From Yersinia massiliensis CCUG 53443 (lineage in GTDB: Bacteria > Pseudomonadota > Gammaproteobacteria > Enterobacterales > Enterobacteriaceae), in the NCBI RefSeq assembly GCF_000312485.1, contig NZ_HE997644.1, forward strand, positions 248,001 to 312,000: 64,000 nucleotides of DNA. Direction: 5' to 3'. Below, in pieces: positions 1-64,000 of this stretch (position 1 is its first letter; every line of letters starts with the position of its first letter). The position numbers were made by a program, and so were the translations under genes. The notes beneath the pieces are model-generated. The model did no database searches. It was given only the letters and a program-made list of their open reading frames with translations, and was not told where the DNA came from.

Positions 1-119
1 GAATGTTTGAAGGTAAACTGACGTTCTAGTTCTACTTCAGAGCGACTTTTCAGTGTTGAACGTTTAGGGCGGATTAACACATCTTTGAAACCTAACTTCA
101 AACCTTCTTCAATACGCAT
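1..119 (-). CDS. guaC: GMP reductase, N-terminal fragment (cut by window edge)
   Basis: Only the first 39 codons are present. They read [20 protein letters not shown] and onward, which matches the start of enterobacterial GuaC. The family converts GMP to IMP with NADPH, releasing ammonia, in purine salvage. The ATG is at 119-117 and the gene runs off the left edge. It is divergent from coaE, as in E. coli. The 292 bp between the two starts (120-411) should hold both promoters, but I could not assign clear -35/-10 pairs there. The catalytic part is outside the window. Confidence 0.93.
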
Positions 120-411
120 GGCTTATTATTCCTGGTTAGTGGCGATAGATCGCAAAATTGATCGGGCGTAAATCACGCCATCCCAGTGAAGCTATCATAC
201 GCATGAATAATTCTTCGGCAAGACTGCGAATTCACCTTTATTTGCGCTACAATCCCACAAATTACCTGAAGAGTCGTGGTGACACTTCTCACAAGTCACC
301 AGCTTCACGTTTTTCATTATCTAGTTTAAACAGAACTCACTCCTTACTATTCATTCCTGCCTGCTTTCAGATACAATTCGGCCTCTCACTAACAGCATGC
401 AAGGCTTGGCA

Positions 412-1032
412 ATGACCTATATTGTGGCCCTCACTGGCGGAATTGGCAGCGGTAAAAGTACCGTAGCAAATGCGTTCGCTCATTTTGGTGTGCCGCTTGT
501 GGATGCGGATATCATTGCCCGCCAAGTCGTTGAACCCGGAATGCCAGCGTTAAACGCTATCGCTTCCCGTTATGGAGAAACGATTGTGCAAACTGATGGC
601 ACATTGAACCGTGCCACATTACGAGAGAAAATTTTCAGTGAGCCGCATGAAAAAGCGTGGTTAAATTCATTGCTGCATCCACTTATTCAACAAGAAACTC
701 AGCGCCAACTAGCCAATATTGTTCAACCCTATGTGCTTTGGGTCATCCCTCTGCTAGTTGAAAACGGTTTACAACACCGCGCAAATCGTGTGTTAGTGGT
801 GGATGTCGCGCCAGAGATACAGCTTGCGCGCACAATGGCGAGAGATGGTATTACCCGCCAACAGGCCGAACATATTTTAGCATCACAGGTTTCTCGCCAG
901 CAGCGGCTAGCCTGTGCTGATGATATTATTGACAATAGCGGCGATCCGTTAACTATCGCCCCGCAGGTTGCTTCATTACACCAACAGTATTTAAAATTAG
1001 CAGCCGCGGCCCAACAGGATCTACATCAATGA
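412..1032 (+). CDS. coaE: Dephospho-CoA kinase
   Basis: Last step of coenzyme A synthesis: ATP-dependent phosphorylation of the 3'-hydroxyl of dephospho-CoA, in the cytoplasm. The 206-residue product begins [17 protein letters not shown], with the P-loop at residues 9-17 and the family block [13 protein letters not shown] near residue 36. Length equals E. coli CoaE (206). An in-frame ATG lies 15 bp upstream at 397, but the conserved N-terminus fits only the ATG at 412. The stop overlaps the zapD start (ATGA), so the two genes are probably translationally coupled. Nothing looks unusual. Confidence 0.96.
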
Positions 1033-1781
1033 GTGACCTCACCTCAGCAATACTTTTTGAACATCCGCTCAATGAAAAAATGCGTACTTGGTTGAGAATG
1101 GAGTTTTTACTGCAGCAATTAGAAAGCCAAAACTCATTAGATAATATCGCCAGCGCATTAACTTTTTTCCGTACGGCCTCTGATTTAATTGATGTCCTAG
1201 AACGCGGTGAAGTGCGGACTGATTTGCTCAAAGAGCTTGAGCGCCAACAGCAAAAATTGCAGCAATGGGCTGATATGCCCGGCGTTGATATGTCGCTAGT
1301 CGACACCTTGCGCAGCCAACTAAAAAACCGTGCATCTGTATTAAAGGCTGCACCACGTATTGGGCAAGCATTGAAAGAAGACCGTTTAATCAGTGTCATT
1401 CGCCAGCGACTGAGTATTCCTGGTGGATGTTGTAGTTTTGATTTACCCACTTTGCATACTTGGTTGCACCAGCCGCAAGAACAACGTAACCAGCATATTG
1501 GTAAATTGATGGCGAGTTTAGCGCCATTGAATCAATCGCTAACCCTCATTTTAGATTTAATACGTCAATCTGGCCCTTTGCGTCCACAAATTAGTTTGAA
1601 TGGTTTTTTTCAAGATAACGCCGAAGGCGCAGACCTACTCAGATTACGCTTGCCGCTGGAACCACAACTCTACCCGCAGATATCAGGGCATAAGACTCGA
1701 TACGCTATTCGCTTCTTACCACTAGACAGTGAAAATGGTACTGTGCCAGCTCGGTTATCGTTTGAATTAGCTTGTTGTTGA
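1029..1781 (+). CDS. zapD: Cell division protein ZapD, FtsZ-bundling factor
   Basis: ZapD (YacF) binds the FtsZ C-terminal tail and cross-links protofilaments in the Z ring. The 250-residue protein contains the family blocks [15 protein letters not shown] near the start, [20 protein letters not shown] in the middle, and ends in FELACC like E. coli ZapD (247 aa). It starts inside the coaE stop codon (ATGA overlap). Its partner FtsZ is encoded in the same window on the other strand (7608-8759). The first residues (SDLTSAI) differ from E. coli, the usual variable part. Confidence 0.96.
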
Positions 1782-1792
1782 TTGAGTTATCA

Positions 1793-1864
1793 TTATACCT
1801 AATCGATTTTTAGTCGCGGATGAGCGATGAGTGACTTCTGTCACCGACAAGATGATAGGTATAA
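1793..1864. repeat. 72-bp element bounded by a 9-bp inverted repeat
   Basis: TTATACCTA at 1793-1801 is exactly complementary to TAGGTATAA at 1856-1864. Inside lies a second hairpin, GTGAC-TTCT-GTCAC, and a TAGTCG/CGAC pairing. The element fills the gap between zapD and yacG and ends 19 bp before the yacG start. It has no U-run, so it is not a standard intrinsic terminator. It could be a miniature palindromic repeat or an mRNA-stabilising structure. I saw no second copy in the window. Confidence 0.45.
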
Positions 1865-1883
1865 ATAGATTTTAGGAGAAGAA

Positions 1884-2090
1884 ATGGAACCCGAAGTGAT
1901 TGAGGTTAATTGCCCAACGTGTGGAAAGATCGTCGTTTGGGGTGAAGAAAGCCCATATCGCCCTTTTTGTTGTAAGCGTTGCCAGCTAATTGACTTAGGT
2001 GAATGGGCGGACGAAGAAAAACGAATCCCCAGCAGTGGTGATTTGTCTGACAGTGATGAATGGAGCGAGGAAGAACCTCCTAGGCACTGA
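1884..2090 (+). CDS. yacG: DNA gyrase inhibitor YacG, zinc-binding
   Basis: Small cytoplasmic zinc protein; the E. coli homologue binds GyrB and inhibits DNA gyrase. The 68-residue product has the CxxC-x15-CxxxC zinc site (Cys10, Cys13, Cys29, Cys33) followed by the acidic, disordered tail ([10 protein letters not shown] to EEEPPRH) typical of the family. Start codon preceded by TTAGGAGAAGAA, a strong ribosome binding site. Length is close to E. coli YacG (65 aa). Third gene of the coaE-zapD-yacG cluster, convergent with mutT. Confidence 0.95.
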
Positions 2091-2103
2091 TGCTCACACT
2101 ATA

Positions 2104-2134
2104 AAATGGAGCAAACTGTATTTTTGCTCCATTT
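2104..2134. terminator. Bidirectional intrinsic terminator between yacG and mutT
   Basis: A perfect 12-bp stem (AAATGGAGCAAA at 2104-2115 with TTTGCTCCATTT at 2123-2134) encloses a 7-nt loop. It sits between the convergent stops of yacG and mutT, and the A/T-rich ends of the stem provide U-tracts in both directions. Confidence 0.8.
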
Positions 2135-2148
2135 CAGCGTTCATCCGG

Positions 2149-2535
2149 CTAGGCTGTCAGTAATTTGATGATAGGGGCATTGGCAGGCGGGAACTCTTCA
2201 ACCAACAATTCGGATTGCTTCACCCAGCGCATCGGTTGCCCTTCACGACCAAAAGGCTCGCCATCCCATCCCTCGACCATATAGAAAGTTAAAGTCACGA
2301 TACGATCAGTAAAAATGTGTTCTAACACATCGAGTAAAGTCGTCTTTCGCACCACAATGCCGGTTTCTTCTAACAGTTCACGTTTTAACGCCATTTCTGG
2401 AGTTTCACCCTGCTCAATCTTTCCTCCGGGGAACTCCCAAAAACCGGCCATATGGGAGTCAGCCGCACGTTGAGTAATGAATATCTCTTGTTGGGCATTG
2501 CGAATAATCCCTACCGCAATTTGTAAATGTTTCAA
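2149..2535 (-). CDS. mutT: 8-oxo-dGTP diphosphatase (Nudix)
   Basis: Hydrolyses 8-oxo-dGTP and 8-oxo-GTP to the monophosphates, preventing A:T to C:G transversions. The 128-residue protein carries a full Nudix box near residues 37-59, GGKIEQGETPEMALKRELLE followed by ETG, with all catalytic glutamates present. Downstream of secA on the same strand as in E. coli; an intrinsic terminator lies between the two (2636-2667), so mutT expression probably depends on read-through or a promoter in the 2536-2635 gap. Confidence 0.95.
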   Translation of the reverse strand: MKHLQIAVGIIRNAQQEIFITQRAADSHMAGFWEFPGGKIEQGETPEMALKRELLEETGIVVRKTTLLDVLEHIFTDRIVTLTFYMVEGWDGEPFGREGQPMRWVKQSELLVEEFPPANAPIIKLLTA

Positions 2536-2635
2536 GTCTCCTACCTCCTAATCAGAGCCTGAGCATGGTGCTGGTATCAACATTGGCTCATGTGGCTCCC
2601 TGCTAACTTATCCTAAGAAAGATCGACCAAAAAAA

Positions 2636-2667
2636 GCCAAAATAAAGGGCGGTGTTTAGCCGCCCTT
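2636..2667 (-). terminator. Intrinsic terminator after secA
   Basis: Read on the minus strand, AAGGGCGG (2667-2660) pairs with CCGCCCTT (2652-2645) around a short loop. It is followed by TATTTTGGCTTTTTTT, giving a U-rich tail. It lies 30 bp past the secA stop and before mutT. Confidence 0.8.
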
Positions 2668-2696
2668 AGTGGTCAGTGTGAGTTATGACCTAAATA

Positions 2697-5411
2697 TTAC
2701 TGTAGGCTACCATGACACTGTTTGTATTTTTTGCCTGAACCACATGGGCACGGATCATTACGGCCCACTTTACGTTCAAGATTAGCAGCAACATTGATTT
2801 CATCTTGCGACATCAAGGCGCTGTTATCTGACTGATGGCTCAGTTGTTGCTGTTTCGCCAAACGCTCAGCTTCTTCGCGGCGTTGTACTTCCAGCGCTTC
2901 TACCTCTTCTGGCATCCGCACCTGTACTTTGCTCAATACGCTAATCACTTCATATTTCAGTGATTCCAACATGGAGGCAAACATCGCGAAAGATTCACGC
3001 TTATATTCTTGCTTAGGATCTTTTTGCGCATAGCCACGTAAATGGATTCCCTGACGCAGGTAATCCATTGCAGCCAAATGCTCTTTCCACAAGGAATCAA
3101 GCGTTTGTAGCATCACGCCTTTTTCGAAGTTACGCATCATTTCAACGCCAACAACTTCTTCTTTACGTTGATAAACTTCGATCGCCTGCTGAAGGATACG
3201 TTCACGTAACGTCTCTTCATGTAGCTGTGGCTCATCTTCCAACCACTGCGCTATCGGCATATCAAGATCGAAATCATTTTTCAGGCGCTGTTCCAGCCCT
3301 TCAACATCCCACATTTCTTCCAGTGACTGGGTTGGGATGTAGCTATCAATAACCGTTTTGAAGACGTCTTCACGGATACTGTTAATGGTTTCGCTGACAT
3401 CGGACACGTCCAGTAATTCGTTACGCTGGCTGTAGATCGCACGACGTTGGTCGCTGGCAACATCATCATATTCCAGTAATTGCTTACGGATATCGAAGTT
3501 ACGGCTTTCCACTTTACGCTGGGCGTTAGCAATGGCCTTGGTAACCCATGGATGTTCAATGGCTTCGCCAGGTTTCATACCCAGTTTACGCATCATGCCG
3601 GACACACGGTCAGAGGCAAAGATACGCATCAACGCATCTTCCATTGACAGGTAGAAACGTGATGAACCCGCATCCCCCTGACGACCTGCACGGCCACGTA
3701 ACTGGTTGTCGATACGGCGTGATTCATGACGCTCAGTACCGATAATGTGCAAACCACCTGATGCTAATACTGCGTCATGACGAACCTGCCATGCGGCTTT
3801 AATGGCTGCAATTTGATCTTCAGTTGGATCTTCCAGCAAAGCAATCTCACTCTGCCAGCTCCCACCCAACACGATATCAGTACCACGGCCGGCCATGTTG
3901 GTTGCGATAGTGACCGCACCCGGTTGACCCGCTTGAGAAACGATATCCGCTTCCATTGCGTGGAATTTGGCGTTCAGAACTTTGTGCTCAATACCTGCTT
4001 TGGTGAGCTCAGCAGAGACAACTTCAGATTTCTCAATCGAGATGGTCCCCACCAATACCGGTTGTCCATTCGCAGTACGCTCACGGATATCCTCGATAAT
4101 CGCACCGATTTTTTCCTGCTCGGTCATATAGACCAAATCAGCCAAATCCTTACGGATCATGGGACGGTTAGTTGGAACAACGATGGTATCGAGTTTATAG
4201 ATAGAGCTAAATTCGAATGCTTCGGTATCCGCAGTACCGGTCATACCAGCCAATTTCTCGTAGAGACGGAAGTAGTTCTGGAAGGTAATAGAAGCCAGAG
4301 TTTGGTTTTCGTTCTGAATTTCTACGCCTTCTTTCGCTTCAACAGCTTGATGCAAACCGTCTGACCAACGGCGCCCTTGCATGGTACGGCCGGTGTGTTC
4401 GTCGACAATGATGACTTCACCGTCTTTCACGATGTAATCCACGTCGCGGGTAAACAACACATGTGCGCGCAATGCAGCCGTGACATGGTGCATTAACATG
4501 ATGTTGGACGGAGAGTACAGTGACTCGCCTTCCTCCATGATGCCGGCTTCTACCAGCATTTGTTCAATTTGAATCAAACCACGTTCTGTCAAATGGACCT
4601 GACGTGATTTTTCGTCAACAGAGAAATGGCCTTCACCTTGGAAGGTATCCGAGTCTTCTTTTTCCTGACGAATCAGTCGTGGAATCAGTTTATTAACCCG
4701 AATGTACATCTCGGAACTGTCTTCAGCCGGACCGGAGATGATCAACGGGGTACGGGCTTCGTCGATCAAGATGGAGTCAACTTCATCCACCAATGCATAA
4801 TGCAATTTACGCTGTACACGCTCTTCAGGACTGAATGCCATGTTGTCGCGCAGATAGTCAAAACCGTATTCGTTGTTCGTACCATAGGTGATATCAGCAG
4901 CATAAGCAGCACGCTTAGCAGGCGCTGTCATATTCGGCAGGTTAATGCCCACACTCAAACCAAGGAACTCGAACAATGGGCGGTTGTTTTCGGCATCACG
5001 TTGAGCCAAATAGTCGTTGACAGTAACCACGTGAACACCACGGCCACTCAGCGCGTTCAGATAAGCAGGCAATGTTGCTGTCAGTGTTTTACCTTCACCC
5101 GTACGCATCTCAGCGATGCAACGTTCGTTCAGGACCATACCACCGAGCAACTGAACGTCGAAATGGCGCATGCCAAACACGCGCTTACTGGCTTCACGCA
5201 CGACAGCGAATGCTTCAGGAATTAAGGTTTCCAGTACCGCACCTTTCGCCAGACGCTCACGGAATTCGTCTGTTTTGGCGCGTAATTCAGCATCGGTCAG
5301 CTTTTCAACTTCAGGTTCCATGCGGTTGATTAGCTCAACCACTTTGCGCATACGGCGCAGCGTACGATCGTTACGGCTGCCAAAGACTTTGGTTAATAAT
5401 TTGATTAGCAT
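2697..5411 (-). CDS. secA: Protein translocase ATPase SecA
   Basis: Motor ATPase that drives preproteins through SecYEG across the inner membrane. The 904-residue protein (E. coli 901) has Walker A GEGKT at residues 105-109, the [14 protein letters not shown] Walker B region near 208, the helicase-like block GTDIVLGG, and the C-terminal zinc finger CPCGSG...QCHG that contacts SecB and ribosomes. It follows secM by 77 bp on the same strand. In E. coli, ribosome stalling in secM opens the secA ribosome binding site; the matching gene order and the weak Shine-Dalgarno before the ATG at 5411 suggest the same control here. Confidence 0.97.
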
Positions 5412-5488
5412 GATTCTTAGTATCTCTTACAAGACCACCAAAGCGGCGGCCAAAGGTTGCATAAAGTTAGGGTAAATCAAGAGTAGAA

Positions 5489-6022
5489 TTAACTGAAATT
5501 GGCAGGCCCAGCGCGGATGCCTTGCACTTGTGCAAGCCAAAGCCCTGGTTTGTGTAACGAAAGGACCGGTTGTTTAATCTGCTCAGTATCACGAATGATC
5601 GCAGGTGGCTTAAACTCATGAGTCAAGAGTGCATTGAGGGTATCCAACAGCGCAAGCTGCTGAACTTGTGATGGCACGACTTGCTCAGCTTCAGCAGCCT
5701 CTTGTGCTCGGTTATAAGCAGTTTGAGGGGCCAATGCAAATGTCAGGTGACGAATAACTGTGCGCAGCGCATGCTGTTGCCAGTAGTCTACGCTGAATGA
5801 AGGGCGACGATGTATATCGTGTAGAAGCGCCAAACTCGTAAAGTTTGTCGCACTGTAGTTCTGGCGGCTTTGACTTGATGATGTGTTCGATATCGCATTT
5901 TGATCGGGCACGCCAGTGAGATTTGAAGGCACACCAAGACTCGCCGCAACCATCCCTAATAAGAGATGCGGCCAGAAATAACGCCTACCAAATTGTCGCC
6001 AACGATTTAGAATACCAATCAC
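5489..6022 (-). CDS. secM: SecM secretion monitor / arrest peptide
   Basis: Regulatory protein whose nascent chain stalls in the ribosome exit tunnel when export is slow, raising secA translation. The 177-residue product starts with GTG (6022) and [20 protein letters not shown], a long signal sequence very like E. coli SecM. The arrest segment near the C-terminus keeps W162, G168-I-R-A-G-P173. Two arrest positions differ: the E. coli Phe150 position is His157, and Ile156 is Leu163. Upstream, a DUF721 gene starts only 28 bp away on the opposite strand, so the secM promoter must overlap that gene unless secM is transcribed from lpxC. Confidence 0.9.
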
Positions 6023-6050
6023 GAGTTTGAAATCCGCCGGAGCCTTATTA

Positions 6051-6581
6051 ATGCGTGAGAATCGCCCACAATTATTAGATGTTCTGTTCGATGATGCGAT
6101 TGCGGCAGAAAACGGGCCACTACATCACGTACAACAACGCGCGACAGCACTGCTAAAACTTAACCGTGCAGTAAAAGGATTACTCCCTTCACAATTGCAG
6201 CCATGGTGCCGTGTCGCTAACTATCGACAGAGTGTTTTAGTGCTAGAAACCGCGAACGCTAGCTGGCTAATGCGCTTACGCTATGAGCAACCCGCTTTAC
6301 TTTCGGCACTACGAGCGCAAATTCTACCATCATTGTCTTCAATCGACATCAGGATTAATCCATCGTTAATGACCCGCGGCCATAACATGACGCAAGATAT
6401 CGAGAAATCAACGAAAAATCCTGAGAATTCTCCGCCATTACGTCATCTTAGTTTGGAAAGTGCTAAGGAATTAAGAGGATTAGCGAGCCGTAGCCCTGAA
6501 AAACTGAGAATAATTTTGGAACGATTAGCTGCGTTGGCCGGAGAGAGTGCCAACGCAACCAAAAGTGATGGTGATAAATAG
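6051..6581 (+). CDS. DUF721 / DciA-like protein
   Basis: A 176-residue protein with the N-terminal KH-like DUF721 pattern: repeated hydrophobics in residues 1-60, then [20 protein letters not shown] and [17 protein letters not shown], then a charged, low-complexity C-terminal half. The family includes DciA, the ancestral helicase operator of replication initiation in bacteria lacking DnaC. I choose the ATG at 6051 because GGAG lies 8 bp upstream (6039-6042); a TTG at 6027 would add eight residues. It lies opposite to all its neighbours, divergent from secM and convergent with lpxC (5 bp apart). Position between lpxC and secM/secA matches dciA position in other gammaproteobacteria. Function here is inferred; E. 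coli has no gene at this place. Confidence 0.75.
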
Positions 6582-6586
6582 CCTGA

Positions 6587-7546
<960 letters not shown>

Positions 7547-7607
7547 TTATAACAAGATCGGCGGGACAGTTTAGCACAAAGAGCGGAGATTCCAATATTT
7601 TCGGAAA

Positions 7608-8759
7608 TTAGTCGGCTTGCTTACGCAAAAATGCCGGGATATCCAAATAATCGGGCTCTTTATTGGTTTGAGCAGTCGGGTCATTGACCACTTTAGCCGC
7701 AGGCTTAACTTCCTGAGGTAAAGGAGACATACCATGCTGCTGGTAACGGTGGTCCATCACAGGCTGAGTCTGCTTGTTAGTCACCAGCGTGATTTCAGGA
7801 CGTTTGTCCATACCGATACCGGTTGCCACCACAGTGACGCGCAGTTCATCGTTCATTTCTGGGTCTAACGACGTCCCGATAACCACGGTCGCATTGTCAG
7901 ACGCGAATGCACGAATGGTGTTACCCACCGTTTCGAACTCATCCAAACGCAAGTCGAAGCCGGCTGTGATGTTGACCAGCACGCCACGGGCACCAGACAG
8001 GTCGATATCTTCCAGCAACGGGCTGGAAATCGCCATTTCTGCTGCTTCTTCCGCGCGATCTTCACCGCAAGCCACACCAGAACCCATCATGGCATAACCC
8101 ATTTCGGACATGACTGTGCGCACGTCAGCAAAGTCAACGTTCATCAGACCTGGGCGGGTGATCAGCTCAGCGATACCCTGAACAGCGCCTTTTAATACGT
8201 CGTTAGCTGCACCGAATGCATCCAGTAACGAGATGCCACGACCCAGAACTTTTAGCAACTTATCGTTCGGAATAGTGATCAATGAGTCCACATGTTTGGA
8301 CAACTCAGCGATACCCTGCTCAGCGAACGCCATGCGTTTCTTGCCTTCAAAATTGAAAGGCTTGGTCACTACAGCAACGGTCAAAATGCCCAAATCTTTT
8401 GCCACTTCGGCAACAACAGGGGCAGCACCAGTACCTGTACCACCGCCCATACCGGCAGCGATAAAGACCATGTCCGCGCCATCAAGAGCGGCACGCAGTG
8501 CTTCACGGTCTTCTTCAGCAGAATTGCGACCCACTTCAGGGTTCGCGCCAGCACCCAAACCTTTGGTAATACCGCTACCAATTTGGATGGTTTGGCCAAC
8601 AGCCGTCTTACGTAGCGCCTGAGCGTCTGTATTAACGGCGAAGAATTCAACACCTTCGATGCGCTCGCGCACCATGTGTTCGACGGCATTGCCACCGCCA
8701 CCACCGACGCCGATGACTTTAATCACCGCGTCATTGGTTAGTTCCATAGGTTCAAACAT
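7608..8759 (-). CDS. ftsZ: Cell division GTPase FtsZ
   Basis: Tubulin homologue that polymerises into the Z ring. The 383-residue protein shows the nucleotide-binding GGGTGTG at residues 105-111, the synergy (T7) loop with NVDFAD near 207-212, a variable linker ([10 protein letters not shown] to QTNKEPD) and the conserved C-terminal peptide [14 protein letters not shown] that binds FtsA, ZipA, ZapD and MinC. Length equals E. coli FtsZ. It follows ftsA after 72 bp. Confidence 0.98.
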
Positions 8760-8831
8760 AGTTTCTCTCCGTTTTGTGCCTGTCGCTTCGAGATCAATAA
8801 ATAGGTTCAGCTTGATCTCTTTGTTGAAACA

Positions 8832-10088
8832 TTAAAACTCTTTTCTCAGCCAGCTATTGATACGTTTAAACCAATTGCCCACTGAGGCACGTTTTTCTAC
8901 TTCTGACTCACCACTGAGATGAGATTCTTTACCATAGTGCAACAACCCAACAGCAGTGGAGTAATAGGGTTCCTGTGCATAATCCGTCAGCCCAGTGATA
9001 TTGAGCGGTTGGCCGATGCGAACCTGGGCATGAAACACCCGTTGCGCGCATTCTGCCAGACCATCAATTTGTGCGGCGCCGCCTGTCAGCACGATACCGG
9101 CTGCCAGATGATGCTTCACGCCTTGCTGACGTAGTTGCTCCTGCAATTGTAAAATCTCGTCGTTAACTAAATTCAGCAACTCGGTGTAGCGTGGTTCTAT
9201 AACCTCAGCGAGTGTCTGTCTTTGCAGACTACGCGGAGGGCGTCCGCCAACACTTGGCACTTCTACACTTTCATCCTTGCTGACAATCGACCCGAGCGCA
9301 CAGCCGTGTCGAACTTTAATCGCTTCCGCATCTGTTGGCGGTGTACCAAAAGCATAAGCAATGTCGCTGGTGACCACATTCCCGGCGTAAGGGATAACTT
9401 TGGTGTGCCGTAACGCGCCACCGGTATACACCGCCATATCCATCGTGCCACCGCCAATATCGACGACACAAACACCCAGCTCACGCTCATCTTCGGTCAA
9501 AACGGCATAACTTGCTGCCAAACCGGCGAAAATCAGTTGGTCCACTTTGAGGCCACAACGTTCCACCGCTTTGACGATATTTTTTGCCATATCGTTATGG
9601 CAGGTGATCAAATGCACTTTTGCCTGCATCCGCACACCAGACAGCCCAACAGGATTTTTGATGCCTTCCTGATAGTCGATAGCATATTCTTGCGGAATAA
9701 CGTGCAAGATACGATGCTCATCACGCACACGTACCGACTTCGCGGTATGTACTACGTTCTCGACATCTTCCTGTGTCACTTCTTCTTCTGAAATAGGAAC
9801 CATCCCTATTTCATTCTGACAACTGATATGTTTGCCCGATAATGCCAAGTAAACAGATGAAATTTGGCAATCAGCCATTAACTCAGCCTGATCGATAGCG
9901 CGTTGGACGCACTTCACTACCGATTCAAGGTCGTTAACCCCACCCTTATCCATGCCACGGGATGGGCAACTGCCGACCCCAATAATATTGACCATGCCAT
10001 CGGGCAGAACTTCCCCTACCAATGCGGAGACCTTTGCCGTTCCGATCTCAAGACCTACTACCAGTTTTCTGTCCGTCGACTTGATCAT
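8832..10088 (-). CDS. ftsA: Cell division protein FtsA
   Basis: Actin-like ATPase that tethers FtsZ to the membrane. The 418-residue protein has the phosphate-1 region [11 protein letters not shown], the DIGGGTMD phosphate-2 block near residue 215, and the amphipathic membrane-targeting helix at the C-terminus ([13 protein letters not shown]). Its start overlaps the ftsQ stop by 4 bp, indicating translational coupling. Two residues shorter than E. coli FtsA, in the linker before the terminal helix. Confidence 0.97.
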
Positions 10089-10960
10089 TGTTGTTTTGCC
10101 TGTGCCTGATTCTGTTGCGGATTACTGTTCTGCTGGCCATTTATGGGTTGTTTACCACCTTGGGGTAGTTCACCACCCTGACTGCCGATGAAGACAGGAG
10201 CCCAACCTATTGCTGCTCCTGTTTCATAACGCAAATCAACATAACTGACGCGTTTATCTGGCTGCTGTTGCAACATCGGGTATAACTCAATGAAACGTTG
10301 CAAACGGCCCATTCTGTCATCCCGTCCCAGCTCCAGCCGAACATCATTATCTAAGGCCAATTGCCAAGAATGTCGGGCACTCATCGCCGCCATTTTTAGC
10401 TGATACTTATTGGCCGCTAATACTTTGCTCATTGCCCGATAGCCTTCAAGAACATCTTGTTCACTGCCTTCTGGGCCATACAGTAATGGCAATGCCTGTT
10501 TGCCGATTCGTTCAGAAGGCACACTGAATGACCGCCCCTGCTCATCAACCATATGTAAATCATTCCAGCGGGCAAAGGGAACATACTCCACCAGATGGAT
10601 TTTCAGCTCATCCGGCCATTGTTTACGCACGCTGGCCTGCTGAATCCAAGGCAACCGTTCAATCTGTTGCTGGATGATGTTTACATCCTGCGTCATAAAC
10701 GTGCCCGGTGCGCCCAATGCCAGAATCGCCTGGCGAATATCATCATTGGTGGTGTAATGGCGTTCACCTGTCACCACCAACTTCGATAGTGGTAAACGGC
10801 TAGCGTCCTTCATCCACCCAACGACCACCCAACCGCCCCAGAGCATGGTTCCAAGGACCATTAGCAGGAAAATCATACCTGCCAATTGTCCTCCGTTACT
10901 GCGCCGGGCTACGCTGGTTTCAGCCGCACGTTCGCGCGCATTCAGGGCAGCTTGCGACAT
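10085..10960 (-). CDS. ftsQ: Cell division protein FtsQ
   Basis: Bitopic inner-membrane divisome protein that joins FtsB/FtsL and early division proteins. The 291-residue product has a cytoplasmic N-terminus, a membrane segment ([20 protein letters not shown], about residues 28-47), a POTRA domain starting [20 protein letters not shown], and a beta domain. The C-terminus ends in a Gln/Asn-rich tail ([20 protein letters not shown] and a few more residues), longer than in E. coli. Starts 1 bp after ddlB and overlaps ftsA by 4 bp. Confidence 0.96.
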
Positions 10961-10961
10961 C

Positions 10962-11882
10962 TCAGTCAGCCAACGTCAGAATTCGGGCCACCAATTGGGA
11001 GAAACTCAACCCATATTGGCGGGCTGCCATCGGCACTAAACTGTGGCTGGTCATACCCGGTGACGTATTTACTTCAAGCAAGTAAAAATTGCCGTCGCTA
11101 TCTTGCATAACGTCTACTCGCCCCCAGCCGCTGCAACCCAGCGCCTGATAAGCCTGTAATGCTAATGTCGCCAGTTGTTGTTCTGACTCATCACTCAGGC
11201 CGCTTGGACAGAAGTATTGCGTTTCATCCGACAGATACTTCGCTTCATAATCATAAAACACGCCCGGCGCTTGAATACGGATGGACGGTAAAACCTCCTC
11301 GCCGAGGATCGCGACAGTAAATTCAGGGCCGCTCAACCATTTTTCAATCAACACATCAGTGTCATGGCGGAACGCTTCAACTAGCGCGCTCTGTAACTCA
11401 TTAGCGTGATCAACTTTGCTCATGCCCACGCTAGAGCCTTCATGACTTGGCTTGACGATTAATGGCAGGCCAAGCTTAGCGACACGGGCCGCCAATTCCT
11501 CTGACGAAAGTGTTTCAAACTGTTGACGATTCAACGCAACATACGGCGAAATGGGTAAATCTAATGCCTGCCATACCCATTTAGTGCGCAATTTGTCCAT
11601 AGTCAGGGCAGAGGCCATCACACCACTACCGGTATAAGGCAGTTGCAGGAATTCCAACACACCTTGCAAAGTGCCGTCTTCACCACCACGACCATGCAGG
11701 GCGATAAAGACCTTATCAAAACCCTGTTCTTTGAGCTGAGTGGCTGGGAAGTCTTTGGTATCAACGCCATGTGCGTCGATACCTGCTTCACGCAAGCCCG
11801 CTAAAACGGCTTGACCGGATAGCAATGACACTTCACGTTCGGCAGAGGTTCCCCCCAACAGTACCGCAACTTTCTCAGCCAT
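10962..11882 (-). CDS. ddlB: D-alanine--D-alanine ligase B
   Basis: ATP-grasp enzyme making the D-Ala-D-Ala dipeptide for the peptidoglycan stem. The 306-residue protein (E. coli 306) has the N-terminal block [19 protein letters not shown], the ATP-binding loop [11 protein letters not shown] near residue 145, and the metal-binding end [17 protein letters not shown]. Its start overlaps the end of murC by 8 bp. Cytoplasmic; product is used by MurF, encoded upstream in the cluster. Confidence 0.97.
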
Positions 11883-13350
11883 GATGTTCCTCGTTTTTTA
11901 TCTGTGGCTGCAATTTAAGCTCAGCCAATTTACGGGCAATCCTACCAATGTTACCTGCGCCCTGAACCAGAATAAGGTCATCGCCATTGAGCACTTGCGC
12001 CAATACCTCTGGTACGGTTTCACTGTCTGAAACCAAAATCGGGTCTAACTTGCCACGGTTACGGATAGTTCGGCAGAGCGAGCGACTATCCGCACCTGGG
12101 ATCGGTGCTTCACCGGCGGCATACACATCCAACATCAACAAAACATCGACTTGCGAGAGTACATTAGCAAAGTCGTCATACAAATCGCGGGTGCGGGTAT
12201 AACGGTGCGGTTGGAAAACCATCACGATGCGTTTATCTGGCCAGCCAGCACGGGCCGCTTTAACGGTGGCGTCCACTTCCGTTGGGTGATGACCGTAATC
12301 ATCCACCAGCATTGCACTCCCTTCTTTGCCATTGACAGGTGCCAGTGGGAAGTTGCCGAGGAAATCGAAACGGCGACCTGTCCCTTGGAACCCTGCCAAC
12401 GCGCGCAGGATGTCTTCGTCCTCAATGCCTTCTTCCGTTGCGACGGCAACGGCTGCCGCTGCATTCAGTGCATTGTGGCGACCCGGTGCATTCAAGGTCA
12501 CGCTCATCAATGGTTTATCCAAACGCTTGAGCGTGAAATGCCCTTGTGGACCTTCCTGACGATAGCTGGCGATCTGCACATCGGCATCATCACTGAATCC
12601 ATAAGTGGTGATATGGCGACCGACTCGTGGCAACAATTCGCGTACCACAGGATCATCAATACACATCACGGCACGGCCATAAAATGGCAAGTTGTGCAAA
12701 AAGTTAATAAATGTCTGTTTTAAGTTTTCGAAGTCGCCCTGATAGGTATCCATGTGGTCGGCTTCAATATTGGTGACAATCGCCACCATCGGCTGCAAAT
12801 GCAGGAATGATGCATCGCTTTCATCAGCTTCCGCTATCAAATAACGGCTAGACCCTAAGCGCGCATGGGTTCCCGCAGCTTTAACCAATCCACCATTCAC
12901 GAACGTTGGATCCAAACCAGCTTCAGCATAAATACTGGACACCATCGCAGTGGTGGTGGTTTTACCGTGGGTACCAGCCACTGCAATGCCATGACGGTAA
13001 CGCATTAATTCTGCCAACATTTCTGCGCGGCGGATCACCGGAATACGCGCCTCGCGAGCCGCAACAATCTCTGGGTTATCCGCAGAAATTGCCGTTGAAA
13101 CCACAACTACACTCGCATCCAGCACATTCTCTGGACGGTGATGAAAATAAATCTGTGCGCCCAATGAAGCCAAATGCTGAGTTACCGGGTTGGGTGCTAA
13201 ATCTGAACCGCTAATCTGATAACCTTCGTTTGCCAACACTTCAGCGATACCACCCATACCAGCACCACCGATGCCGATAAAGTGTATGTGCCGGACGCGG
13301 CGCATCTCGGGCACGATAGTTCGTAGTTTCGCTAGTTGCTGTGTATTCAC
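11875..13350 (-). CDS. murC: UDP-N-acetylmuramate--L-alanine ligase
   Basis: Adds L-Ala to UDP-MurNAc, the first residue of the peptide stem. I place the start at GTG 13350 ([20 protein letters not shown]), giving 491 residues, identical in length to E. coli MurC. A longer reading from 13407 adds a non-conserved leader. Motifs: [17 protein letters not shown] (nucleotide-binding), [14 protein letters not shown]-loop near residue 125, and [12 protein letters not shown]. 72 bp separate it from murG. Confidence 0.96.
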
Positions 13351-13422
13351 GTTTCTCTTCACTTTTTTGTCTGTTACACACTCATGACCCGCATCGCTGC
13401 CGGCCATTCATTATCTCTTTGT

Positions 13423-14490
13423 TCACTTACTGGCAGAGACGACTTCAACTGCCACACGTTCCGTCGCATCAGGGATAGCCACGGTTCTTGCCCGTTCGGC
13501 CATCGCCAGTAACGTTGCGCGATCCCACTCAGCCAACAGGCTGCTGACAGCTTGCGCGGTAAATTGTGGTTGCTCGATAATTTTGGCTGCATCTGCCTTT
13601 TCCAGCGGCAATGCATTCCAATATTGCTGCCGGTCTTTATGCTGAAAAGGCACAAAAATCGCGGGTAACCCTGCAGCGGCCACCTCGCTCACCGTCAATG
13701 CTCCTGAGCGGCAAACCACCACATCAGCCCAAGCATAGGCGGCAGCCATATCATCGATGAACTCGACAACCTGATGCTTATCTCCCTGCCCAGCTTGCTG
13801 ATAAGCTTGCAAGACTTCCGGCAACGCACCTTTCCCCACCTGATGCCACAGGATGATCTGCTCACCCAAAGTTGCAGCAACCTGCGGTATTGTTTGGTTA
13901 AGCACTCGAGCACCCTGACTGCCACCGATAACCAACACCCGAACCGGCCCTTCACGGCCCGCCAATCGCTCAGCGGGCAATGGCAGCGCCAAAACATCGG
14001 TGCGAACGGGATTCCCTACCACGTCGGCATGGGGGAAAGCACCGGGGAATGCCTGCAAAACCTTCTTCGCAATCTTCGCCAGCCAGCGGTTAGTCAAACC
14101 CGCAATCCCATTCTGCTCATGCAATACTACTGGGATACCGCATAGCCATGCCGCTAAACCGCCGGGGCCAGAAACATAGCCGCCCATGCCCAGCACGACA
14201 TCAGGCTGATAATCACGCATGATTTTCTTCGCCTGACGTACTGCACGGTAAATCCGCAGTGGAGCCGTCAGTTGGGCCATTAGCCCTTTACCGCGTAAAC
14301 CTGATATCTGAATAAAATCAATTTCAATGCCATGTTGGGGTACTAATGATGCTTCCATTCGGTCTGCTGTGCCTAACCAACGCACCTGCCAACCTTGCGC
14401 CATAAGATGATGTGCCACGGCCAAACCGGGGAAGACATGCCCCCCAGTGCCACCGGCCATCACCATCAAACGCTTGGTCTTCCCACTCAT
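13423..14490 (-). CDS. murG: Undecaprenyl-PP-MurNAc-pentapeptide GlcNAc transferase
   Basis: Peripheral inner-membrane GT-B glycosyltransferase that converts lipid I to lipid II with UDP-GlcNAc. The 355-residue protein opens with [20 protein letters not shown], the family G-loop, and has [14 protein letters not shown] mid-protein and the donor-site block [20 protein letters not shown]. Length equals E. coli MurG. Start overlaps the ftsW stop by 4 bp. Confidence 0.97.
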
Positions 14491-15689
14491 CGGGCACTCC
14501 TTACAAACGCTTGGGCTTTAGCCAAACGTGTCTCAAAATCAATACGTAACAACAGCACTATCGCAGTTGACATAATAATCAGGCTCGAACCACCGTAACT
14601 GATCAGCGGTAATGTCAAACCCTTGGTCGGCAACATTCCCGCCGCAGCCCCAACGTTAACCAGTGCCTGAAAACTAAACCAGACGCCGATCGAGCAGGCC
14701 AAAAAGCCAGAAAATCGCTGATCTATCTCTAATGCGCGACGCCCAATGGACATCGCACGAAAAGCGACGAAGAATACCATTAACAATGCGAGAACCACAC
14801 CGAAATAGCCGAGTTCTTCGCCTAAAATCGAGAAAATGAAGTCGGTATGTGCTTCCGGTAAATACTCCAGTTTCTGCACTGAATTCCCTAAACCCTGCCC
14901 CCAGAATTCACCGCGGCCAAATGCCATCAGCGACTGAGTTAGCTGGTAACCACTACCGAATGGATCCGCCCATGGGTTCCAGAATGAGGTCACGCGGCGC
15001 ATACGATAAGGTTCGGCGACAATCAGCAGACCGACCGCAAAGACACCTGAGCCGATGATGGCCAGAAACTGCCACATTTTAGCCCCAGCTAAAAACAGCA
15101 TCGCCAGCGTGGTCACAAACAGCACCACCACGGTACCTAAATCGGGTTGCGCCAGCAGTAACACCGCCAGAATGACCATCACGCCCATCGGTTTACAAAA
15201 GCCCCAGAAGTTACTGCGGACTTCCTCAACCTTACGGACCAAATAACTCGCCAGATAACAAAATAGCGACAGCTTGGACAATTCTGCTGGCTGAATACGT
15301 AGCGGCCCGATGGCAATCCAGCGTGATGCCCCGTTGACTGAGCTACCGACGACCAATACCACCAACAGCATCACCAGTGAAATCAGTAACATAATGTTAC
15401 TGTAACGCTGCCAAACGGCCATCGGTATACGCAACGTCACCAGCGACAAACCAAACGCCAGCGCCAAGTAGAGTGCATCACGCTTAGCGAACAAGAAGGG
15501 GTCACTGGCTAAACGCTGACCAATCGGCATCGACGCCGATGTCACCATCACAAAACCGATAATCGCCAAACCAAATGTCAACCACAGCAAGGTTCTGTCG
15601 TAAAGCACCATACTGGTGGTATCGCTCTCCCGCGATCCCATCACAAAATGCTTCAGGGTATTGACCAGCCCCAGCCCCGGCATGCGCAT
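14487..15689 (-). CDS. ftsW: Septal peptidoglycan polymerase FtsW
   Basis: SEDS-family glycosyltransferase that polymerises septal lipid II with FtsI. The 400-residue protein has about ten membrane segments, beginning [20 protein letters not shown], and the SEDS signatures [20 protein letters not shown] and [20 protein letters not shown]. The N-terminal cytoplasmic tail is about 14 residues shorter than in E. coli. One-base overlap with the preceding murD stop. Confidence 0.96.
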
Positions 15690-17008
15690 CAGCCCAACTC
15701 CTCTGCCAAACGAGCAAACTCATCACCACGCTGCTCGAAACTGCGGAATTGGTCCAAACTGGCGCAAGCAGGTGATAACAACACCATATCGCCTGACGTC
15801 AGATCCTTCGTCAGTAAAGTCATGGCCTGTGCCATGGTCTCTGTCAGTTGGGAAACCTCAGGTCGCAATGCCGCCAGTTCCTCGCCATCACGGCCAAAGC
15901 AGTAAATCTTGATATTGTCGCCTTGCAGGAGACGCGTTAACCCAGAGAAATCAGCCGATTTACCGTCGCCACCGAGTAACAGATGCAAGGTACCATCAAC
16001 CTGCAATCCTTCTAAGGCCGCCTCTGTACTGCCCACATTGGTGGCTTTCGAATCATTAATCCAACGCACCCCATTGTGTTCAAACACCAATTGGAAGCGA
16101 TGAGGTAAACCGGTAAAAGTGGTCAACGCCTTCAAACTGGACGAACGCGGGATGCCCGCAGCATCAGCTAACGCCAAGGCAGCCAACGCATTAGTGTAGT
16201 TATGACGCCCAGTGAGCTTCATCTCACGCGTATTCAGCACTTTCTCACCCCGCACACGCAGCCAGATTTCGCCCTGCTGCTTATTGAGGTGGTAATCACC
16301 GACATCAACCCCAAAGCTAATACAGCGGCTATCAGCACCACGTACGGGCATCGTGAGCGCGTCATCGGCATTCACGACACAAACTTTAGCGTTTTCATAC
16401 ACCCGCAGTTTAGCTGCGCGATATTGCTGCAAACCGAACGGATAACGATCAGTATGATCTTCCGTCACGTTCAGTATGGTGGCGGCACTAGCCCGTAGGC
16501 TCGAGGTCGTTTCTAACTGGAAACTGGACAGCTCTAACACCACCAATTGGTTTTCTTGCTTCAGCAACGTTAGAGCCGGAACGCCGATATTACCACCGAC
16601 GCCAACCTGCCAACCTGCCGCTTTCGCCATCTCTCCGACCAATGTGGTCACGGTGCTTTTACCGTTAGAGCCAGTGATTGCCACAATAGGGGCTTGGTTC
16701 TCACGGCAAAACAGCTCGATATCACCAACAATCTCGACACCCGCATCAGCCGCCTCACTCAAGGCAGGATGTGCCAATGCAATACCGGGGCTGGCGACAA
16801 TCAAATCAGCATCCAATAACCACTGTTGGTTCAGGTCACCGACATGGCGCTCGATACTTTCCGGTAACTTATCCAGACCTGCAGGGTTGATACGGGTATC
16901 CATGACGCGCGGCTTAACACCACGTGTCATAAAGAAATCAACGCAGGAAAGGCCGGTTAGCCCCAGCCCGATAATGACCACTTTTTTACCCTGATAATCA
17001 ACCATCAT
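15689..17008 (-). CDS. murD: UDP-N-acetylmuramoylalanine--D-glutamate ligase
   Basis: Adds D-Glu to UDP-MurNAc-L-Ala. The 439-residue protein (E. coli 438) shows [18 protein letters not shown] at the N-terminus and the P-loop [20 protein letters not shown] near residue 110. The start overlaps the mraY stop as TAATG; a second ATG follows directly and could equally be used (MVDYQG). Confidence 0.96.
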
Positions 17009-18090
17009 TACCGCACCTTCAGCGTCGCCAGGCCAATCAGGACCAGCATCAGCGAAATAATCCAGAAGCGCACGATCACTCGTGGTTCCGGCCAGCCTTT
17101 AAGTTCGTAATGGTGGTGAATCGGCGCCATACGGAATATGCGCTGCCCACGTAGCTTAAAGGACCCGACTTGCAAGATGACTGACAGTGTTTCAACGACG
17201 AACACGCCACCCATAATCACTAATAAGAACTCTTGGCGTAGTAAAACCGCGATGGTACCTAGCGCACCACCTAAGGCCAATGAGCCCACATCGCCCATGA
17301 AAACTTGTGCCGGATAAGTGTTAAACCAAAGGAAGCCCAACCCAGCGCCGACAATGGCGGTACAGACGATCACCAGTTCACCGGCATGGCGCAGATAAGG
17401 AATATGCAGATAGGCCGCAAAGTTCACGTTACCGGTCGCCCAAGCCACTAATGCAAAACCGCCCGCAACAAATACCGTCGGCATAATCGCCAACCCATCT
17501 AGCCCGTCAGTCAAGTTGACCGCATTACTGGTGCCAACAATCACGAAGTAAGCGAGCAGGATGTAGAGCAAGCCCAGTTGCGGCATGATGTCTTTGAAAA
17601 ATGGCACCACTAACTCAGTAGCGGGCGTATCTTTCCCAATGCTGTACATCGCGAATGCCGCAGCCAGTGCGATGATCGATTGCCAGAAGTACTTCCAGCG
17701 AGCAATCAAACCTTTGGTGTTTTTACGTACCACTTTGCGGTAGTCATCGATAAACCCGACGATGCCATAACCCACTAAGATGAACAGCACACACCAAACA
17801 TACGGGTTAGAAGGATAAGCCCACATCAGCACCGAAATGGTGATGGAGAACAGAATCATTAAGCCGCCCATGGTCGGCGTGCCGCGTTTACTGAAATGTG
17901 ACTCTGGCCCATCGTTACGCACCACTTGCCCAATCTGCAATTTCTGCAAATAAGCAATCAAATGCGGCCCCATCCACAATGAGATCACCAACGCCGTTAA
18001 CAGACTTACAATGGCTCGGAACGTCAAATAGGAAAAGACGTTAAAGCCCGAATAAAATTGCACGAGATATTCAGCTAACCAAACTAACAT
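17008..18090 (-). CDS. mraY: Phospho-MurNAc-pentapeptide transferase
   Basis: Integral membrane enzyme that transfers phospho-MurNAc-pentapeptide to undecaprenyl phosphate, making lipid I. The 360-residue protein has about ten membrane segments and the conserved aspartate and loop motifs: [19 protein letters not shown] with the catalytic Asp pair, [10 protein letters not shown], and the histidine loop [13 protein letters not shown]. Length equals E. coli MraY. Overlaps murF by 7 bp. Confidence 0.97.
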
Positions 18091-19445
18091 GATGCCTTCT
18101 CCTGTAACGCACGCACGACATGCTCCATGGCGGCGCTACGTGAACCTTTAATTAAGACGGTAATAACCGGATGTTCGAGCAGCAATTCACTCACACGGGC
18201 TGCCAATGCACTCTTATCCTGAAAATGTTCGCCACTGCCGCTGGCGTCGCTCAATGTCTGACTTAACGTGCCGACACTCAGTACTTTGTCGATACCCGCC
18301 TGTTTAGCGGCTTCACCCACCTGACGATGGCAATCGATCGCGGTATCGCCCAATTCGCCCATGTCACCGACCACCATGACACGATAGCCCGGCATTTCTG
18401 CTAGCACTTGCGCGGCGGCAGTCATGGAACCCACGTTGGCGTTGTAAGTGTCGTCTAGTAGCAATTTGCCAGTGGCGAGTTGTATCGGGAATAAGCGCCC
18501 CGGTACGGCTTGTAACTGCATCAGCCCCTGACGAACAGCCGCGAGATCAGCACCAACCGACATGGCTAACGCCGCTGCGGCAAGCGCATTGGCGATGTTA
18601 TGCCGCCCGGGTAATGGCAGCTCAATGGCGACCGTACCAAAGGGTGAATGCAGGGTGAAATGCGTTGCCTGCGGCGTAATGCGGACATCGCTGGCATAGA
18701 AATCAATATCGGCGGCACCCTGAGGGGAAAAACGCCAGACCTGCTTGTTATGCAGTGTTTCTTGCCAATGTGGCCAGTCATTGCTGTCGGCATTGATAAT
18801 CGCGGTGCCGTTAGCGGGTAATCCGGCAAAAATCTCGCCTTTGGCCTGCGCCACACCGGCCAGTGAACCAAAACCTTCCAGATGAGCAGCCGCTAAATTG
18901 TTCACTAAAGCGCTTTCTGGGCGGCTTAAATCTGTGGTGTAAGCAATTTCACCCACATGATTGGCACCCAATTCAATGACGGCAAAATCATACTCAGGCG
19001 TCAAACGCAGCAACGTCAGCGGTACACCGATATCATTATTAAAGTTACCGGCGGTATACAGCACATTGCCGCATTGGCGCAAAATCGCTGCCGTCATTTC
19101 TTTGACGGACGTTTTACCTGACGAGCCCGTTAAGGCCACCACACGAGCAGGTACTTGCTGGCGAACCCAGGCAGCAAATTGCCCCAATGCCAAGCGAGTG
19201 TCTTTAACCACTAATTGCGGTGCCTCCACCAGTAAGCGTTTACTTACCAGCAAAGCTGCAGCACCAGCAGCAACTGCATCTTCTGCAAAATCATGCCCAT
19301 CAAAACGCTCGCCTTTGAGCGCCACAAACAGACAGCCAGCCGTGACCTGACGAGTATCAATGGTCACTTCGGTTATCTCGATGCCAGCGCCGATTAATTC
19401 AGCGTTAAGCAATTCGGACAAGAAATGCAGCGAGACCTTAATCAT
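18084..19445 (-). CDS. murF: UDP-MurNAc-tripeptide--D-Ala-D-Ala ligase
   Basis: Adds the D-Ala-D-Ala dipeptide to complete UDP-MurNAc-pentapeptide, in the cytoplasm. The 453-residue protein contains the P-loop [19 protein letters not shown] near residue 105 and the family block [14 protein letters not shown] with [12 protein letters not shown]. Overlaps both murE (4 bp) and mraY (7 bp), so it belongs to one translationally coupled string. Confidence 0.96.
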
Positions 19446-20929
19446 GCGATCACCCCCAATAAACGGGCGACGGTCACACGGTCGGAGTAATCCAGTCGAC
19501 GATTACCAACCAATTGATAATCTTCATGTCCTTTACCAGCGATCAGAACAACATCGTCTTCTTTAGCCTGCATAATGGCGCTGGTCACCGCTTCAGCACG
19601 ACCATGAATCGCCTGCGCATGACCTGCATCTAATAACCCATTGAGGATATCGGCCACAATGGCCTGAGGCTCTTCGCTACGTGGGTTGTCATCCGTCACG
19701 ACGACACGATCAGCCAGTTGTTCTGCGATACCGCCCATAAGTGGGCGCTTACCTTTGTCACGATCACCACCGCAACCAAACACGCACCAAAGCTGACCTT
19801 TGCAATGTAAACGGGCTGCCGCCAGCGCTTTTTCTAATGCATCTGGTGTGTGAGCATAATCCACCACGACTGTCGGTTTACCCGGTGCGTTGAACACTTC
19901 CATCCGCCCACAAACCGGTTGTAAATGCGGTGCGGCAGCTAAAAGTTGTGGCAACGGATAACCCAGCGATAACAGCGTTGACAGTGCGACCAGCAAATTG
20001 CTGACATTGAATGCCCCCATCAGGCGGCTTTCTAACTGGCCTTCGCCCCAACTGGAATCAAAAGCGATACTGGCACCATTATCGTGATACTCCACCTTGC
20101 TGGCCGATAACCACGGGCCTTTCCAACCCGTAGGGACGTTACCTTCCATACTGACGGCGACCGCTTGTGGCAACTGACTTAACCAGCGGCGACCCACTTC
20201 GTCATCAGCATTAATAATCTTGTGTTCGGATTGATGAGTGGAGAACAGCAGCCATTTTGCTGCTTCGTAACTCGCCATATCGCCATGGTAATCCAGATGA
20301 TCACGACTTAAGTTAGTGAACACTGCGGCGGCAAACGGCAATGCTGCCACGCGATTCTGAATCAAACCGTGGGAAGAGACTTCCATCGCAGCGAACGTCG
20401 CACCTTGATCAACCAAATTGCGCAGTAAATGCTGAATATCAACTGCTGAGCCCGTGGTGTTTTCCGTTGGCACCACTTGCCCTAATAAACCATTGCCCAC
20501 CGTTCCCATCACTGCACTGGTTTCGCCCAGCGCTTGGCTCCATTGCGCCAACAACTGAGTAGTGGTGGTTTTACCGTTCGTGCCAGTCACACCGACCAAA
20601 CGTAAAGCCGCCGCAGGTTGATGATAAAACTGCCCTGCCAGCGTGGATAAATGCTGATTCAAATTACGCAAATAAATAACAGGGACACCATGCATTTCTG
20701 CAACACTGGCATCCGGTGCCACACCATCAGCTTCAGCGACAATGGCGGCAACACCTTGTGCGATGGCTTGCGGAATATAGCGACGCCCGTCCGTCTGATG
20801 GCCAACAATGGCGACAAACAAATCCCCGGCAGCGGCAACACGGCTGTCTAATGTCATTTCCCGTAGCGCACGCTCCGGGACATCTAGCCCCCAAGGCGCG
20901 AGTAAGTTGCGCAAGTTACGATCTGCCAC
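19442..20929 (-). CDS. murE: UDP-MurNAc-dipeptide--meso-diaminopimelate ligase
   Basis: Adds meso-diaminopimelate to UDP-MurNAc-L-Ala-D-Glu. The 495-residue protein starts with GTG inside the ftsI 3' end (14-bp overlap). It carries the P-loop [20 protein letters not shown] near residue 110 and the DDNPRSEEP motif, whose DNPR sequence marks specificity for meso-DAP over lysine, consistent with a Gram-negative wall. Confidence 0.96.
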
Positions 20930-22682
20930 CTGAACCCTCTTTTGTATTAGTCACTAATTCGCTTTTATCACCAGTGGGTAATGCATCCGGCTCGATGTTC
21001 ATGGTGCGCAAGACGCCGCCCATGATGGCACCGAACACCGGTGCAGAAACCGCACCACCGTAATATTTCCCTGCCTGCGGGTCATTAATGACCACAACCA
21101 GAGCAAATCGAGGGTTACTCGCAGGCGCTACGCCTGCGGTGTAAGCGAGGTATCGGTCCATATATTTGCCATCCGGCCCGACTTTCTTGGCTGTACCGGT
21201 TTTAATGGCGATCCGGTAGCCTTTGATGGCGGCTTTAGTGCCCCCGCCGCCAGGTAATGCCACACTTTCCATCATATGAACCACGGTACGTACCAGCGGT
21301 TCAGGGAAAACGCGTTCACCGGCCACTGGCGGGTCAACTTTGGTGATCGACAGCGGGCGATAAACCCCCATGCTGCCGATGGTTGCATAGACTCGCGCTA
21401 GTTGTAACGGTGTTACCATTAGCCCGTAGCCGAAAGAGAAGGTGGCCCTCTCTATGTCAGACCACCGTTGTTTTTTAGGATATAAGCCACTGCTTTCTCC
21501 GACCAACCCCAAATTGGTCGCTTTCCCAAACCCAAACCGTGAGTAAGTATCTACTAACGCTGAGGATGGCATCGCTAACGCCAGTTTAGAAACACCGACG
21601 TTACTCGACTTCTGCAAGATCCCGGTTACAGATAACTCTGCGTAACGGGCCACGTCTTTAATTTGGTGACCGTTAACAAAGTACGGCAAGGTGTTCAGCA
21701 CACTGTTTTCTTTCACTACACCGTGCTGCAATGCCGTCATGACGACCATTGGCTTCACTGTTGAGCCGGGTTCAAAAATATCGGTTATTGCTCGGTTACG
21801 CATCGCGTCTTTCGGCGTACCGGTCAGATTGTTTGGGTTGTATGACGGGCTATTCGCCATCGCTAACACTTCGCCGGTATTTACATCGACCAACACCGCC
21901 GTACCCGACTCCGCTTTGTTAAAGGCCACCGCATTGTTCAATTCGCGATACACCAACGCCTGTAAGCGCTCATCAATGCTCAGCGCTAAATTATGTGCCG
22001 CTTGACTATCAACGGAGGAGATATCCTCAATCACGCGACCGTAGCGATCTTTACGCACCGTACGCTCACCAGGTTGTCCGGTCAGCCAACGGTCAAAACT
22101 TTTCTCAACGCCTTCAATACCTTCGCTATCGATATTGGTCACACCGATGATGTGCGCCATGACTTGGCCTGCGGGATAATAACGGCGGGATTCTTGACGC
22201 AAGTAAATGCCAGGCAATTTCAACTTATGGATATAGTCGCCAATGGCAGGGTTAACTTGGCGGGCCAGATAAACAAAGCGACCTTTTGGATTGGCGTTGA
22301 TTCGCGTCGCCAATTGATCGAGGGGGATCTCCAAAGCATCTGACAGGGCTTTCCAGCGTGTATCCAGTGTGATACCGCCGCGCTCAATTAACTCTTTCGG
22401 ATCAGCCCAAACCGCATTAACCGGTACGCTGACGGCCAAAGGTCGGCCAGAACGATCGCTTATCATGCCACGCGCTGTCGGCACGGATTGCACGCGCAAC
22501 GAGCGCATATCGCCCTCACGCACCAACTTGTCGGGATTAATTACTTGCAGATAGGCCGTGCGTAACATCAAGCCAACCAATGCCAATAAAATACAGCCGC
22601 ATAACAACGCAAAACGCCAGCTAATAAAGCTGGCTTGTTCTTCTTGTTGGCGCTTTAACTTCCCAGGGCGCGCTGCTTTCAT
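20916..22682 (-). CDS. ftsI: Septal transpeptidase FtsI (PBP3)
   Basis: Class B penicillin-binding protein that cross-links septal peptidoglycan with FtsW. The 588-residue protein has one N-terminal membrane anchor ([20 protein letters not shown], about 25-44), a pedestal domain, and the transpeptidase motifs: S307-TVK (nucleophile in EPGSTVKP), SSN in [12 protein letters not shown], and KTG in [10 protein letters not shown]. Length equals E. coli FtsI (588). The 93 bp between it and ftsL contain no gene. Confidence 0.97.
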
Positions 22683-22775
22683 GCGTTACCTTGGCAACGT
22701 AGAGTCATGGTGGCCACTATTTCCTTTTTTTCTTTGAAAAACAGTTTGTTAACTAAATCTAAGTTAAGAAAAACC

Positions 22776-23096
22776 TTATTGCTGAACCAAAATATTTTCT
22801 TGTGATGGATCAACATGTTGCATCTTCAGTTTGTCGGTCGCGATACTTTCAACACGGCTGTGATCACCTAACGCGTTCTCTTCCAGAATCAGGTTACGCC
22901 ATTCGATATCCAGCGCATCCCGCTCCAGTACCAACTGCTCACGCTCGGCGGTCAGCAAACGTGTACGGTGCGCGGTGGTGACAACAAAAACGGCAGACAC
23001 TAACACCGCGGCCAGTAGAATTAAGGGGATCTTCGCGTTGCGGAGTAAATCCCCGCCGATGACCCCAACTAATCCGTGACGTTCGTTGCCTATCAC
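22776..23096 (-). CDS. ftsL: Cell division protein FtsL
   Basis: Small bitopic divisome protein that forms a complex with FtsB and FtsQ and activates FtsWI. The 106-residue product has a short cytoplasmic N-terminus, a membrane helix ([20 protein letters not shown], about 23-42), and a periplasmic leucine-heptad coiled coil ([19 protein letters not shown]). E. coli FtsL is 121 residues; the difference is in the N-terminal cytoplasmic part. Start overlaps the rsmH stop by 4 bp. Confidence 0.94.
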
Positions 23097-24055
23097 GCTT
23101 TAACCTTCTCAGCAAAACGTAATACGGAGCTACGTGCCCGCGGATTTTCAGCCACTTCAGCATCTGCTGGCATCATTTTGCCGATGGACTTTATGGTGCG
23201 CCCACCCATGCTACGTAACTGCGCTTCCGTCAGCGGCAACCCTGCTGGAACCTGTGGCCCACGGCTATGCTGGCGGATAAAGTTCTTCACAATGCGGTCT
23301 TCTAGTGAGTGGAAGCTAATCACTGACAAACGACCTTCAGGTGCCAACACCTCATGTGCGCCATCCAATGCACGCTCAATCTCTTCTAATTCACTGTTGA
23401 TATAGATACGGATGGCTTGAAAACTACGTGTCGCCGGATGCTTGTGCTTTTCACGGAATGGACTGGCATTCGCAATCAAATCCGCTAGCTCTTTAGTACG
23501 CGTCATAGGTTGCGTGAGATTACGCTCAACAATGGCCTTAGCGAGACGCTTAGCAAAACGCTCTTCACCGAAGGTTTTCAATACCCAAGCGATATCATCA
23601 GCACTCGCTTTCATTAGCCATTCAGCGGCTGATAACCCACGAGAAGGGTCCATGCGCATATCCAATGGCCCATCACGCATAAATGAAAAACCACGTTCTG
23701 GATCATCCAATTGCGGTGATGACACACCGAGATCCAGCAAGATACCGTTAATACGGCCGACTAAATCCAATTCCCGCACATAATGTGCCAAATCAGAAAA
23801 AGGACCGTGTACGATAGAAAAACGCGGATCGGTAATAGATTTTGCTGCTTCAATCGCTTGAGGATCGCGATCAATTGCTATCAAGCGCCCTTCTGGCCCA
23901 AGTTGGGACAAAATCAGACGCGAGTGACCACCACGGCCAAAAGTTCCGTCAATATAGATACCGTTATCGCGGATGTTCAGGCCATTCACGGCCTCATCTA
24001 GCAATACGCTTGTGTGCTTGTAGGTGTTATCTACAACTTTATTTTTATCAACCAT
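23093..24055 (-). CDS. rsmH: 16S rRNA m4C1402 methyltransferase RsmH
   Basis: SAM-dependent methyltransferase acting on N4 of C1402 in 16S rRNA (formerly MraW). The 320-residue protein shows the SAM motif [19 protein letters not shown] near residue 35, [20 protein letters not shown], and [13 protein letters not shown] near the C-terminus. The N-terminus ([20 protein letters not shown]) is about seven residues longer than in E. coli. Two bases separate it from mraZ. Confidence 0.96.
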
Positions 24056-24057
24056 GC

Positions 24058-24516
24058 TTATAGCGATAAGTCCTGTAGCCGCTCAGAAAGTGGTTCCTGA
24101 GTGGACTGCTCTGCGTCGATGTCATCCTTGACTTGTTGATACCAGGTCTGTTCATCCCACAGTTCAAACTTGTTGAACTGCCCAACCAGCATCACTTCTT
24201 TATTTAACCCAGCATGCTGACGCAATGTTCCTGCGATCAGTAAGCGCCCAGCACCGTCCATCTGACATTCACTGGCATGTCCTAGCAGCAAACGCTGAAC
24301 CCGACGCTCAGCCGGGTTCATGCTCGACAGACGAGATAATTTTTGCTCAATGATTTCCCATTCAGGGAGTGGGTAAAGTAATAGGCATGGTTGGTGAAGG
24401 TCTATGGTACAGACCATCTGGCCTTGCGATTCCTCATTCAGCAAATCCCGATAACGGGTAGGTACGGCGAGCCGCCCTTTGCTGTCGAGGTTAACCATCG
24501 TTGCCCCACGAAACAT
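24058..24516 (-). CDS. mraZ: Transcriptional regulator MraZ
   Basis: AbrB-fold regulator that represses the dcw promoter by binding repeated TGGGN boxes. The 152-residue protein has the double SpoVT-AbrB arrangement: [20 protein letters not shown] in the first copy and [20 protein letters not shown] in the second. Length equals E. coli MraZ. First gene of the dcw operon; its own target boxes lie directly upstream at 24537-24569. Confidence 0.97.
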
Positions 24517-24536
24517 GGCTGAGTTACCCCTTCATG

Positions 24537-24569
24537 ACCCAATTCACCACTTTACCCCACAAATCCCCA
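24537..24569 (-). promoter_or_regulatory. MraZ-binding repeat (three to four boxes, 10-bp period)
   Basis: On the minus strand the leader reads TGGGG-atttg-TGGGG-taaag-TGGTG-aat-TGGGT. Three boxes are spaced at exactly 10 bp (24569, 24559, 24549), with a possible fourth, off-phase box at 24541-24537. This is the known MraZ operator layout, TGGGN separated by 5 bp, placed between the predicted transcription start and the mraZ ATG. Confidence 0.85.
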
Positions 24570-24577
24570 CATTAAAG

Positions 24578-24607
24578 AGTTTACGGATGGTATGAAAACC
24601 TTGTCAA
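24578..24607 (-). promoter_or_regulatory. dcw (mraZ) sigma-70 promoter
   Basis: TTGACA at 24607-24602 is a consensus -35. An 18-bp spacer leads to TAAACT at 24583-24578 (4 of 6 to TATAAT). The predicted start near 24571 falls just before the MraZ boxes, which suits repression. Confidence 0.7.
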
Positions 24608-25441
24608 GCCAGAGCCGAGGGGCTTTGACAATATTTATGGGCCATTTTTGAGATATATCTCGTAGAAGGGGCTACTTTAGTGCTCGAAATAGAAAATAAG
24701 GTCATGATTAACGGGCTATTTTTCCGCCAGTAATTCCAGCAACTTAAATAAATAATTAATTGTCGATTAATTGTCTCATTATTTCCTTCTGCAAGGAATG
24801 TCTCATTTCCAGTATGAAAATTGTACGTTCTGAAAATAGCTCATCTGAGTACAAAAGCCGCATTGGCTGGCTTCTCGAAAGGAGAAACAGCGAAAATTAG
24901 CGGTAAAACCCACAACAACACAATAATACCCTTGGAAACAACATGTGTTACCGGCGCTGCATTTTACTTCAATTAAGCCGCCAAGATTAATCTATTTTGA
25001 AATAAATTAATGGCACATATTTAGGAGTGTCGCTGAAATATGAATACCTTCAGACAGATAAATCCTAAATTCGGAAAATAGGGCGAAATGGCATTTTATT
25101 CAGCCGCTAATTTATATTTGGCTTAAATTGCATGCTTTAATCTGCCCGAACAACGGAAAATCATAACCATCTGTTTTTAAACAATAAACAAAAAAACCAC
25201 CATTTTAAAAACTACTGATAGCCCAAAATCCCACAGTAGAAAGTATAAAAATCAGGCAAATGTTAAAAATAAAAATTTTAAGCTAGTTATATTGATCAAG
25301 CTGGCACTGTAGACTACTTAACAAGCAAAAACACAACACAATTAACCATCATTCAAAGAAAAACCCACATATAAAGCCTGTTAATAATGTCATTGATTGA
25401 CGTTTTAGCAGATTTTTACCCCAAACAGGGAGTTAATGACC
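24608..25441. other. 834-bp AT-rich non-coding stretch between dcw promoter and alaE
   Basis: No convincing reading frame, tRNA or repeat was seen. The sequence is strongly AT-rich with several A/T runs, notably 25160-25340. The alaE promoter should lie in the right part. A TTGACA at 24625-24630 on the plus strand has no acceptable -10 partner. Confidence 0.5.
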
Positions 25442-25882
25442 ATGTTTTCAACTGGGTCCCGTCTGCGTAGTGCCGCAGCCGATACTTTCGCTCTCGTGGT
25501 GTATTGCTTTGTCATTGGCATGGCTATTGAGATCCTGATCTCAGGAATGACCTTTCAGCAGTCACTCTCCTCCCGCTTGGTTTCAATACCGGTCAACATT
25601 CTTATTGCTTGGCCTTACGGCGTGTATCGAGATGCATTCATTCGCTTTGCACATCGTCATGCTGGGGAACATTTCTGGGCACGAAATCTGGCGGATTTAC
25701 TGGCATACGTGAGTTTCCAGTCACCGGTCTATGCGTTGATTTTGTGGTCGGTAGGCGCTGATTTAGAGCAAATTGCAACCGCTGTCGCGAGTAATGCCTT
25801 GGTTTCAATGGCGATGGGCGTGGCTTATGGTTACTTTTTGGAGTATTGCCGCAGGTTGTTCCGCGTCGCAGGTTATGTTTGA
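25442..25882 (+). CDS. alaE: L-alanine exporter AlaE
   Basis: Inner-membrane exporter that removes excess L-alanine. The 146-residue product (E. coli AlaE 149) has four membrane segments and the family blocks [40 protein letters not shown] and [14 protein letters not shown]. The ATG at 25442 is preferred over 25436 because AGGGAG at 25427-25432 then has a 9-bp spacing, and MFS matches the E. coli start. Monocistronic, convergent with cra. In E. coli alaE lies elsewhere, so its place next to mraZ is a lineage difference. Confidence 0.93.
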
Positions 25883-25975
25883 TTGCCCTACTCTATCTCA
25901 AGTTAGAGCGTGCTAGCACAACGGATTTGGGGCGTGTGACGAGGATAGTAGGATTGGTTTCAGTGTTGGCGGTAC

Positions 25976-26005
25976 TCAATCAGGGCTTTTGACTGCCCTG
26001 ATTGG
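25976..26005. terminator. Terminator-like hairpin between alaE and cra
   Basis: CAATCAGGGC (25977-25986) pairs with GCCCTGATTG (25995-26004), a 10-bp stem with an 8-nt loop, between convergent genes. U-runs on either side are short, so it may be a weak bidirectional terminator. Confidence 0.6.
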
Positions 26006-26027
26006 TCATCATGATTTCTTACTTACG

Positions 26028-27032
26028 CTATCTGCGGCTCAAACTGCCGCGACGGAACAAGTTACGGCGAATGCGCGTTAAGCCAGGTTTCGGTTTTTGT
26101 GGCTCATCTAAGCTGGCTAATACCAGTTCTAGCACACGCTCAGCCACATCACGGTGACGTTGTGCAACAGCCAGCACTGGGCATTCTAGGAAATCGAGCA
26201 ACTCGTTATCACCAAAGGTGGCGATAGCCAGATTGCTGGGTAAGCGCCCATTTTGCTTCAACGTGATGTCCATAACACCCTGTAGCAGTTGGAATGAGGT
26301 CGTAAACAGCGCCTGTGGCATTGGGTGGGTCTTTAGCCATTCAGCGAATAGCGCACCGGCAGCTTCACGCTCATAACTGTTAGCATAGAGATAATCGACT
26401 TTGCGAGGGTCGTCTTTCCACGCTTCACGGAAACCCATTTCTCGCAGGAAACTGACTGACAGCTCCGGTAATGCGCCCAAATACAGTACCGATTCGGCTG
26501 GGAATGTGCGTAACTCTTGCGCCAACATCAGCGCATCTTCTTGATCTGCCCCTACCACACTAATGAAATGCTCCCTGTCTAACGCGCGATCAAGTGCGAT
26601 TATCGGCAGTGGGTCATTCGCCCATCGCTGATAAAAAGGGTGCTCCGGTGGTAAAGCTGTTGAAACAATGATGGCGTCAACCTGACGCTGCAAGAGGTGT
26701 TCAATACAACGCATTTCATTATCGGGTTGATCTTCAGAACAGGCGATCAACAACTGGTAACCACGCTGACGAGCCTGACGCTCAAGATAATTTGCGATAC
26801 GTGTGTAGCTGGTATTTTCCAGATCAGGGATAACTAACCCTATCGAACGGGTTCTCCCCGCACGCAATCCTGCCGCGACAGCATTTGGGTGATAGTTATG
26901 TTCCCTGACAACAGCCATCACTTTATCGACTGTTTTATCGCTGACTCGGTACTGTTTCGCTTTGCCATTAATGACATAACTGGCGGTTGTGCGCGAAACG
27001 CCCGCAAGACGCGCGATTTCATCCAGTTTCAC
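26028..27032 (-). CDS. cra: Catabolite repressor/activator Cra (FruR)
   Basis: LacI-family regulator of carbon flux that senses fructose-1-phosphate / fructose-1,6-bisphosphate. The 334-residue protein (E. coli 334) has the N-terminal helix-turn-helix [20 protein letters not shown], the hinge helix [20 protein letters not shown], and a periplasmic-binding-like effector domain. It starts with GTG at 27032, preceded by AAGGGGT. Convergent with alaE and downstream of ilvIH, the same order as in E. coli. Confidence 0.97.
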
Positions 27033-27084
27033 ATTGACCCCTTATAAACCCAATAAAGTAATGAAAGGCATGATGTCTGCCAGC

Positions 27085-27191
27085 GCGCAATATCTCAAAA
27101 TCTCTCGGAATATTTCAATCCGCCATAAAACCTAAGGATGACAACTAAACAATCAAACCTTATAGACATAGTTTAACTACGGATATTGCGC
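27085..27191. repeat. Inverted repeat upstream of cra
   Basis: GCGCAATATC at 27085-27094 and GATATTGCGC at 27182-27191 are perfect 10-bp inverted copies, 87 bp apart, in the 238-bp cra leader. They could fold the leader or bind a dimeric protein at two places. No function is known to me. Confidence 0.4.
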
Positions 27192-27270
27192 TCTGTAGAT
27201 CTAACCGCAGAACTCGTTATTGAGCAACCGCTTTAACCGCCATATAACGCTATCTGGGTTAAATAATAAG

Positions 27271-27300
27271 AAAAAAAAGCTCAGCATGTCAGCCGAGCTT
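27271..27300 (-). terminator. Intrinsic terminator of ilvIH
   Basis: On the minus strand AAGCTCGGC (27300-27292) pairs with GCTGAGCTT (27285-27277) with one G-U pair and a 6-nt loop, followed by eight T (27278-27271). It lies 24 bp past the ilvH stop. Confidence 0.9.
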
Positions 27301-27324
27301 AATAATTAGGATTAATCCCTCAGC

Positions 27325-27819
27325 TTAACGCATGATCTTGTCGCCACGGGATACACCAACAATACCGGAACGCGCCACTTCAACAATTTCGGCGACTTCC
27401 CTGACGGCATTTAAGAATGCATCCAGTTTATCGCTAGTCCCAGCAAGTTGAACGGTATAGAGCGTAGCGGTCACATCAACAATTTGCCCACGGAAAATTT
27501 CTGCGCAGCGCTTCACTTCTTCACGCCCATAGCCGCTGGCCTGCAATTTGACCAGCATGATTTCACGCTCAACATGTGAGCCAGAGACCAACTCGCTGAC
27601 CCGCAAAACATCCACCAGCTTATGAAGCTGTTTTTCGATTTGCTCCAATACCTTGGCATCACCCACGGTTTGGATGGTCATTCTTGACAGTGTTGGGTCA
27701 TCGGTTGGTGCGACAGTCAAACTCTCAATGTTATAACCGCGCTGAGAAAACAGGCCAACTACCCGTGATAAGGCACCTGATTCGTTTTCCAGCAGAACTG
27801 ATAAGATCCGGCGGCGCAT
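27325..27819 (-). CDS. ilvH: Acetolactate synthase III, regulatory subunit
   Basis: Small subunit of acetohydroxyacid synthase III; it raises catalytic activity and confers valine inhibition. The 164-residue protein has an N-terminal ACT domain ([20 protein letters not shown], residues 3-22, with [15 protein letters not shown]) and a C-terminal ACT-like domain. Two bases after ilvI, so clearly one operon. Confidence 0.96.
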
Positions 27820-27821
27820 AA

Positions 27822-29549
27822 TTATGTCCTCTCCGTTTTGCTAAGCCACATTTCGTCCATGCCACCACCGCGAATCTGCATCGGGTAAACATGCTCCGTT
27901 TCATCCACTGTCACATCCACAAATACTAGGCGATTGGTCTCGGATAGTTGTGACAAGGCATCGGCCAATTTGCTTTCCAGCTCATCAGGGGTGCGGATTG
28001 CGATACCGATATGCCCATAGGCTTCAGCCAATTTGACGAAATCAGGCAGTGAATCCATATAAGACTGTGAATGACGGCCTGAATAAATCATATCCTGCCA
28101 CTGCTTCACCATGCCGAGATAGCGGTTATTCAGGTTCAGTACCAGCACCGGCAAGTTATATTGCAACGCCGTCGATAATTCCTGAATATTCATTTGGATG
28201 CTGCCATCACCGGTCACACAGACCACGGTTTCATCCGGTAGCGCCAGTTTAACCCCCAGTGCGGCCGGTAACCCGAAGCCCATCGTGCCTAAACCACCGG
28301 AGTTAATCCAACGACGCGGTTTATCAAACGGGTAATACAGTGCAGCGAACATCTGGTGTTGGCCCACATCTGATGTCACGTAAGCATCACCTTTAGTCAG
28401 ACGATGCAGCGTTTCAATAACCGCTTGTGGCTTTATCTTGCCGCTGTCTTTGCTGTAACCCAAGCAATCACGGGCACGCCACTGTTCAATGGATTGCCAC
28501 CAGTCACGTAGGCTATCAAAATCTTGCGCGCAATCGACCTGAGACATCAAGTCCAACATTTGCGTCAGGACTTGTTTAGCGTCACCAACAATCGGGATAT
28601 CTGCTGTCACCGTTTTGGAGATGGATGTCGGGTCGATATCAATGTGTAACACGGTTGCATCTGGGCAGTATTTCGCCAAGTTATTGGTCGTACGGTCGTC
28701 AAAGCGTACGCCCACAGCAAAAATAAGGTCCGCATTATGCATGGCCATATTGGCCTCAAACGTCCCGTGCATCCCCAACATGCCAACATTCTGGCGATGA
28801 GTACCGGGGAAGCTCCCTAACCCCATCAGAGAACTGGTAACAGGCAGGTTTAGTTTCTCAGCAAAAGCCAATAACTCTTCGTGACAAGCCGCATTTATCG
28901 CGCCACCACCGACATACATGATCGGTCTTTTAGCCGCTAAAATAGTTTGCAGTGCGCGCTTAATCTGCCCACGGTGACCTTGTACCGTCGGATTATAAGA
29001 GCGCAAGCTAACCTGTTCAGGGTAAGCGTAAGGCATTCTGACCGCCGGTCCGACGATGTCTTTTGGTAGATCAATGACGACTGGCCCTGGGCGACCTGTC
29101 GAGGCCAAATAAAATGCCTTTTTCAGTACTGAGGGAATATCTTCCGTGCGCTTAACCAGAAAGCTGTGTTTAACCACTGGGCGGGAAATGCCCACCATGT
29201 CGCACTCTTGGAAAGCATCATAGCCAATCAACGAGCTAGGCACCTGACCAGAGAGCACCACCATGGGTACTGAATCCATATAGGCCGTAGCAATACCGGT
29301 AATCGCATTGGTTGCACCGGGGCCGGAAGTGACGAGCACCACACCGACCTCTCCAGTAGCCCGCGCATAGCCATCGGCCATATGAACCGCACCTTGCTCA
29401 TGGCGCACTAGCACATGATCAATGCCTCCTACCGTGTGCAGGGCATCGTAGATATCTAGTACGGCCCCGCCGGGATAACCGAACACATGCTTAACGCCCT
29501 GATCGATTAACGATCGGACAACCATCTCGGCTCCTGACAACATCTCCAT
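27822..29549 (-). CDS. ilvI: Acetolactate synthase III, catalytic subunit
   Basis: ThDP-, FAD- and Mg-dependent enzyme forming acetolactate or acetohydroxybutyrate in valine, leucine and isoleucine synthesis. The 575-residue protein (E. coli 574) begins [20 protein letters not shown], has the ThDP glutamate region [20 protein letters not shown], and the [20 protein letters not shown] cofactor motif near residue 440. GGAGGCAAAACC precedes the ATG. The 380-bp AT-rich region upstream resembles the Lrp-controlled ilvIH promoter of E. coli in position. Confidence 0.97.
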
Positions 29550-29925
29550 GGTTTTGCCTCCAGGCTTAGTTTGCTCATTGGATAACGGGAAGTCATTTCC
29601 ACGGGATCCTGTAGGAAAGGCACAACGCCCCTTATTCCTATTCTTAGTTTGTTATCGTTAGGGTTACTAACTTATTAACATAACGTCAGAATTTCTGGCA
29701 GGCAAACAGCAATTATCTGCCCTAAAGACAATTCTGTTAGTCACACACTGGATTTCACCTTGAAAGAGAAATAAAAAACTATCGATTAATCTATCGTCTT
29801 GGTTTTTACGCCGTACAAACGAGTAACAATAGCACTAAATCAGGCTAATGGATTTTATGCATTGGATTCAGGAAATTGATAGCTACTACACAGAAATGAG
29901 TAGATAGAGCGGGCGTTTGAACATA
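29550..29925 (-). other. ilvIH upstream region, presumed promoter and Lrp target
   Basis: 376 bp without a gene between ilvI and the preceding gene's terminator. In E. coli the equivalent place carries Lrp sites. Here I see AT-rich sequence around 29640-29860 but could not assign individual sites or a confident -35/-10 pair. Confidence 0.4.
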
Positions 29926-29967
29926 AAAACAACGACGGCCTCTATCAAGTGAGAGATAAGCCGTCGT
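29926..29967 (-). terminator. Terminator of the acyl-CoA synthetase gene
   Basis: On the minus strand ACGACGGC (29967-29960) pairs with GCCGTCGT (29939-29932); the inner sequence can extend the stem. It is followed by TGTTTTTAT. It lies 25 bp past the stop at 29993. Confidence 0.7.
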
Positions 29968-29992
29968 GGCCAAAAACGGAAAACAAGATGGA

Positions 29993-31792
29993 TTAATCGC
30001 GATACATGGAATCAATTTCATTCTGATAGCGCTGGAGAATGATTTTACGCCGCAATTTCATGGTTGGTGTCAGCTCACCTGTTTCCATGGTGAATGCCTG
30101 CGGCAACAGAGTGAAGCGTTTAACCTGTTCGAACAGCGCCAACTCTTTTTGCATCTCTTTAAGCCGTTGCTCGAATAAGCTGACAATATGACTATGGCGT
30201 AATAATTCCAATCTATCGTGATATTTCAGGTTAATCGAACGTGCGTACTCTTCCAGTGACTCGAAACAGGGGACAATCAGCGCTGAGACAAACTTACGCG
30301 TATCGGCAATAACCGCCACTTGCTCGATAAAACGATCCTGACCAAGCGTGCCTTCAATCATTTGCGGCGCAATGTATTTCCCACCTGAAGTTTTCATCAG
30401 GTCTTTTAGCCGCTCAGTGATAAATAAATTGCCATTGGCATCCAATGCGCCCGCATCACCGGTTTTGAGCCAGCCATCTTCGGTAAATGACTCTGCTGTT
30501 TCTTGCGGCTTGTTGAGATAACCACGCATGACAATAGGACCACGAACTTGAATTTCATTTTCAGCGCCTAAGCGGACATCAATCCCCGGTAATGGCTTGC
30601 CGATGGAGCCAAAACAGAAGTCTTTCTCTTCCCAACAGGATACCGTGGCGCAGGTTTCGGTCATACCATACCCATACTTGATATTGACGCCAATCGCTTG
30701 GAAAAACAGAATAATATTGTCATCTAACCGCGCACCCGCAGCAGGTAAGAAACGCACTCTTCCACCCAATAAATCACGCAACTTACTTAGTACCAAGCGA
30801 TCCGCGAGCTTAAACATCTGCTCAGACAGCGGCGATAGCGTTTTCCCCTGCTGTTGATGCTGGAATTTGCTTTCGCCACAGTTCACTGCCCAGCGGAACA
30901 ACATCCGGCGATGCCATTTTGCTAGAGCGACTTTATCATTGATGGCGCTGAATACTTTTTCGTAGAAACGGGGAACCGCACACATTACCGTGGGTTTTAC
31001 CGCCTGCATGGCAGGACGGACCCAATCAGTGTCGCTGATGTAGACATTCTGTGCGCCGGTATGCATGACATAAAAGCTCCAAGCCCGCTCAAACACATGG
31101 GATAACGGCAAGAAACTGAGGGAAACGTCATGGGTGGTCAGCGTTAGGCGCTGATCATGCAAATAAAGTTGGGCTGCCATATTACGGTAATCAAGCATCA
31201 CACCTTTTGGCTCCCCGGTCGTACCTGAGGTATAAATCAGGGTAAACAAATCGTCTAAGTCACAATGCTCTAGACGTGTGGCCAATAAATGCCGCTGTAC
31301 CACATCAGGTTGTTGTTCAAAATCAGCCAAGTGTTGAGCATACTCACATCCGCGCAAATCAACTGCCGCGTCTAAAACAATAATTTGAGTCAACTGCGGA
31401 CAATGCGGCTTTAACGTGATGGCAACATCAAATTGTGCTTGTCCACCAACAAACAGAATGCGCACATCGGCGTCATTGAGCACATACGCGGCTTGTGCCG
31501 TGGTATTAGTGGCATATAAGGGCACACTCACGCCACGCAATTGCAAAATAGCCAAGTCGGCCAATGACCAAGCCATACTGTTATTAGCAAAAATCCCAAT
31601 GCGCTCTTGTATAGCGACACCGAAGGACAACAGCGCAGTCGAAATCTGGGTGACGTGTTCGTCAACCTGACGCCAACTGAGCTGTTTTTCTCCTTTTGGC
31701 GACCATTCACGTAGGGCGACTTGATCTGCGCGATCACTGATTTGCTGGCGCAAACGGCGCACAAGGTGGTATTGCTCTAATGTATGGGTCAT
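29993..31792 (-). CDS. Long-chain acyl-CoA synthetase, FAA1/FadD15-type (AMP-forming)
   Basis: Predicted to activate a long-chain fatty acid with ATP and CoA through an acyl-adenylate. The 599-residue protein has the AMP-binding P-loop TLIYTSGTTGEPKGV, the GYGMTETCATVS motif, and the C-terminal blocks GWLKTGDAGALDANGNLFIT and ERLKDLMKTSGGKYIAP with the catalytic lysine region. It belongs to the roughly 600-residue bacterial FadD15 group, not the 561-residue FadD. In-frame upstream starts at 31882 and 31822 exist, but a -10 (TATACT, 31838-31833) places transcription start near 31826, so ATG 31792 is most likely. E. coli has no gene here between ilvI and leuO. Substrate unproven. Confidence 0.85.
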   Translation of the reverse strand: MTHTLEQYHLVRRLRQQISDRADQVALREWSPKGEKQLSWRQVDEHVTQISTALLSFGVAIQERIGIFANNSMAWSLADLAILQLRGVSVPLYATNTTAQAAYVLNDADVRILFVGGQAQFDVAITLKPHCPQLTQIIVLDAAVDLRGCEYAQHLADFEQQPDVVQRHLLATRLEHCDLDDLFTLIYTSGTTGEPKGVMLDYRNMAAQLYLHDQRLTLTTHDVSLSFLPLSHVFERAWSFYVMHTGAQNVYISDTDWVRPAMQAVKPTVMCAVPRFYEKVFSAINDKVALAKWHRRMLFRWAVNCGESKFQHQQQGKTLSPLSEQMFKLADRLVLSKLRDLLGGRVRFLPAAGARLDDNIILFFQAIGVNIKYGYGMTETCATVSCWEEKDFCFGSIGKPLPGIDVRLGAENEIQVRGPIVMRGYLNKPQETAESFTEDGWLKTGDAGALDANGNLFITERLKDLMKTSGGKYIAPQMIEGTLGQDRFIEQVAVIADTRKFVSALIVPCFESLEEYARSINLKYHDRLELLRHSHIVSLFEQRLKEMQKELALFEQVKRFTLLPQAFTMETGELTPTMKLRRKIILQRYQNEIDSMYRD

Positions 31793-32136
31793 AACATCGC
31801 TGCTCGCTGCTAAATCAATCATTCGTTCATAAAGTATACTGTAACTTTGTTGTTCGCCGATATTCAGCTTACATGTGTACACTTTTTTCGCGCAGTCTAC
31901 CTGCTCTAGAGGTTATGGCAAATAAAATTCAGCGCAGAAGTGTGAGCTAAAATAGACTTTGATGAAAAATACCGCTTCCAAAGCAGCAGCAGAGCATAAA
32001 GATTGAGGGGTTAAGTAAAGCAGCAACATGTTGCTAAGGGATGTCATGAGCGATGGAAGGAAGCAAGATGGCATTCAATCTCACTTTCCCTGCCACTGAG
32101 CGATATATCATTTCAGCAGCAGGGCTTAGCAAGCCG
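31793..32136 (-). other. Gap between leuO and the acyl-CoA synthetase gene
   Basis: 344 bp without a supported gene. It contains a good -10 hexamer TATACT at 31838-31833 (minus strand), with no clear -35, and no strong terminator after leuO. Read-through from leuO into the synthetase gene is therefore possible. Confidence 0.45.
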
Positions 32137-33096
32137 CTACAAAGGGGTACTAAGTTGTCCGAGTAATTCTTTCATCCATTGATGGCCTTTATCTCTATCC
32201 GTTGATTCATGCCATGTGAGATAGCAAGGTCGGCTTATTTTCTCTTTCCAAGGTAATGAGATTAATTTCAAATTAAGCGTTTCGTTATATTGCTGAACCA
32301 ACCAGCGAGGTGCGATAGCCACAAAGGAAGTTTGAGAAACAATATTAAGTACGCTATTCATATCCGTACTTTCATAGGCAATAGTTTGAGCGCTTACAAT
32401 GGACTCATAATAAGCCTCACTGAAAGAGCCCATTTTATCTAATGAGACAACAGCATGTTGTTCAGAGATGAGTTGTTCTTGAGTAATTGAATGGTCAATA
32501 CGTGGATGATCTTTAGACACAACCAAGACAGATTCATCATCAAATAATGAGATATCATGAAAGTCTGGGCGTTCGAATTTAGTATAACCAATAACGAATT
32601 CAGTTTCTTGATAACGTAACTGATGCTCAATATTCTCATTAAGATAAGATCGGATAATGAGTTGTATATTAGGTGCCAATGACTTAATTCGCTCTATTAT
32701 TTGTGCTGTAAGCCTAATATCTAATGGACTACAAATTGATAAATTAAATACTCGTCCACTATTTTTAGCCTCAAAACCCGCCCCCGGCAACTCATTTTGG
32801 ACAAGTTGTAATGCTTGTCTTACCGGCCCAAAAAGTTGACGCGCTCTGGCAGTCGGCTGAATCCCTCGGCCATAACGAACAAACAATTCGTCATTAAACA
32901 TCACTTTCAAGCGGGCGACGGCATTACTCACGGCGGGCTGAGACATGCCCAGAGACTGGGCTGCACGTGTAACATTATGCATTTGCATTACTGCATCAAA
33001 AACAGTTAATAAATTGAGGTCAACACTTCTTAAATGAACTTCGCTACATGCTTTTTTAGTCGCTTGACCGTCGGTTACTAAGTTGTATTCAGACAT
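32137..33096 (-). CDS. leuO: LysR-type regulator LeuO
   Basis: Global LysR-family regulator that antagonises H-NS and controls the leu region, stress and pathogenicity genes. The 319-residue protein has the winged helix-turn-helix ITRAAQ-like block [20 protein letters not shown] and [20 protein letters not shown], nearly identical to E. coli LeuO, followed by a more divergent effector domain. ATG 33096 is chosen: GGAG lies 6 bp upstream; a GTG four codons earlier overlaps that ribosome binding site. Divergent from leuLABCD across about 0.9 kb of AT-rich DNA. Confidence 0.95.
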
Positions 33097-33955
33097 GCTT
33101 AACTCCACTAAGCTTTATGCAGATGACACGATTAATAAAAGAGTCCTGTTGATATTTATCATCTTCTCAAAATATCTTTGATTTCTTACTATTAATGACG
33201 CCAATATTTTCATTATTATCGTTGTAAGATAAAATGAGCCTCATCCTTGTATATATAAAACGATATGAATTGCCTCCATGTATTTTCCGCCAATAACGCC
33301 CATGGATAAATACGTGAACAAGCCATCCACATAAAGTACCCCATATAACCCTTAGGACTAATTCACTCTAAACATAAGATTCTGATATATCATAAGCGTC
33401 AATAATAAAAGCAATAACATGATCACATCACAAAATGAGATAATTGACAACTATGCCATTAACAAATAATAAATTCATTAATGAAAACTTATTAGTTATT
33501 AATTATAGCGGCTAATTAACTTAATAATAGATTGAATTTTGCTCATGCAATGATGAGTTTACGTTATAGTCATAACATGTTAATCAAATAAATAACACTA
33601 TTCATTACACGAATAAGTATTTATATCCACACGACATAGAAATCATTAATAATAAGTTTTGCTATAAATTTACTCGCTGATTAAACAATCAAGAACAGTT
33701 TCAGTTATTAACCTCTATCTTATTAAGTGTAAATATCATCTTTGGCACAGCAGTCCCCCCAAAAAACGGATCATCACCCAAAATAATCTGAAAAGTACAA
33801 TAACCCGCATTACTATCGTTATACCAAACAAACAAAAAGGTCATTAACCATAAATTAGACTAACAATCCAATTTAACGAAAAAATCAGTCATTTACTCCA
33901 ATAAGAGAATTCCCTTGTCGTCATAACCAGTTGAAGACACTATTTCAAACAAATA
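33097..33955. other. AT-rich leuO-leu intergenic region
   Basis: 859 bp without a supported gene, strongly AT-rich with many A/T tracts, of the kind bound by H-NS and LeuO. The leuO promoter must lie at the left end; I could not pick a confident hexamer pair. No tRNA, repeat or open frame was seen. Confidence 0.5.
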
Positions 33956-33984
33956 TTGACATACCCATAGAATTCACGTATCAA
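33956..33984 (+). promoter_or_regulatory. leu operon sigma-70 promoter
   Basis: TTGACA at 33956-33961, 17-bp spacer, TATCAA at 33979-33984. Predicted start near 33991, 35 bp before the leader peptide ATG. The layout matches the E. coli leuLABCD promoter. Confidence 0.8.
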
Positions 33985-34025
33985 TTTAGGTAACGCAATA
34001 TCGTAACCAATGAGAAACTGAAAAA

Positions 34026-34109
34026 ATGTTCTATTCAACCCGTCTACTAGGCCTACTACTCAACGCAACTCACTTGCGCGGTATGTTGGTGGACGGAAAT
34101 CAGAACTGA
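34026..34109 (+). CDS. leuL: leu operon leader peptide
   Basis: 27-codon leader reading MFYSTRLLGLLLNATHLRGM then LVDGNQN and TGA. Codons 7-12 are CTA CTA GGC CTA CTA CTC: five leucines in six codons, four of them the rare CTA. Ribosome pausing here when charged tRNA-Leu is scarce would favour the antiterminator. The E. coli LeuL (28 aa) has the same LLLLN core. Too short for ordinary gene calling, but position, codon content and the following attenuator support it. Confidence 0.93.
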   Translation: MFYSTRLLGLLLNATHLRGMLVDGNQN

Positions 34110-34131
34110 TTCAGTCATCAAGATTAACAAG

Positions 34132-34158
34132 CCCGCGCAAATGCGCGGGTTTTTTTTT
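34132..34158 (+). terminator. leu attenuator
   Basis: CCCGCGC (34132-34138), loop AAAT, GCGCGGG (34143-34149), then nine T (34150-34158). It lies between leuL and leuA and is the transcription attenuator of the operon. Confidence 0.95.
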
Positions 34159-34199
34159 ACCCGCTAAGCGCAAATGTAAACACGACAAGGAATACCCAC

Positions 34200-38270
<4,071 letters not shown>

Positions 38271-38284
38271 CCGGAGATACCACC

Positions 38285-38887
38285 ATGGCTAAATTTACTC
38301 AACACATTGGTTTGGTTGTCCCGTTAGATGCGGCGAACGTCGATACCGATGCGATTATCCCTAAACAGTTTTTGCAGAAAGTCACCCGCACCGGTTTTGG
38401 ACAACACCTGTTTAACGATTGGCGTTTTCTAGACGATGCCGGCAAAGTGCCTAACCCTGAATTTGTGCTGAACCAGCCTCGCTATCAAGGTGCCAGCATT
38501 TTGCTCGCACGTGAGAATTTCGGCTGCGGCTCATCTCGTGAACACGCACCTTGGGCATTGACCGATTTCGGTTTTAAAGTAGTTATTGCACCGAGCTTTG
38601 CCGATATATTCTATGGCAACTCGTTTAATAACCAACTGCTGCCGGTCACATTAAGTGAAGCCGATATTGATACGTTATTCCAGTTAGTTAAAAATAACGA
38701 AGGCATTCAATTTGTTGTCGATTTGGAAGCGCAGACCGTGAATGCAGGGGGCAAAAGTTATTCGTTCGAGATTGATAGTTTCCGCCGCCATTGCATGATT
38801 AATGGTTTGGACAGTATTGGTCTGACACTGCAACATGAAAAGGCTATTTCTACCTACGAAAAACAGCAGCCCGCGTTTTTACGTTAA
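38285..38887 (+). CDS. leuD: 3-isopropylmalate dehydratase, small subunit
   Basis: Partner of LeuC; the swivel domain that completes the active site. The 200-residue protein has the conserved [20 protein letters not shown] and [15 protein letters not shown] blocks. Preceded by GGAGATACCACC and 14 bp after leuC. Last gene of the leu operon; a hairpin terminator follows 10 bp downstream. Confidence 0.97.
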
Positions 38888-38897
38888 TATCCTTTGG

Positions 38898-38923
38898 AGC
38901 CAGCAATATTTATATTGCTGGCT
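38898..38923 (+). terminator. Terminator-like hairpin after leuD
   Basis: AGCCAGCAATA (38898-38908) pairs with TATTGCTGGCT (38913-38923): 11 bp, 4-nt loop. The following tract TACTTTACC is only weakly U-rich. Confidence 0.7.
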
Positions 38924-39140
38924 TACTTTACCTTCATCCAATATGCCACGGGAAATGATGCGGTATTATTGTCGTCATAATCTTCCTAATACCAATCATT
39001 AAAGATCGCACAAAAATATTAATCAAATGCCCCCCCATTTTTCCTGAGATAATAACCTAAACAACCAAAAACCCGCATAATCAATCTGTTATATAACAAT
39101 ATCGTAAGTTATTAGATTGCCTACCTATTAGGGGGGTTAA

Positions 39141-39205
39141 TGTGATTTTTATTGATTGTATTCTGTGCTAGCGGTCACTTTTTATTTCTTAAACAACGGT
39201 ATGCT
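39141..39205 (+). promoter_or_regulatory. Candidate CRP half-site and promoter of the tna operon
   Basis: TGTGA at 39141-39145 is a perfect CRP half-site, but the other half (39152-39156, TTGAT) is poor. TATGCT at 39200-39205 could be the -10, putting the CRP site near -63, about where E. coli tna has it. No good -35 is present, as expected for an activator-dependent promoter. This is a weak call. Confidence 0.35.
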
Positions 39206-39237
39206 GTTTCCCACCATCCACTCCTAGAGGGCGCCTT

Positions 39238-39336
39238 ATGATACGCATCGCACTGCGTTACGAAGCACGCATCTCCGGCGACAGCCGAGCTTGGTTTAAT
39301 ATTGATTACCGCCTCGCCAACGATTTCCCGCGTTAG
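39238..39336 (+). CDS. tnaC: Tryptophan-sensing leader peptide TnaC (Proteus type)
   Basis: 32-codon open frame after AGAGGG. It ends AWFNIDYRLANDFPR. E. coli TnaC (24 aa) has WFNID then Pro24, with key residues Trp12, Asp16 and Pro24; here Trp19, Asp23 and Pro31 keep exactly the same spacing (+4, +8). One Trp codon only. Unlike E. coli, one residue (Arg32) follows the proline before the stop, which is TAG; Proteus TnaC also extends past its proline. Free tryptophan should stall the ribosome at this peptide and block Rho-dependent termination in the 219-bp spacer before tnaA. Too short for automatic calling, but motif, position and downstream gene agree. Confidence 0.9.
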   Translation: MIRIALRYEARISGDSRAWFNIDYRLANDFPR

Positions 39337-39555
39337 TTTCTCATCGCTTATTCAGCTTCGGCTGAAACATCTCATTCTTATTTTTATTGCCGTCATGGTT
39401 AATCGGTTGGCTATTTTTATTGCCAAAACATGACTGTATTTTAAATATTAATATCTAAAAACACCCAAAGTCATTGGTGCTGCAAGTAAGCCCGTGCATG
39501 TGCGTGGCTATATTTATGCGGCGTCCAGTACTCAAGGTATTTGGAGTAATAAGCT

Positions 39556-40956
39556 ATGAAACGTATCCCTGAACCCTTCCGTATTAAAATGGTAGAAAAT
39601 ATTCGGATGACCAATCGGGAAGATCGCGAGAAAGCATTAATTGAAGCCGGCTATAACCCTTTCTTATTACCGAGTGAAGATGTCTATATTGATTTACTGA
39701 CGGACTCAGGTACTGGCGCAATGAGTGATCGTCAATGGGCGGGGTTAATGATGGGCGATGAAGCCTATGCGGGTTCACGCAATTATTATAATTTGTGTGA
39801 TCAAGTGAAGAAGCTGATCGGTTACCCGTTTACCATTCCCACCCATCAGGGCCGTGGAGCGGAACAAATCCTATTCCCTTGCTTGATTGCGAAAAAACAA
39901 AAAGCGGGCGGCGCGAAAAACCCTGTCTTTATTTCTAACTTCCATTTCGATACTACTGCCGCCCACGTTGAAATGAATGGTGCCAAAGCCATCAACGTTG
40001 TGACGCCGAAAGCCTTTGATACTGTGGCTTATTACGATTGGAAAGGCGATTTCGATTTAGATCAACTCAAGGCCACCATTGCCGAATACGGGGCAGAAAA
40101 CGTCGTCTCAATTATTACGACCGTCACCTGTAACAGCTCTGGCGGACAGCCGATTTCAATGAGCAATATGCGCGAGGTGTATCGCATTGCTCAACAGCAT
40201 AATATCCCCGTTGTCATTGACTCGGCCCGCTTCTGCGAAAACGCTTGGTTTATTAAGCAACGTGAACCTGGTTATGGCGATAAGTCGATCAAAGAGATCA
40301 TTCTGGAGATGTACCAGTATGGCGACATGCTCACCATGTCAGCCAAAAAAGACCCGATGGTTAACATTGGCGGCTTATGCTGCTTCCGCAACGATGAAGA
40401 CTTGTTCAACGACGTTCGTATCCGTTGCGTGCCAATGGAAGGTTTTGTCACTTACGGTGGTTTGGCGGGCCGCGATATGGAAGCGCTGGCCATCGGGTTA
40501 GAAGAAGGGATGAATGAAGACTTCCTGACTTACCGTATTGGCCAAGTTGAGTATCTGGGTGAACGCCTACGCGCGGGGGGGATTCCGATTCAATACCCAA
40601 CAGGGGGCCATGCCGTCTTTGTCGATGCCAAAATCCTACTGCCCCATATTCCGGCGGAACAATTCCCTGCGCAGGCACTGAACAACGCCTTGTATCTGGA
40701 AGCGGGTATCCGTAGCGTGGAAATTGGTTCACTCCTGCTCGGCCGTGATCCGCAAACTGGCAAGCAAAAACCCTCACCACTGGAATTGCTACGCCTGACC
40801 ATTCCACGCCGTGTCTACACTAACGACCATATGGATTACATTGCCGATGCGCTGATTGCACTTAAATCACGTGCTGAAGAAATCAAAGGGCTGACTTTCA
40901 CCTACGAACCCCCTGTTTTGCGTCACTTTGTTGCCCGTTTGAAACCCATCGAGTAA
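39556..40956 (+). CDS. tnaA: Tryptophanase (tryptophan indole-lyase)
   Basis: PLP enzyme that splits L-tryptophan into indole, pyruvate and ammonia. The 466-residue protein has THQGRGAEQ for cofactor phosphate binding, the NSSGGQP block, and the PLP lysine in MSAKKDPM (Lys265, counterpart of E. coli Lys270). VEIG at 388-391 and LLLGRDP identify tryptophanase; tyrosine phenol-lyase has MERG with a substrate-binding Arg at that place. [18 protein letters not shown] and the ending [15 protein letters not shown] resemble Proteus TnaA more than E. coli TnaA. The spacer after tnaC (39337-39555) is 219 bp, close to that of E. coli. Suggests an indole-positive organism. Confidence 0.95.
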
Positions 40957-40982
40957 GCGGCAACTGCCATTCTGACAATACG

Positions 40983-41005
40983 CCCCCTATCGCACCGGTA
41001 GGGGG
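40983..41005 (+). terminator. Intercistronic hairpin between tnaA and the permease gene
   Basis: CCCCCTA (40983-40989) pairs with TAGGGGG (40999-41005), loop 9 nt. No U-run follows. It may lower downstream expression or protect the tnaA mRNA rather than terminate fully. Confidence 0.5.
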
Positions 41006-41064
41006 TACACAGCGACCAAATTGTTACCTCTATAAGTGGTAAAACCACACGAGGACACCCTACT

Positions 41065-42327
41065 ATGGCCCAAACAACATTAGAAGATCAGGTCACAGCA
41101 GTAAAAATTAAAAGTCCTTCCCTACTCGGTGGTGCAATGATTATTGCAGGCACCATTGTGGGCGCAGGGATGTTTTCGCTACCCGTTGTTATGTCAGGGA
41201 TCTGGTTTTATTGGTCTATCGCCGTTCTGGTTTTTACTTGGTTTTGCATGCTTCACTCAGGATTAATGATCCTCGAAGCCAACCTCAACTACCACACCGG
41301 TGCCAGTTTTGACACCATCACCAAAGACTTACTGGGCAATGGCTGGAACGTGATTAATGGCCTGACCGTCGCCTTTGTACTCTACATTCTGACCTATGCC
41401 TATATCTCCGCCAGCGGTTCTGTTATTCAACACACGCTACGTGGAATGGGGGTTGATTTTCCTGCTCGATTAGGTGGCTTATTCTTTGCCTTATTTGTCG
41501 CCTTTATTGTCTGGCTCAGTACCACTGCGGTGAGCCGCATGACAACTATCGTGCTAGGCGCAAAAATACTCACCTTCTTTATGACGTTTGGCGGGCTGCT
41601 AGGGCATGTCGAACCCGTTAAGTTGTTTAACCTAAGCGATGCTAACCCCAGTTATCTGCCCTATCTACTGATGACACTGCCGTTTTGTCTGGCCTCATTC
41701 GGCTACCACGGTAACGTCCCTAGCCTGATGAAGCATTACGGCAAGAATCCTCATCGAATCCGCAACTGTTTGCTGATTGGCACACTGCTGGCACTGACCC
41801 TCTATATCATTTGGCTAGTCGGCACCATGGGCAATATTCCGCGACCGCAGTTTCGTGAAATAGCCAGTCAGGGCGGCAATATCGATGTGTTGGTCAGTGC
41901 GTTAGGGGGGATCTTAAAAAGCCCGTCAATGGACCTGCTGCTGACGGTATTCTCAAACTTCGCGGTCGCCAGTTCATTCCTGGGCGTGACATTGGGATTA
42001 TTCGATTATCTGGCTGATTTATTTAAATTTGACGACAGCCGCTTAGGGCGCGGGAAAACCGCCGCCATCACCTTCATACCGCCCATTTTGGGTGGCCTGA
42101 TTTACCCTGATGGCTTCATCTACGCCATCGGCTACGCGGGACTCGCCGCCACTGTCTGGGCTGCCATCGTCCCCGCGCTGTTGGCCCGAGCCTCTCGCAA
42201 ACGCTTTGGTAGTCCGCTGTATCGTGTATGGGGAGGGACACCCATGATTGTGTTGATTCTGCTGTTCGGGGCAGTGAATGCCATCGCCCATGTTCTGTCC
42301 AGCTTGAATCTGCTGCCGGTCTACTAA
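41065..42327 (+). CDS. tnaB: Tryptophan permease, Mtr/TnaB type (HAAAP family)
   Basis: Proton-coupled aromatic amino acid importer of the inner membrane. The 420-residue protein has about eleven membrane segments, starting [20 protein letters not shown], with the family blocks [20 protein letters not shown] and [20 protein letters not shown]. Sequence is closest in memory to E. coli Mtr (414 aa), but the place 108 bp after tnaA suggests the TnaB role: tryptophan supply for TnaA. Preceded by GAGGACACCCTACT. Convergent with setA. Confidence 0.88.
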
Positions 42328-42339
42328 AACTCATCAACC

Positions 42340-42357
42340 AGCGCCCTACGGGGCGCT
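42340..42357. terminator. Hairpin between convergent tnaB and setA
   Basis: AGCGCCC (42340-42346), loop TACG, GGGCGCT (42351-42357). It overlaps the setA stop codon and serves both directions poorly for lack of U-runs; probably a shared weak terminator. Confidence 0.5.
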
Positions 42358-43537
42358 ATGCTTCCCTGACTCGCGCACAAATAATCAACGCTAAAACCGC
42401 TAGCACCATCGCCACCACATACACCGAATCATGGCCCCAAGTTTCGGTCAGTACCCCTTGCAACACACCCGCTAAAATGACACCCGTCGAAATACTGTTG
42501 GTGAACAACGTGGTCGCCGCCCCAGCCCTGCCCGGCATCAGATCTTGGAAATAGAGCATTCCGATACCGGCAACGATACCGATAAAAATGGCGTTAAAAA
42601 TTTGCAGCAGCATCAGTGCAGATTTGAATTTAAACAGCACCAATCCGGTATAGAACAAGACGCCCGCGAGCACCGCAAACAGCATGATTTTACGTTTACC
42701 AAAGCGTCTGACTGAATATCCCGCCAGCAACATGATAGGGATTTCCAGCCCCGCAGCGGTACCCATCAATAAGCCGGCCAACCGCTCAGGCAACCCCAAA
42801 CTGGCGGTGATATAGAGTGGCATATCAATGATGTACATGGTGTTGCACGTCCACATCAGCAACGAGGCAATAAACAACAGCAGGACGTCTTTGTCGGCGA
42901 ATAGGCTGCCTTGCACCACTACCGGTGCATCCTCTACGGGTTCTGCGCGCTTCACTGAGGGTAAGACAAACCACACCACCAGCGCACTCAGCACAAAAAT
43001 ACCGGCGGCAATACTGAACATCAGCGTAAAGCCATAATTAAGTGCCAACATAAACGACAGCGGCGGCCCGATAACCCAAGCCAATGAGAGCTGCGCACGC
43101 ATAATGGAGCTGAACATCACCACTTCACGTGCCGAGTTATCCGCGTATTCACGCGCCAAAGCAAAGATTTGCGGCATGGCAGTGTTGGCGACCGCTGCCA
43201 AGAGCACACCGGCAGTGATTAACGTCAGATAATCACGATTAAAAGCAAATAATAGGCAGTTCCCCACCGCCATCAAGTAACAGACCATGATGAGTTTGCG
43301 GCGATCGCCACGTAAGTCTGAGCGTTTAGCCAGTAAGAAACTGACGGTTATCCCAGCAATGGCATTCACGGTATAAAACAGGCCGACCCACAGTGGCCGG
43401 ACTTTCACTTCCGTACTTAAAAACAGGCTTAAGGTCGGTGCCTGTAACGCGCCCGCGATACCTGAAAGAAAAGCCACCACAAAGAAAGCAAGAAATACCG
43501 GGTTGATGCGGCGGGAAAAAGTTAATGCAGATTTCAT
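42356..43537 (-). CDS. setA: Sugar efflux transporter SetA
   Basis: Major facilitator exporter of glucose, lactose and analogues; in E. coli it relieves sugar-phosphate stress under SgrR/SgrS. The 393-residue protein has twelve membrane segments and family blocks ALQAPTLSLFLSTEV, PQIFALAREYADNSAREVVM and YFQDLMPGRAGAATTLFTNS. Orientation relative to leuD is as in E. coli. An SgrS-like RNA precedes it on the same strand, but tna has been placed between leuD and setA. A hairpin (43582-43608) lies in its 5' region. Confidence 0.93.
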   Translation of the reverse strand: MKSALTFSRRINPVFLAFFVVAFLSGIAGALQAPTLSLFLSTEVKVRPLWVGLFYTVNAIAGITVSFLLAKRSDLRGDRRKLIMVCYLMAVGNCLLFAFNRDYLTLITAGVLLAAVANTAMPQIFALAREYADNSAREVVMFSSIMRAQLSLAWVIGPPLSFMLALNYGFTLMFSIAAGIFVLSALVVWFVLPSVKRAEPVEDAPVVVQGSLFADKDVLLLFIASLLMWTCNTMYIIDMPLYITASLGLPERLAGLLMGTAAGLEIPIMLLAGYSVRRFGKRKIMLFAVLAGVLFYTGLVLFKFKSALMLLQIFNAIFIGIVAGIGMLYFQDLMPGRAGAATTLFTNSISTGVILAGVLQGVLTETWGHDSVYVVAMVLAVLALIICARVREA

Positions 43538-43581
43538 TCCAGGCTCCAGCGCCAGAAACAGCTATTACGCCCTCTCCCCCG

Positions 43582-43608
43582 ATTTCAAGTGCAAGCGCGC
43601 CTTGAAAT
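43582..43608 (-). promoter_or_regulatory. Hairpin in the setA leader
   Basis: ATTTCAAG (43582-43589) and CTTGAAAT (43601-43608) form an 8-bp stem with an 11-nt loop, 45 bp upstream of the setA ATG. Possible leader structure or dimeric operator; no direct evidence for either. Confidence 0.35.
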
Positions 43609-43730
43609 TGGTTAGGCAGAAGCGACAGAAGTGCTTATTTTTAGAGAAAGATAAATTAATTTTATACTCAAATATTTGCGTTGCAATGAATGCTTATTAT
43701 CACGCCACTGCGTCAATCACGCAGAGTAAT

Positions 43731-43815
43731 AAAAAAAGCCAGCGGGCGACTAAACCTGCTGGCTGGTGAACAACACCATTACTCAGAAATTTTGGAACTC
43801 AGTATCACAGCAAGA
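43731..43815 (-). ncRNA. sgrS: SgrS-like small RNA, 3' part (5' end not determined)
   Basis: Hfq-dependent RNA that pairs with ptsG mRNA during glucose-phosphate stress. On the minus strand the region reads CTGAGTAATGGTGTTGTTCA then CCAGCCAGCAGG, a loop, CGCTGGC and seven T. E. coli SgrS ends with CTGAGTATTGGTGTAAAATC, ACC, then CCAGCAGG and T8. The shared parts are the seed CTGAGTA (43786-43780), the TGGTG/CACCA hairpin (43778-43764) and the terminator GCCAGC/GCTGGC (43763-43738) plus T run. It lies directly upstream of setA as expected. No SgrT frame is visible in the 140 bp back to the preceding stop codon. The start may lie as far up as 43868 or inside that gene. Confidence 0.75.
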
Positions 43816-43868
43816 TTCATTTCACTGCACAGTCAACACTTAACACGTTCAATCTCTAACATCAGGGA

Positions 43869-46301
43869 TCACAGCGTATGCTCGGTACGGGCGATGATAT
43901 CGTCCTGTGCATCAGGTGATAACGCGGTGAAGAAGGCCGAATAACCTGCCACTCTGACCACCAGATCACGGTAACGATCCGGATGCTGCTTGGCATCCAC
44001 CAGCGTCTCGCGGGAGACGATGTTGTATTGCACGTGCCAGCCCAGATACTCCTCAAAGAAGGTGCGTAACATCATCATCAACTTTTCGCGGTCACGAGGA
44101 TTATCCAGCGTGGACGGGTTCAGTTTTTGATTCAGCAAGACGCCCCCCAGAATTGAAGCGGTAGGTAGCTTGGACAACGAGTTAAACACCGCCGTTGGCC
44201 CTAAATGGTCAGTACCAGAGGCAGGGCTTGCCCCTTCCGCCAGCGGGCTATGCGCCTTGCGGCCATCCGGTGTGGCCATCGTGGCCGCACCAAAGGGCAC
44301 GTTGGCAGAAATGGATGATGTCCCTGCGTAATAGGTGCCACCAATCGGGCCACGACCGAAACGAGTGTTGTGGTATTGCTTCAGTTCATCGATGTAGGTC
44401 TGATACGCCCGCACTAACAGTTGGTCGACATCATCGACATCATTGCCGTATTTCGGTGCTGAATTAATCAAATGTTGGCGAAGTTGTTCACCGTTCAGCC
44501 CTTCAAAATCATTGGCAAGGGCGGTTGCCAGTTGCTGCTGGCCGATAAGCTGTTGTTCAAACACCAGTTTACGCACGGCGGCTAGGCTATTACCTAAGTT
44601 GGCAATCCCCACTTGCAAGCCAGAAACCCAGTCGTAACGCGCGCCCCCTTGTTTGATGCTTTTACCGCGCTCAATACAATCATCCACCAGCGCTGAACAG
44701 ACAATATCGTGGGCGTTCTCTTCCAGCACGGTATCAACCACGCACTCTATCTCAATGGATTTGCGGGTGTAATAGCGAATCTGCTGATCCCATTGCGCCA
44801 TCACTTGGTCGAAATCGGTGAAGTTACCTTTTGATAACCCCTGCTCTTGCGGCATGAAGACTTGCCCAGATGTCGCATCACGGCCTTGTTCTAACGCGGC
44901 CAACATCACACGAGCGAAGTTAATGAAACTCATGCCAGTACAGCGATAACCCCATTTCCCCCCGACGGCAGTTTCAATACAACCAATGGCCGCATAGTCG
45001 TAAGCATCCTGCGGTTCCACACCCAACTTGATAAATTCAGGAATGACGATTTCATCATTATTAAAGGCTGGCATACCAAAACCACAGCGGATGACCTGTA
45101 CACAAGCATCAAGGAAATCATCACTGATCCCCGCATGGTAGCGGACACTGAGGTTGGGCTGAGTGGATTTTAAGCGGCCACAAGATTCCAGCACGGCATA
45201 CGAGAGCGGATTGACGGCATCAATGGCTTTGCCCTGCACCAATTTTTGCCCGCCGATAGTGACGTTTTGATAAAGCGGGCTGCCTGCCGATGCCTTGGAG
45301 TGAGAGCCAGAACGAATCTTGTTCACTTCCAGTAATTTCAGCCAGCAGCTATGCAGCATTTCAATGGCTTGTTCGCGGCTGAGGGTGTTTTCCAGCTCAA
45401 CATCGCGGCGATACCAAGGGTAGAGGTACTGGTCGAGGCGACCAAATGATACCGAGTGACCATTGGATTCAATTTGCAGTATCAGTTGAATGAAATAGCA
45501 CAGTTGCAACGCTTGCCAGAAACTCTGCGGTGGTTGATGAGCAATCAGCGCGCAGTTATCAGCCATATTCAACAACTCAGCGCGCCGCCATTCACGGGTT
45601 TCTTCCTCTGCCATTTGTCGCGCCACTGCGGCATAACGCTCAATATGTTCACTCAGCGCCACCAGCGAGATATCAATCGCTTTCAGGAATTGCTCTTTGT
45701 GCAAGTCACTCCAGTCGGTCAGTTGCAGGCGCTCACGGCGACTGGCGACTTTAGCGCGCAGGCCATCCAAACCTTTCTCCAGCAACAGTGGGAAGTTCAC
45801 CGCCAAATGGGCATCACCGGAAGTCATATTACCTTCCGCTTTGATGATACCCGTCGCCAGTAAGGCTTTCTGTTCATCGGTAAACATGCCGTAGCAGCGG
45901 TCCTGCACGGTTTGACCACGCCACCATGGGCAGATTTGATGCAATACCGCTTTGTCTTGTTCGCTGACGGAGAAACCTGCGCCTGGGCGATCGGCTAAGT
46001 CATCGATTTCACTTTCGATCCAGCCGACGGTGTACTCAGGGAAAATAGGGGCTGCACGCAGTTGGCTAGCCTGATTACCGATAATCAACTCATCATTTTT
46101 GATCCACACCGTGCGCTGCTGTAAATGGTGGGCCAAGGCTAACGCACGACGAACCGGTAGCGGTTTATCCTGATGCTGCTGATAAGCCTCGGTGTAATGC
46201 TGCGCCCGCTCCGTACACACTGGCGGTTTCACAATATGAATCAGGGCGTTTTTATGCTGTTTTGTCCGTTCGCTTAGGGTTACCAAATCGAGAGTGGTCA
46301 T
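43869..46301 (-). CDS. pflF: Glycyl-radical enzyme, PflF/YbiW type (putative eliminase)
   Basis: The 810-residue protein is a close homologue of E. coli YbiW (PflF, 810 aa), an oxygen-sensitive glycyl-radical enzyme of unsettled substrate. The radical glycine is Gly786 in RVAGYSAFF near the C-terminus. The active site has a single cysteine followed by a glutamate base, GCIE at 440-443. True pyruvate formate-lyase has two adjacent cysteines, so this is more likely an eliminase or dehydratase acting on a diol or similar compound. Its activase gene lies 4 bp upstream but is frameshifted. Downstream the SgrS terminator is the first available stop for its transcript. The pair separates sgrR from sgrS/setA. 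Confidence 0.9.
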   Translation of the reverse strand: MTTLDLVTLSERTKQHKNALIHIVKPPVCTERAQHYTEAYQQHQDKPLPVRRALALAHHLQQRTVWIKNDELIIGNQASQLRAAPIFPEYTVGWIESEIDDLADRPGAGFSVSEQDKAVLHQICPWWRGQTVQDRCYGMFTDEQKALLATGIIKAEGNMTSGDAHLAVNFPLLLEKGLDGLRAKVASRRERLQLTDWSDLHKEQFLKAIDISLVALSEHIERYAAVARQMAEEETREWRRAELLNMADNCALIAHQPPQSFWQALQLCYFIQLILQIESNGHSVSFGRLDQYLYPWYRRDVELENTLSREQAIEMLHSCWLKLLEVNKIRSGSHSKASAGSPLYQNVTIGGQKLVQGKAIDAVNPLSYAVLESCGRLKSTQPNLSVRYHAGISDDFLDACVQVIRCGFGMPAFNNDEIVIPEFIKLGVEPQDAYDYAAIGCIETAVGGKWGYRCTGMSFINFARVMLAALEQGRDATSGQVFMPQEQGLSKGNFTDFDQVMAQWDQQIRYYTRKSIEIECVVDTVLEENAHDIVCSALVDDCIERGKSIKQGGARYDWVSGLQVGIANLGNSLAAVRKLVFEQQLIGQQQLATALANDFEGLNGEQLRQHLINSAPKYGNDVDDVDQLLVRAYQTYIDELKQYHNTRFGRGPIGGTYYAGTSSISANVPFGAATMATPDGRKAHSPLAEGASPASGTDHLGPTAVFNSLSKLPTASILGGVLLNQKLNPSTLDNPRDREKLMMMLRTFFEEYLGWHVQYNIVSRETLVDAKQHPDRYRDLVVRVAGYSAFFTALSPDAQDDIIARTEHTL

Positions 46302-46305
46302 TGCG

Positions 46306-47206
46306 TCATCCTCTTAACATTGCGGTCAGGCCCTTGTCACGGGCATAACTTTCCGCGAAGGCCAACAAATCAGGTGCATCCAAAGGGGTACTTGCGGCCA
46401 GATAGGTTTCACCCAGCAACGAATATTTACTGATACCCAGTGTGTGATAAGGCAAAAAATGAATCTCTTTCACACCAATCTCATCAGCGGCAAAATCGAC
46501 GATCCCTTTCACCGAACGACGATCAGCATTGAAATCAGGGATTAACGGCACTCGCACGGTGATATTGGTGCCCGCGGCGGCTAAATGGCGGAAATTCGCC
46601 ATAACCCGTTTGGCAGATCCCCCCCGTCCACTGATGGAAACGGCGCTCATCGGTGTGTTTTAAATCTGCCAGCATCAAATCAAGCCACGGCAATGATGGT
46701 GCGATGTAACGCCATGGCGTGTGTAAGCAAGATTCAACTGCCGTATGAATGCCCAGTTGATGGCAACGTTGCAATATTTCAGCGGCAGTCTCAGGCTGCA
46801 TAAAAGGTTCGCCACCGGATAAGGTCACTCCACCACCGCTGCGCCGATAAAATGGCAAATCGCGCAGTAAAGTCTCCATCGTGGCATCCATATCAATGGG
46901 GCGACCACATACCGTCAGTGCGCCACTGGGGCAGCGAAGGGTGAGCGTCTGAATATCCTCTTCGACCAATAACTGGCGCTGGATAACGAGCTGGTCATCC
47001 ATTCGTTGGATCGCTTGCGGGCAACTTTGCTGACACAAATCGCAACCGGAGAGACAAAGACGTGGGTCATATAACACATCAGGTTTTGCTGATCGGCTCT
47101 CCGGATTTTGGCACCAACGACAACTGAGCGAACAGCCTTTAAGGAACACCACGCTACGAATGCCAGGACCGTCATGGGTGGAATAACGTTGTAGATTAAA
47201 AATCAT
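46306..47206 (-). pseudogene. pflE: Glycyl-radical enzyme activase (PflE/YbiY type), frameshifted in a G7 run
   Basis: Radical-SAM activase that would install the glycyl radical on the downstream enzyme. The start at 47206 follows GGAGGGA. The N-terminal part has CSLSCRWC (the CxxxCxxC cluster site) and a ferredoxin-type [13 protein letters not shown] insert. It runs to FHQWTGG, where a run of seven G (C at 46619-46625 on the plus strand) shifts the frame. The rest, [15 protein letters not shown] to TAMLRG, continues one frame over and aligns with E. coli YbiY to its end. Removing one G restores about 300 residues. No other defect is seen. It could be a real inactivation, a slippage switch, or a sequencing error. 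Confidence 0.88.
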
Positions 47207-47330
47207 ATTATCCCTCCACTTAGTGTGACTTCTTAGACGTTGCAGTGATAACCCACTTTTCATGCACACCAGTATCTGCGTAATATAGGGAAAGAAAAAT
47301 TGATGAATTTTGCCGTGGAGTTCCCCTTTT

Positions 47331-48992
47331 ATGTCTGCCTCACGTCTGCAACAACAGTTTATTCGGCTCTGGCAACGTTTTAATGGCCAGCCAACGGAAA
47401 CCACCTTGCAAGAACTCGCAGACGTACTCAGTTGTTCACGTCGCCATGTCCGATCCTTGCTGAGCAGCATGCAACAAGCGGGTTGGCTGAGTTGGCAAGC
47501 CGAGGCAGGCCGTGGTAAACGCTCACAATTAACGTTTCTCTATTCTGGTTTAGCACTGCAACAACAACGGGCCGAGGAATTACTCGAGCAGGATCATATT
47601 GATCAACTGGTGCAGTTAGTTGGGGATAAAAAAGCCGTACGACAAATGCTGCTATCCCAGTTAGGACGTAGCTTTCGCCAAGGGAAACACATTCTGCGTG
47701 TGCTCTATTACCGCCCACTGCCTAATCTATTACCCGGTACTGCCCTACGACGTTCCGAAACGCATATGGTGCGGCAGATATTTAATGGCCTAACGCGAAT
47801 AAATGAGGAAAACGGGGAACTCGAACCGGATTTATCTCATCACTGGCAAGCCATAAGCCCGTTGCATTGGCGTTTTTATTTGCGGCCCGCCATCCATTTC
47901 CACCACGGACGTGAACTGGAAATGAACGATGTCATCGCCAGTTTGACGCGCTTGATTCCGCAGCCGCTGTTCTCGCACATCACCGCCGTACGCTCCCCCA
48001 CCCCCTATGTCATTGACGTGCATTTGAGCAGCCCAGACCACTGGTTACCTTGGTTATTGGGGTGCGTTCACGCCATGATTTTGCCGCAAGAGTGGGAAAG
48101 CCAGCCGGACTTCCAGCGCCATCCTATCGGCACTGGCCCCTATTCGGTGATGCGTAATCACCACAGTCAGTTGAAAATTCAGGCCTTTGATAACTATTTT
48201 GGTTTTCGCGCACTGATTGATGAAGTGAACATCTGGGTGCTACCGGAACTGTCCGAGGAATTAGTTTACTCTGGCGTGCAGTTGCAAGCTGACGATACCA
48301 GTAAAAATGAGCTGGAAAGCCGCTTGGAAGAAGGCTGCTATTTCTTGCTGTTTGACCAGCGATCGGCGCAAACAAGCCAACCCGAGATCCGCCGCTGGCT
48401 TTGCGAGCTGATCACACCGGTCGCCCTACTCAGCCATGCTGACCCGTTTTATCAGCGTTACTGGTCGCCCGCTTACGGCATGCTACCGCGCTGGCACCAT
48501 AACCGGTTGACCGCACTAGAGCCGAAGCCCGAAGGGTTAACTGAGCTTACGTTGACGTTTTACAGTGAGCATTCTGAATTTGATGCCATCAGCCAAACAC
48601 TGACCACACTGCTGGCCGCGCACGGCGTCAAATTGGTGATTCAGGTGGTCGATTATGTTAGTTGGTATCAAGGTGACGCGAGAAGCGATATGTGGCTTGG
48701 CAGCGCCAACTTCTACCTGCCGCTGGAGTTTTCACTGTTTGCGACCTTGTATGAGTTGCCCCTGCTGCAACATTGCCTCGACGACAAACTGCATCAAGAC
48801 GTGGAATTATGGCGTAACAATGCCCTCCCCATGGTGGATTGGAGCCAACGATTGGTCAGCCAAAATCAATTCCACCCTCTCTTCCATCACTGGCTAGAAT
48901 TATATGGGCAGCACAGCATGCGCGGCGTGCGCATGAACACCCTCGGCTGGTTTGATTTCAAATCCGCATGGTTTACCCCTCCCGAGGCATAA
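47331..48992 (+). CDS. sgrR: Transcriptional regulator SgrR
   Basis: Activator of sgrS and setA during sugar-phosphate accumulation. The 553-residue protein (E. coli 551) has an N-terminal winged helix ([20 protein letters not shown], about 28-47) and a large solute-binding-type domain (SBP_bac_5 family), ending [22 protein letters not shown] 47331 gives the conserved [15 protein letters not shown]; an earlier GTG/ATG adds a non-conserved stretch. It is divergent from the activase gene, not from sgrS as in E. coli, because the glycyl-radical pair lies between them. Upstream of thiBPQ, as in E. coli. Confidence 0.95.
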
Positions 48993-49034
48993 ACACACTT
49001 TCACCCGCCCGAATTAGTCTCTACAATAGCGCCG

Positions 49035-49290
49035 TCTCAACGGGGTGCGGAAAAGCTGCTGTGGTCGTGATCAGAATTTATTCTGCTTCGTTCCATTAAC
49101 GCTGAAACAACAACGTCGCGAGGGAGGTTCAGCCGGAAGCGGACAGCACAGATAAACCGGAACGTACTGCGAGTACGTGAGGATGTCGAGTCCTGCCCAA
49201 CACCGGATCCACCTCATCGCAGCACGTTTTTTTCGCTGAGAGCAAACCCGTCGAACCTGATCCGGTTAAAACCGGCGGAGGGATTTGAGA
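49035..49290 (+). promoter_or_regulatory. TPP riboswitch (THI element) with enlarged P3 arm
   Basis: P1 is TCTCAA (49035-49040) with TTGAGA (49285-49290). Conserved blocks follow in order: GGGGTGC (49042-49048), CTGAGA (49236-49241), ACCCGTCGAACCTGATCCGG (from 49245) and CGGAGGGA. They match the E. coli thiB THI-box. The distance between GGGGTGC and CTGAGA is 187 nt; in E. coli it is about 15. The arm appears to fold as one long hairpin, TGCTG (49057-49061) with CAGCA (49220-49224) and AAAA with the T7 run, so ligand binding may survive. It should lower thiBPQ expression when thiamine pyrophosphate is plentiful. 82 bp precede the thiB start. Confidence 0.9.
49049..49233. mobile_element. About 185-bp palindromic insertion in the riboswitch (YPAL-like candidate)
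   Basis: Sequence not present in the E. coli thiB leader. Its centre is ACGTACT-GCG-AGTACGT, a perfect 7-bp hairpin (49161-49177), and its ends are partly complementary (TGCTG with CAGCA). Inner parts GAGGGAGG and CCACCTC also pair loosely. Size and shape recall the miniature palindromic elements (YPAL family) known from Yersinia, but I cannot compare it with their consensus. No transposase or coding frame. Exact ends and a target duplication could not be fixed. Confidence 0.5.
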
Positions 49291-49372
49291 AAAATAACGC
49301 CGCCTCACTGCGATGCCGATGTTATTCACCGCCTCAGATACCTTTGCCACCTTTATCTTTAAGGAGTGCAAA

Positions 49373-50362
49373 GTGTTTAAACGCATGATTCCCTGCTTGT
49401 TCTTATTTTCTGTTGCCGCTGTTGCTGCCGATAAACCCACCTTGACGGTTTACACTTACGACTCCTTTGCTGCCGACTGGGGACCAGGGCCAGCAATAAA
49501 AAAAGCCTTTGAAGCCGAATGCGATTGCCAGCTTAAATTTGTGGCGCTGGAAGACGGCGTTTCACTGCTAAACCGCCTGCGAATGGAAGGGAAAAACAGC
49601 CAAGCTGATGTGATTTTGGGTTTAGATAACAATTTGGTACAGGCAGCGGAACAAACGGGGTTATTCGCCCCCAGCCAAGTGGATACGAGCGCGCTAACAC
49701 TCCCTGAACCATGGCAAAACAAAACCTTTGTCCCTTTCGACTACGGCTATTTCGCCTTTGTGTATGACAAAAACAAACTGAAAAATCCGCCAAAAAGCCT
49801 GCAAGAATTGGTCAGCAGTGATGCGCCGTGGAAAGTGATTTATCAAGATCCTCGCACCAGTACACCGGGCCTGGGTTTGATGTTGTGGATGCAAAAAGTG
49901 TATGGCGATAAAGCGCCGCAGGCCTGGCAACAACTGGCGAAGAAAACCGTCACTGTCACCAAAGGCTGGAGTGAGGCTTATGGTCTTTTCCTCAAAGGTG
50001 AAGGCGATTTGGTACTGAGCTATACCACCTCACCGGCTTACCATCTGATTGAAGAGAAGAAAGATAATTATGCCGCCGCTGATTTCAGTGAAGGCCACTA
50101 TCTGCAAGTGGAAGTCGCCGGTCAAGTCGCGTCCAGCAAACAGCCAGAACTGGCACAACGCTTTATGAAATTCATCGTTACCCCCGCGTTCCAAGAACAT
50201 ATTCCGACCGGTAACTGGATGTATCCCGTCATCAAGATGGATCTGCCTGTTGGGTTTGAAACGCTAAACGTGCCGCAAAAAGCGTTGCAGTTTGATGCTA
50301 AAGACGTGGCCGATAACCGTGGAAAATGGATTCAGGCATGGCAATCCGCCGTCAGCCGTTAA
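49373..50362 (+). CDS. thiB: Thiamine/TPP ABC transporter, periplasmic binding protein
   Basis: Binds thiamine, thiamine phosphate and TPP in the periplasm for ThiPQ. GTG start at 49373, six bases after AAGGAG, gives 329 residues with a signal peptide (CLFLFSVAAVAA, cleaved near residue 19). Mature part begins DKPTLTVYTYDSFAADWGPG. Blocks DFDYGYFAF-like FVPFDYGYFAFVYDKNKLKN and QDPRTSTPGLGLMLWMQKVY are as in E. coli ThiB (327 aa). An ATG 60 bp upstream overlaps the riboswitch leader and is rejected. Confidence 0.95.
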   Translation: MFKRMIPCLFLFSVAAVAADKPTLTVYTYDSFAADWGPGPAIKKAFEAECDCQLKFVALEDGVSLLNRLRMEGKNSQADVILGLDNNLVQAAEQTGLFAPSQVDTSALTLPEPWQNKTFVPFDYGYFAFVYDKNKLKNPPKSLQELVSSDAPWKVIYQDPRTSTPGLGLMLWMQKVYGDKAPQAWQQLAKKTVTVTKGWSEAYGLFLKGEGDLVLSYTTSPAYHLIEEKKDNYAAADFSEGHYLQVEVAGQVASSKQPELAQRFMKFIVTPAFQEHIPTGNWMYPVIKMDLPVGFETLNVPQKALQFDAKDVADNRGKWIQAWQSAVSR

Positions 50363-51945
50363 TCCCCGCGTGGTTGTGGCCAGGGCTGCTCGCCGCTGCG
50401 CTGATAGTCGGTGTCGCCTTATTGGCGTTCACCGCGATTTGGCGACATGCGCCGGCGGCCGACTGGCGCAGCCTCTGGCATGACAGCTATCTGTGGCATG
50501 TGATTCGCTTTACCTTCTGGCAGGCGTTTCTCTCTGCGTTACTGTCAGTGCTACCCGCCATTTTTCTGGCGCGCGCCCTGTATCGCCGCCGCTTTCCTGG
50601 CCGCCAATTGATGCTGCGTTTATGTGCCATGACGCTGGTGTTACCCGTGCTTGTCGCGCTATTTGGTATTTTGACAGTGTATGGTCGCCAAGGTTGGCTA
50701 GCGGGATTATTTGGCTGGATGGGGGTGGATTACCGTTTCTCCCCCTATGGTTTGCAAGGCATTTTACTGGCGCATATCTTCTTCAATATGCCGCTGGCAA
50801 CACGATTACTGTTGCAGTCATTGGAGAGTATCGCCGTAGAACAGCGGCAATTAGCGGCGCAATTAGGCATGAACGGTTGGCAGCATTTCCGCTGGGTCGA
50901 ATGGCCCTACCTACGCCGCCAGATTCTGCCCACTGCTGCACTGATTTTTATGCTCTGTTTTGCCAGTTTCGCCACCGTGCTATCACTGGGCGGCGGGCCG
51001 CAAGCCACCACTATCGAGCTGGCCATTTATCAGGCGCTGAGTTACGACTACGATCTCGGGCGCGCCGCACTGTTGGCGTTGATTCAACTGGGCTGCTGCT
51101 TGGGGTTAGTGATATTGAGTCAGCGGCTTAATTCCGTACTGGCGGTCGGCAATACCCATGCGCAAGTCTGGCGCAATCAGCAAGATAGCCCTTGGTCGCG
51201 CATCAGCGATACGCTGCTCATAGGTGCCGCCTTGCTATTGATGGTTCCGCCGTTGTTAGCCGTCGTCATTGATGGCAGTAATCAGACGATCCTGACGGTG
51301 TTGCAACAACCGGCACTTTGGCAAGCCTTCTTCACCTCGCTGACGATTGCCATTGGGGCCGGATTGCTGTGTGTGACCCTCACCATGATGCTGTTGTGGA
51401 GTAGCCGTGAGCTAAAGTTACGCCATCAAATGGCTTATGGTCAGGCGCTCGAAGTGAGTGGCATGGTGATTTTGGCGATGCCGGGTATCGTGTTAGCGAC
51501 CGGTTTCTTCTTGCTGCTCAACGACACGGTTGGCTTACCGCAATCCCCTTACGCACTGGTGATCCTCACCAATGCGCTGATGGCGGTGCCCTATGCCTTG
51601 AAAGTGCTGGATAACCCAATGCGGGATCTGGCGGAACGCTACACGCCGCTGTGCTTATCACTGGATATTCGCGGCTGGCATCGGTTGCGCTATATTGAAC
51701 TGAGTGCCCTGAAACGCCCATTGGCGCAAGCACTGGCCTTTGCCTGCGTGCTCTCTATTGGCGACTTTGGCGTGGTGGCATTATTTGGCAATGAACATTT
51801 CCGCACCTTGCCATTTTATCTCTATCAACAGATAGGTTCTTACCGTAGCCACGATGGTGCAGTGACCGCCTTGCTCTTGCTGTTGCTCTGTTTCTTGCTG
51901 TTTACCCTTATTGAACGACTGCCGAGCCGCCATGCTAACGCTTGA
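50338..51945 (+). CDS. thiP: Thiamine/TPP ABC transporter, permease
   Basis: Inner-membrane permease with two fused copies of the binding-protein-dependent transport domain. The 535-residue protein has about twelve membrane segments and two EAA-type loops, near [20 protein letters not shown] and [23 protein letters not shown] 50338 gives [16 protein letters not shown] as in E. coli ThiP (536 aa); it overlaps thiB by 25 bp. Confidence 0.95.
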
Positions 51946-52639
51946 AAAAATCACTTATCTGTATGACCACTTACCCATGCGCTTTGATGTGCGGATTCAA
52001 CAGGGTGAACGGGTGGCCATCCTCGGGCCGAGTGGCGCAGGGAAAAGCACCCTGCTGAGCCTGATTGCGGGTTTTTTAGCGCCCACCAGCGGCCACATGT
52101 TACTGAACCATCAGGATCATACCGCCACCCCGCCCGCCCAACGGCCGGTGTCGATGCTGTTTCAGGAGAACAATTTATTCTCCCATCTGAGTGTGGAACA
52201 GAATATCGGGCTGGGCTTGCATCCGGGGCTGAAACTGAATCAGGAACAAAAAAAACTACTGCGCCAAATTGCCCAGCAAGTGGGATTAGAGGACTGCCTC
52301 GATCGCCTGCCAGCCCAGCTTTCTGGTGGTCAACGCCAACGAGCGGCATTGGCGCGGTGTTTGGTACGCAGCCAGCCCATCTTGCTGCTCGATGAGCCAT
52401 TTTCGGCGCTAGATCCCGCGTTGCGTAATGAAATGCTGTTATTGGTTGATCAGGTGTGCCGCCAGCGACAACTCACCCTATTGATGGTGTCACACAATCT
52501 TGATGATGCCGCACGCATCGCCGATCGTACCTTGCTGATCGTCGATGGCCGCATTTATTACGACGGCCCGACACAAGCACTGGTGAATGGCAGCGCCCCC
52601 GAAGCCAAGGTACTGGGGATCGCCACCTCAAGTTTGTGA
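51932..52639 (+). CDS. thiQ: Thiamine/TPP ABC transporter, ATPase
   Basis: ATP-hydrolysing subunit. The 235-residue protein has Walker [10 protein letters not shown] near residue 32, the signature [15 protein letters not shown], Walker [13 protein letters not shown] and the switch histidine in [11 protein letters not shown] 51932 fits E. coli ThiQ (232 aa) and overlaps thiP by 14 bp, so thiBPQ is one coupled operon. Confidence 0.96.
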
Positions 52640-52659
52640 TTGGGGTGAGCACATGGCGA

Positions 52660-53427
52660 TCAGCCAGCCAGCACCTTCCACAACAAATGACGATAAACCG
52701 GCATGATGGGTTGCATATGCAGCCAAACAAAACTGGCTATCGCCATGGCAATCGCCAACACCGTCAGCCAACGCAGCCGGCCAAGAGGTAACCAACGGCT
52801 GAGACGGTCTGGGCTACGTTTACCAAAACGCCACCAGCGCCATGACAACCAACACGCCAGCCAAATCAACAGGACAACCGTAACCAGCAAACACTTGAAC
52901 ATAAAGCTATTGGCACTGGGCGGAATATCAATAGCAACACCGGCGAGAATACCGGGGAAAAAGTAGATAGGTGGCCAAGTGAGGCAACCTATCACATTGG
53001 GTAGCGCGAATTTGACCGGCGGCAGATTTAGCATCCCCGCCACCATCGGCACGATAGGCCGTGCGGGACCAATAAAGCGCCCTAGTAGCACCGTTGCCAT
53101 ACTGTGGTTGTGCAGCGCATGCTCGGTTTTTGCCAACAAGGATTTATGCTTTTTCAGGAACGACCAGCGGTGTAGCGGTTCTTTGAAGCGGCGACCAATA
53201 AAGTACGAGAGCCAGTCACCCGTGAGGCACCCCACCGTCGCGGCGGCCCAAGCCCAATAAAAACTCATCTCTCCACTGCCAATCAATGCCCCGACCGTCG
53301 TCATCATGACCGTACCGGGCAAGAGCATTCCCACCAGCGCTAAAGATTCGAGAAATGTCACTAACATGACGACAAATAGCGCGAAAGCCAGTGATTGTGT
53401 CAATAAATGTAATACGTAGGCTTCCAT
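52660..53427 (-). CDS. yabI: DedA-family inner-membrane protein YabI
   Basis: Member of the DedA/SNARE-associated family, linked with membrane lipid (undecaprenyl-phosphate or phospholipid) flipping and proton-motive-force homeostasis; the exact substrate of YabI is unknown. The 255-residue protein has five or six membrane segments and the family blocks ESLALVGMLLPGTVMM and GRFIGPARPIVPMVAGMLNL with its key Arg and Pro residues. Convergent with thiQ as in E. coli. Confidence 0.93.
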   Translation of the reverse strand: MEAYVLHLLTQSLAFALFVVMLVTFLESLALVGMLLPGTVMMTTVGALIGSGEMSFYWAWAAATVGCLTGDWLSYFIGRRFKEPLHRWSFLKKHKSLLAKTEHALHNHSMATVLLGRFIGPARPIVPMVAGMLNLPPVKFALPNVIGCLTWPPIYFFPGILAGVAIDIPPSANSFMFKCLLVTVVLLIWLACWLSWRWWRFGKRSPDRLSRWLPLGRLRWLTVLAIAMAIASFVWLHMQPIMPVYRHLLWKVLAG

Positions 53428-53623
53428 AGATTTATCCGTTTATCGTAACGCTCAGTGAGTTAACAACCCTGTTTAAGGCGCGGGGGATTGTCCGGCCCTC
53501 GGCTAAATCAGTCAATCAGCAATTTCTCGCATTTGGCATCAAACCACAGCAACCTTAGCCGCAAGACCAATGATTTTGCGGGTAGATAGATTGAGAGTAA
53601 TCTATCATTGAAATAGACAATTA

Positions 53624-53639
53624 CTGTATAAATACCCAT
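53624..53639 (+). promoter_or_regulatory. Degenerate LexA box before polB
   Basis: CTGT-ATAAATAC-CCAT. The left half is a perfect LexA CTGT; the right half has only two of four bases of ACAG. E. coli polB is LexA-controlled at a similar distance (about 60 bp). A TATAAA overlaps the site (53627-53632). SOS control is possible but unproven. Confidence 0.4.
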
Positions 53640-53698
53640 ACTAAGATAGCTTAAGATTTCAAACGATATTAATTCATTCATATACTAAAGGTAGCACT

Positions 53699-56071
53699 GT
53701 GGGGCAAACCCGTCAGGGCTTCCTGCTCACCCGCCACTGGCGCGATACGCAGGCAGGCACCGAAGTTGAATTCTGGTTAGCCACCAATGAAGGCCCGCAG
53801 CATGTCCGGCTGCCACCTCAGCCATCGGTGGCCTTTATCCCGGCTGAACAACGGCAACGGGCTGAAACGCTGCTGCGTGATGAACGTCGCTGGGAACTGC
53901 GCCCTCTTGAGCTAACAGACTTCCATCAACGCCCCGTTTTGGGCCTGTATTGCAGCCAGCATCGCCAATTAATCCGCTTGGAAAAACTGCTCCGCGAAAG
54001 TGGCGTGAATGTGTATGAGGGTGATATACGCCCGCCTGAACGTTTTCTGATGGAACGCTTTATTACCGCGCCAGTCTGGTTCAGTGGTGACGACAACGGT
54101 AACGGCCCACTGCTCAAGACCCAAATGAAACCCGCCGATGACTACCGACCGACACTGAAGCTGCTATCACTGGATATCGAAACCAGTGAACACGGCGAGC
54201 TTTACTGTATTGGGCTCGAGGGTTGTGGCCAGCGTCAGGTCTACATGCTCGGGCCACCCAATGGGGAGACGCAAGAGGCTGCCACACTGGATTTCAATCT
54301 GGAATATGTTGCCAGCCGCCCGCTGTTACTGGAAAAACTGAATCAGTGGCTGGAACAGTATGATCCCGATGCCATTATCGGTTGGAATTTGGTGCAGTTC
54401 GATTTACGGGTATTGCAAAAGCACGCCGACCGCTATCAGATCCCGCTGCGCTTTGGCCGTGGTGGTAACCTGCTCGAATGGCGTGAACACGGTTTTAAGC
54501 AAGGGCATTTCTTCGCCTCTGCCGCTGGGCGGTTGATTATCGATGGCATTGAGGCACTCAAATCAGCCACTTGGAACTTCCCCTCTTTCAGCTTGGAATC
54601 GGTTTCCCAGACGTTACTGGGCGAAGGTAAAGCCAGTGATAATCCTTATCAGCGTATGGATGAGATCAATCATCGTTTTGCCCATGATAAGCCCGCGCTG
54701 GCTCGTTATAACCTAAAAGACTGCGAGTTGGTGACACGGATCTTTGCCAAAACTGAGCTGCTGAGCTTTTTGCTTGAGCGCTCTACCGTTACTGGGCTAG
54801 CGGCAGATCGTAGTGGTGGTTCAGTGGCGGCGTTTACTCATCTTTATCTGCCACGAATGCACCGCATCGGTTATGTCGCCCCCAACTTAGGCGAACTCCC
54901 CGAAGAGCACAGCCCCGGTGGCTTTGTGATGGATTCCCAACCCGGTTTATATGATTCGGTATTGGTGCTCGACTATAAAAGCCTGTACCCCTCGATTATC
55001 CGCACCTTTTTAATCGATCCGGTGGGATTGGTGGTAGGGATGCAGCAACCCGATGAACAACACTCTGTACCGGGTTTTCGTGGGGCTTGGTTCTCCCGCG
55101 AGAAACACTGCCTGCCCGCCATCGTTAACCAGATCTGGCAGGGAAGAGAAGCGGCGAAACGCCAACAAAATAAGCCGTTATCGCAAGCGCTGAAGATCAT
55201 TATGAACGCCTTTTATGGCGTGTTAGGCTCCAGCGGATGCCGTTTTTTCGATCCGCGACTCGCCTCATCAATCACCTTGCGCGGTCATGACATCATGCGC
55301 CAAACCCGCGAATTGATTGAAGCCCAAGGCTATCAGGTGATTTATGGCGATACAGACTCAACCTTTGTCTGGCTGAAGAATGCGCATAGCGAAGAGCAGG
55401 CATCGCACATTGGTCGAGCACTGGTTCAACACGTCAATCAATGGTGGCAAAACCATATACGGCAAACCTATGATTTGCCCTGCGCCTTAGAGTTGGAATT
55501 TGAAACCCATTATCGGCGCTTTCTGATGCCTACCATTCGTGGCGCAGAGCAAGGCAGTAAAAAACGCTATGCTGGCCTTATCACTACCCCCGATGGCGAT
55601 AAAATGGTCTACAAAGGGCTAGAGACAGTGCGCACGGATTGGACCCCACTGGCGCAACAATTCCAACGTGAGCTCTACCTGCTGATTTTCCAGCAACAGC
55701 CCTATCAGGACTATGTGCGCGATTATGTGGCACGCACACTGAATGGCGAGTTAGATAATCAACTGATTTACCGTAAACGCCTACGTCGACGGCTGGATGA
55801 CTATCAACGCAATGTGCCACCTCATGCCAGAGCGGCCCGTTTAGCCGATGAGTTCAACCGCCAGCAAGGCCGCCCATTACAATATCAAAATGGCGGTTGG
55901 ATAAACTATGTGATGACCACCGCAGGCCCAGAGCCGCTGGAAACACGCCAATCCCCTATCGATTACGATCACTATCTCACCCGCCAGCTACAACCGGTTG
56001 CTGACGCTATACTTCCTTTTATGCACGATGACTTCACCACGCTGATCACGGGTCAGATGGGGTTATTTTAA
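53699..56071 (+). CDS. polB: DNA polymerase II
   Basis: Family B DNA polymerase with 3'-5' exonuclease, used in replication restart and lesion bypass. The 790-residue protein (E. coli 783) starts with GTG after AAAGGTAG. Motifs: exonuclease [20 protein letters not shown] near residue 158, polymerase DYKSLYPSI near 421, [13 protein letters not shown], and [10 protein letters not shown] with the catalytic aspartates near 545. C-terminal GQMGLF matches the beta-clamp binding end of E. coli Pol II. Confidence 0.96.
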
Positions 56072-56207
56072 TCGTCATTCCGTTGTTTTAGAGGTGACGT
56101 CGCGCTCGCCTTCCATTACCATAGCGCCCTTGCCAAAATTGCATCAATCGCACTGACAAACACGTTTTTATTCATTACTGTCAAACAAAAAATCGAGCCG
56201 ATAATTT

Positions 56208-59114
56208 ATGCCTTTTACACTTGGTCAACGCTGGATCAGCGACACAGAAAGTGAGCTTGGATTAGGTACTGTCGTTGCCATCGACGTACGCATGGTGACC
56301 TTACTGTTCCCCGCCACCGGTGAAAACCGCCTTTACGCTAGAAATGATTCGCCGATCACCCGCGTGATGTTCAATCCGGGCGATACCATCACTCACCACG
56401 AAGGCTGGCAGCTAAAAGTGGACGACGTGACACTCGAAAATGGGCTGATTACCTATATCGGCACCCGTCTAGATACAGAAGAGACGGGCGTCTCGATGCG
56501 TGAAGTTTTGCTCGATAGCAAACTGACCTTTAGCAAACCGCAGGATCGCTTATTTGCCGGCCAGATCGACCGTATGGATCGATTCGCCCTGCGTTTTCGC
56601 GCCCGTAAATATCAAAGTGAGCAATTCCGCTTAGCGTGGAGTGGCTTGCGTGGCGTCCGTGCTAGCCTGATCCCACACCAACTCCATATCGCTTATGAAG
56701 TGGGCCAGCGCCATGCACCGCGTGTCTTGCTAGCTGATGAAGTGGGTTTGGGTAAAACCATTGAAGCTGGGATGATTATTAACCAGCAATTGCTGTCTAG
56801 CCGCGCTGAGCGCGTGCTGATTGTGGTGCCAGAAAGCCTACAGCATCAGTGGCTAGTTGAAATGCTGCGCCGCTTCAACCTGCGCTTCTCTCTGTTTGAT
56901 GACAGCCGTTATTCCGAATCTCTGCTCGATAGCACGAACCCATTCGAAACCGAGCAACTGGTTATCTGTTCACTGGACTTTGTGCGCCGTAATAAGCAGC
57001 GTTTGGAACAGTTAGCCGATGCCTCTTGGGATCTGCTGGTCGTCGATGAAGCGCACCATCTGGCGTGGAGTGAAGAAGCGCCAAGCCGTGAGTATCAGGT
57101 CATCGAACAATTGGCTGAAAATATTCCTGGCGTGCTGCTGCTGACCGCGACCCCTGAGCAACTCGGCCAACAGAGCCACTTTGCGCGTTTGCGTTTGCTC
57201 GATCCCGATCGCTTCCACGACTACGAAGAGTTCGTCAACGAACAGCAAAAATATCGCCCGATTGCCGACGCGGTGACGTTGCTGCTGGGTGGCGAGCGCT
57301 TAGCTGACGATAAGCTGAATTTGTTGGGTGAGTTGATGGCTGAGCAGGACATTGAGCCACTGCTGAAAGCTGCCAATAGCCAAAGTGAAGACAGTGAAGC
57401 TGCGCGCAAAGAGTTAGTTGCCATGTTGATGGACAGACACGGCACCAGCCGAATCTTGTTCCGTAACACCCGTAATGGCGTGAAAGGCTTCCCGCATCGC
57501 GTTTTGCATCAGATTAAGCTGCCATTGCCGACGCAATACCAAACGGCGATCAAAGTGTCCGGCATCATGGGCGCCAAAAAAGCGCTGGAAGCGCGCGCGA
57601 AAGATATGTTGTATCCCGAGCAAATCTATCAGGAGTTTGAAGGTGAAAACGCAACGTGGTGGAACTTTGATCCCCGCGTTGAGTGGTTGCTTAACTACCT
57701 GATTGCTCATCGTAACGAGAAAGTGTTGGTCATTTGCGCGCAAGCCGCCACCGCATTGCAGCTCGAGCAAGTGTTGCGTGAGCGCGAAGCTATCCGTGCT
57801 GCCGTGTTCCACGAAGGTTTGTCACTGATTGAACGCGACCGCGCCGCCGCCTATTTTGCTTCTGAAGAAGATGGCGCACAGGTGTTGCTGTGTTCTGAAA
57901 TTGGTTCCGAAGGGCGTAACTTCCAGTTTGCCTGTCAGTTGGTGATGTTCGATTTACCTTTCAACCCTGACTTGTTGGAACAACGTATTGGCCGCTTAGA
58001 CCGTATCGGCCAGAATCGCGAAATCCAAATCATGGTGCCGTATCTGGAAAATACCGCGCAGGCGGTACTGGTGCGTTGGTATCACGAAGGGTTGGATGCT
58101 TTCGAGCATACTTGCCCGACGGGCCGGACAATTTATGATGCCGGCTACCAAACACTGATTGGCTATTTGGCGACCCCGAATGAGCAAGAGGGGTTGGATG
58201 AGTTTATCCAAACTTGCCGCCAGCAACATGAAGCGCTGAAACTTCAATTGGAGCAAGGGCGTGACCGCTTACTGGAGATGCATTCCAACGGTGGCGAACA
58301 TGGGCAAGAATTAGCGCAAATTATCGCGGATCAAGATAATGACGTTAACTTGGTCAGCTTTGCACTAAACCTGTTCGATATTGTCGGGATCAATCAAGAA
58401 GACCGCAGTGATAATCTGATTGTACTGACGCCATCTGACCATATGCTGGTGCCTGATTTTCCTGGGCTCCCACAAGATGGCTGCACCGTTACCTTTGATC
58501 GTGAACAAGCGCTCTCACGGGAAGATGCCCAATTTGTCAGTTGGGAGCACCCGATCATCCGTAATGGTTTGGATCTGATCCTGTCGGGTGATACTGGTAG
58601 CTGTGCTGTTTCATTATTGAAAAACAAAGCGTTACCGGTCGGGACGCTGCTGGCTGAATTAGTGTATGTGGTGGAAGCACAAGCACCGAAACACCTGCAA
58701 CTGACCCGTTTCTTACCGCCGACCCCAGTGCGGATGCTGATGGACCGTAACGGCACCAATCTGGCGGCACAGGTTGAGTTTGAATCCTTTAACCGTCAGT
58801 TGAATGCGGTCAACCGTCATACCTCCAGCAAACTGGTCAATGCGGTACAGCAAGAAGTGCACACCATGTTGCAGCAAGCGGAAGCATTGGTTGAAGAGCA
58901 AGCGCGCATGCTGATTGATGCGGCTAAGCATGAAGCTGATGATAAGTTGAGCGCAGAACTGGCCCGTTTGGAAGCGCTAAAAGCGGTGAATCCTAATATT
59001 CGCGATGACGAACTCGAGGCGCTGGAACATAACCGTAAACTGGTGCTGGAAAGCCTGAATCAGGCGGGTTGGCGTTTAGACGCGATTCGTTTGGTGGTGG
59101 TCACTCACCAGTAA
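56208..59114 (+). CDS. rapA: RNA polymerase-associated ATPase RapA (HepA)
   Basis: Swi2/Snf2 ATPase that recycles RNA polymerase. The 968-residue protein (E. coli 968) has Tudor-like N-terminal domains, Walker A in [16 protein letters not shown] near residue 176, DEAHHLAW (Walker B) near 280, and helicase C-domain blocks [20 protein letters not shown] and [11 protein letters not shown]. The 136-bp gap after polB shows no gene. Same order polB-rapA as in E. coli. Confidence 0.97.
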
Positions 59115-59131
59115 TGTCTTAAGTGCTCAAT

Positions 59132-59191
59132 GCAAGGTGAGAGCCGGGATAGGAAGCCCAGTTTTCACCTTGCCTTATCAGTGGTTTTTTT
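59132..59191 (+). terminator. Terminator after rapA
   Basis: GCAAGGTGA (59132-59140) pairs with TCACCTTGC (59165-59173); GGG/CCC inside extend it. A run of seven T follows at 59185-59191 after an 11-bp gap. It separates rapA from the convergent siderophore reductase gene. Confidence 0.55.
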
Positions 59192-59232
59192 CAGAATAAT
59201 GTCACCACCTCTTCCCTATCGCAGCAAAGCCC

Positions 59233-60117
59233 TTAACACCAATACGCCATAAAGTTGACCGTGGAACGATCTAAGCCACGCTCACCAATCAGATAGCGGC
59301 GTAAAACCTTCACTGTTGAAGACTCCGCGGCGACCCATGCGTAGAACGCCTTCTCGCCTTCGGCGCGTTCCCATAGCACCTCACCGCCCAAGCTATTCTC
59401 TGCCAACGATTGCCCAGCGACCTGCGCCATATCTGGGATCTGTACCGATTGACGTACCGCATCTACTAATAAACGACCGTGTGCGGCTTGCCCTTCAGTA
59501 TCTCGTGGCAACCAATGTACTTGTGCAAACGGATATTGCTCAAGATTGAGGCAATCACCGGCGAGCGGCACCTCAAAAAATGCTTGAACCTGTGGGGGGC
59601 TAATCTGCAAGGCCAATTGTTCCAAAATAGCCACGGCTGCCGGCAACGCCGTCTCATCAGCAATCAATAGCGCTTGCGTCATCTGCGCGGGGGGTGACCA
59701 TTCATAACCCCCGCTATCGAGTGGATATTCAGCATTCGGTGCCACGACCTGAATGGCATCGCCCGCTTTGGCATGTGTTGCCCAAGCGGATGCTGGGCCC
59801 GTTTCGCCGTGCAAAACAAACTCCACATCCATCTCATTTAGCTCGGTACGCAACGCGCGCAGAGTATAGGTGCGCATCACCGGACGTTGCGCTTTGGGTA
59901 AATCCATGTAGCTGCGATACCAGTCATCACCCTTTTCCAACTGCGGGATCTGTCCGTCTTCTGCTGGGAATAACAATTTGATCCGCTGATCGGGCGCCTC
60001 AAGTTTCATGCGATTAACTTCTGCCCCTTCAAAGACACAACGCATCAATGAAGGTGATACATTTTCTTTTGACTTCAATCTGATATCAAAAATTCGGTAG
60101 CTTGACGAGCCGGACAT
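59233..60117 (-). CDS. Siderophore-interacting protein (FAD/NAD(P)H ferric-siderophore reductase, ViuB type)
   Basis: Predicted cytoplasmic flavoprotein that reduces imported ferric siderophore to free iron. The 294-residue protein has the SIP FAD-binding block PVMRTYTLRAL with a downstream acidic ELNEMDVEFVLHGETGPAS stretch, and a C-terminal NAD(P)H-binding domain ending WERAEGEKAFYAWVAAESST. ATG 60117 is favoured: GGAGAG in the end of the preceding gene is 9 bp upstream. It follows shiF by 5 bp on the same strand, so the two are coupled. Likely partner of the aerobactin system; it is not part of the pColV aerobactin operon. Confidence 0.85.
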   Translation of the reverse strand: MSGSSSYRIFDIRLKSKENVSPSLMRCVFEGAEVNRMKLEAPDQRIKLLFPAEDGQIPQLEKGDDWYRSYMDLPKAQRPVMRTYTLRALRTELNEMDVEFVLHGETGPASAWATHAKAGDAIQVVAPNAEYPLDSGGYEWSPPAQMTQALLIADETALPAAVAILEQLALQISPPQVQAFFEVPLAGDCLNLEQYPFAQVHWLPRDTEGQAAHGRLLVDAVRQSVQIPDMAQVAGQSLAENSLGGEVLWERAEGEKAFYAWVAAESSTVKVLRRYLIGERGLDRSTVNFMAYWC

Positions 60118-60122
60118 TTTCG

Positions 60123-61343
60123 TTACTCTCCTACGGAATGGATTGTTTCTTGATGCTGGCACCAGAGCCAACCACTGACCGCGCTCAACAGAACGGCCAT
60201 CAACAAAGCCGCTGCGATGAGGTATGACTCACCGTAAAGTTTGGCCACAATCGGGACCATTAACGCGCTCATGCCATAACCTAGTGTATGACTGGTTGCT
60301 ATCACGCCTGAACCTTTTCCCGTGGACAACTTGTCATTCAGCATTAATTGATAACCCGGTGTCGCCATGGCAGCACCAAAAGAGGTTAATGCACACCCCG
60401 CATAGAACAATAGCAATGGTTGAGCACACATTAACCCTAAGCCAAGCACCATCAATAAGGCAGCCATCAGTAATAACTGAGGTGCCGTAAAGCGCTGTGG
60501 GCGCACCACTAAAAACTGGGCTAATAAAGTACAGCCCGCCGCCACACTCAAGAGAATAGCAACATGTTGGCTAACTGCAGTTGCCGAATCACGGAATAAT
60601 AGGCTCAGATGGGGTGCCAATCCAAGCTGCATCAGGCTCACTATTGCTGCCAGTAATAGTGCACAGACTAAATAAGGTAGCATACTGATGCGTAAGCGAT
60701 TTTGTTGATGCGCCATAGGGGGTAACGGTGGGTCATTATATTGGAAACTGACCACGATCAGTGCGATCAACGGGGATATCGCCATCAACCACAAAGGCGC
60801 CATTGGGTGTATCAAGAGAGCCGCCGCCGCACATAACGGCCCCAGTAGACGGCCACAACTCAAGCCTGAACTGATTGTCGCCAGCGCAGCCATGCGTTGT
60901 TCATATCCAGCGCGCTGTAAAGCCCAAGTCTGGCAGGCGGGGACCATACCAGAGACCGTCAGGCCGTAAATAATACGCGCCACAACCAGCCCCCCCAGTC
61001 CTATCATTTCAGTTAGCCACCCCGTTGCCAGCCCCCAAACCGCTAACGCGAGCAGGGCAAAACTCAGTAAATAGCCCGCCAACGCCATGATGACGACAAA
61101 TTTACACCCACGAATCTCCGATTGGCGTCCCCACCACGGCGACCCGACCAGAAATAGCATTGAACCCAGGGTCAGCAAACCGGCCCAAACCGACAGTGAT
61201 AGGTGAGTTTTGCTGACTAATATTGGCAGCACCACCAATAAGCCATTTTGCCCAATACCTAACAGCCCAGCGCAAAAGGCTAATGGCCAGTTGGAAGAAA
61301 GCCTTAAGTTTGAACCTGTATTAGGTTGCGAGGAAGTCTGCAT
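60123..61343 (-). CDS. shiF: MFS transporter ShiF (aerobactin locus)
   Basis: Major facilitator of the ShiF group found divergent from iucA in aerobactin clusters; thought to take part in siderophore export. The 406-residue protein has twelve membrane segments (first ALAFCAG-like WPLAFCAGLLGIGQNGLLVV) and the MFS loop block SPWWGRQSEIRGCKF. ATG 61343; a TTG one codon earlier is not needed. It shares the Fur-type regulatory gap with iucA. Confidence 0.85.
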   Translation of the reverse strand: MQTSSQPNTGSNLRLSSNWPLAFCAGLLGIGQNGLLVVLPILVSKTHLSLSVWAGLLTLGSMLFLVGSPWWGRQSEIRGCKFVVIMALAGYLLSFALLALAVWGLATGWLTEMIGLGGLVVARIIYGLTVSGMVPACQTWALQRAGYEQRMAALATISSGLSCGRLLGPLCAAAALLIHPMAPLWLMAISPLIALIVVSFQYNDPPLPPMAHQQNRLRISMLPYLVCALLLAAIVSLMQLGLAPHLSLLFRDSATAVSQHVAILLSVAAGCTLLAQFLVVRPQRFTAPQLLLMAALLMVLGLGLMCAQPLLLFYAGCALTSFGAAMATPGYQLMLNDKLSTGKGSGVIATSHTLGYGMSALMVPIVAKLYGESYLIAAALLMAVLLSAVSGWLWCQHQETIHSVGE

Positions 61344-61416
61344 CAAAAGTTAATTAACCGTTAATAACATTAGTGATTTTGGGGAATTCAATTAAAAAAT
61401 TGTATCATGTTTATTA

Positions 61417-61459
61417 TTGATAATGGTAACGAATATTGATATAAGAATCGTTCTCATTT
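61417..61459 (+). promoter_or_regulatory. iucA promoter with overlapping Fur-type boxes
   Basis: TTGATA (61417-61422), 17-bp spacer, TATAAG (61440-61445): a strong sigma-70 promoter for iucA. GATAATGGTAACGAATATT at 61419-61437 matches the 19-bp Fur consensus at 14 of 19 positions and covers the spacer. A second Fur-like palindrome, ATAAGAATCGTTCTCAT, spans 61441-61457. Iron-replete Fur would block RNA polymerase; the divergent shiF promoter probably lies in the remaining 70 bp. Confidence 0.75.
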
Positions 61460-61481
61460 GTGCTAAAGAAGATTCGGGATC

Positions 61482-63263
61482 ATGACTATCCAGTTAGAAG
61501 CCGCGACAACCAATGTGGCTGCGCAATGTTTCCTCAACGCCCTGATACGTGAAACTAGGGATTGGCAAATACTTCCAGCAGCAAACAACCAGCAGTATCC
61601 GCAGATTTATATCCCCATTTCCTCTTCACAAGCAATCCGCATTGCTTTGCGGCATATTTCTCCGACGCAACATCATCACTATCTTTTCCCCGCTTATCTG
61701 CATCAGCAAGATGGCGGTGTCAGTGTGCCAATTAGCGTGGAACAGCTTGTGACCTTATTGCTGGAGAAACCTGCGGTAAAAGGGGAACTCTCGCAAGAGG
61801 TTATTGCGCGTTTTCGTCAACGGGTGCTGGAAAGTCATGACAACACTCAAAAAGCCATCAATTTGCGTCTTGATTGGTCCTCGCTGCGTGATAAACCACT
61901 CAACTTCGCCCAAGCGGAACAAGGGTTATTGGTCGGTCATGCCTTCCACCCAGCACCAAAATCCCATGAACCCTTCGATGAAAAACAAGCTCGCCGCTAC
62001 CTGCCTGACTACGCTGCCCGTTTCCCTCTACGCTGGTTTGCTGTTGATAGACGCTATGTGTGTGGTGAAAGCCTTAATCTGACACTGCAACAGCGGCTGC
62101 AACGGTTTGCGAGTGAAAGCGCACCGCAATTGTTATCACACTTTACCGATGATGTTTGGCTGTTACCGATGCATCCTTGGCAAGCCAGTCATTTGCTGGC
62201 GCAGGATTGGTGCCAACAGTTAGTGCAACAAGGCCGATTACACGATTTGGGCGAAGCGGGTGAACGTTGGTTGTCCACCAGTTCCTCCCGTTCGCTCTAT
62301 AGCCCATCGAACCGCGACATGATTAAGTTTTCACTCAGTGTGCGCCTCACCAATTCAGTGCGAACTCTCTCAGTGAAAGAAGCCAAACGCGGTATTCGTC
62401 TGGCACGACTCGCGCAGACCTCACGGTGGCAATCGCTGCAAGCACGTTACCCGACTTTCCGTGTGATGCAGGAAGATGGCTGGGCGGGGTTGCGTTCACC
62501 AGAGGGGGTGATTCAGGAAGAGAGCTTAATGGTACTGCGCGATAATCTGCTGTTCAGCCAACCGGATAATCAAACCAATGTCTTAGTGACGTTGACGCAG
62601 GCCGCGCCTGATGGCGGCGACAGCCTGTTGGTTTGCGCAGTTCGTCGTTTGGCCGCGCGCTTGAACCTTCCCTTACAGCAAGCAGCCCATTGCTGGCTAG
62701 ATGCCTATTGCCAACATGTCTTGCTGCCATTATTCAGTACCGAGGCTGACTACGGGCTGGTGCTGCTCGCGCATCAACAAAATATTCTGGTGGAAATGCA
62801 GCAAGATTTGCCTGTTGGCATGCTGTATCGCGACTGCCAAGGCAGCGGATTTACCCGTGATGCTGCGTCATGGCTGGAAGAAATTGGCGAGGCCAATGCC
62901 GAAAACCGTTTCAGCGAGCAACAGCTACTGCGATATTTCCCGTATTACCTGCTAGTCAATTCGAGTCTCGCGGTGACAGCAGCACTGGCGGCGGCCAATC
63001 TCGACAGCGAAGAAAACCTGATGGCACGCGTACGCGTGGCACTGCACGGTCTACGCCTAAACGCTAAAAACACGCTGTGTCTGGATTACGTTCTCGACAG
63101 TTCGCACTGGAATTGCAAAGGCAACTTCTTCTGTTATCTGCACGACCACAATGAAAACACGATCGTTGATCCGGCTGTGATCTACTTTGATTTCGCCAAT
63201 CCCTTTCACTTCGCCGCTCACCGCGATGTCGCGTCTCAACAGTGCGAAGAGGCTGTCCAATGA
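61482..63263 (+). CDS. iucA: Aerobactin synthase IucA (NIS synthetase)
   Basis: NRPS-independent siderophore synthetase that joins N6-acetyl-N6-hydroxylysine to a citrate carboxyl, first ligation of aerobactin assembly. The 593-residue protein has family blocks GHAFHPAPKSHEPF (near residue 150), LPMHPWQASHLL, SSRSLYSPSNRDMIKFSLSV with RLTNSVRTLSVKE, and YRDCQGSGFTRDA. It aligns over its full length with E. coli pColV IucA. It is open from end to end. Its stop overlaps the iucB start (ATGA). Confidence 0.94.
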   Translation: MTIQLEAATTNVAAQCFLNALIRETRDWQILPAANNQQYPQIYIPISSSQAIRIALRHISPTQHHHYLFPAYLHQQDGGVSVPISVEQLVTLLLEKPAVKGELSQEVIARFRQRVLESHDNTQKAINLRLDWSSLRDKPLNFAQAEQGLLVGHAFHPAPKSHEPFDEKQARRYLPDYAARFPLRWFAVDRRYVCGESLNLTLQQRLQRFASESAPQLLSHFTDDVWLLPMHPWQASHLLAQDWCQQLVQQGRLHDLGEAGERWLSTSSSRSLYSPSNRDMIKFSLSVRLTNSVRTLSVKEAKRGIRLARLAQTSRWQSLQARYPTFRVMQEDGWAGLRSPEGVIQEESLMVLRDNLLFSQPDNQTNVLVTLTQAAPDGGDSLLVCAVRRLAARLNLPLQQAAHCWLDAYCQHVLLPLFSTEADYGLVLLAHQQNILVEMQQDLPVGMLYRDCQGSGFTRDAASWLEEIGEANAENRFSEQQLLRYFPYYLLVNSSLAVTAALAAANLDSEENLMARVRVALHGLRLNAKNTLCLDYVLDSSHWNCKGNFFCYLHDHNENTIVDPAVIYFDFANPFHFAAHRDVASQQCEEAVQ

Positions 63264-64000
63264 AACCTTGCGCTAAATTAATGCACGCTAATGGCGGTTT
63301 TCGCTGCGAATACCTGCAAAAAAATCTCATCCTCGGTTTCGGGCTCGATGGCAGCGCGGTATTACCGCTTCCAGGAAGGTTGCCTGAAGGTTGGTTGGTA
63401 CAAGCCCTCGATCAATTATTCGTCGCCGCCCCGTCATTAACCGGAATAGCCTTACCCTATACCCAGTGGCGTGAAGAGCCACAAGCACGAGCACTCTTTG
63501 CGTTAGCCAGCGGTGACTATCTAGCCCGTGAACAGTTTTATCAGCTACCGCTGTGGTTGGGGGCAGATCGCAATCAGGCTTCGGCTCAAATGTCCTCTTC
63601 AGCTCAAATGCTGTATGACACGGAACGTGATATCTGGTTCCCGCAGCGACCTAGCCGCCCTAACGGAGAAGTCTATCGCCGCTTTGACCCACAAATTAAG
63701 CATACACTCAGTTTCCGCTTGCCAGAGATAGAGCGTGATGCCGAGCAGTTTACCCGCTGGATGAACTCACCGCGCGTAGATGCTTTTTGGGAGATGAGCG
63801 GCCCGCTAGAGGTACAGGCAGCTTATTTACAACGTCAGTTAGACTCGAGCTATTGCTACCCATTACTGGGTTGTTTTGACGATCAACCCTTTGGTTATTT
63901 TGAAGTTTATTGGGCAGCGGAAGATAGAATTGGCCGCCATTACCGCTGGCAGCCTTTCGACCGTGGGCTGCATATGTTAGTGGGCGAAGAGTGCTGGCGC
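63260..64000 (+). CDS. iucB: N6-hydroxylysine O/N-acetyltransferase IucB (partial, runs off the edge)
   Basis: Transfers acetyl from acetyl-CoA to N6-hydroxylysine for aerobactin. The first 247 codons are open to the window end. The GNAT-type part is recognisable in FTRWMNSPRVDAFWEMSGPL and CFDDQPFGYFEVYWAAEDRI near residues 165-225. It overlaps iucA by 4 bp. A small tandem duplication, AQMSSSAQM, lies near residue 112. iucC, iucD and the receptor iutA are expected beyond the window. Confidence 0.9.
   Translation, partial: MKPCAKLMHANGGFRCEYLQKNLILGFGLDGSAVLPLPGRLPEGWLVQALDQLFVAAPSLTGIALPYTQWREEPQARALFALASGDYLAREQFYQLPLWLGADRNQASAQMSSSAQMLYDTERDIWFPQRPSRPNGEVYRRFDPQIKHTLSFRLPEIERDAEQFTRWMNSPRVDAFWEMSGPLEVQAAYLQRQLDSSYCYPLLGCFDDQPFGYFEVYWAAEDRIGRHYRWQPFDRGLHMLVGEECWR

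What the first reader, a model, noticed from the sequence alone, without database searches (positions are those of the whole stretch)
49035..49290. TPP riboswitch interrupted in P3 by a palindromic miniature element
All conserved THI-box blocks are present, but GGGGTGC and CTGAGA are 187 nt apart instead of about 15. The extra DNA is itself palindromic, and its ends pair (TGCTG with CAGCA; AAAA with T7), so it could extend P3 as one long arm without destroying ligand binding. Alternatively the long hairpin followed by seven T (49227-49233) could act as a terminator inside the aptamer. Either way thiBPQ control would differ from relatives.
Basis: partly seen in the sequence, partly recalled or inferred. 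Interest (0 to 1): 0.72.

Follow-up and report, generated by a model that had tools for sequence, protein, structure and literature searches.

The report
Swappable arm in a thiamine riboswitch
The vitamin B1 sensor RNA in front of the thiamine-uptake genes of this Yersinia carries a long hairpin arm related to a scattered DNA repeat; the sensor fold is predicted to survive it, and related species appear to have swapped different arms in the same place.

Summary
A complete TPP aptamer precedes thiBPQ, with 187 nt (49049-49235) between GGGGTGC and CTGAGA; Rfam's TPP model scores it below cut-off. The extra DNA is a long P3 arm, not a broken aptamer: in 26 distinct arm-bearing leaders (five named genera) 97.0% of pair cells are standard pairs and 18 pairs changed on both sides. 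The core resembles Rfam RF02228 ("sX9") on the opposite strand (below cut-off here, above it in two relatives). That core is dispersed in this genome and other Enterobacterales; in one relative, copies have inverted-repeat ends and equal 3-bp flanks, like MITEs. The insertion is not recent. Of 25 genomes of the genus, 14 have an arm (two types, 7 each) and 11 a short P3. Arm types conflict with the thiB-side tree (AU p 6e-6 and 2e-5); three sister genomes carry three different P3 versions, and two distant ones share an identical arm. Likeliest reading: a repeat-derived P3 arm, neutral for TPP binding, exchanged between species by recombination at the conserved aptamer halves. Binding, regulation and the route of exchange are untested.

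The parts
49000..49027 (+). sigma-70-type promoter-like site just upstream of the aptamer
   Evidence: 9 of 12 consensus matches; 1 found against 0.4 expected from shuffles, so weak
49035..49040 (+). P1 5' strand (TCTCAA)
   Evidence: sequence; TCTCAA invariant in 26 of 26
49042..49048 (+). conserved GGGGTGC block (P2 and start of P3)
   Evidence: invariant in 26 of 26 arm-bearing leaders
49049..49235 (+). 187-nt P3 arm (type I), predicted to fold as a long imperfect hairpin closed by GGAAAA and the T7 run, with a side hairpin on its 5' side
49100..49178 (-). core of the arm, matching Rfam RF02228 (sX9) over the full model on the minus strand
   Evidence: 36.7 bits (cut-off 44), E 3.9e-5; orthologous arms in Hafnia alvei 48.0 and Yersinia 44.6 bits
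49227..49233 (+). T7 run, 3' strand of the arm's closing stem rather than a terminator tail
   Evidence: pairs with the A-run in the predicted fold; run absent from Rahnella, Ewingella and H. psychrotolerans arms
49236..49284 (+). 3' half of the TPP aptamer (CTGAGA, P2 3' strand, P4/P5)
   Evidence: RF00059 aligns 49208-49301; helices 1, 10 and 11 never vary in 26 of 26
49285..49290 (+). P1 3' strand (TTGAGA)
   Evidence: sequence; GAGA follows GGGATTT in 25 of 26 arm rows, GAGT in L066
49333..49373 (+). putative expression platform: CTCAGAT (could pair with the P1 3' strand) and CCTTTGC...AAGGAGTGCAAAG hairpin that would hide the thiB ribosome-binding site
   Evidence: motif in 25 of 25 arm-bearing and 35 of 35 arm-less leaders parsed (of 26 and 61 rows); switching itself is inferred
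49373..50362 (+). thiB (GTG start after AAGGAG, start inferred), thiamine-binding protein
   Evidence: TIGR01276, E 5.6e-166
50326..51945 (+). thiP, permease
   Evidence: NF006951, 1053.9 bits
51911..52639 (+). thiQ, ATP-binding subunit
   Evidence: NF008039, E 2.2e-129

Best explanation
This is a thiBPQ TPP riboswitch whose P3 helix is extended by a 187-nt arm. The arm contains a core of the RF02228 (sX9) type of dispersed palindromic element, which once entered the tip of P3 and now extends that helix, leaving the ligand-binding core and the downstream control hairpin as in arm-less relatives. Within Yersinia, and apparently in the Ewingella group, the P3 segment has since been exchanged between species as a module, most simply by homologous recombination anchored in the almost invariant aptamer halves on either side. 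Shown: aptamer blocks intact, paired arm with compensatory changes, relation to RF02228 and to dispersed copies, conflict between arm tree and thiB-side tree. Inferred: TPP binding unchanged, translational switching, recombination as the route, largely neutral effect of the arm.
For: Covariation: 26 distinct leaders, 58 pairs, 97.0% of cells paired, 18 pairs with changes on both sides, 0 of 500 shuffles as high on these measures, slid controls 31-39%. The aptamer fold (P2, P3 base, P4/P5 enforced) equals the free minimum for the window and 13 others and lies within 2.0 kcal/mol in 24 of 26. RF02228. Dispersed copies of the core: 5 places in this genome (thiB included), 25 in G008, 40 scored of 161 candidates in G058; of 18 G058 copies parsed out of 20 fetched, 15 have equal 3-bp flanks, read by eye from the printout. 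Full-length type II arm: six matches in 25 genomes, one each in six genomes, each at thiB; full-length type I arm: one per genome in six genomes, among at most six candidates scored per genome. Exchange: type I and type II arms each form one clade in the arm tree (99/99) but not in the thiB-side tree, AU p 6.1e-6 and 1.8e-5, 9 type changes. G004 and G020 have an identical 166-nt P3 while most flank windows are 72-92% identical (two at 94 and 98). Sisters G023, G017 and G004 have flank windows mostly 88-100% identical (range 82-100) but type I, short and type II P3. Same expression motif.
Against: Single-sequence fold energy is ordinary. RNAalifold on alignment A2 preferred a rival hairpin pairing GCAGC of the arm with GCTGAG of the aptamer, possible in 25-26 of 26 sequences, which would disturb P3. 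The window itself is below the sX9 cut-off. Paired changes could reflect selection on the DNA palindrome rather than on RNA. In a scan of 293 distant pairs among 25 of the 26 arm rows, P3 was at least 96% identical in 5, but so were the shorter promoter (5) and platform (5) segments. The AU groups were defined from the arm sequences after the conflict had been seen. Two of 26 arms (L051, L021) prefer another fold by 5.3 and 3.0 kcal/mol. No expression or binding data.
Confidence: 0.77

Rival explanations
1. The arm changes control: the alternative hairpin between the arm's conserved GCAGC and the aptamer's GCTGAG, or the U-run, makes the riboswitch less sensitive or acts as a terminator, so arm-bearing species regulate thiBPQ differently.
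For: Alternative hairpin predicted by RNAalifold on A2, with 25-26 of 26 sequences able to form it; a single P3 nucleotide changes ligand discrimination in the K. pneumoniae thiC riboswitch (PMC12632268, passages).
Against: No terminator-like site in a scan limited to loops of 3-8; U-run not conserved in all arms; the P3-paired fold is the free minimum for the window. GCAGC-like sequence also occurs in dispersed members of the element and GCTGAGA is a block of TPP aptamers in general, so their complementarity may be accidental.
Confidence: 0.2
2. Independent insertions: a mobile RF02228-type element repeatedly inserts at the P3 tip of thiB leaders, so shared arms are separate events rather than exchange.
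For: The core is a repeat with MITE-like copies; a different repeat, with 61 matching pieces in its genome (many of them halves of one copy), sits in the same P3 of a Citrobacter (L117), so the site can take insertions.
Against: All 26 arms have the same orientation and the same place in P3; no second full-length arm was seen in the genomes searched (25 genomes; at most six candidates scored per genome); the identity between G004 and G020 includes the part of the arm outside the repeat core.
Confidence: 0.12
3. Single old gain with many losses and plain vertical descent; the conflicts come from poor gene trees.
For: Losses do seem to occur: Rahnella L107 and L111 keep sequence from both ends of the arm with the middle gone, judged by eye against L110.
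Against: AU tests reject arm types as clades of the thiB side; three sister genomes carry three P3 versions.
Confidence: 0.08

Closest known systems
TPP riboswitch (Rfam RF00059), extended-P3 forms
   Same: All aptamer blocks, P1-P5 strands, thiamine transport operon; extended P3 is reported for K. pneumoniae, K. aerogenes and several Serratia, and variable P3 for plants (PMC12632268 and PMC6414600, passages).
   Different: Arm of 133-202 nt (one search count, one base shorter than the 187-nt count) against the 24-nt extension given for K. pneumoniae thiC; related to a dispersed repeat; apparently swapped between species; Rfam scores 12 of the 16 arm-bearing loci submitted below cut-off.
sX9 (Rfam RF02228), annotated as a Xanthomonas sRNA and listed among the 20 most prevalent sRNAs (PMC9029176, passages)
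   Same: Core of the arm, on the opposite strand; orthologous arms of Hafnia alvei and Yersinia exceed the cut-off.
   Different: Here it is part of a cis-regulatory RNA; dispersed copies read here look like MITEs with inverted-repeat ends and, in G058, 3-bp duplications.
Enterobacterial MITE-like repeats (ERIC, YPAL/RU-2, BoxC)
   Same: Short palindromic intergenic repeats in enterobacteria (PMC2267715, PMC2759123, passages).
   Different: RU-2 and RU-3 sequences printed in PMC2759123 are different by eye; identity with BoxC could not be checked, its sequence was not in the passages seen.
BOX element between two T-box riboswitches upstream of pneumococcal trp (PMC3049150, passages)
   Same: A repeat element built into a riboswitch leader that seems to work still.
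   Different: There the repeat lies between two riboswitches; here it is inside the aptamer's P3.
Horizontal regulatory transfer / regulatory switching (introduced in PMC9944727, passages)
   Same: Non-coding segments exchanged independently of flanking genes.
   Different: The exchanged unit here would be one helix of an aptamer, not a whole intergenic region.

Membership tests
TPP riboswitch RF00059 | Conserved sequence blocks of the aptamer (GGGGTGC, CTGAGA, ACCTGAT, GGGA) in order | tested here: met
   invariant or nearly so in 26 of 26, (which blocks define the aptamer is recalled)
TPP riboswitch RF00059 | Covariance-model score over gathering cut-off | tested here: not met
   44.7 against 54.3 bits, 5' half misplaced because of the long P3; 4 of 16 arm-bearing relatives and 4 of 4 without this arm pass
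TPP riboswitch RF00059 | P2, P3, P4 and P5 can form together | tested here: met
   P1 strands present but the 3' one lies outside the folded stretch
TPP riboswitch RF00059 | Binds TPP and regulates the operon | not testable with these tools
   needs probing or reporter assays
sX9 RF02228 | Covariance-model score over gathering cut-off | tested here: inconclusive
   window 36.7 of 44 bits; orthologous arms 48.0 and 44.6 pass, 2 of 16 loci submitted
sX9 RF02228 | Independent sRNA transcribed from the sX9 strand | not testable with these tools
   no RNA data; the thiB leader is transcribed from the other strand
MITE | Dispersed short copies | tested here: met
   (for the core, not for the whole arm); coding capacity was not tested
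MITE | Terminal inverted repeats and target-site duplication | tested here: inconclusive
   met for G058 copies (15 of 18 parsed of 20 fetched); not recognisable by eye at the thiB arm

The most novel reading that the evidence does not exclude
The TPP aptamer is built for module exchange: its two almost invariant halves act as recombination anchors, P3 is a cassette slot that repeat-derived hairpins of different families enter at the tip, and bacteria swap P3 arms between species to retune ligand response while keeping the sensor.
Probability: 0.22. Interest if true: 0.8.

Novelty: new variant of a known kind. Interest (0 to 1): 0.62.

Why it matters
It would show a riboswitch aptamer evolving by swapping one helix between species, and a mobile repeat becoming a structural arm of a metabolite sensor without breaking it. 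It also means that the standard TPP model misses or misplaces a class of thiB riboswitches (12 of 16 below cut-off), and it questions the reading of the prevalent sX9 'sRNA' family, some of whose members look like cores of miniature mobile elements.

Tried and rejected
Terminator inside the aptamer: 0 sites, in a scan limited to loops of 3-8. Copies in phage and plasmid collections: no match at E 1e-5. ERIC, YPAL/RU-2 and RU-3 as the identity of the insert: the printed RU-2 and RU-3 sequences differ by eye; the Citrobacter P3 insert resembles ERIC only by recalled sequence, what was tested is that it is a repeat. BoxC as identity: the passages and listings seen do not give its sequence. GTAG/CGTC REP families: no fitting passage.

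The sequence energy test gave nothing. An alignment-level enforced fold returned an invalid positive energy and was dropped; the per-sequence values of the same call were kept. The tree, from both flanks, had very long branches; I relied on the thiB-side tree. The 87-row tree warns of long end branches for L081, L074 and L080. Strand preference from G-U against A-C cells is weak: 40 against 15, of which 23 G-U cells are one column pair. One script printed nothing, one alignment of two arbitrary ends was useless. L081 has no leader found and L119 was not parsed, so both are outside the P3 length count (one search shows a short P3 for L119). L066 fell out, and 26 of 61 arm-less rows were not parsed.

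Literature: searches showed no report, in the listings returned, of a repeat element or of exchange within a TPP aptamer; the library lacks most subscription papers, including the two tried.

Full report
What is there. The window lies in a 5.05-Mb genome whose closest named relatives at this locus are Yersinia species. The stretch precedes thiB, thiP and thiQ and follows sgrR, all confirmed by family models. The TPP aptamer blocks are present, but GGGGTGC (49042-49048) and CTGAGA (49236-49241) are 187 nt apart. Rfam's TPP model misses it at the gathering threshold and in a permissive search aligns only the 3' part with 44.7 bits, cut-off 54.3. Two other TPP riboswitches of the genome score 75.6 and 65.7 bits, so the model works in this genome.

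The extra DNA is a P3 arm. I collected thiB loci from 80 records by protein search (the best 80 of 153 were kept by the tool). Nineteen of the 80 have a long P3 with the same core: seven Yersinia, Serratia oryzae, Hafnia alvei and H. psychrotolerans, two Ewingella, six Rahnella and one uncultured Enterobacterales. Fifty-eight have a P3 of 7-44 nt (two of these, Rahnella L107 and L111, look like remnants of an arm), one Citrobacter has a different 95-nt insert, one (L119) was not parsed and one (L081) has no leader found (one search counts P3 one base shorter than the 187 used elsewhere). None of 500 shuffles reaches these values, and structures slid by one to three columns give 31-39%. The structure was derived from the same alignment, which favours it over the slid controls, and rows include close relatives. 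Folded singly, the aptamer fold is the free minimum in 14 of 26, the window included, and within 2.0 kcal/mol in 24 of 26. Against this, the energy of the window's own fold is no better than that of shuffled sequence, and RNAalifold on the same alignment with other settings prefers a rival hairpin between the arm's GCAGC and the aptamer's GCTGAG. P1 was not part of the 26 folds; its two strands are present, with GAGT in place of GAGA in L066.

What the arm is made of. The core matches Rfam RF02228, sX9, over its whole length on the minus strand: 36.7 bits, cut-off 44, E 3.9e-5 in 471 bases. Orthologous arms pass the cut-off in Hafnia alvei (48.0) and in Yersinia (44.6), 2 of 16 arm-bearing loci submitted. 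The same core is dispersed: five places in this genome including thiB, 25 in G008, and in G058 all 40 scored of 161 candidates; in E. coli, 5215 of 5426 genomes have a match, none covering 80% of the insert. In G058 the 20 copies fetched are very similar, have inverted-repeat ends and, in 15 of the 18 that could be parsed, equal 3-bp flanks, 14 of them TTA or TAA (read by eye from the printout). Several members in other gammaproteobacteria also sit between inverted repeats, by eye (7 of 229 genomes of the class, this genome among them, had a match, with stricter filters). So the core looks like the heart of miniature mobile elements; a link to IS5-family transposons is recalled, not tested. 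The thiB arm itself shows no recognisable ends or duplication. A full-length type II arm was found in six of 25 genomes, once each, at thiB; a full-length type I arm in six genomes, once each, among at most six candidates scored per genome.

Terminator and control. No terminator-like site is found, but that scan looks only for loops of 3-8 and cannot exclude a long-armed one. The U-run is T5-T7 in the Yersinia, S. oryzae and H. alvei arms and missing from the Rahnella, Ewingella and H. psychrotolerans arms, and in the window it pairs with the A-run of P3. Downstream, a hairpin motif that would hide the thiB ribosome-binding site is present in 25 of 25 arm-bearing and 35 of 35 arm-less leaders parsed, of 26 and 61 rows, and CTCAGAT could pair with the P1 3' strand. 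That this is a translational switch is inference from these motifs.

The arm seems to move as a module. All 25 genomes of the genus that were searched were read: 7 carry arm type I (the window included), 7 type II, 8 a short P3 of 24-26 nt, and 3 a short P3 of 10 or 37 nt. In a tree of the arms the two types are clean clades (99/99). In a tree of the thiB side they are not: 9 changes of type are needed, and AU tests reject type I and type II as clades with p 6.1e-6 and 1.8e-5; the groups were defined from the arms after the conflict had been noticed. G023, G017 and G004 are sisters with flank windows mostly 88-100% identical (range 82-100), yet carry type I, short and type II. G004 and G020 have an identical 166-nt P3 while most of their flank windows are 72-92% identical. 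On the wider tree of 87 rows the arm, in 26 rows, needs 10 changes. A scan of 293 distant pairs among 25 of the 26 arm rows finds five with P3 at least 96% identical; three swaps would explain them, two in Yersinia and one between Ewingella L120 and the uncultured L121. As a caution, the shorter promoter and platform segments also reach 96% in five pairs each, though in the five P3 cases they are only 77-82% and 84-89%. Apart from P3, the aptamer halves are almost invariant in the genus: the 16-nt 5' half differs in its first base in 2 of 25, the 3' half has 11 versions differing at few positions. They are natural anchors for short homologous recombination; this route is inferred.

A second repeat in the same slot. 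In Citrobacter sp. Res13 (L117) a 95-nt insert in P3 has 61 matching pieces in its own genome, many of them halves of one copy; it resembles ERIC by recalled sequence. Rfam's TPP model still scores that leader at 60.8 bits. So P3 has taken at least two different repeats.

Known and new. Extended P3 stems are known in bacteria and plants, and P3 affects ligand discrimination in the K. pneumoniae thiC riboswitch (PMC12632268, PMC6414600; passages). A repeat inside a riboswitch leader is known from the pneumococcal trp operon (PMC3049150, passages), and exchange of intergenic regions from E. coli and pneumococcus (PMC9944727, passages). In the listings of searches I saw no report of a mobile-repeat-derived P3 arm or of exchange of one aptamer helix. 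I therefore call it a new variant of a known kind.

Noticed in passing
window 46306-47470, minus strand: A glycyl-radical-enzyme activase is split over two overlapping frames: one piece matches profile positions 1-196, the other 195-291 of TIGR02494. Looks like a frameshift or a sequencing error next to an open glycyl radical enzyme gene.
   Followed up: partly
window 43731-43850, minus strand: SgrS small RNA match just over the cut-off (37.6 of 37 bits), with much of the model's middle deleted; sgrR starts about 3.5 kb away.
   Followed up: no
window 34012-34156: Leucine operon leader, 108.4 bits.
   Followed up: no
L190 (G000:C1:149896-150321): A dispersed copy of the core between two genes that look like the kdp regulators (names recalled, not tested), flanked by an imperfect direct repeat of about 35 bases.
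   Followed up: no
L155-L174 (G058): One enterobacterial genome of 3.2 Mb gives 161 first-look candidates of the element; 40 were scored, all matching, and 20 read here are very similar, which suggests a recent burst.
   Followed up: partly
L117 downstream of the aptamer: In Citrobacter Res13 a second sequence resembling the same repeat sits just downstream, in the expression platform region.
   Followed up: no
tip of the arm in L017, L021, L024, L026, L051: Five Yersinia arms carry an extra hairpin of about 17 nt at the very tip of the core, absent in otherwise similar arms.
   Followed up: no
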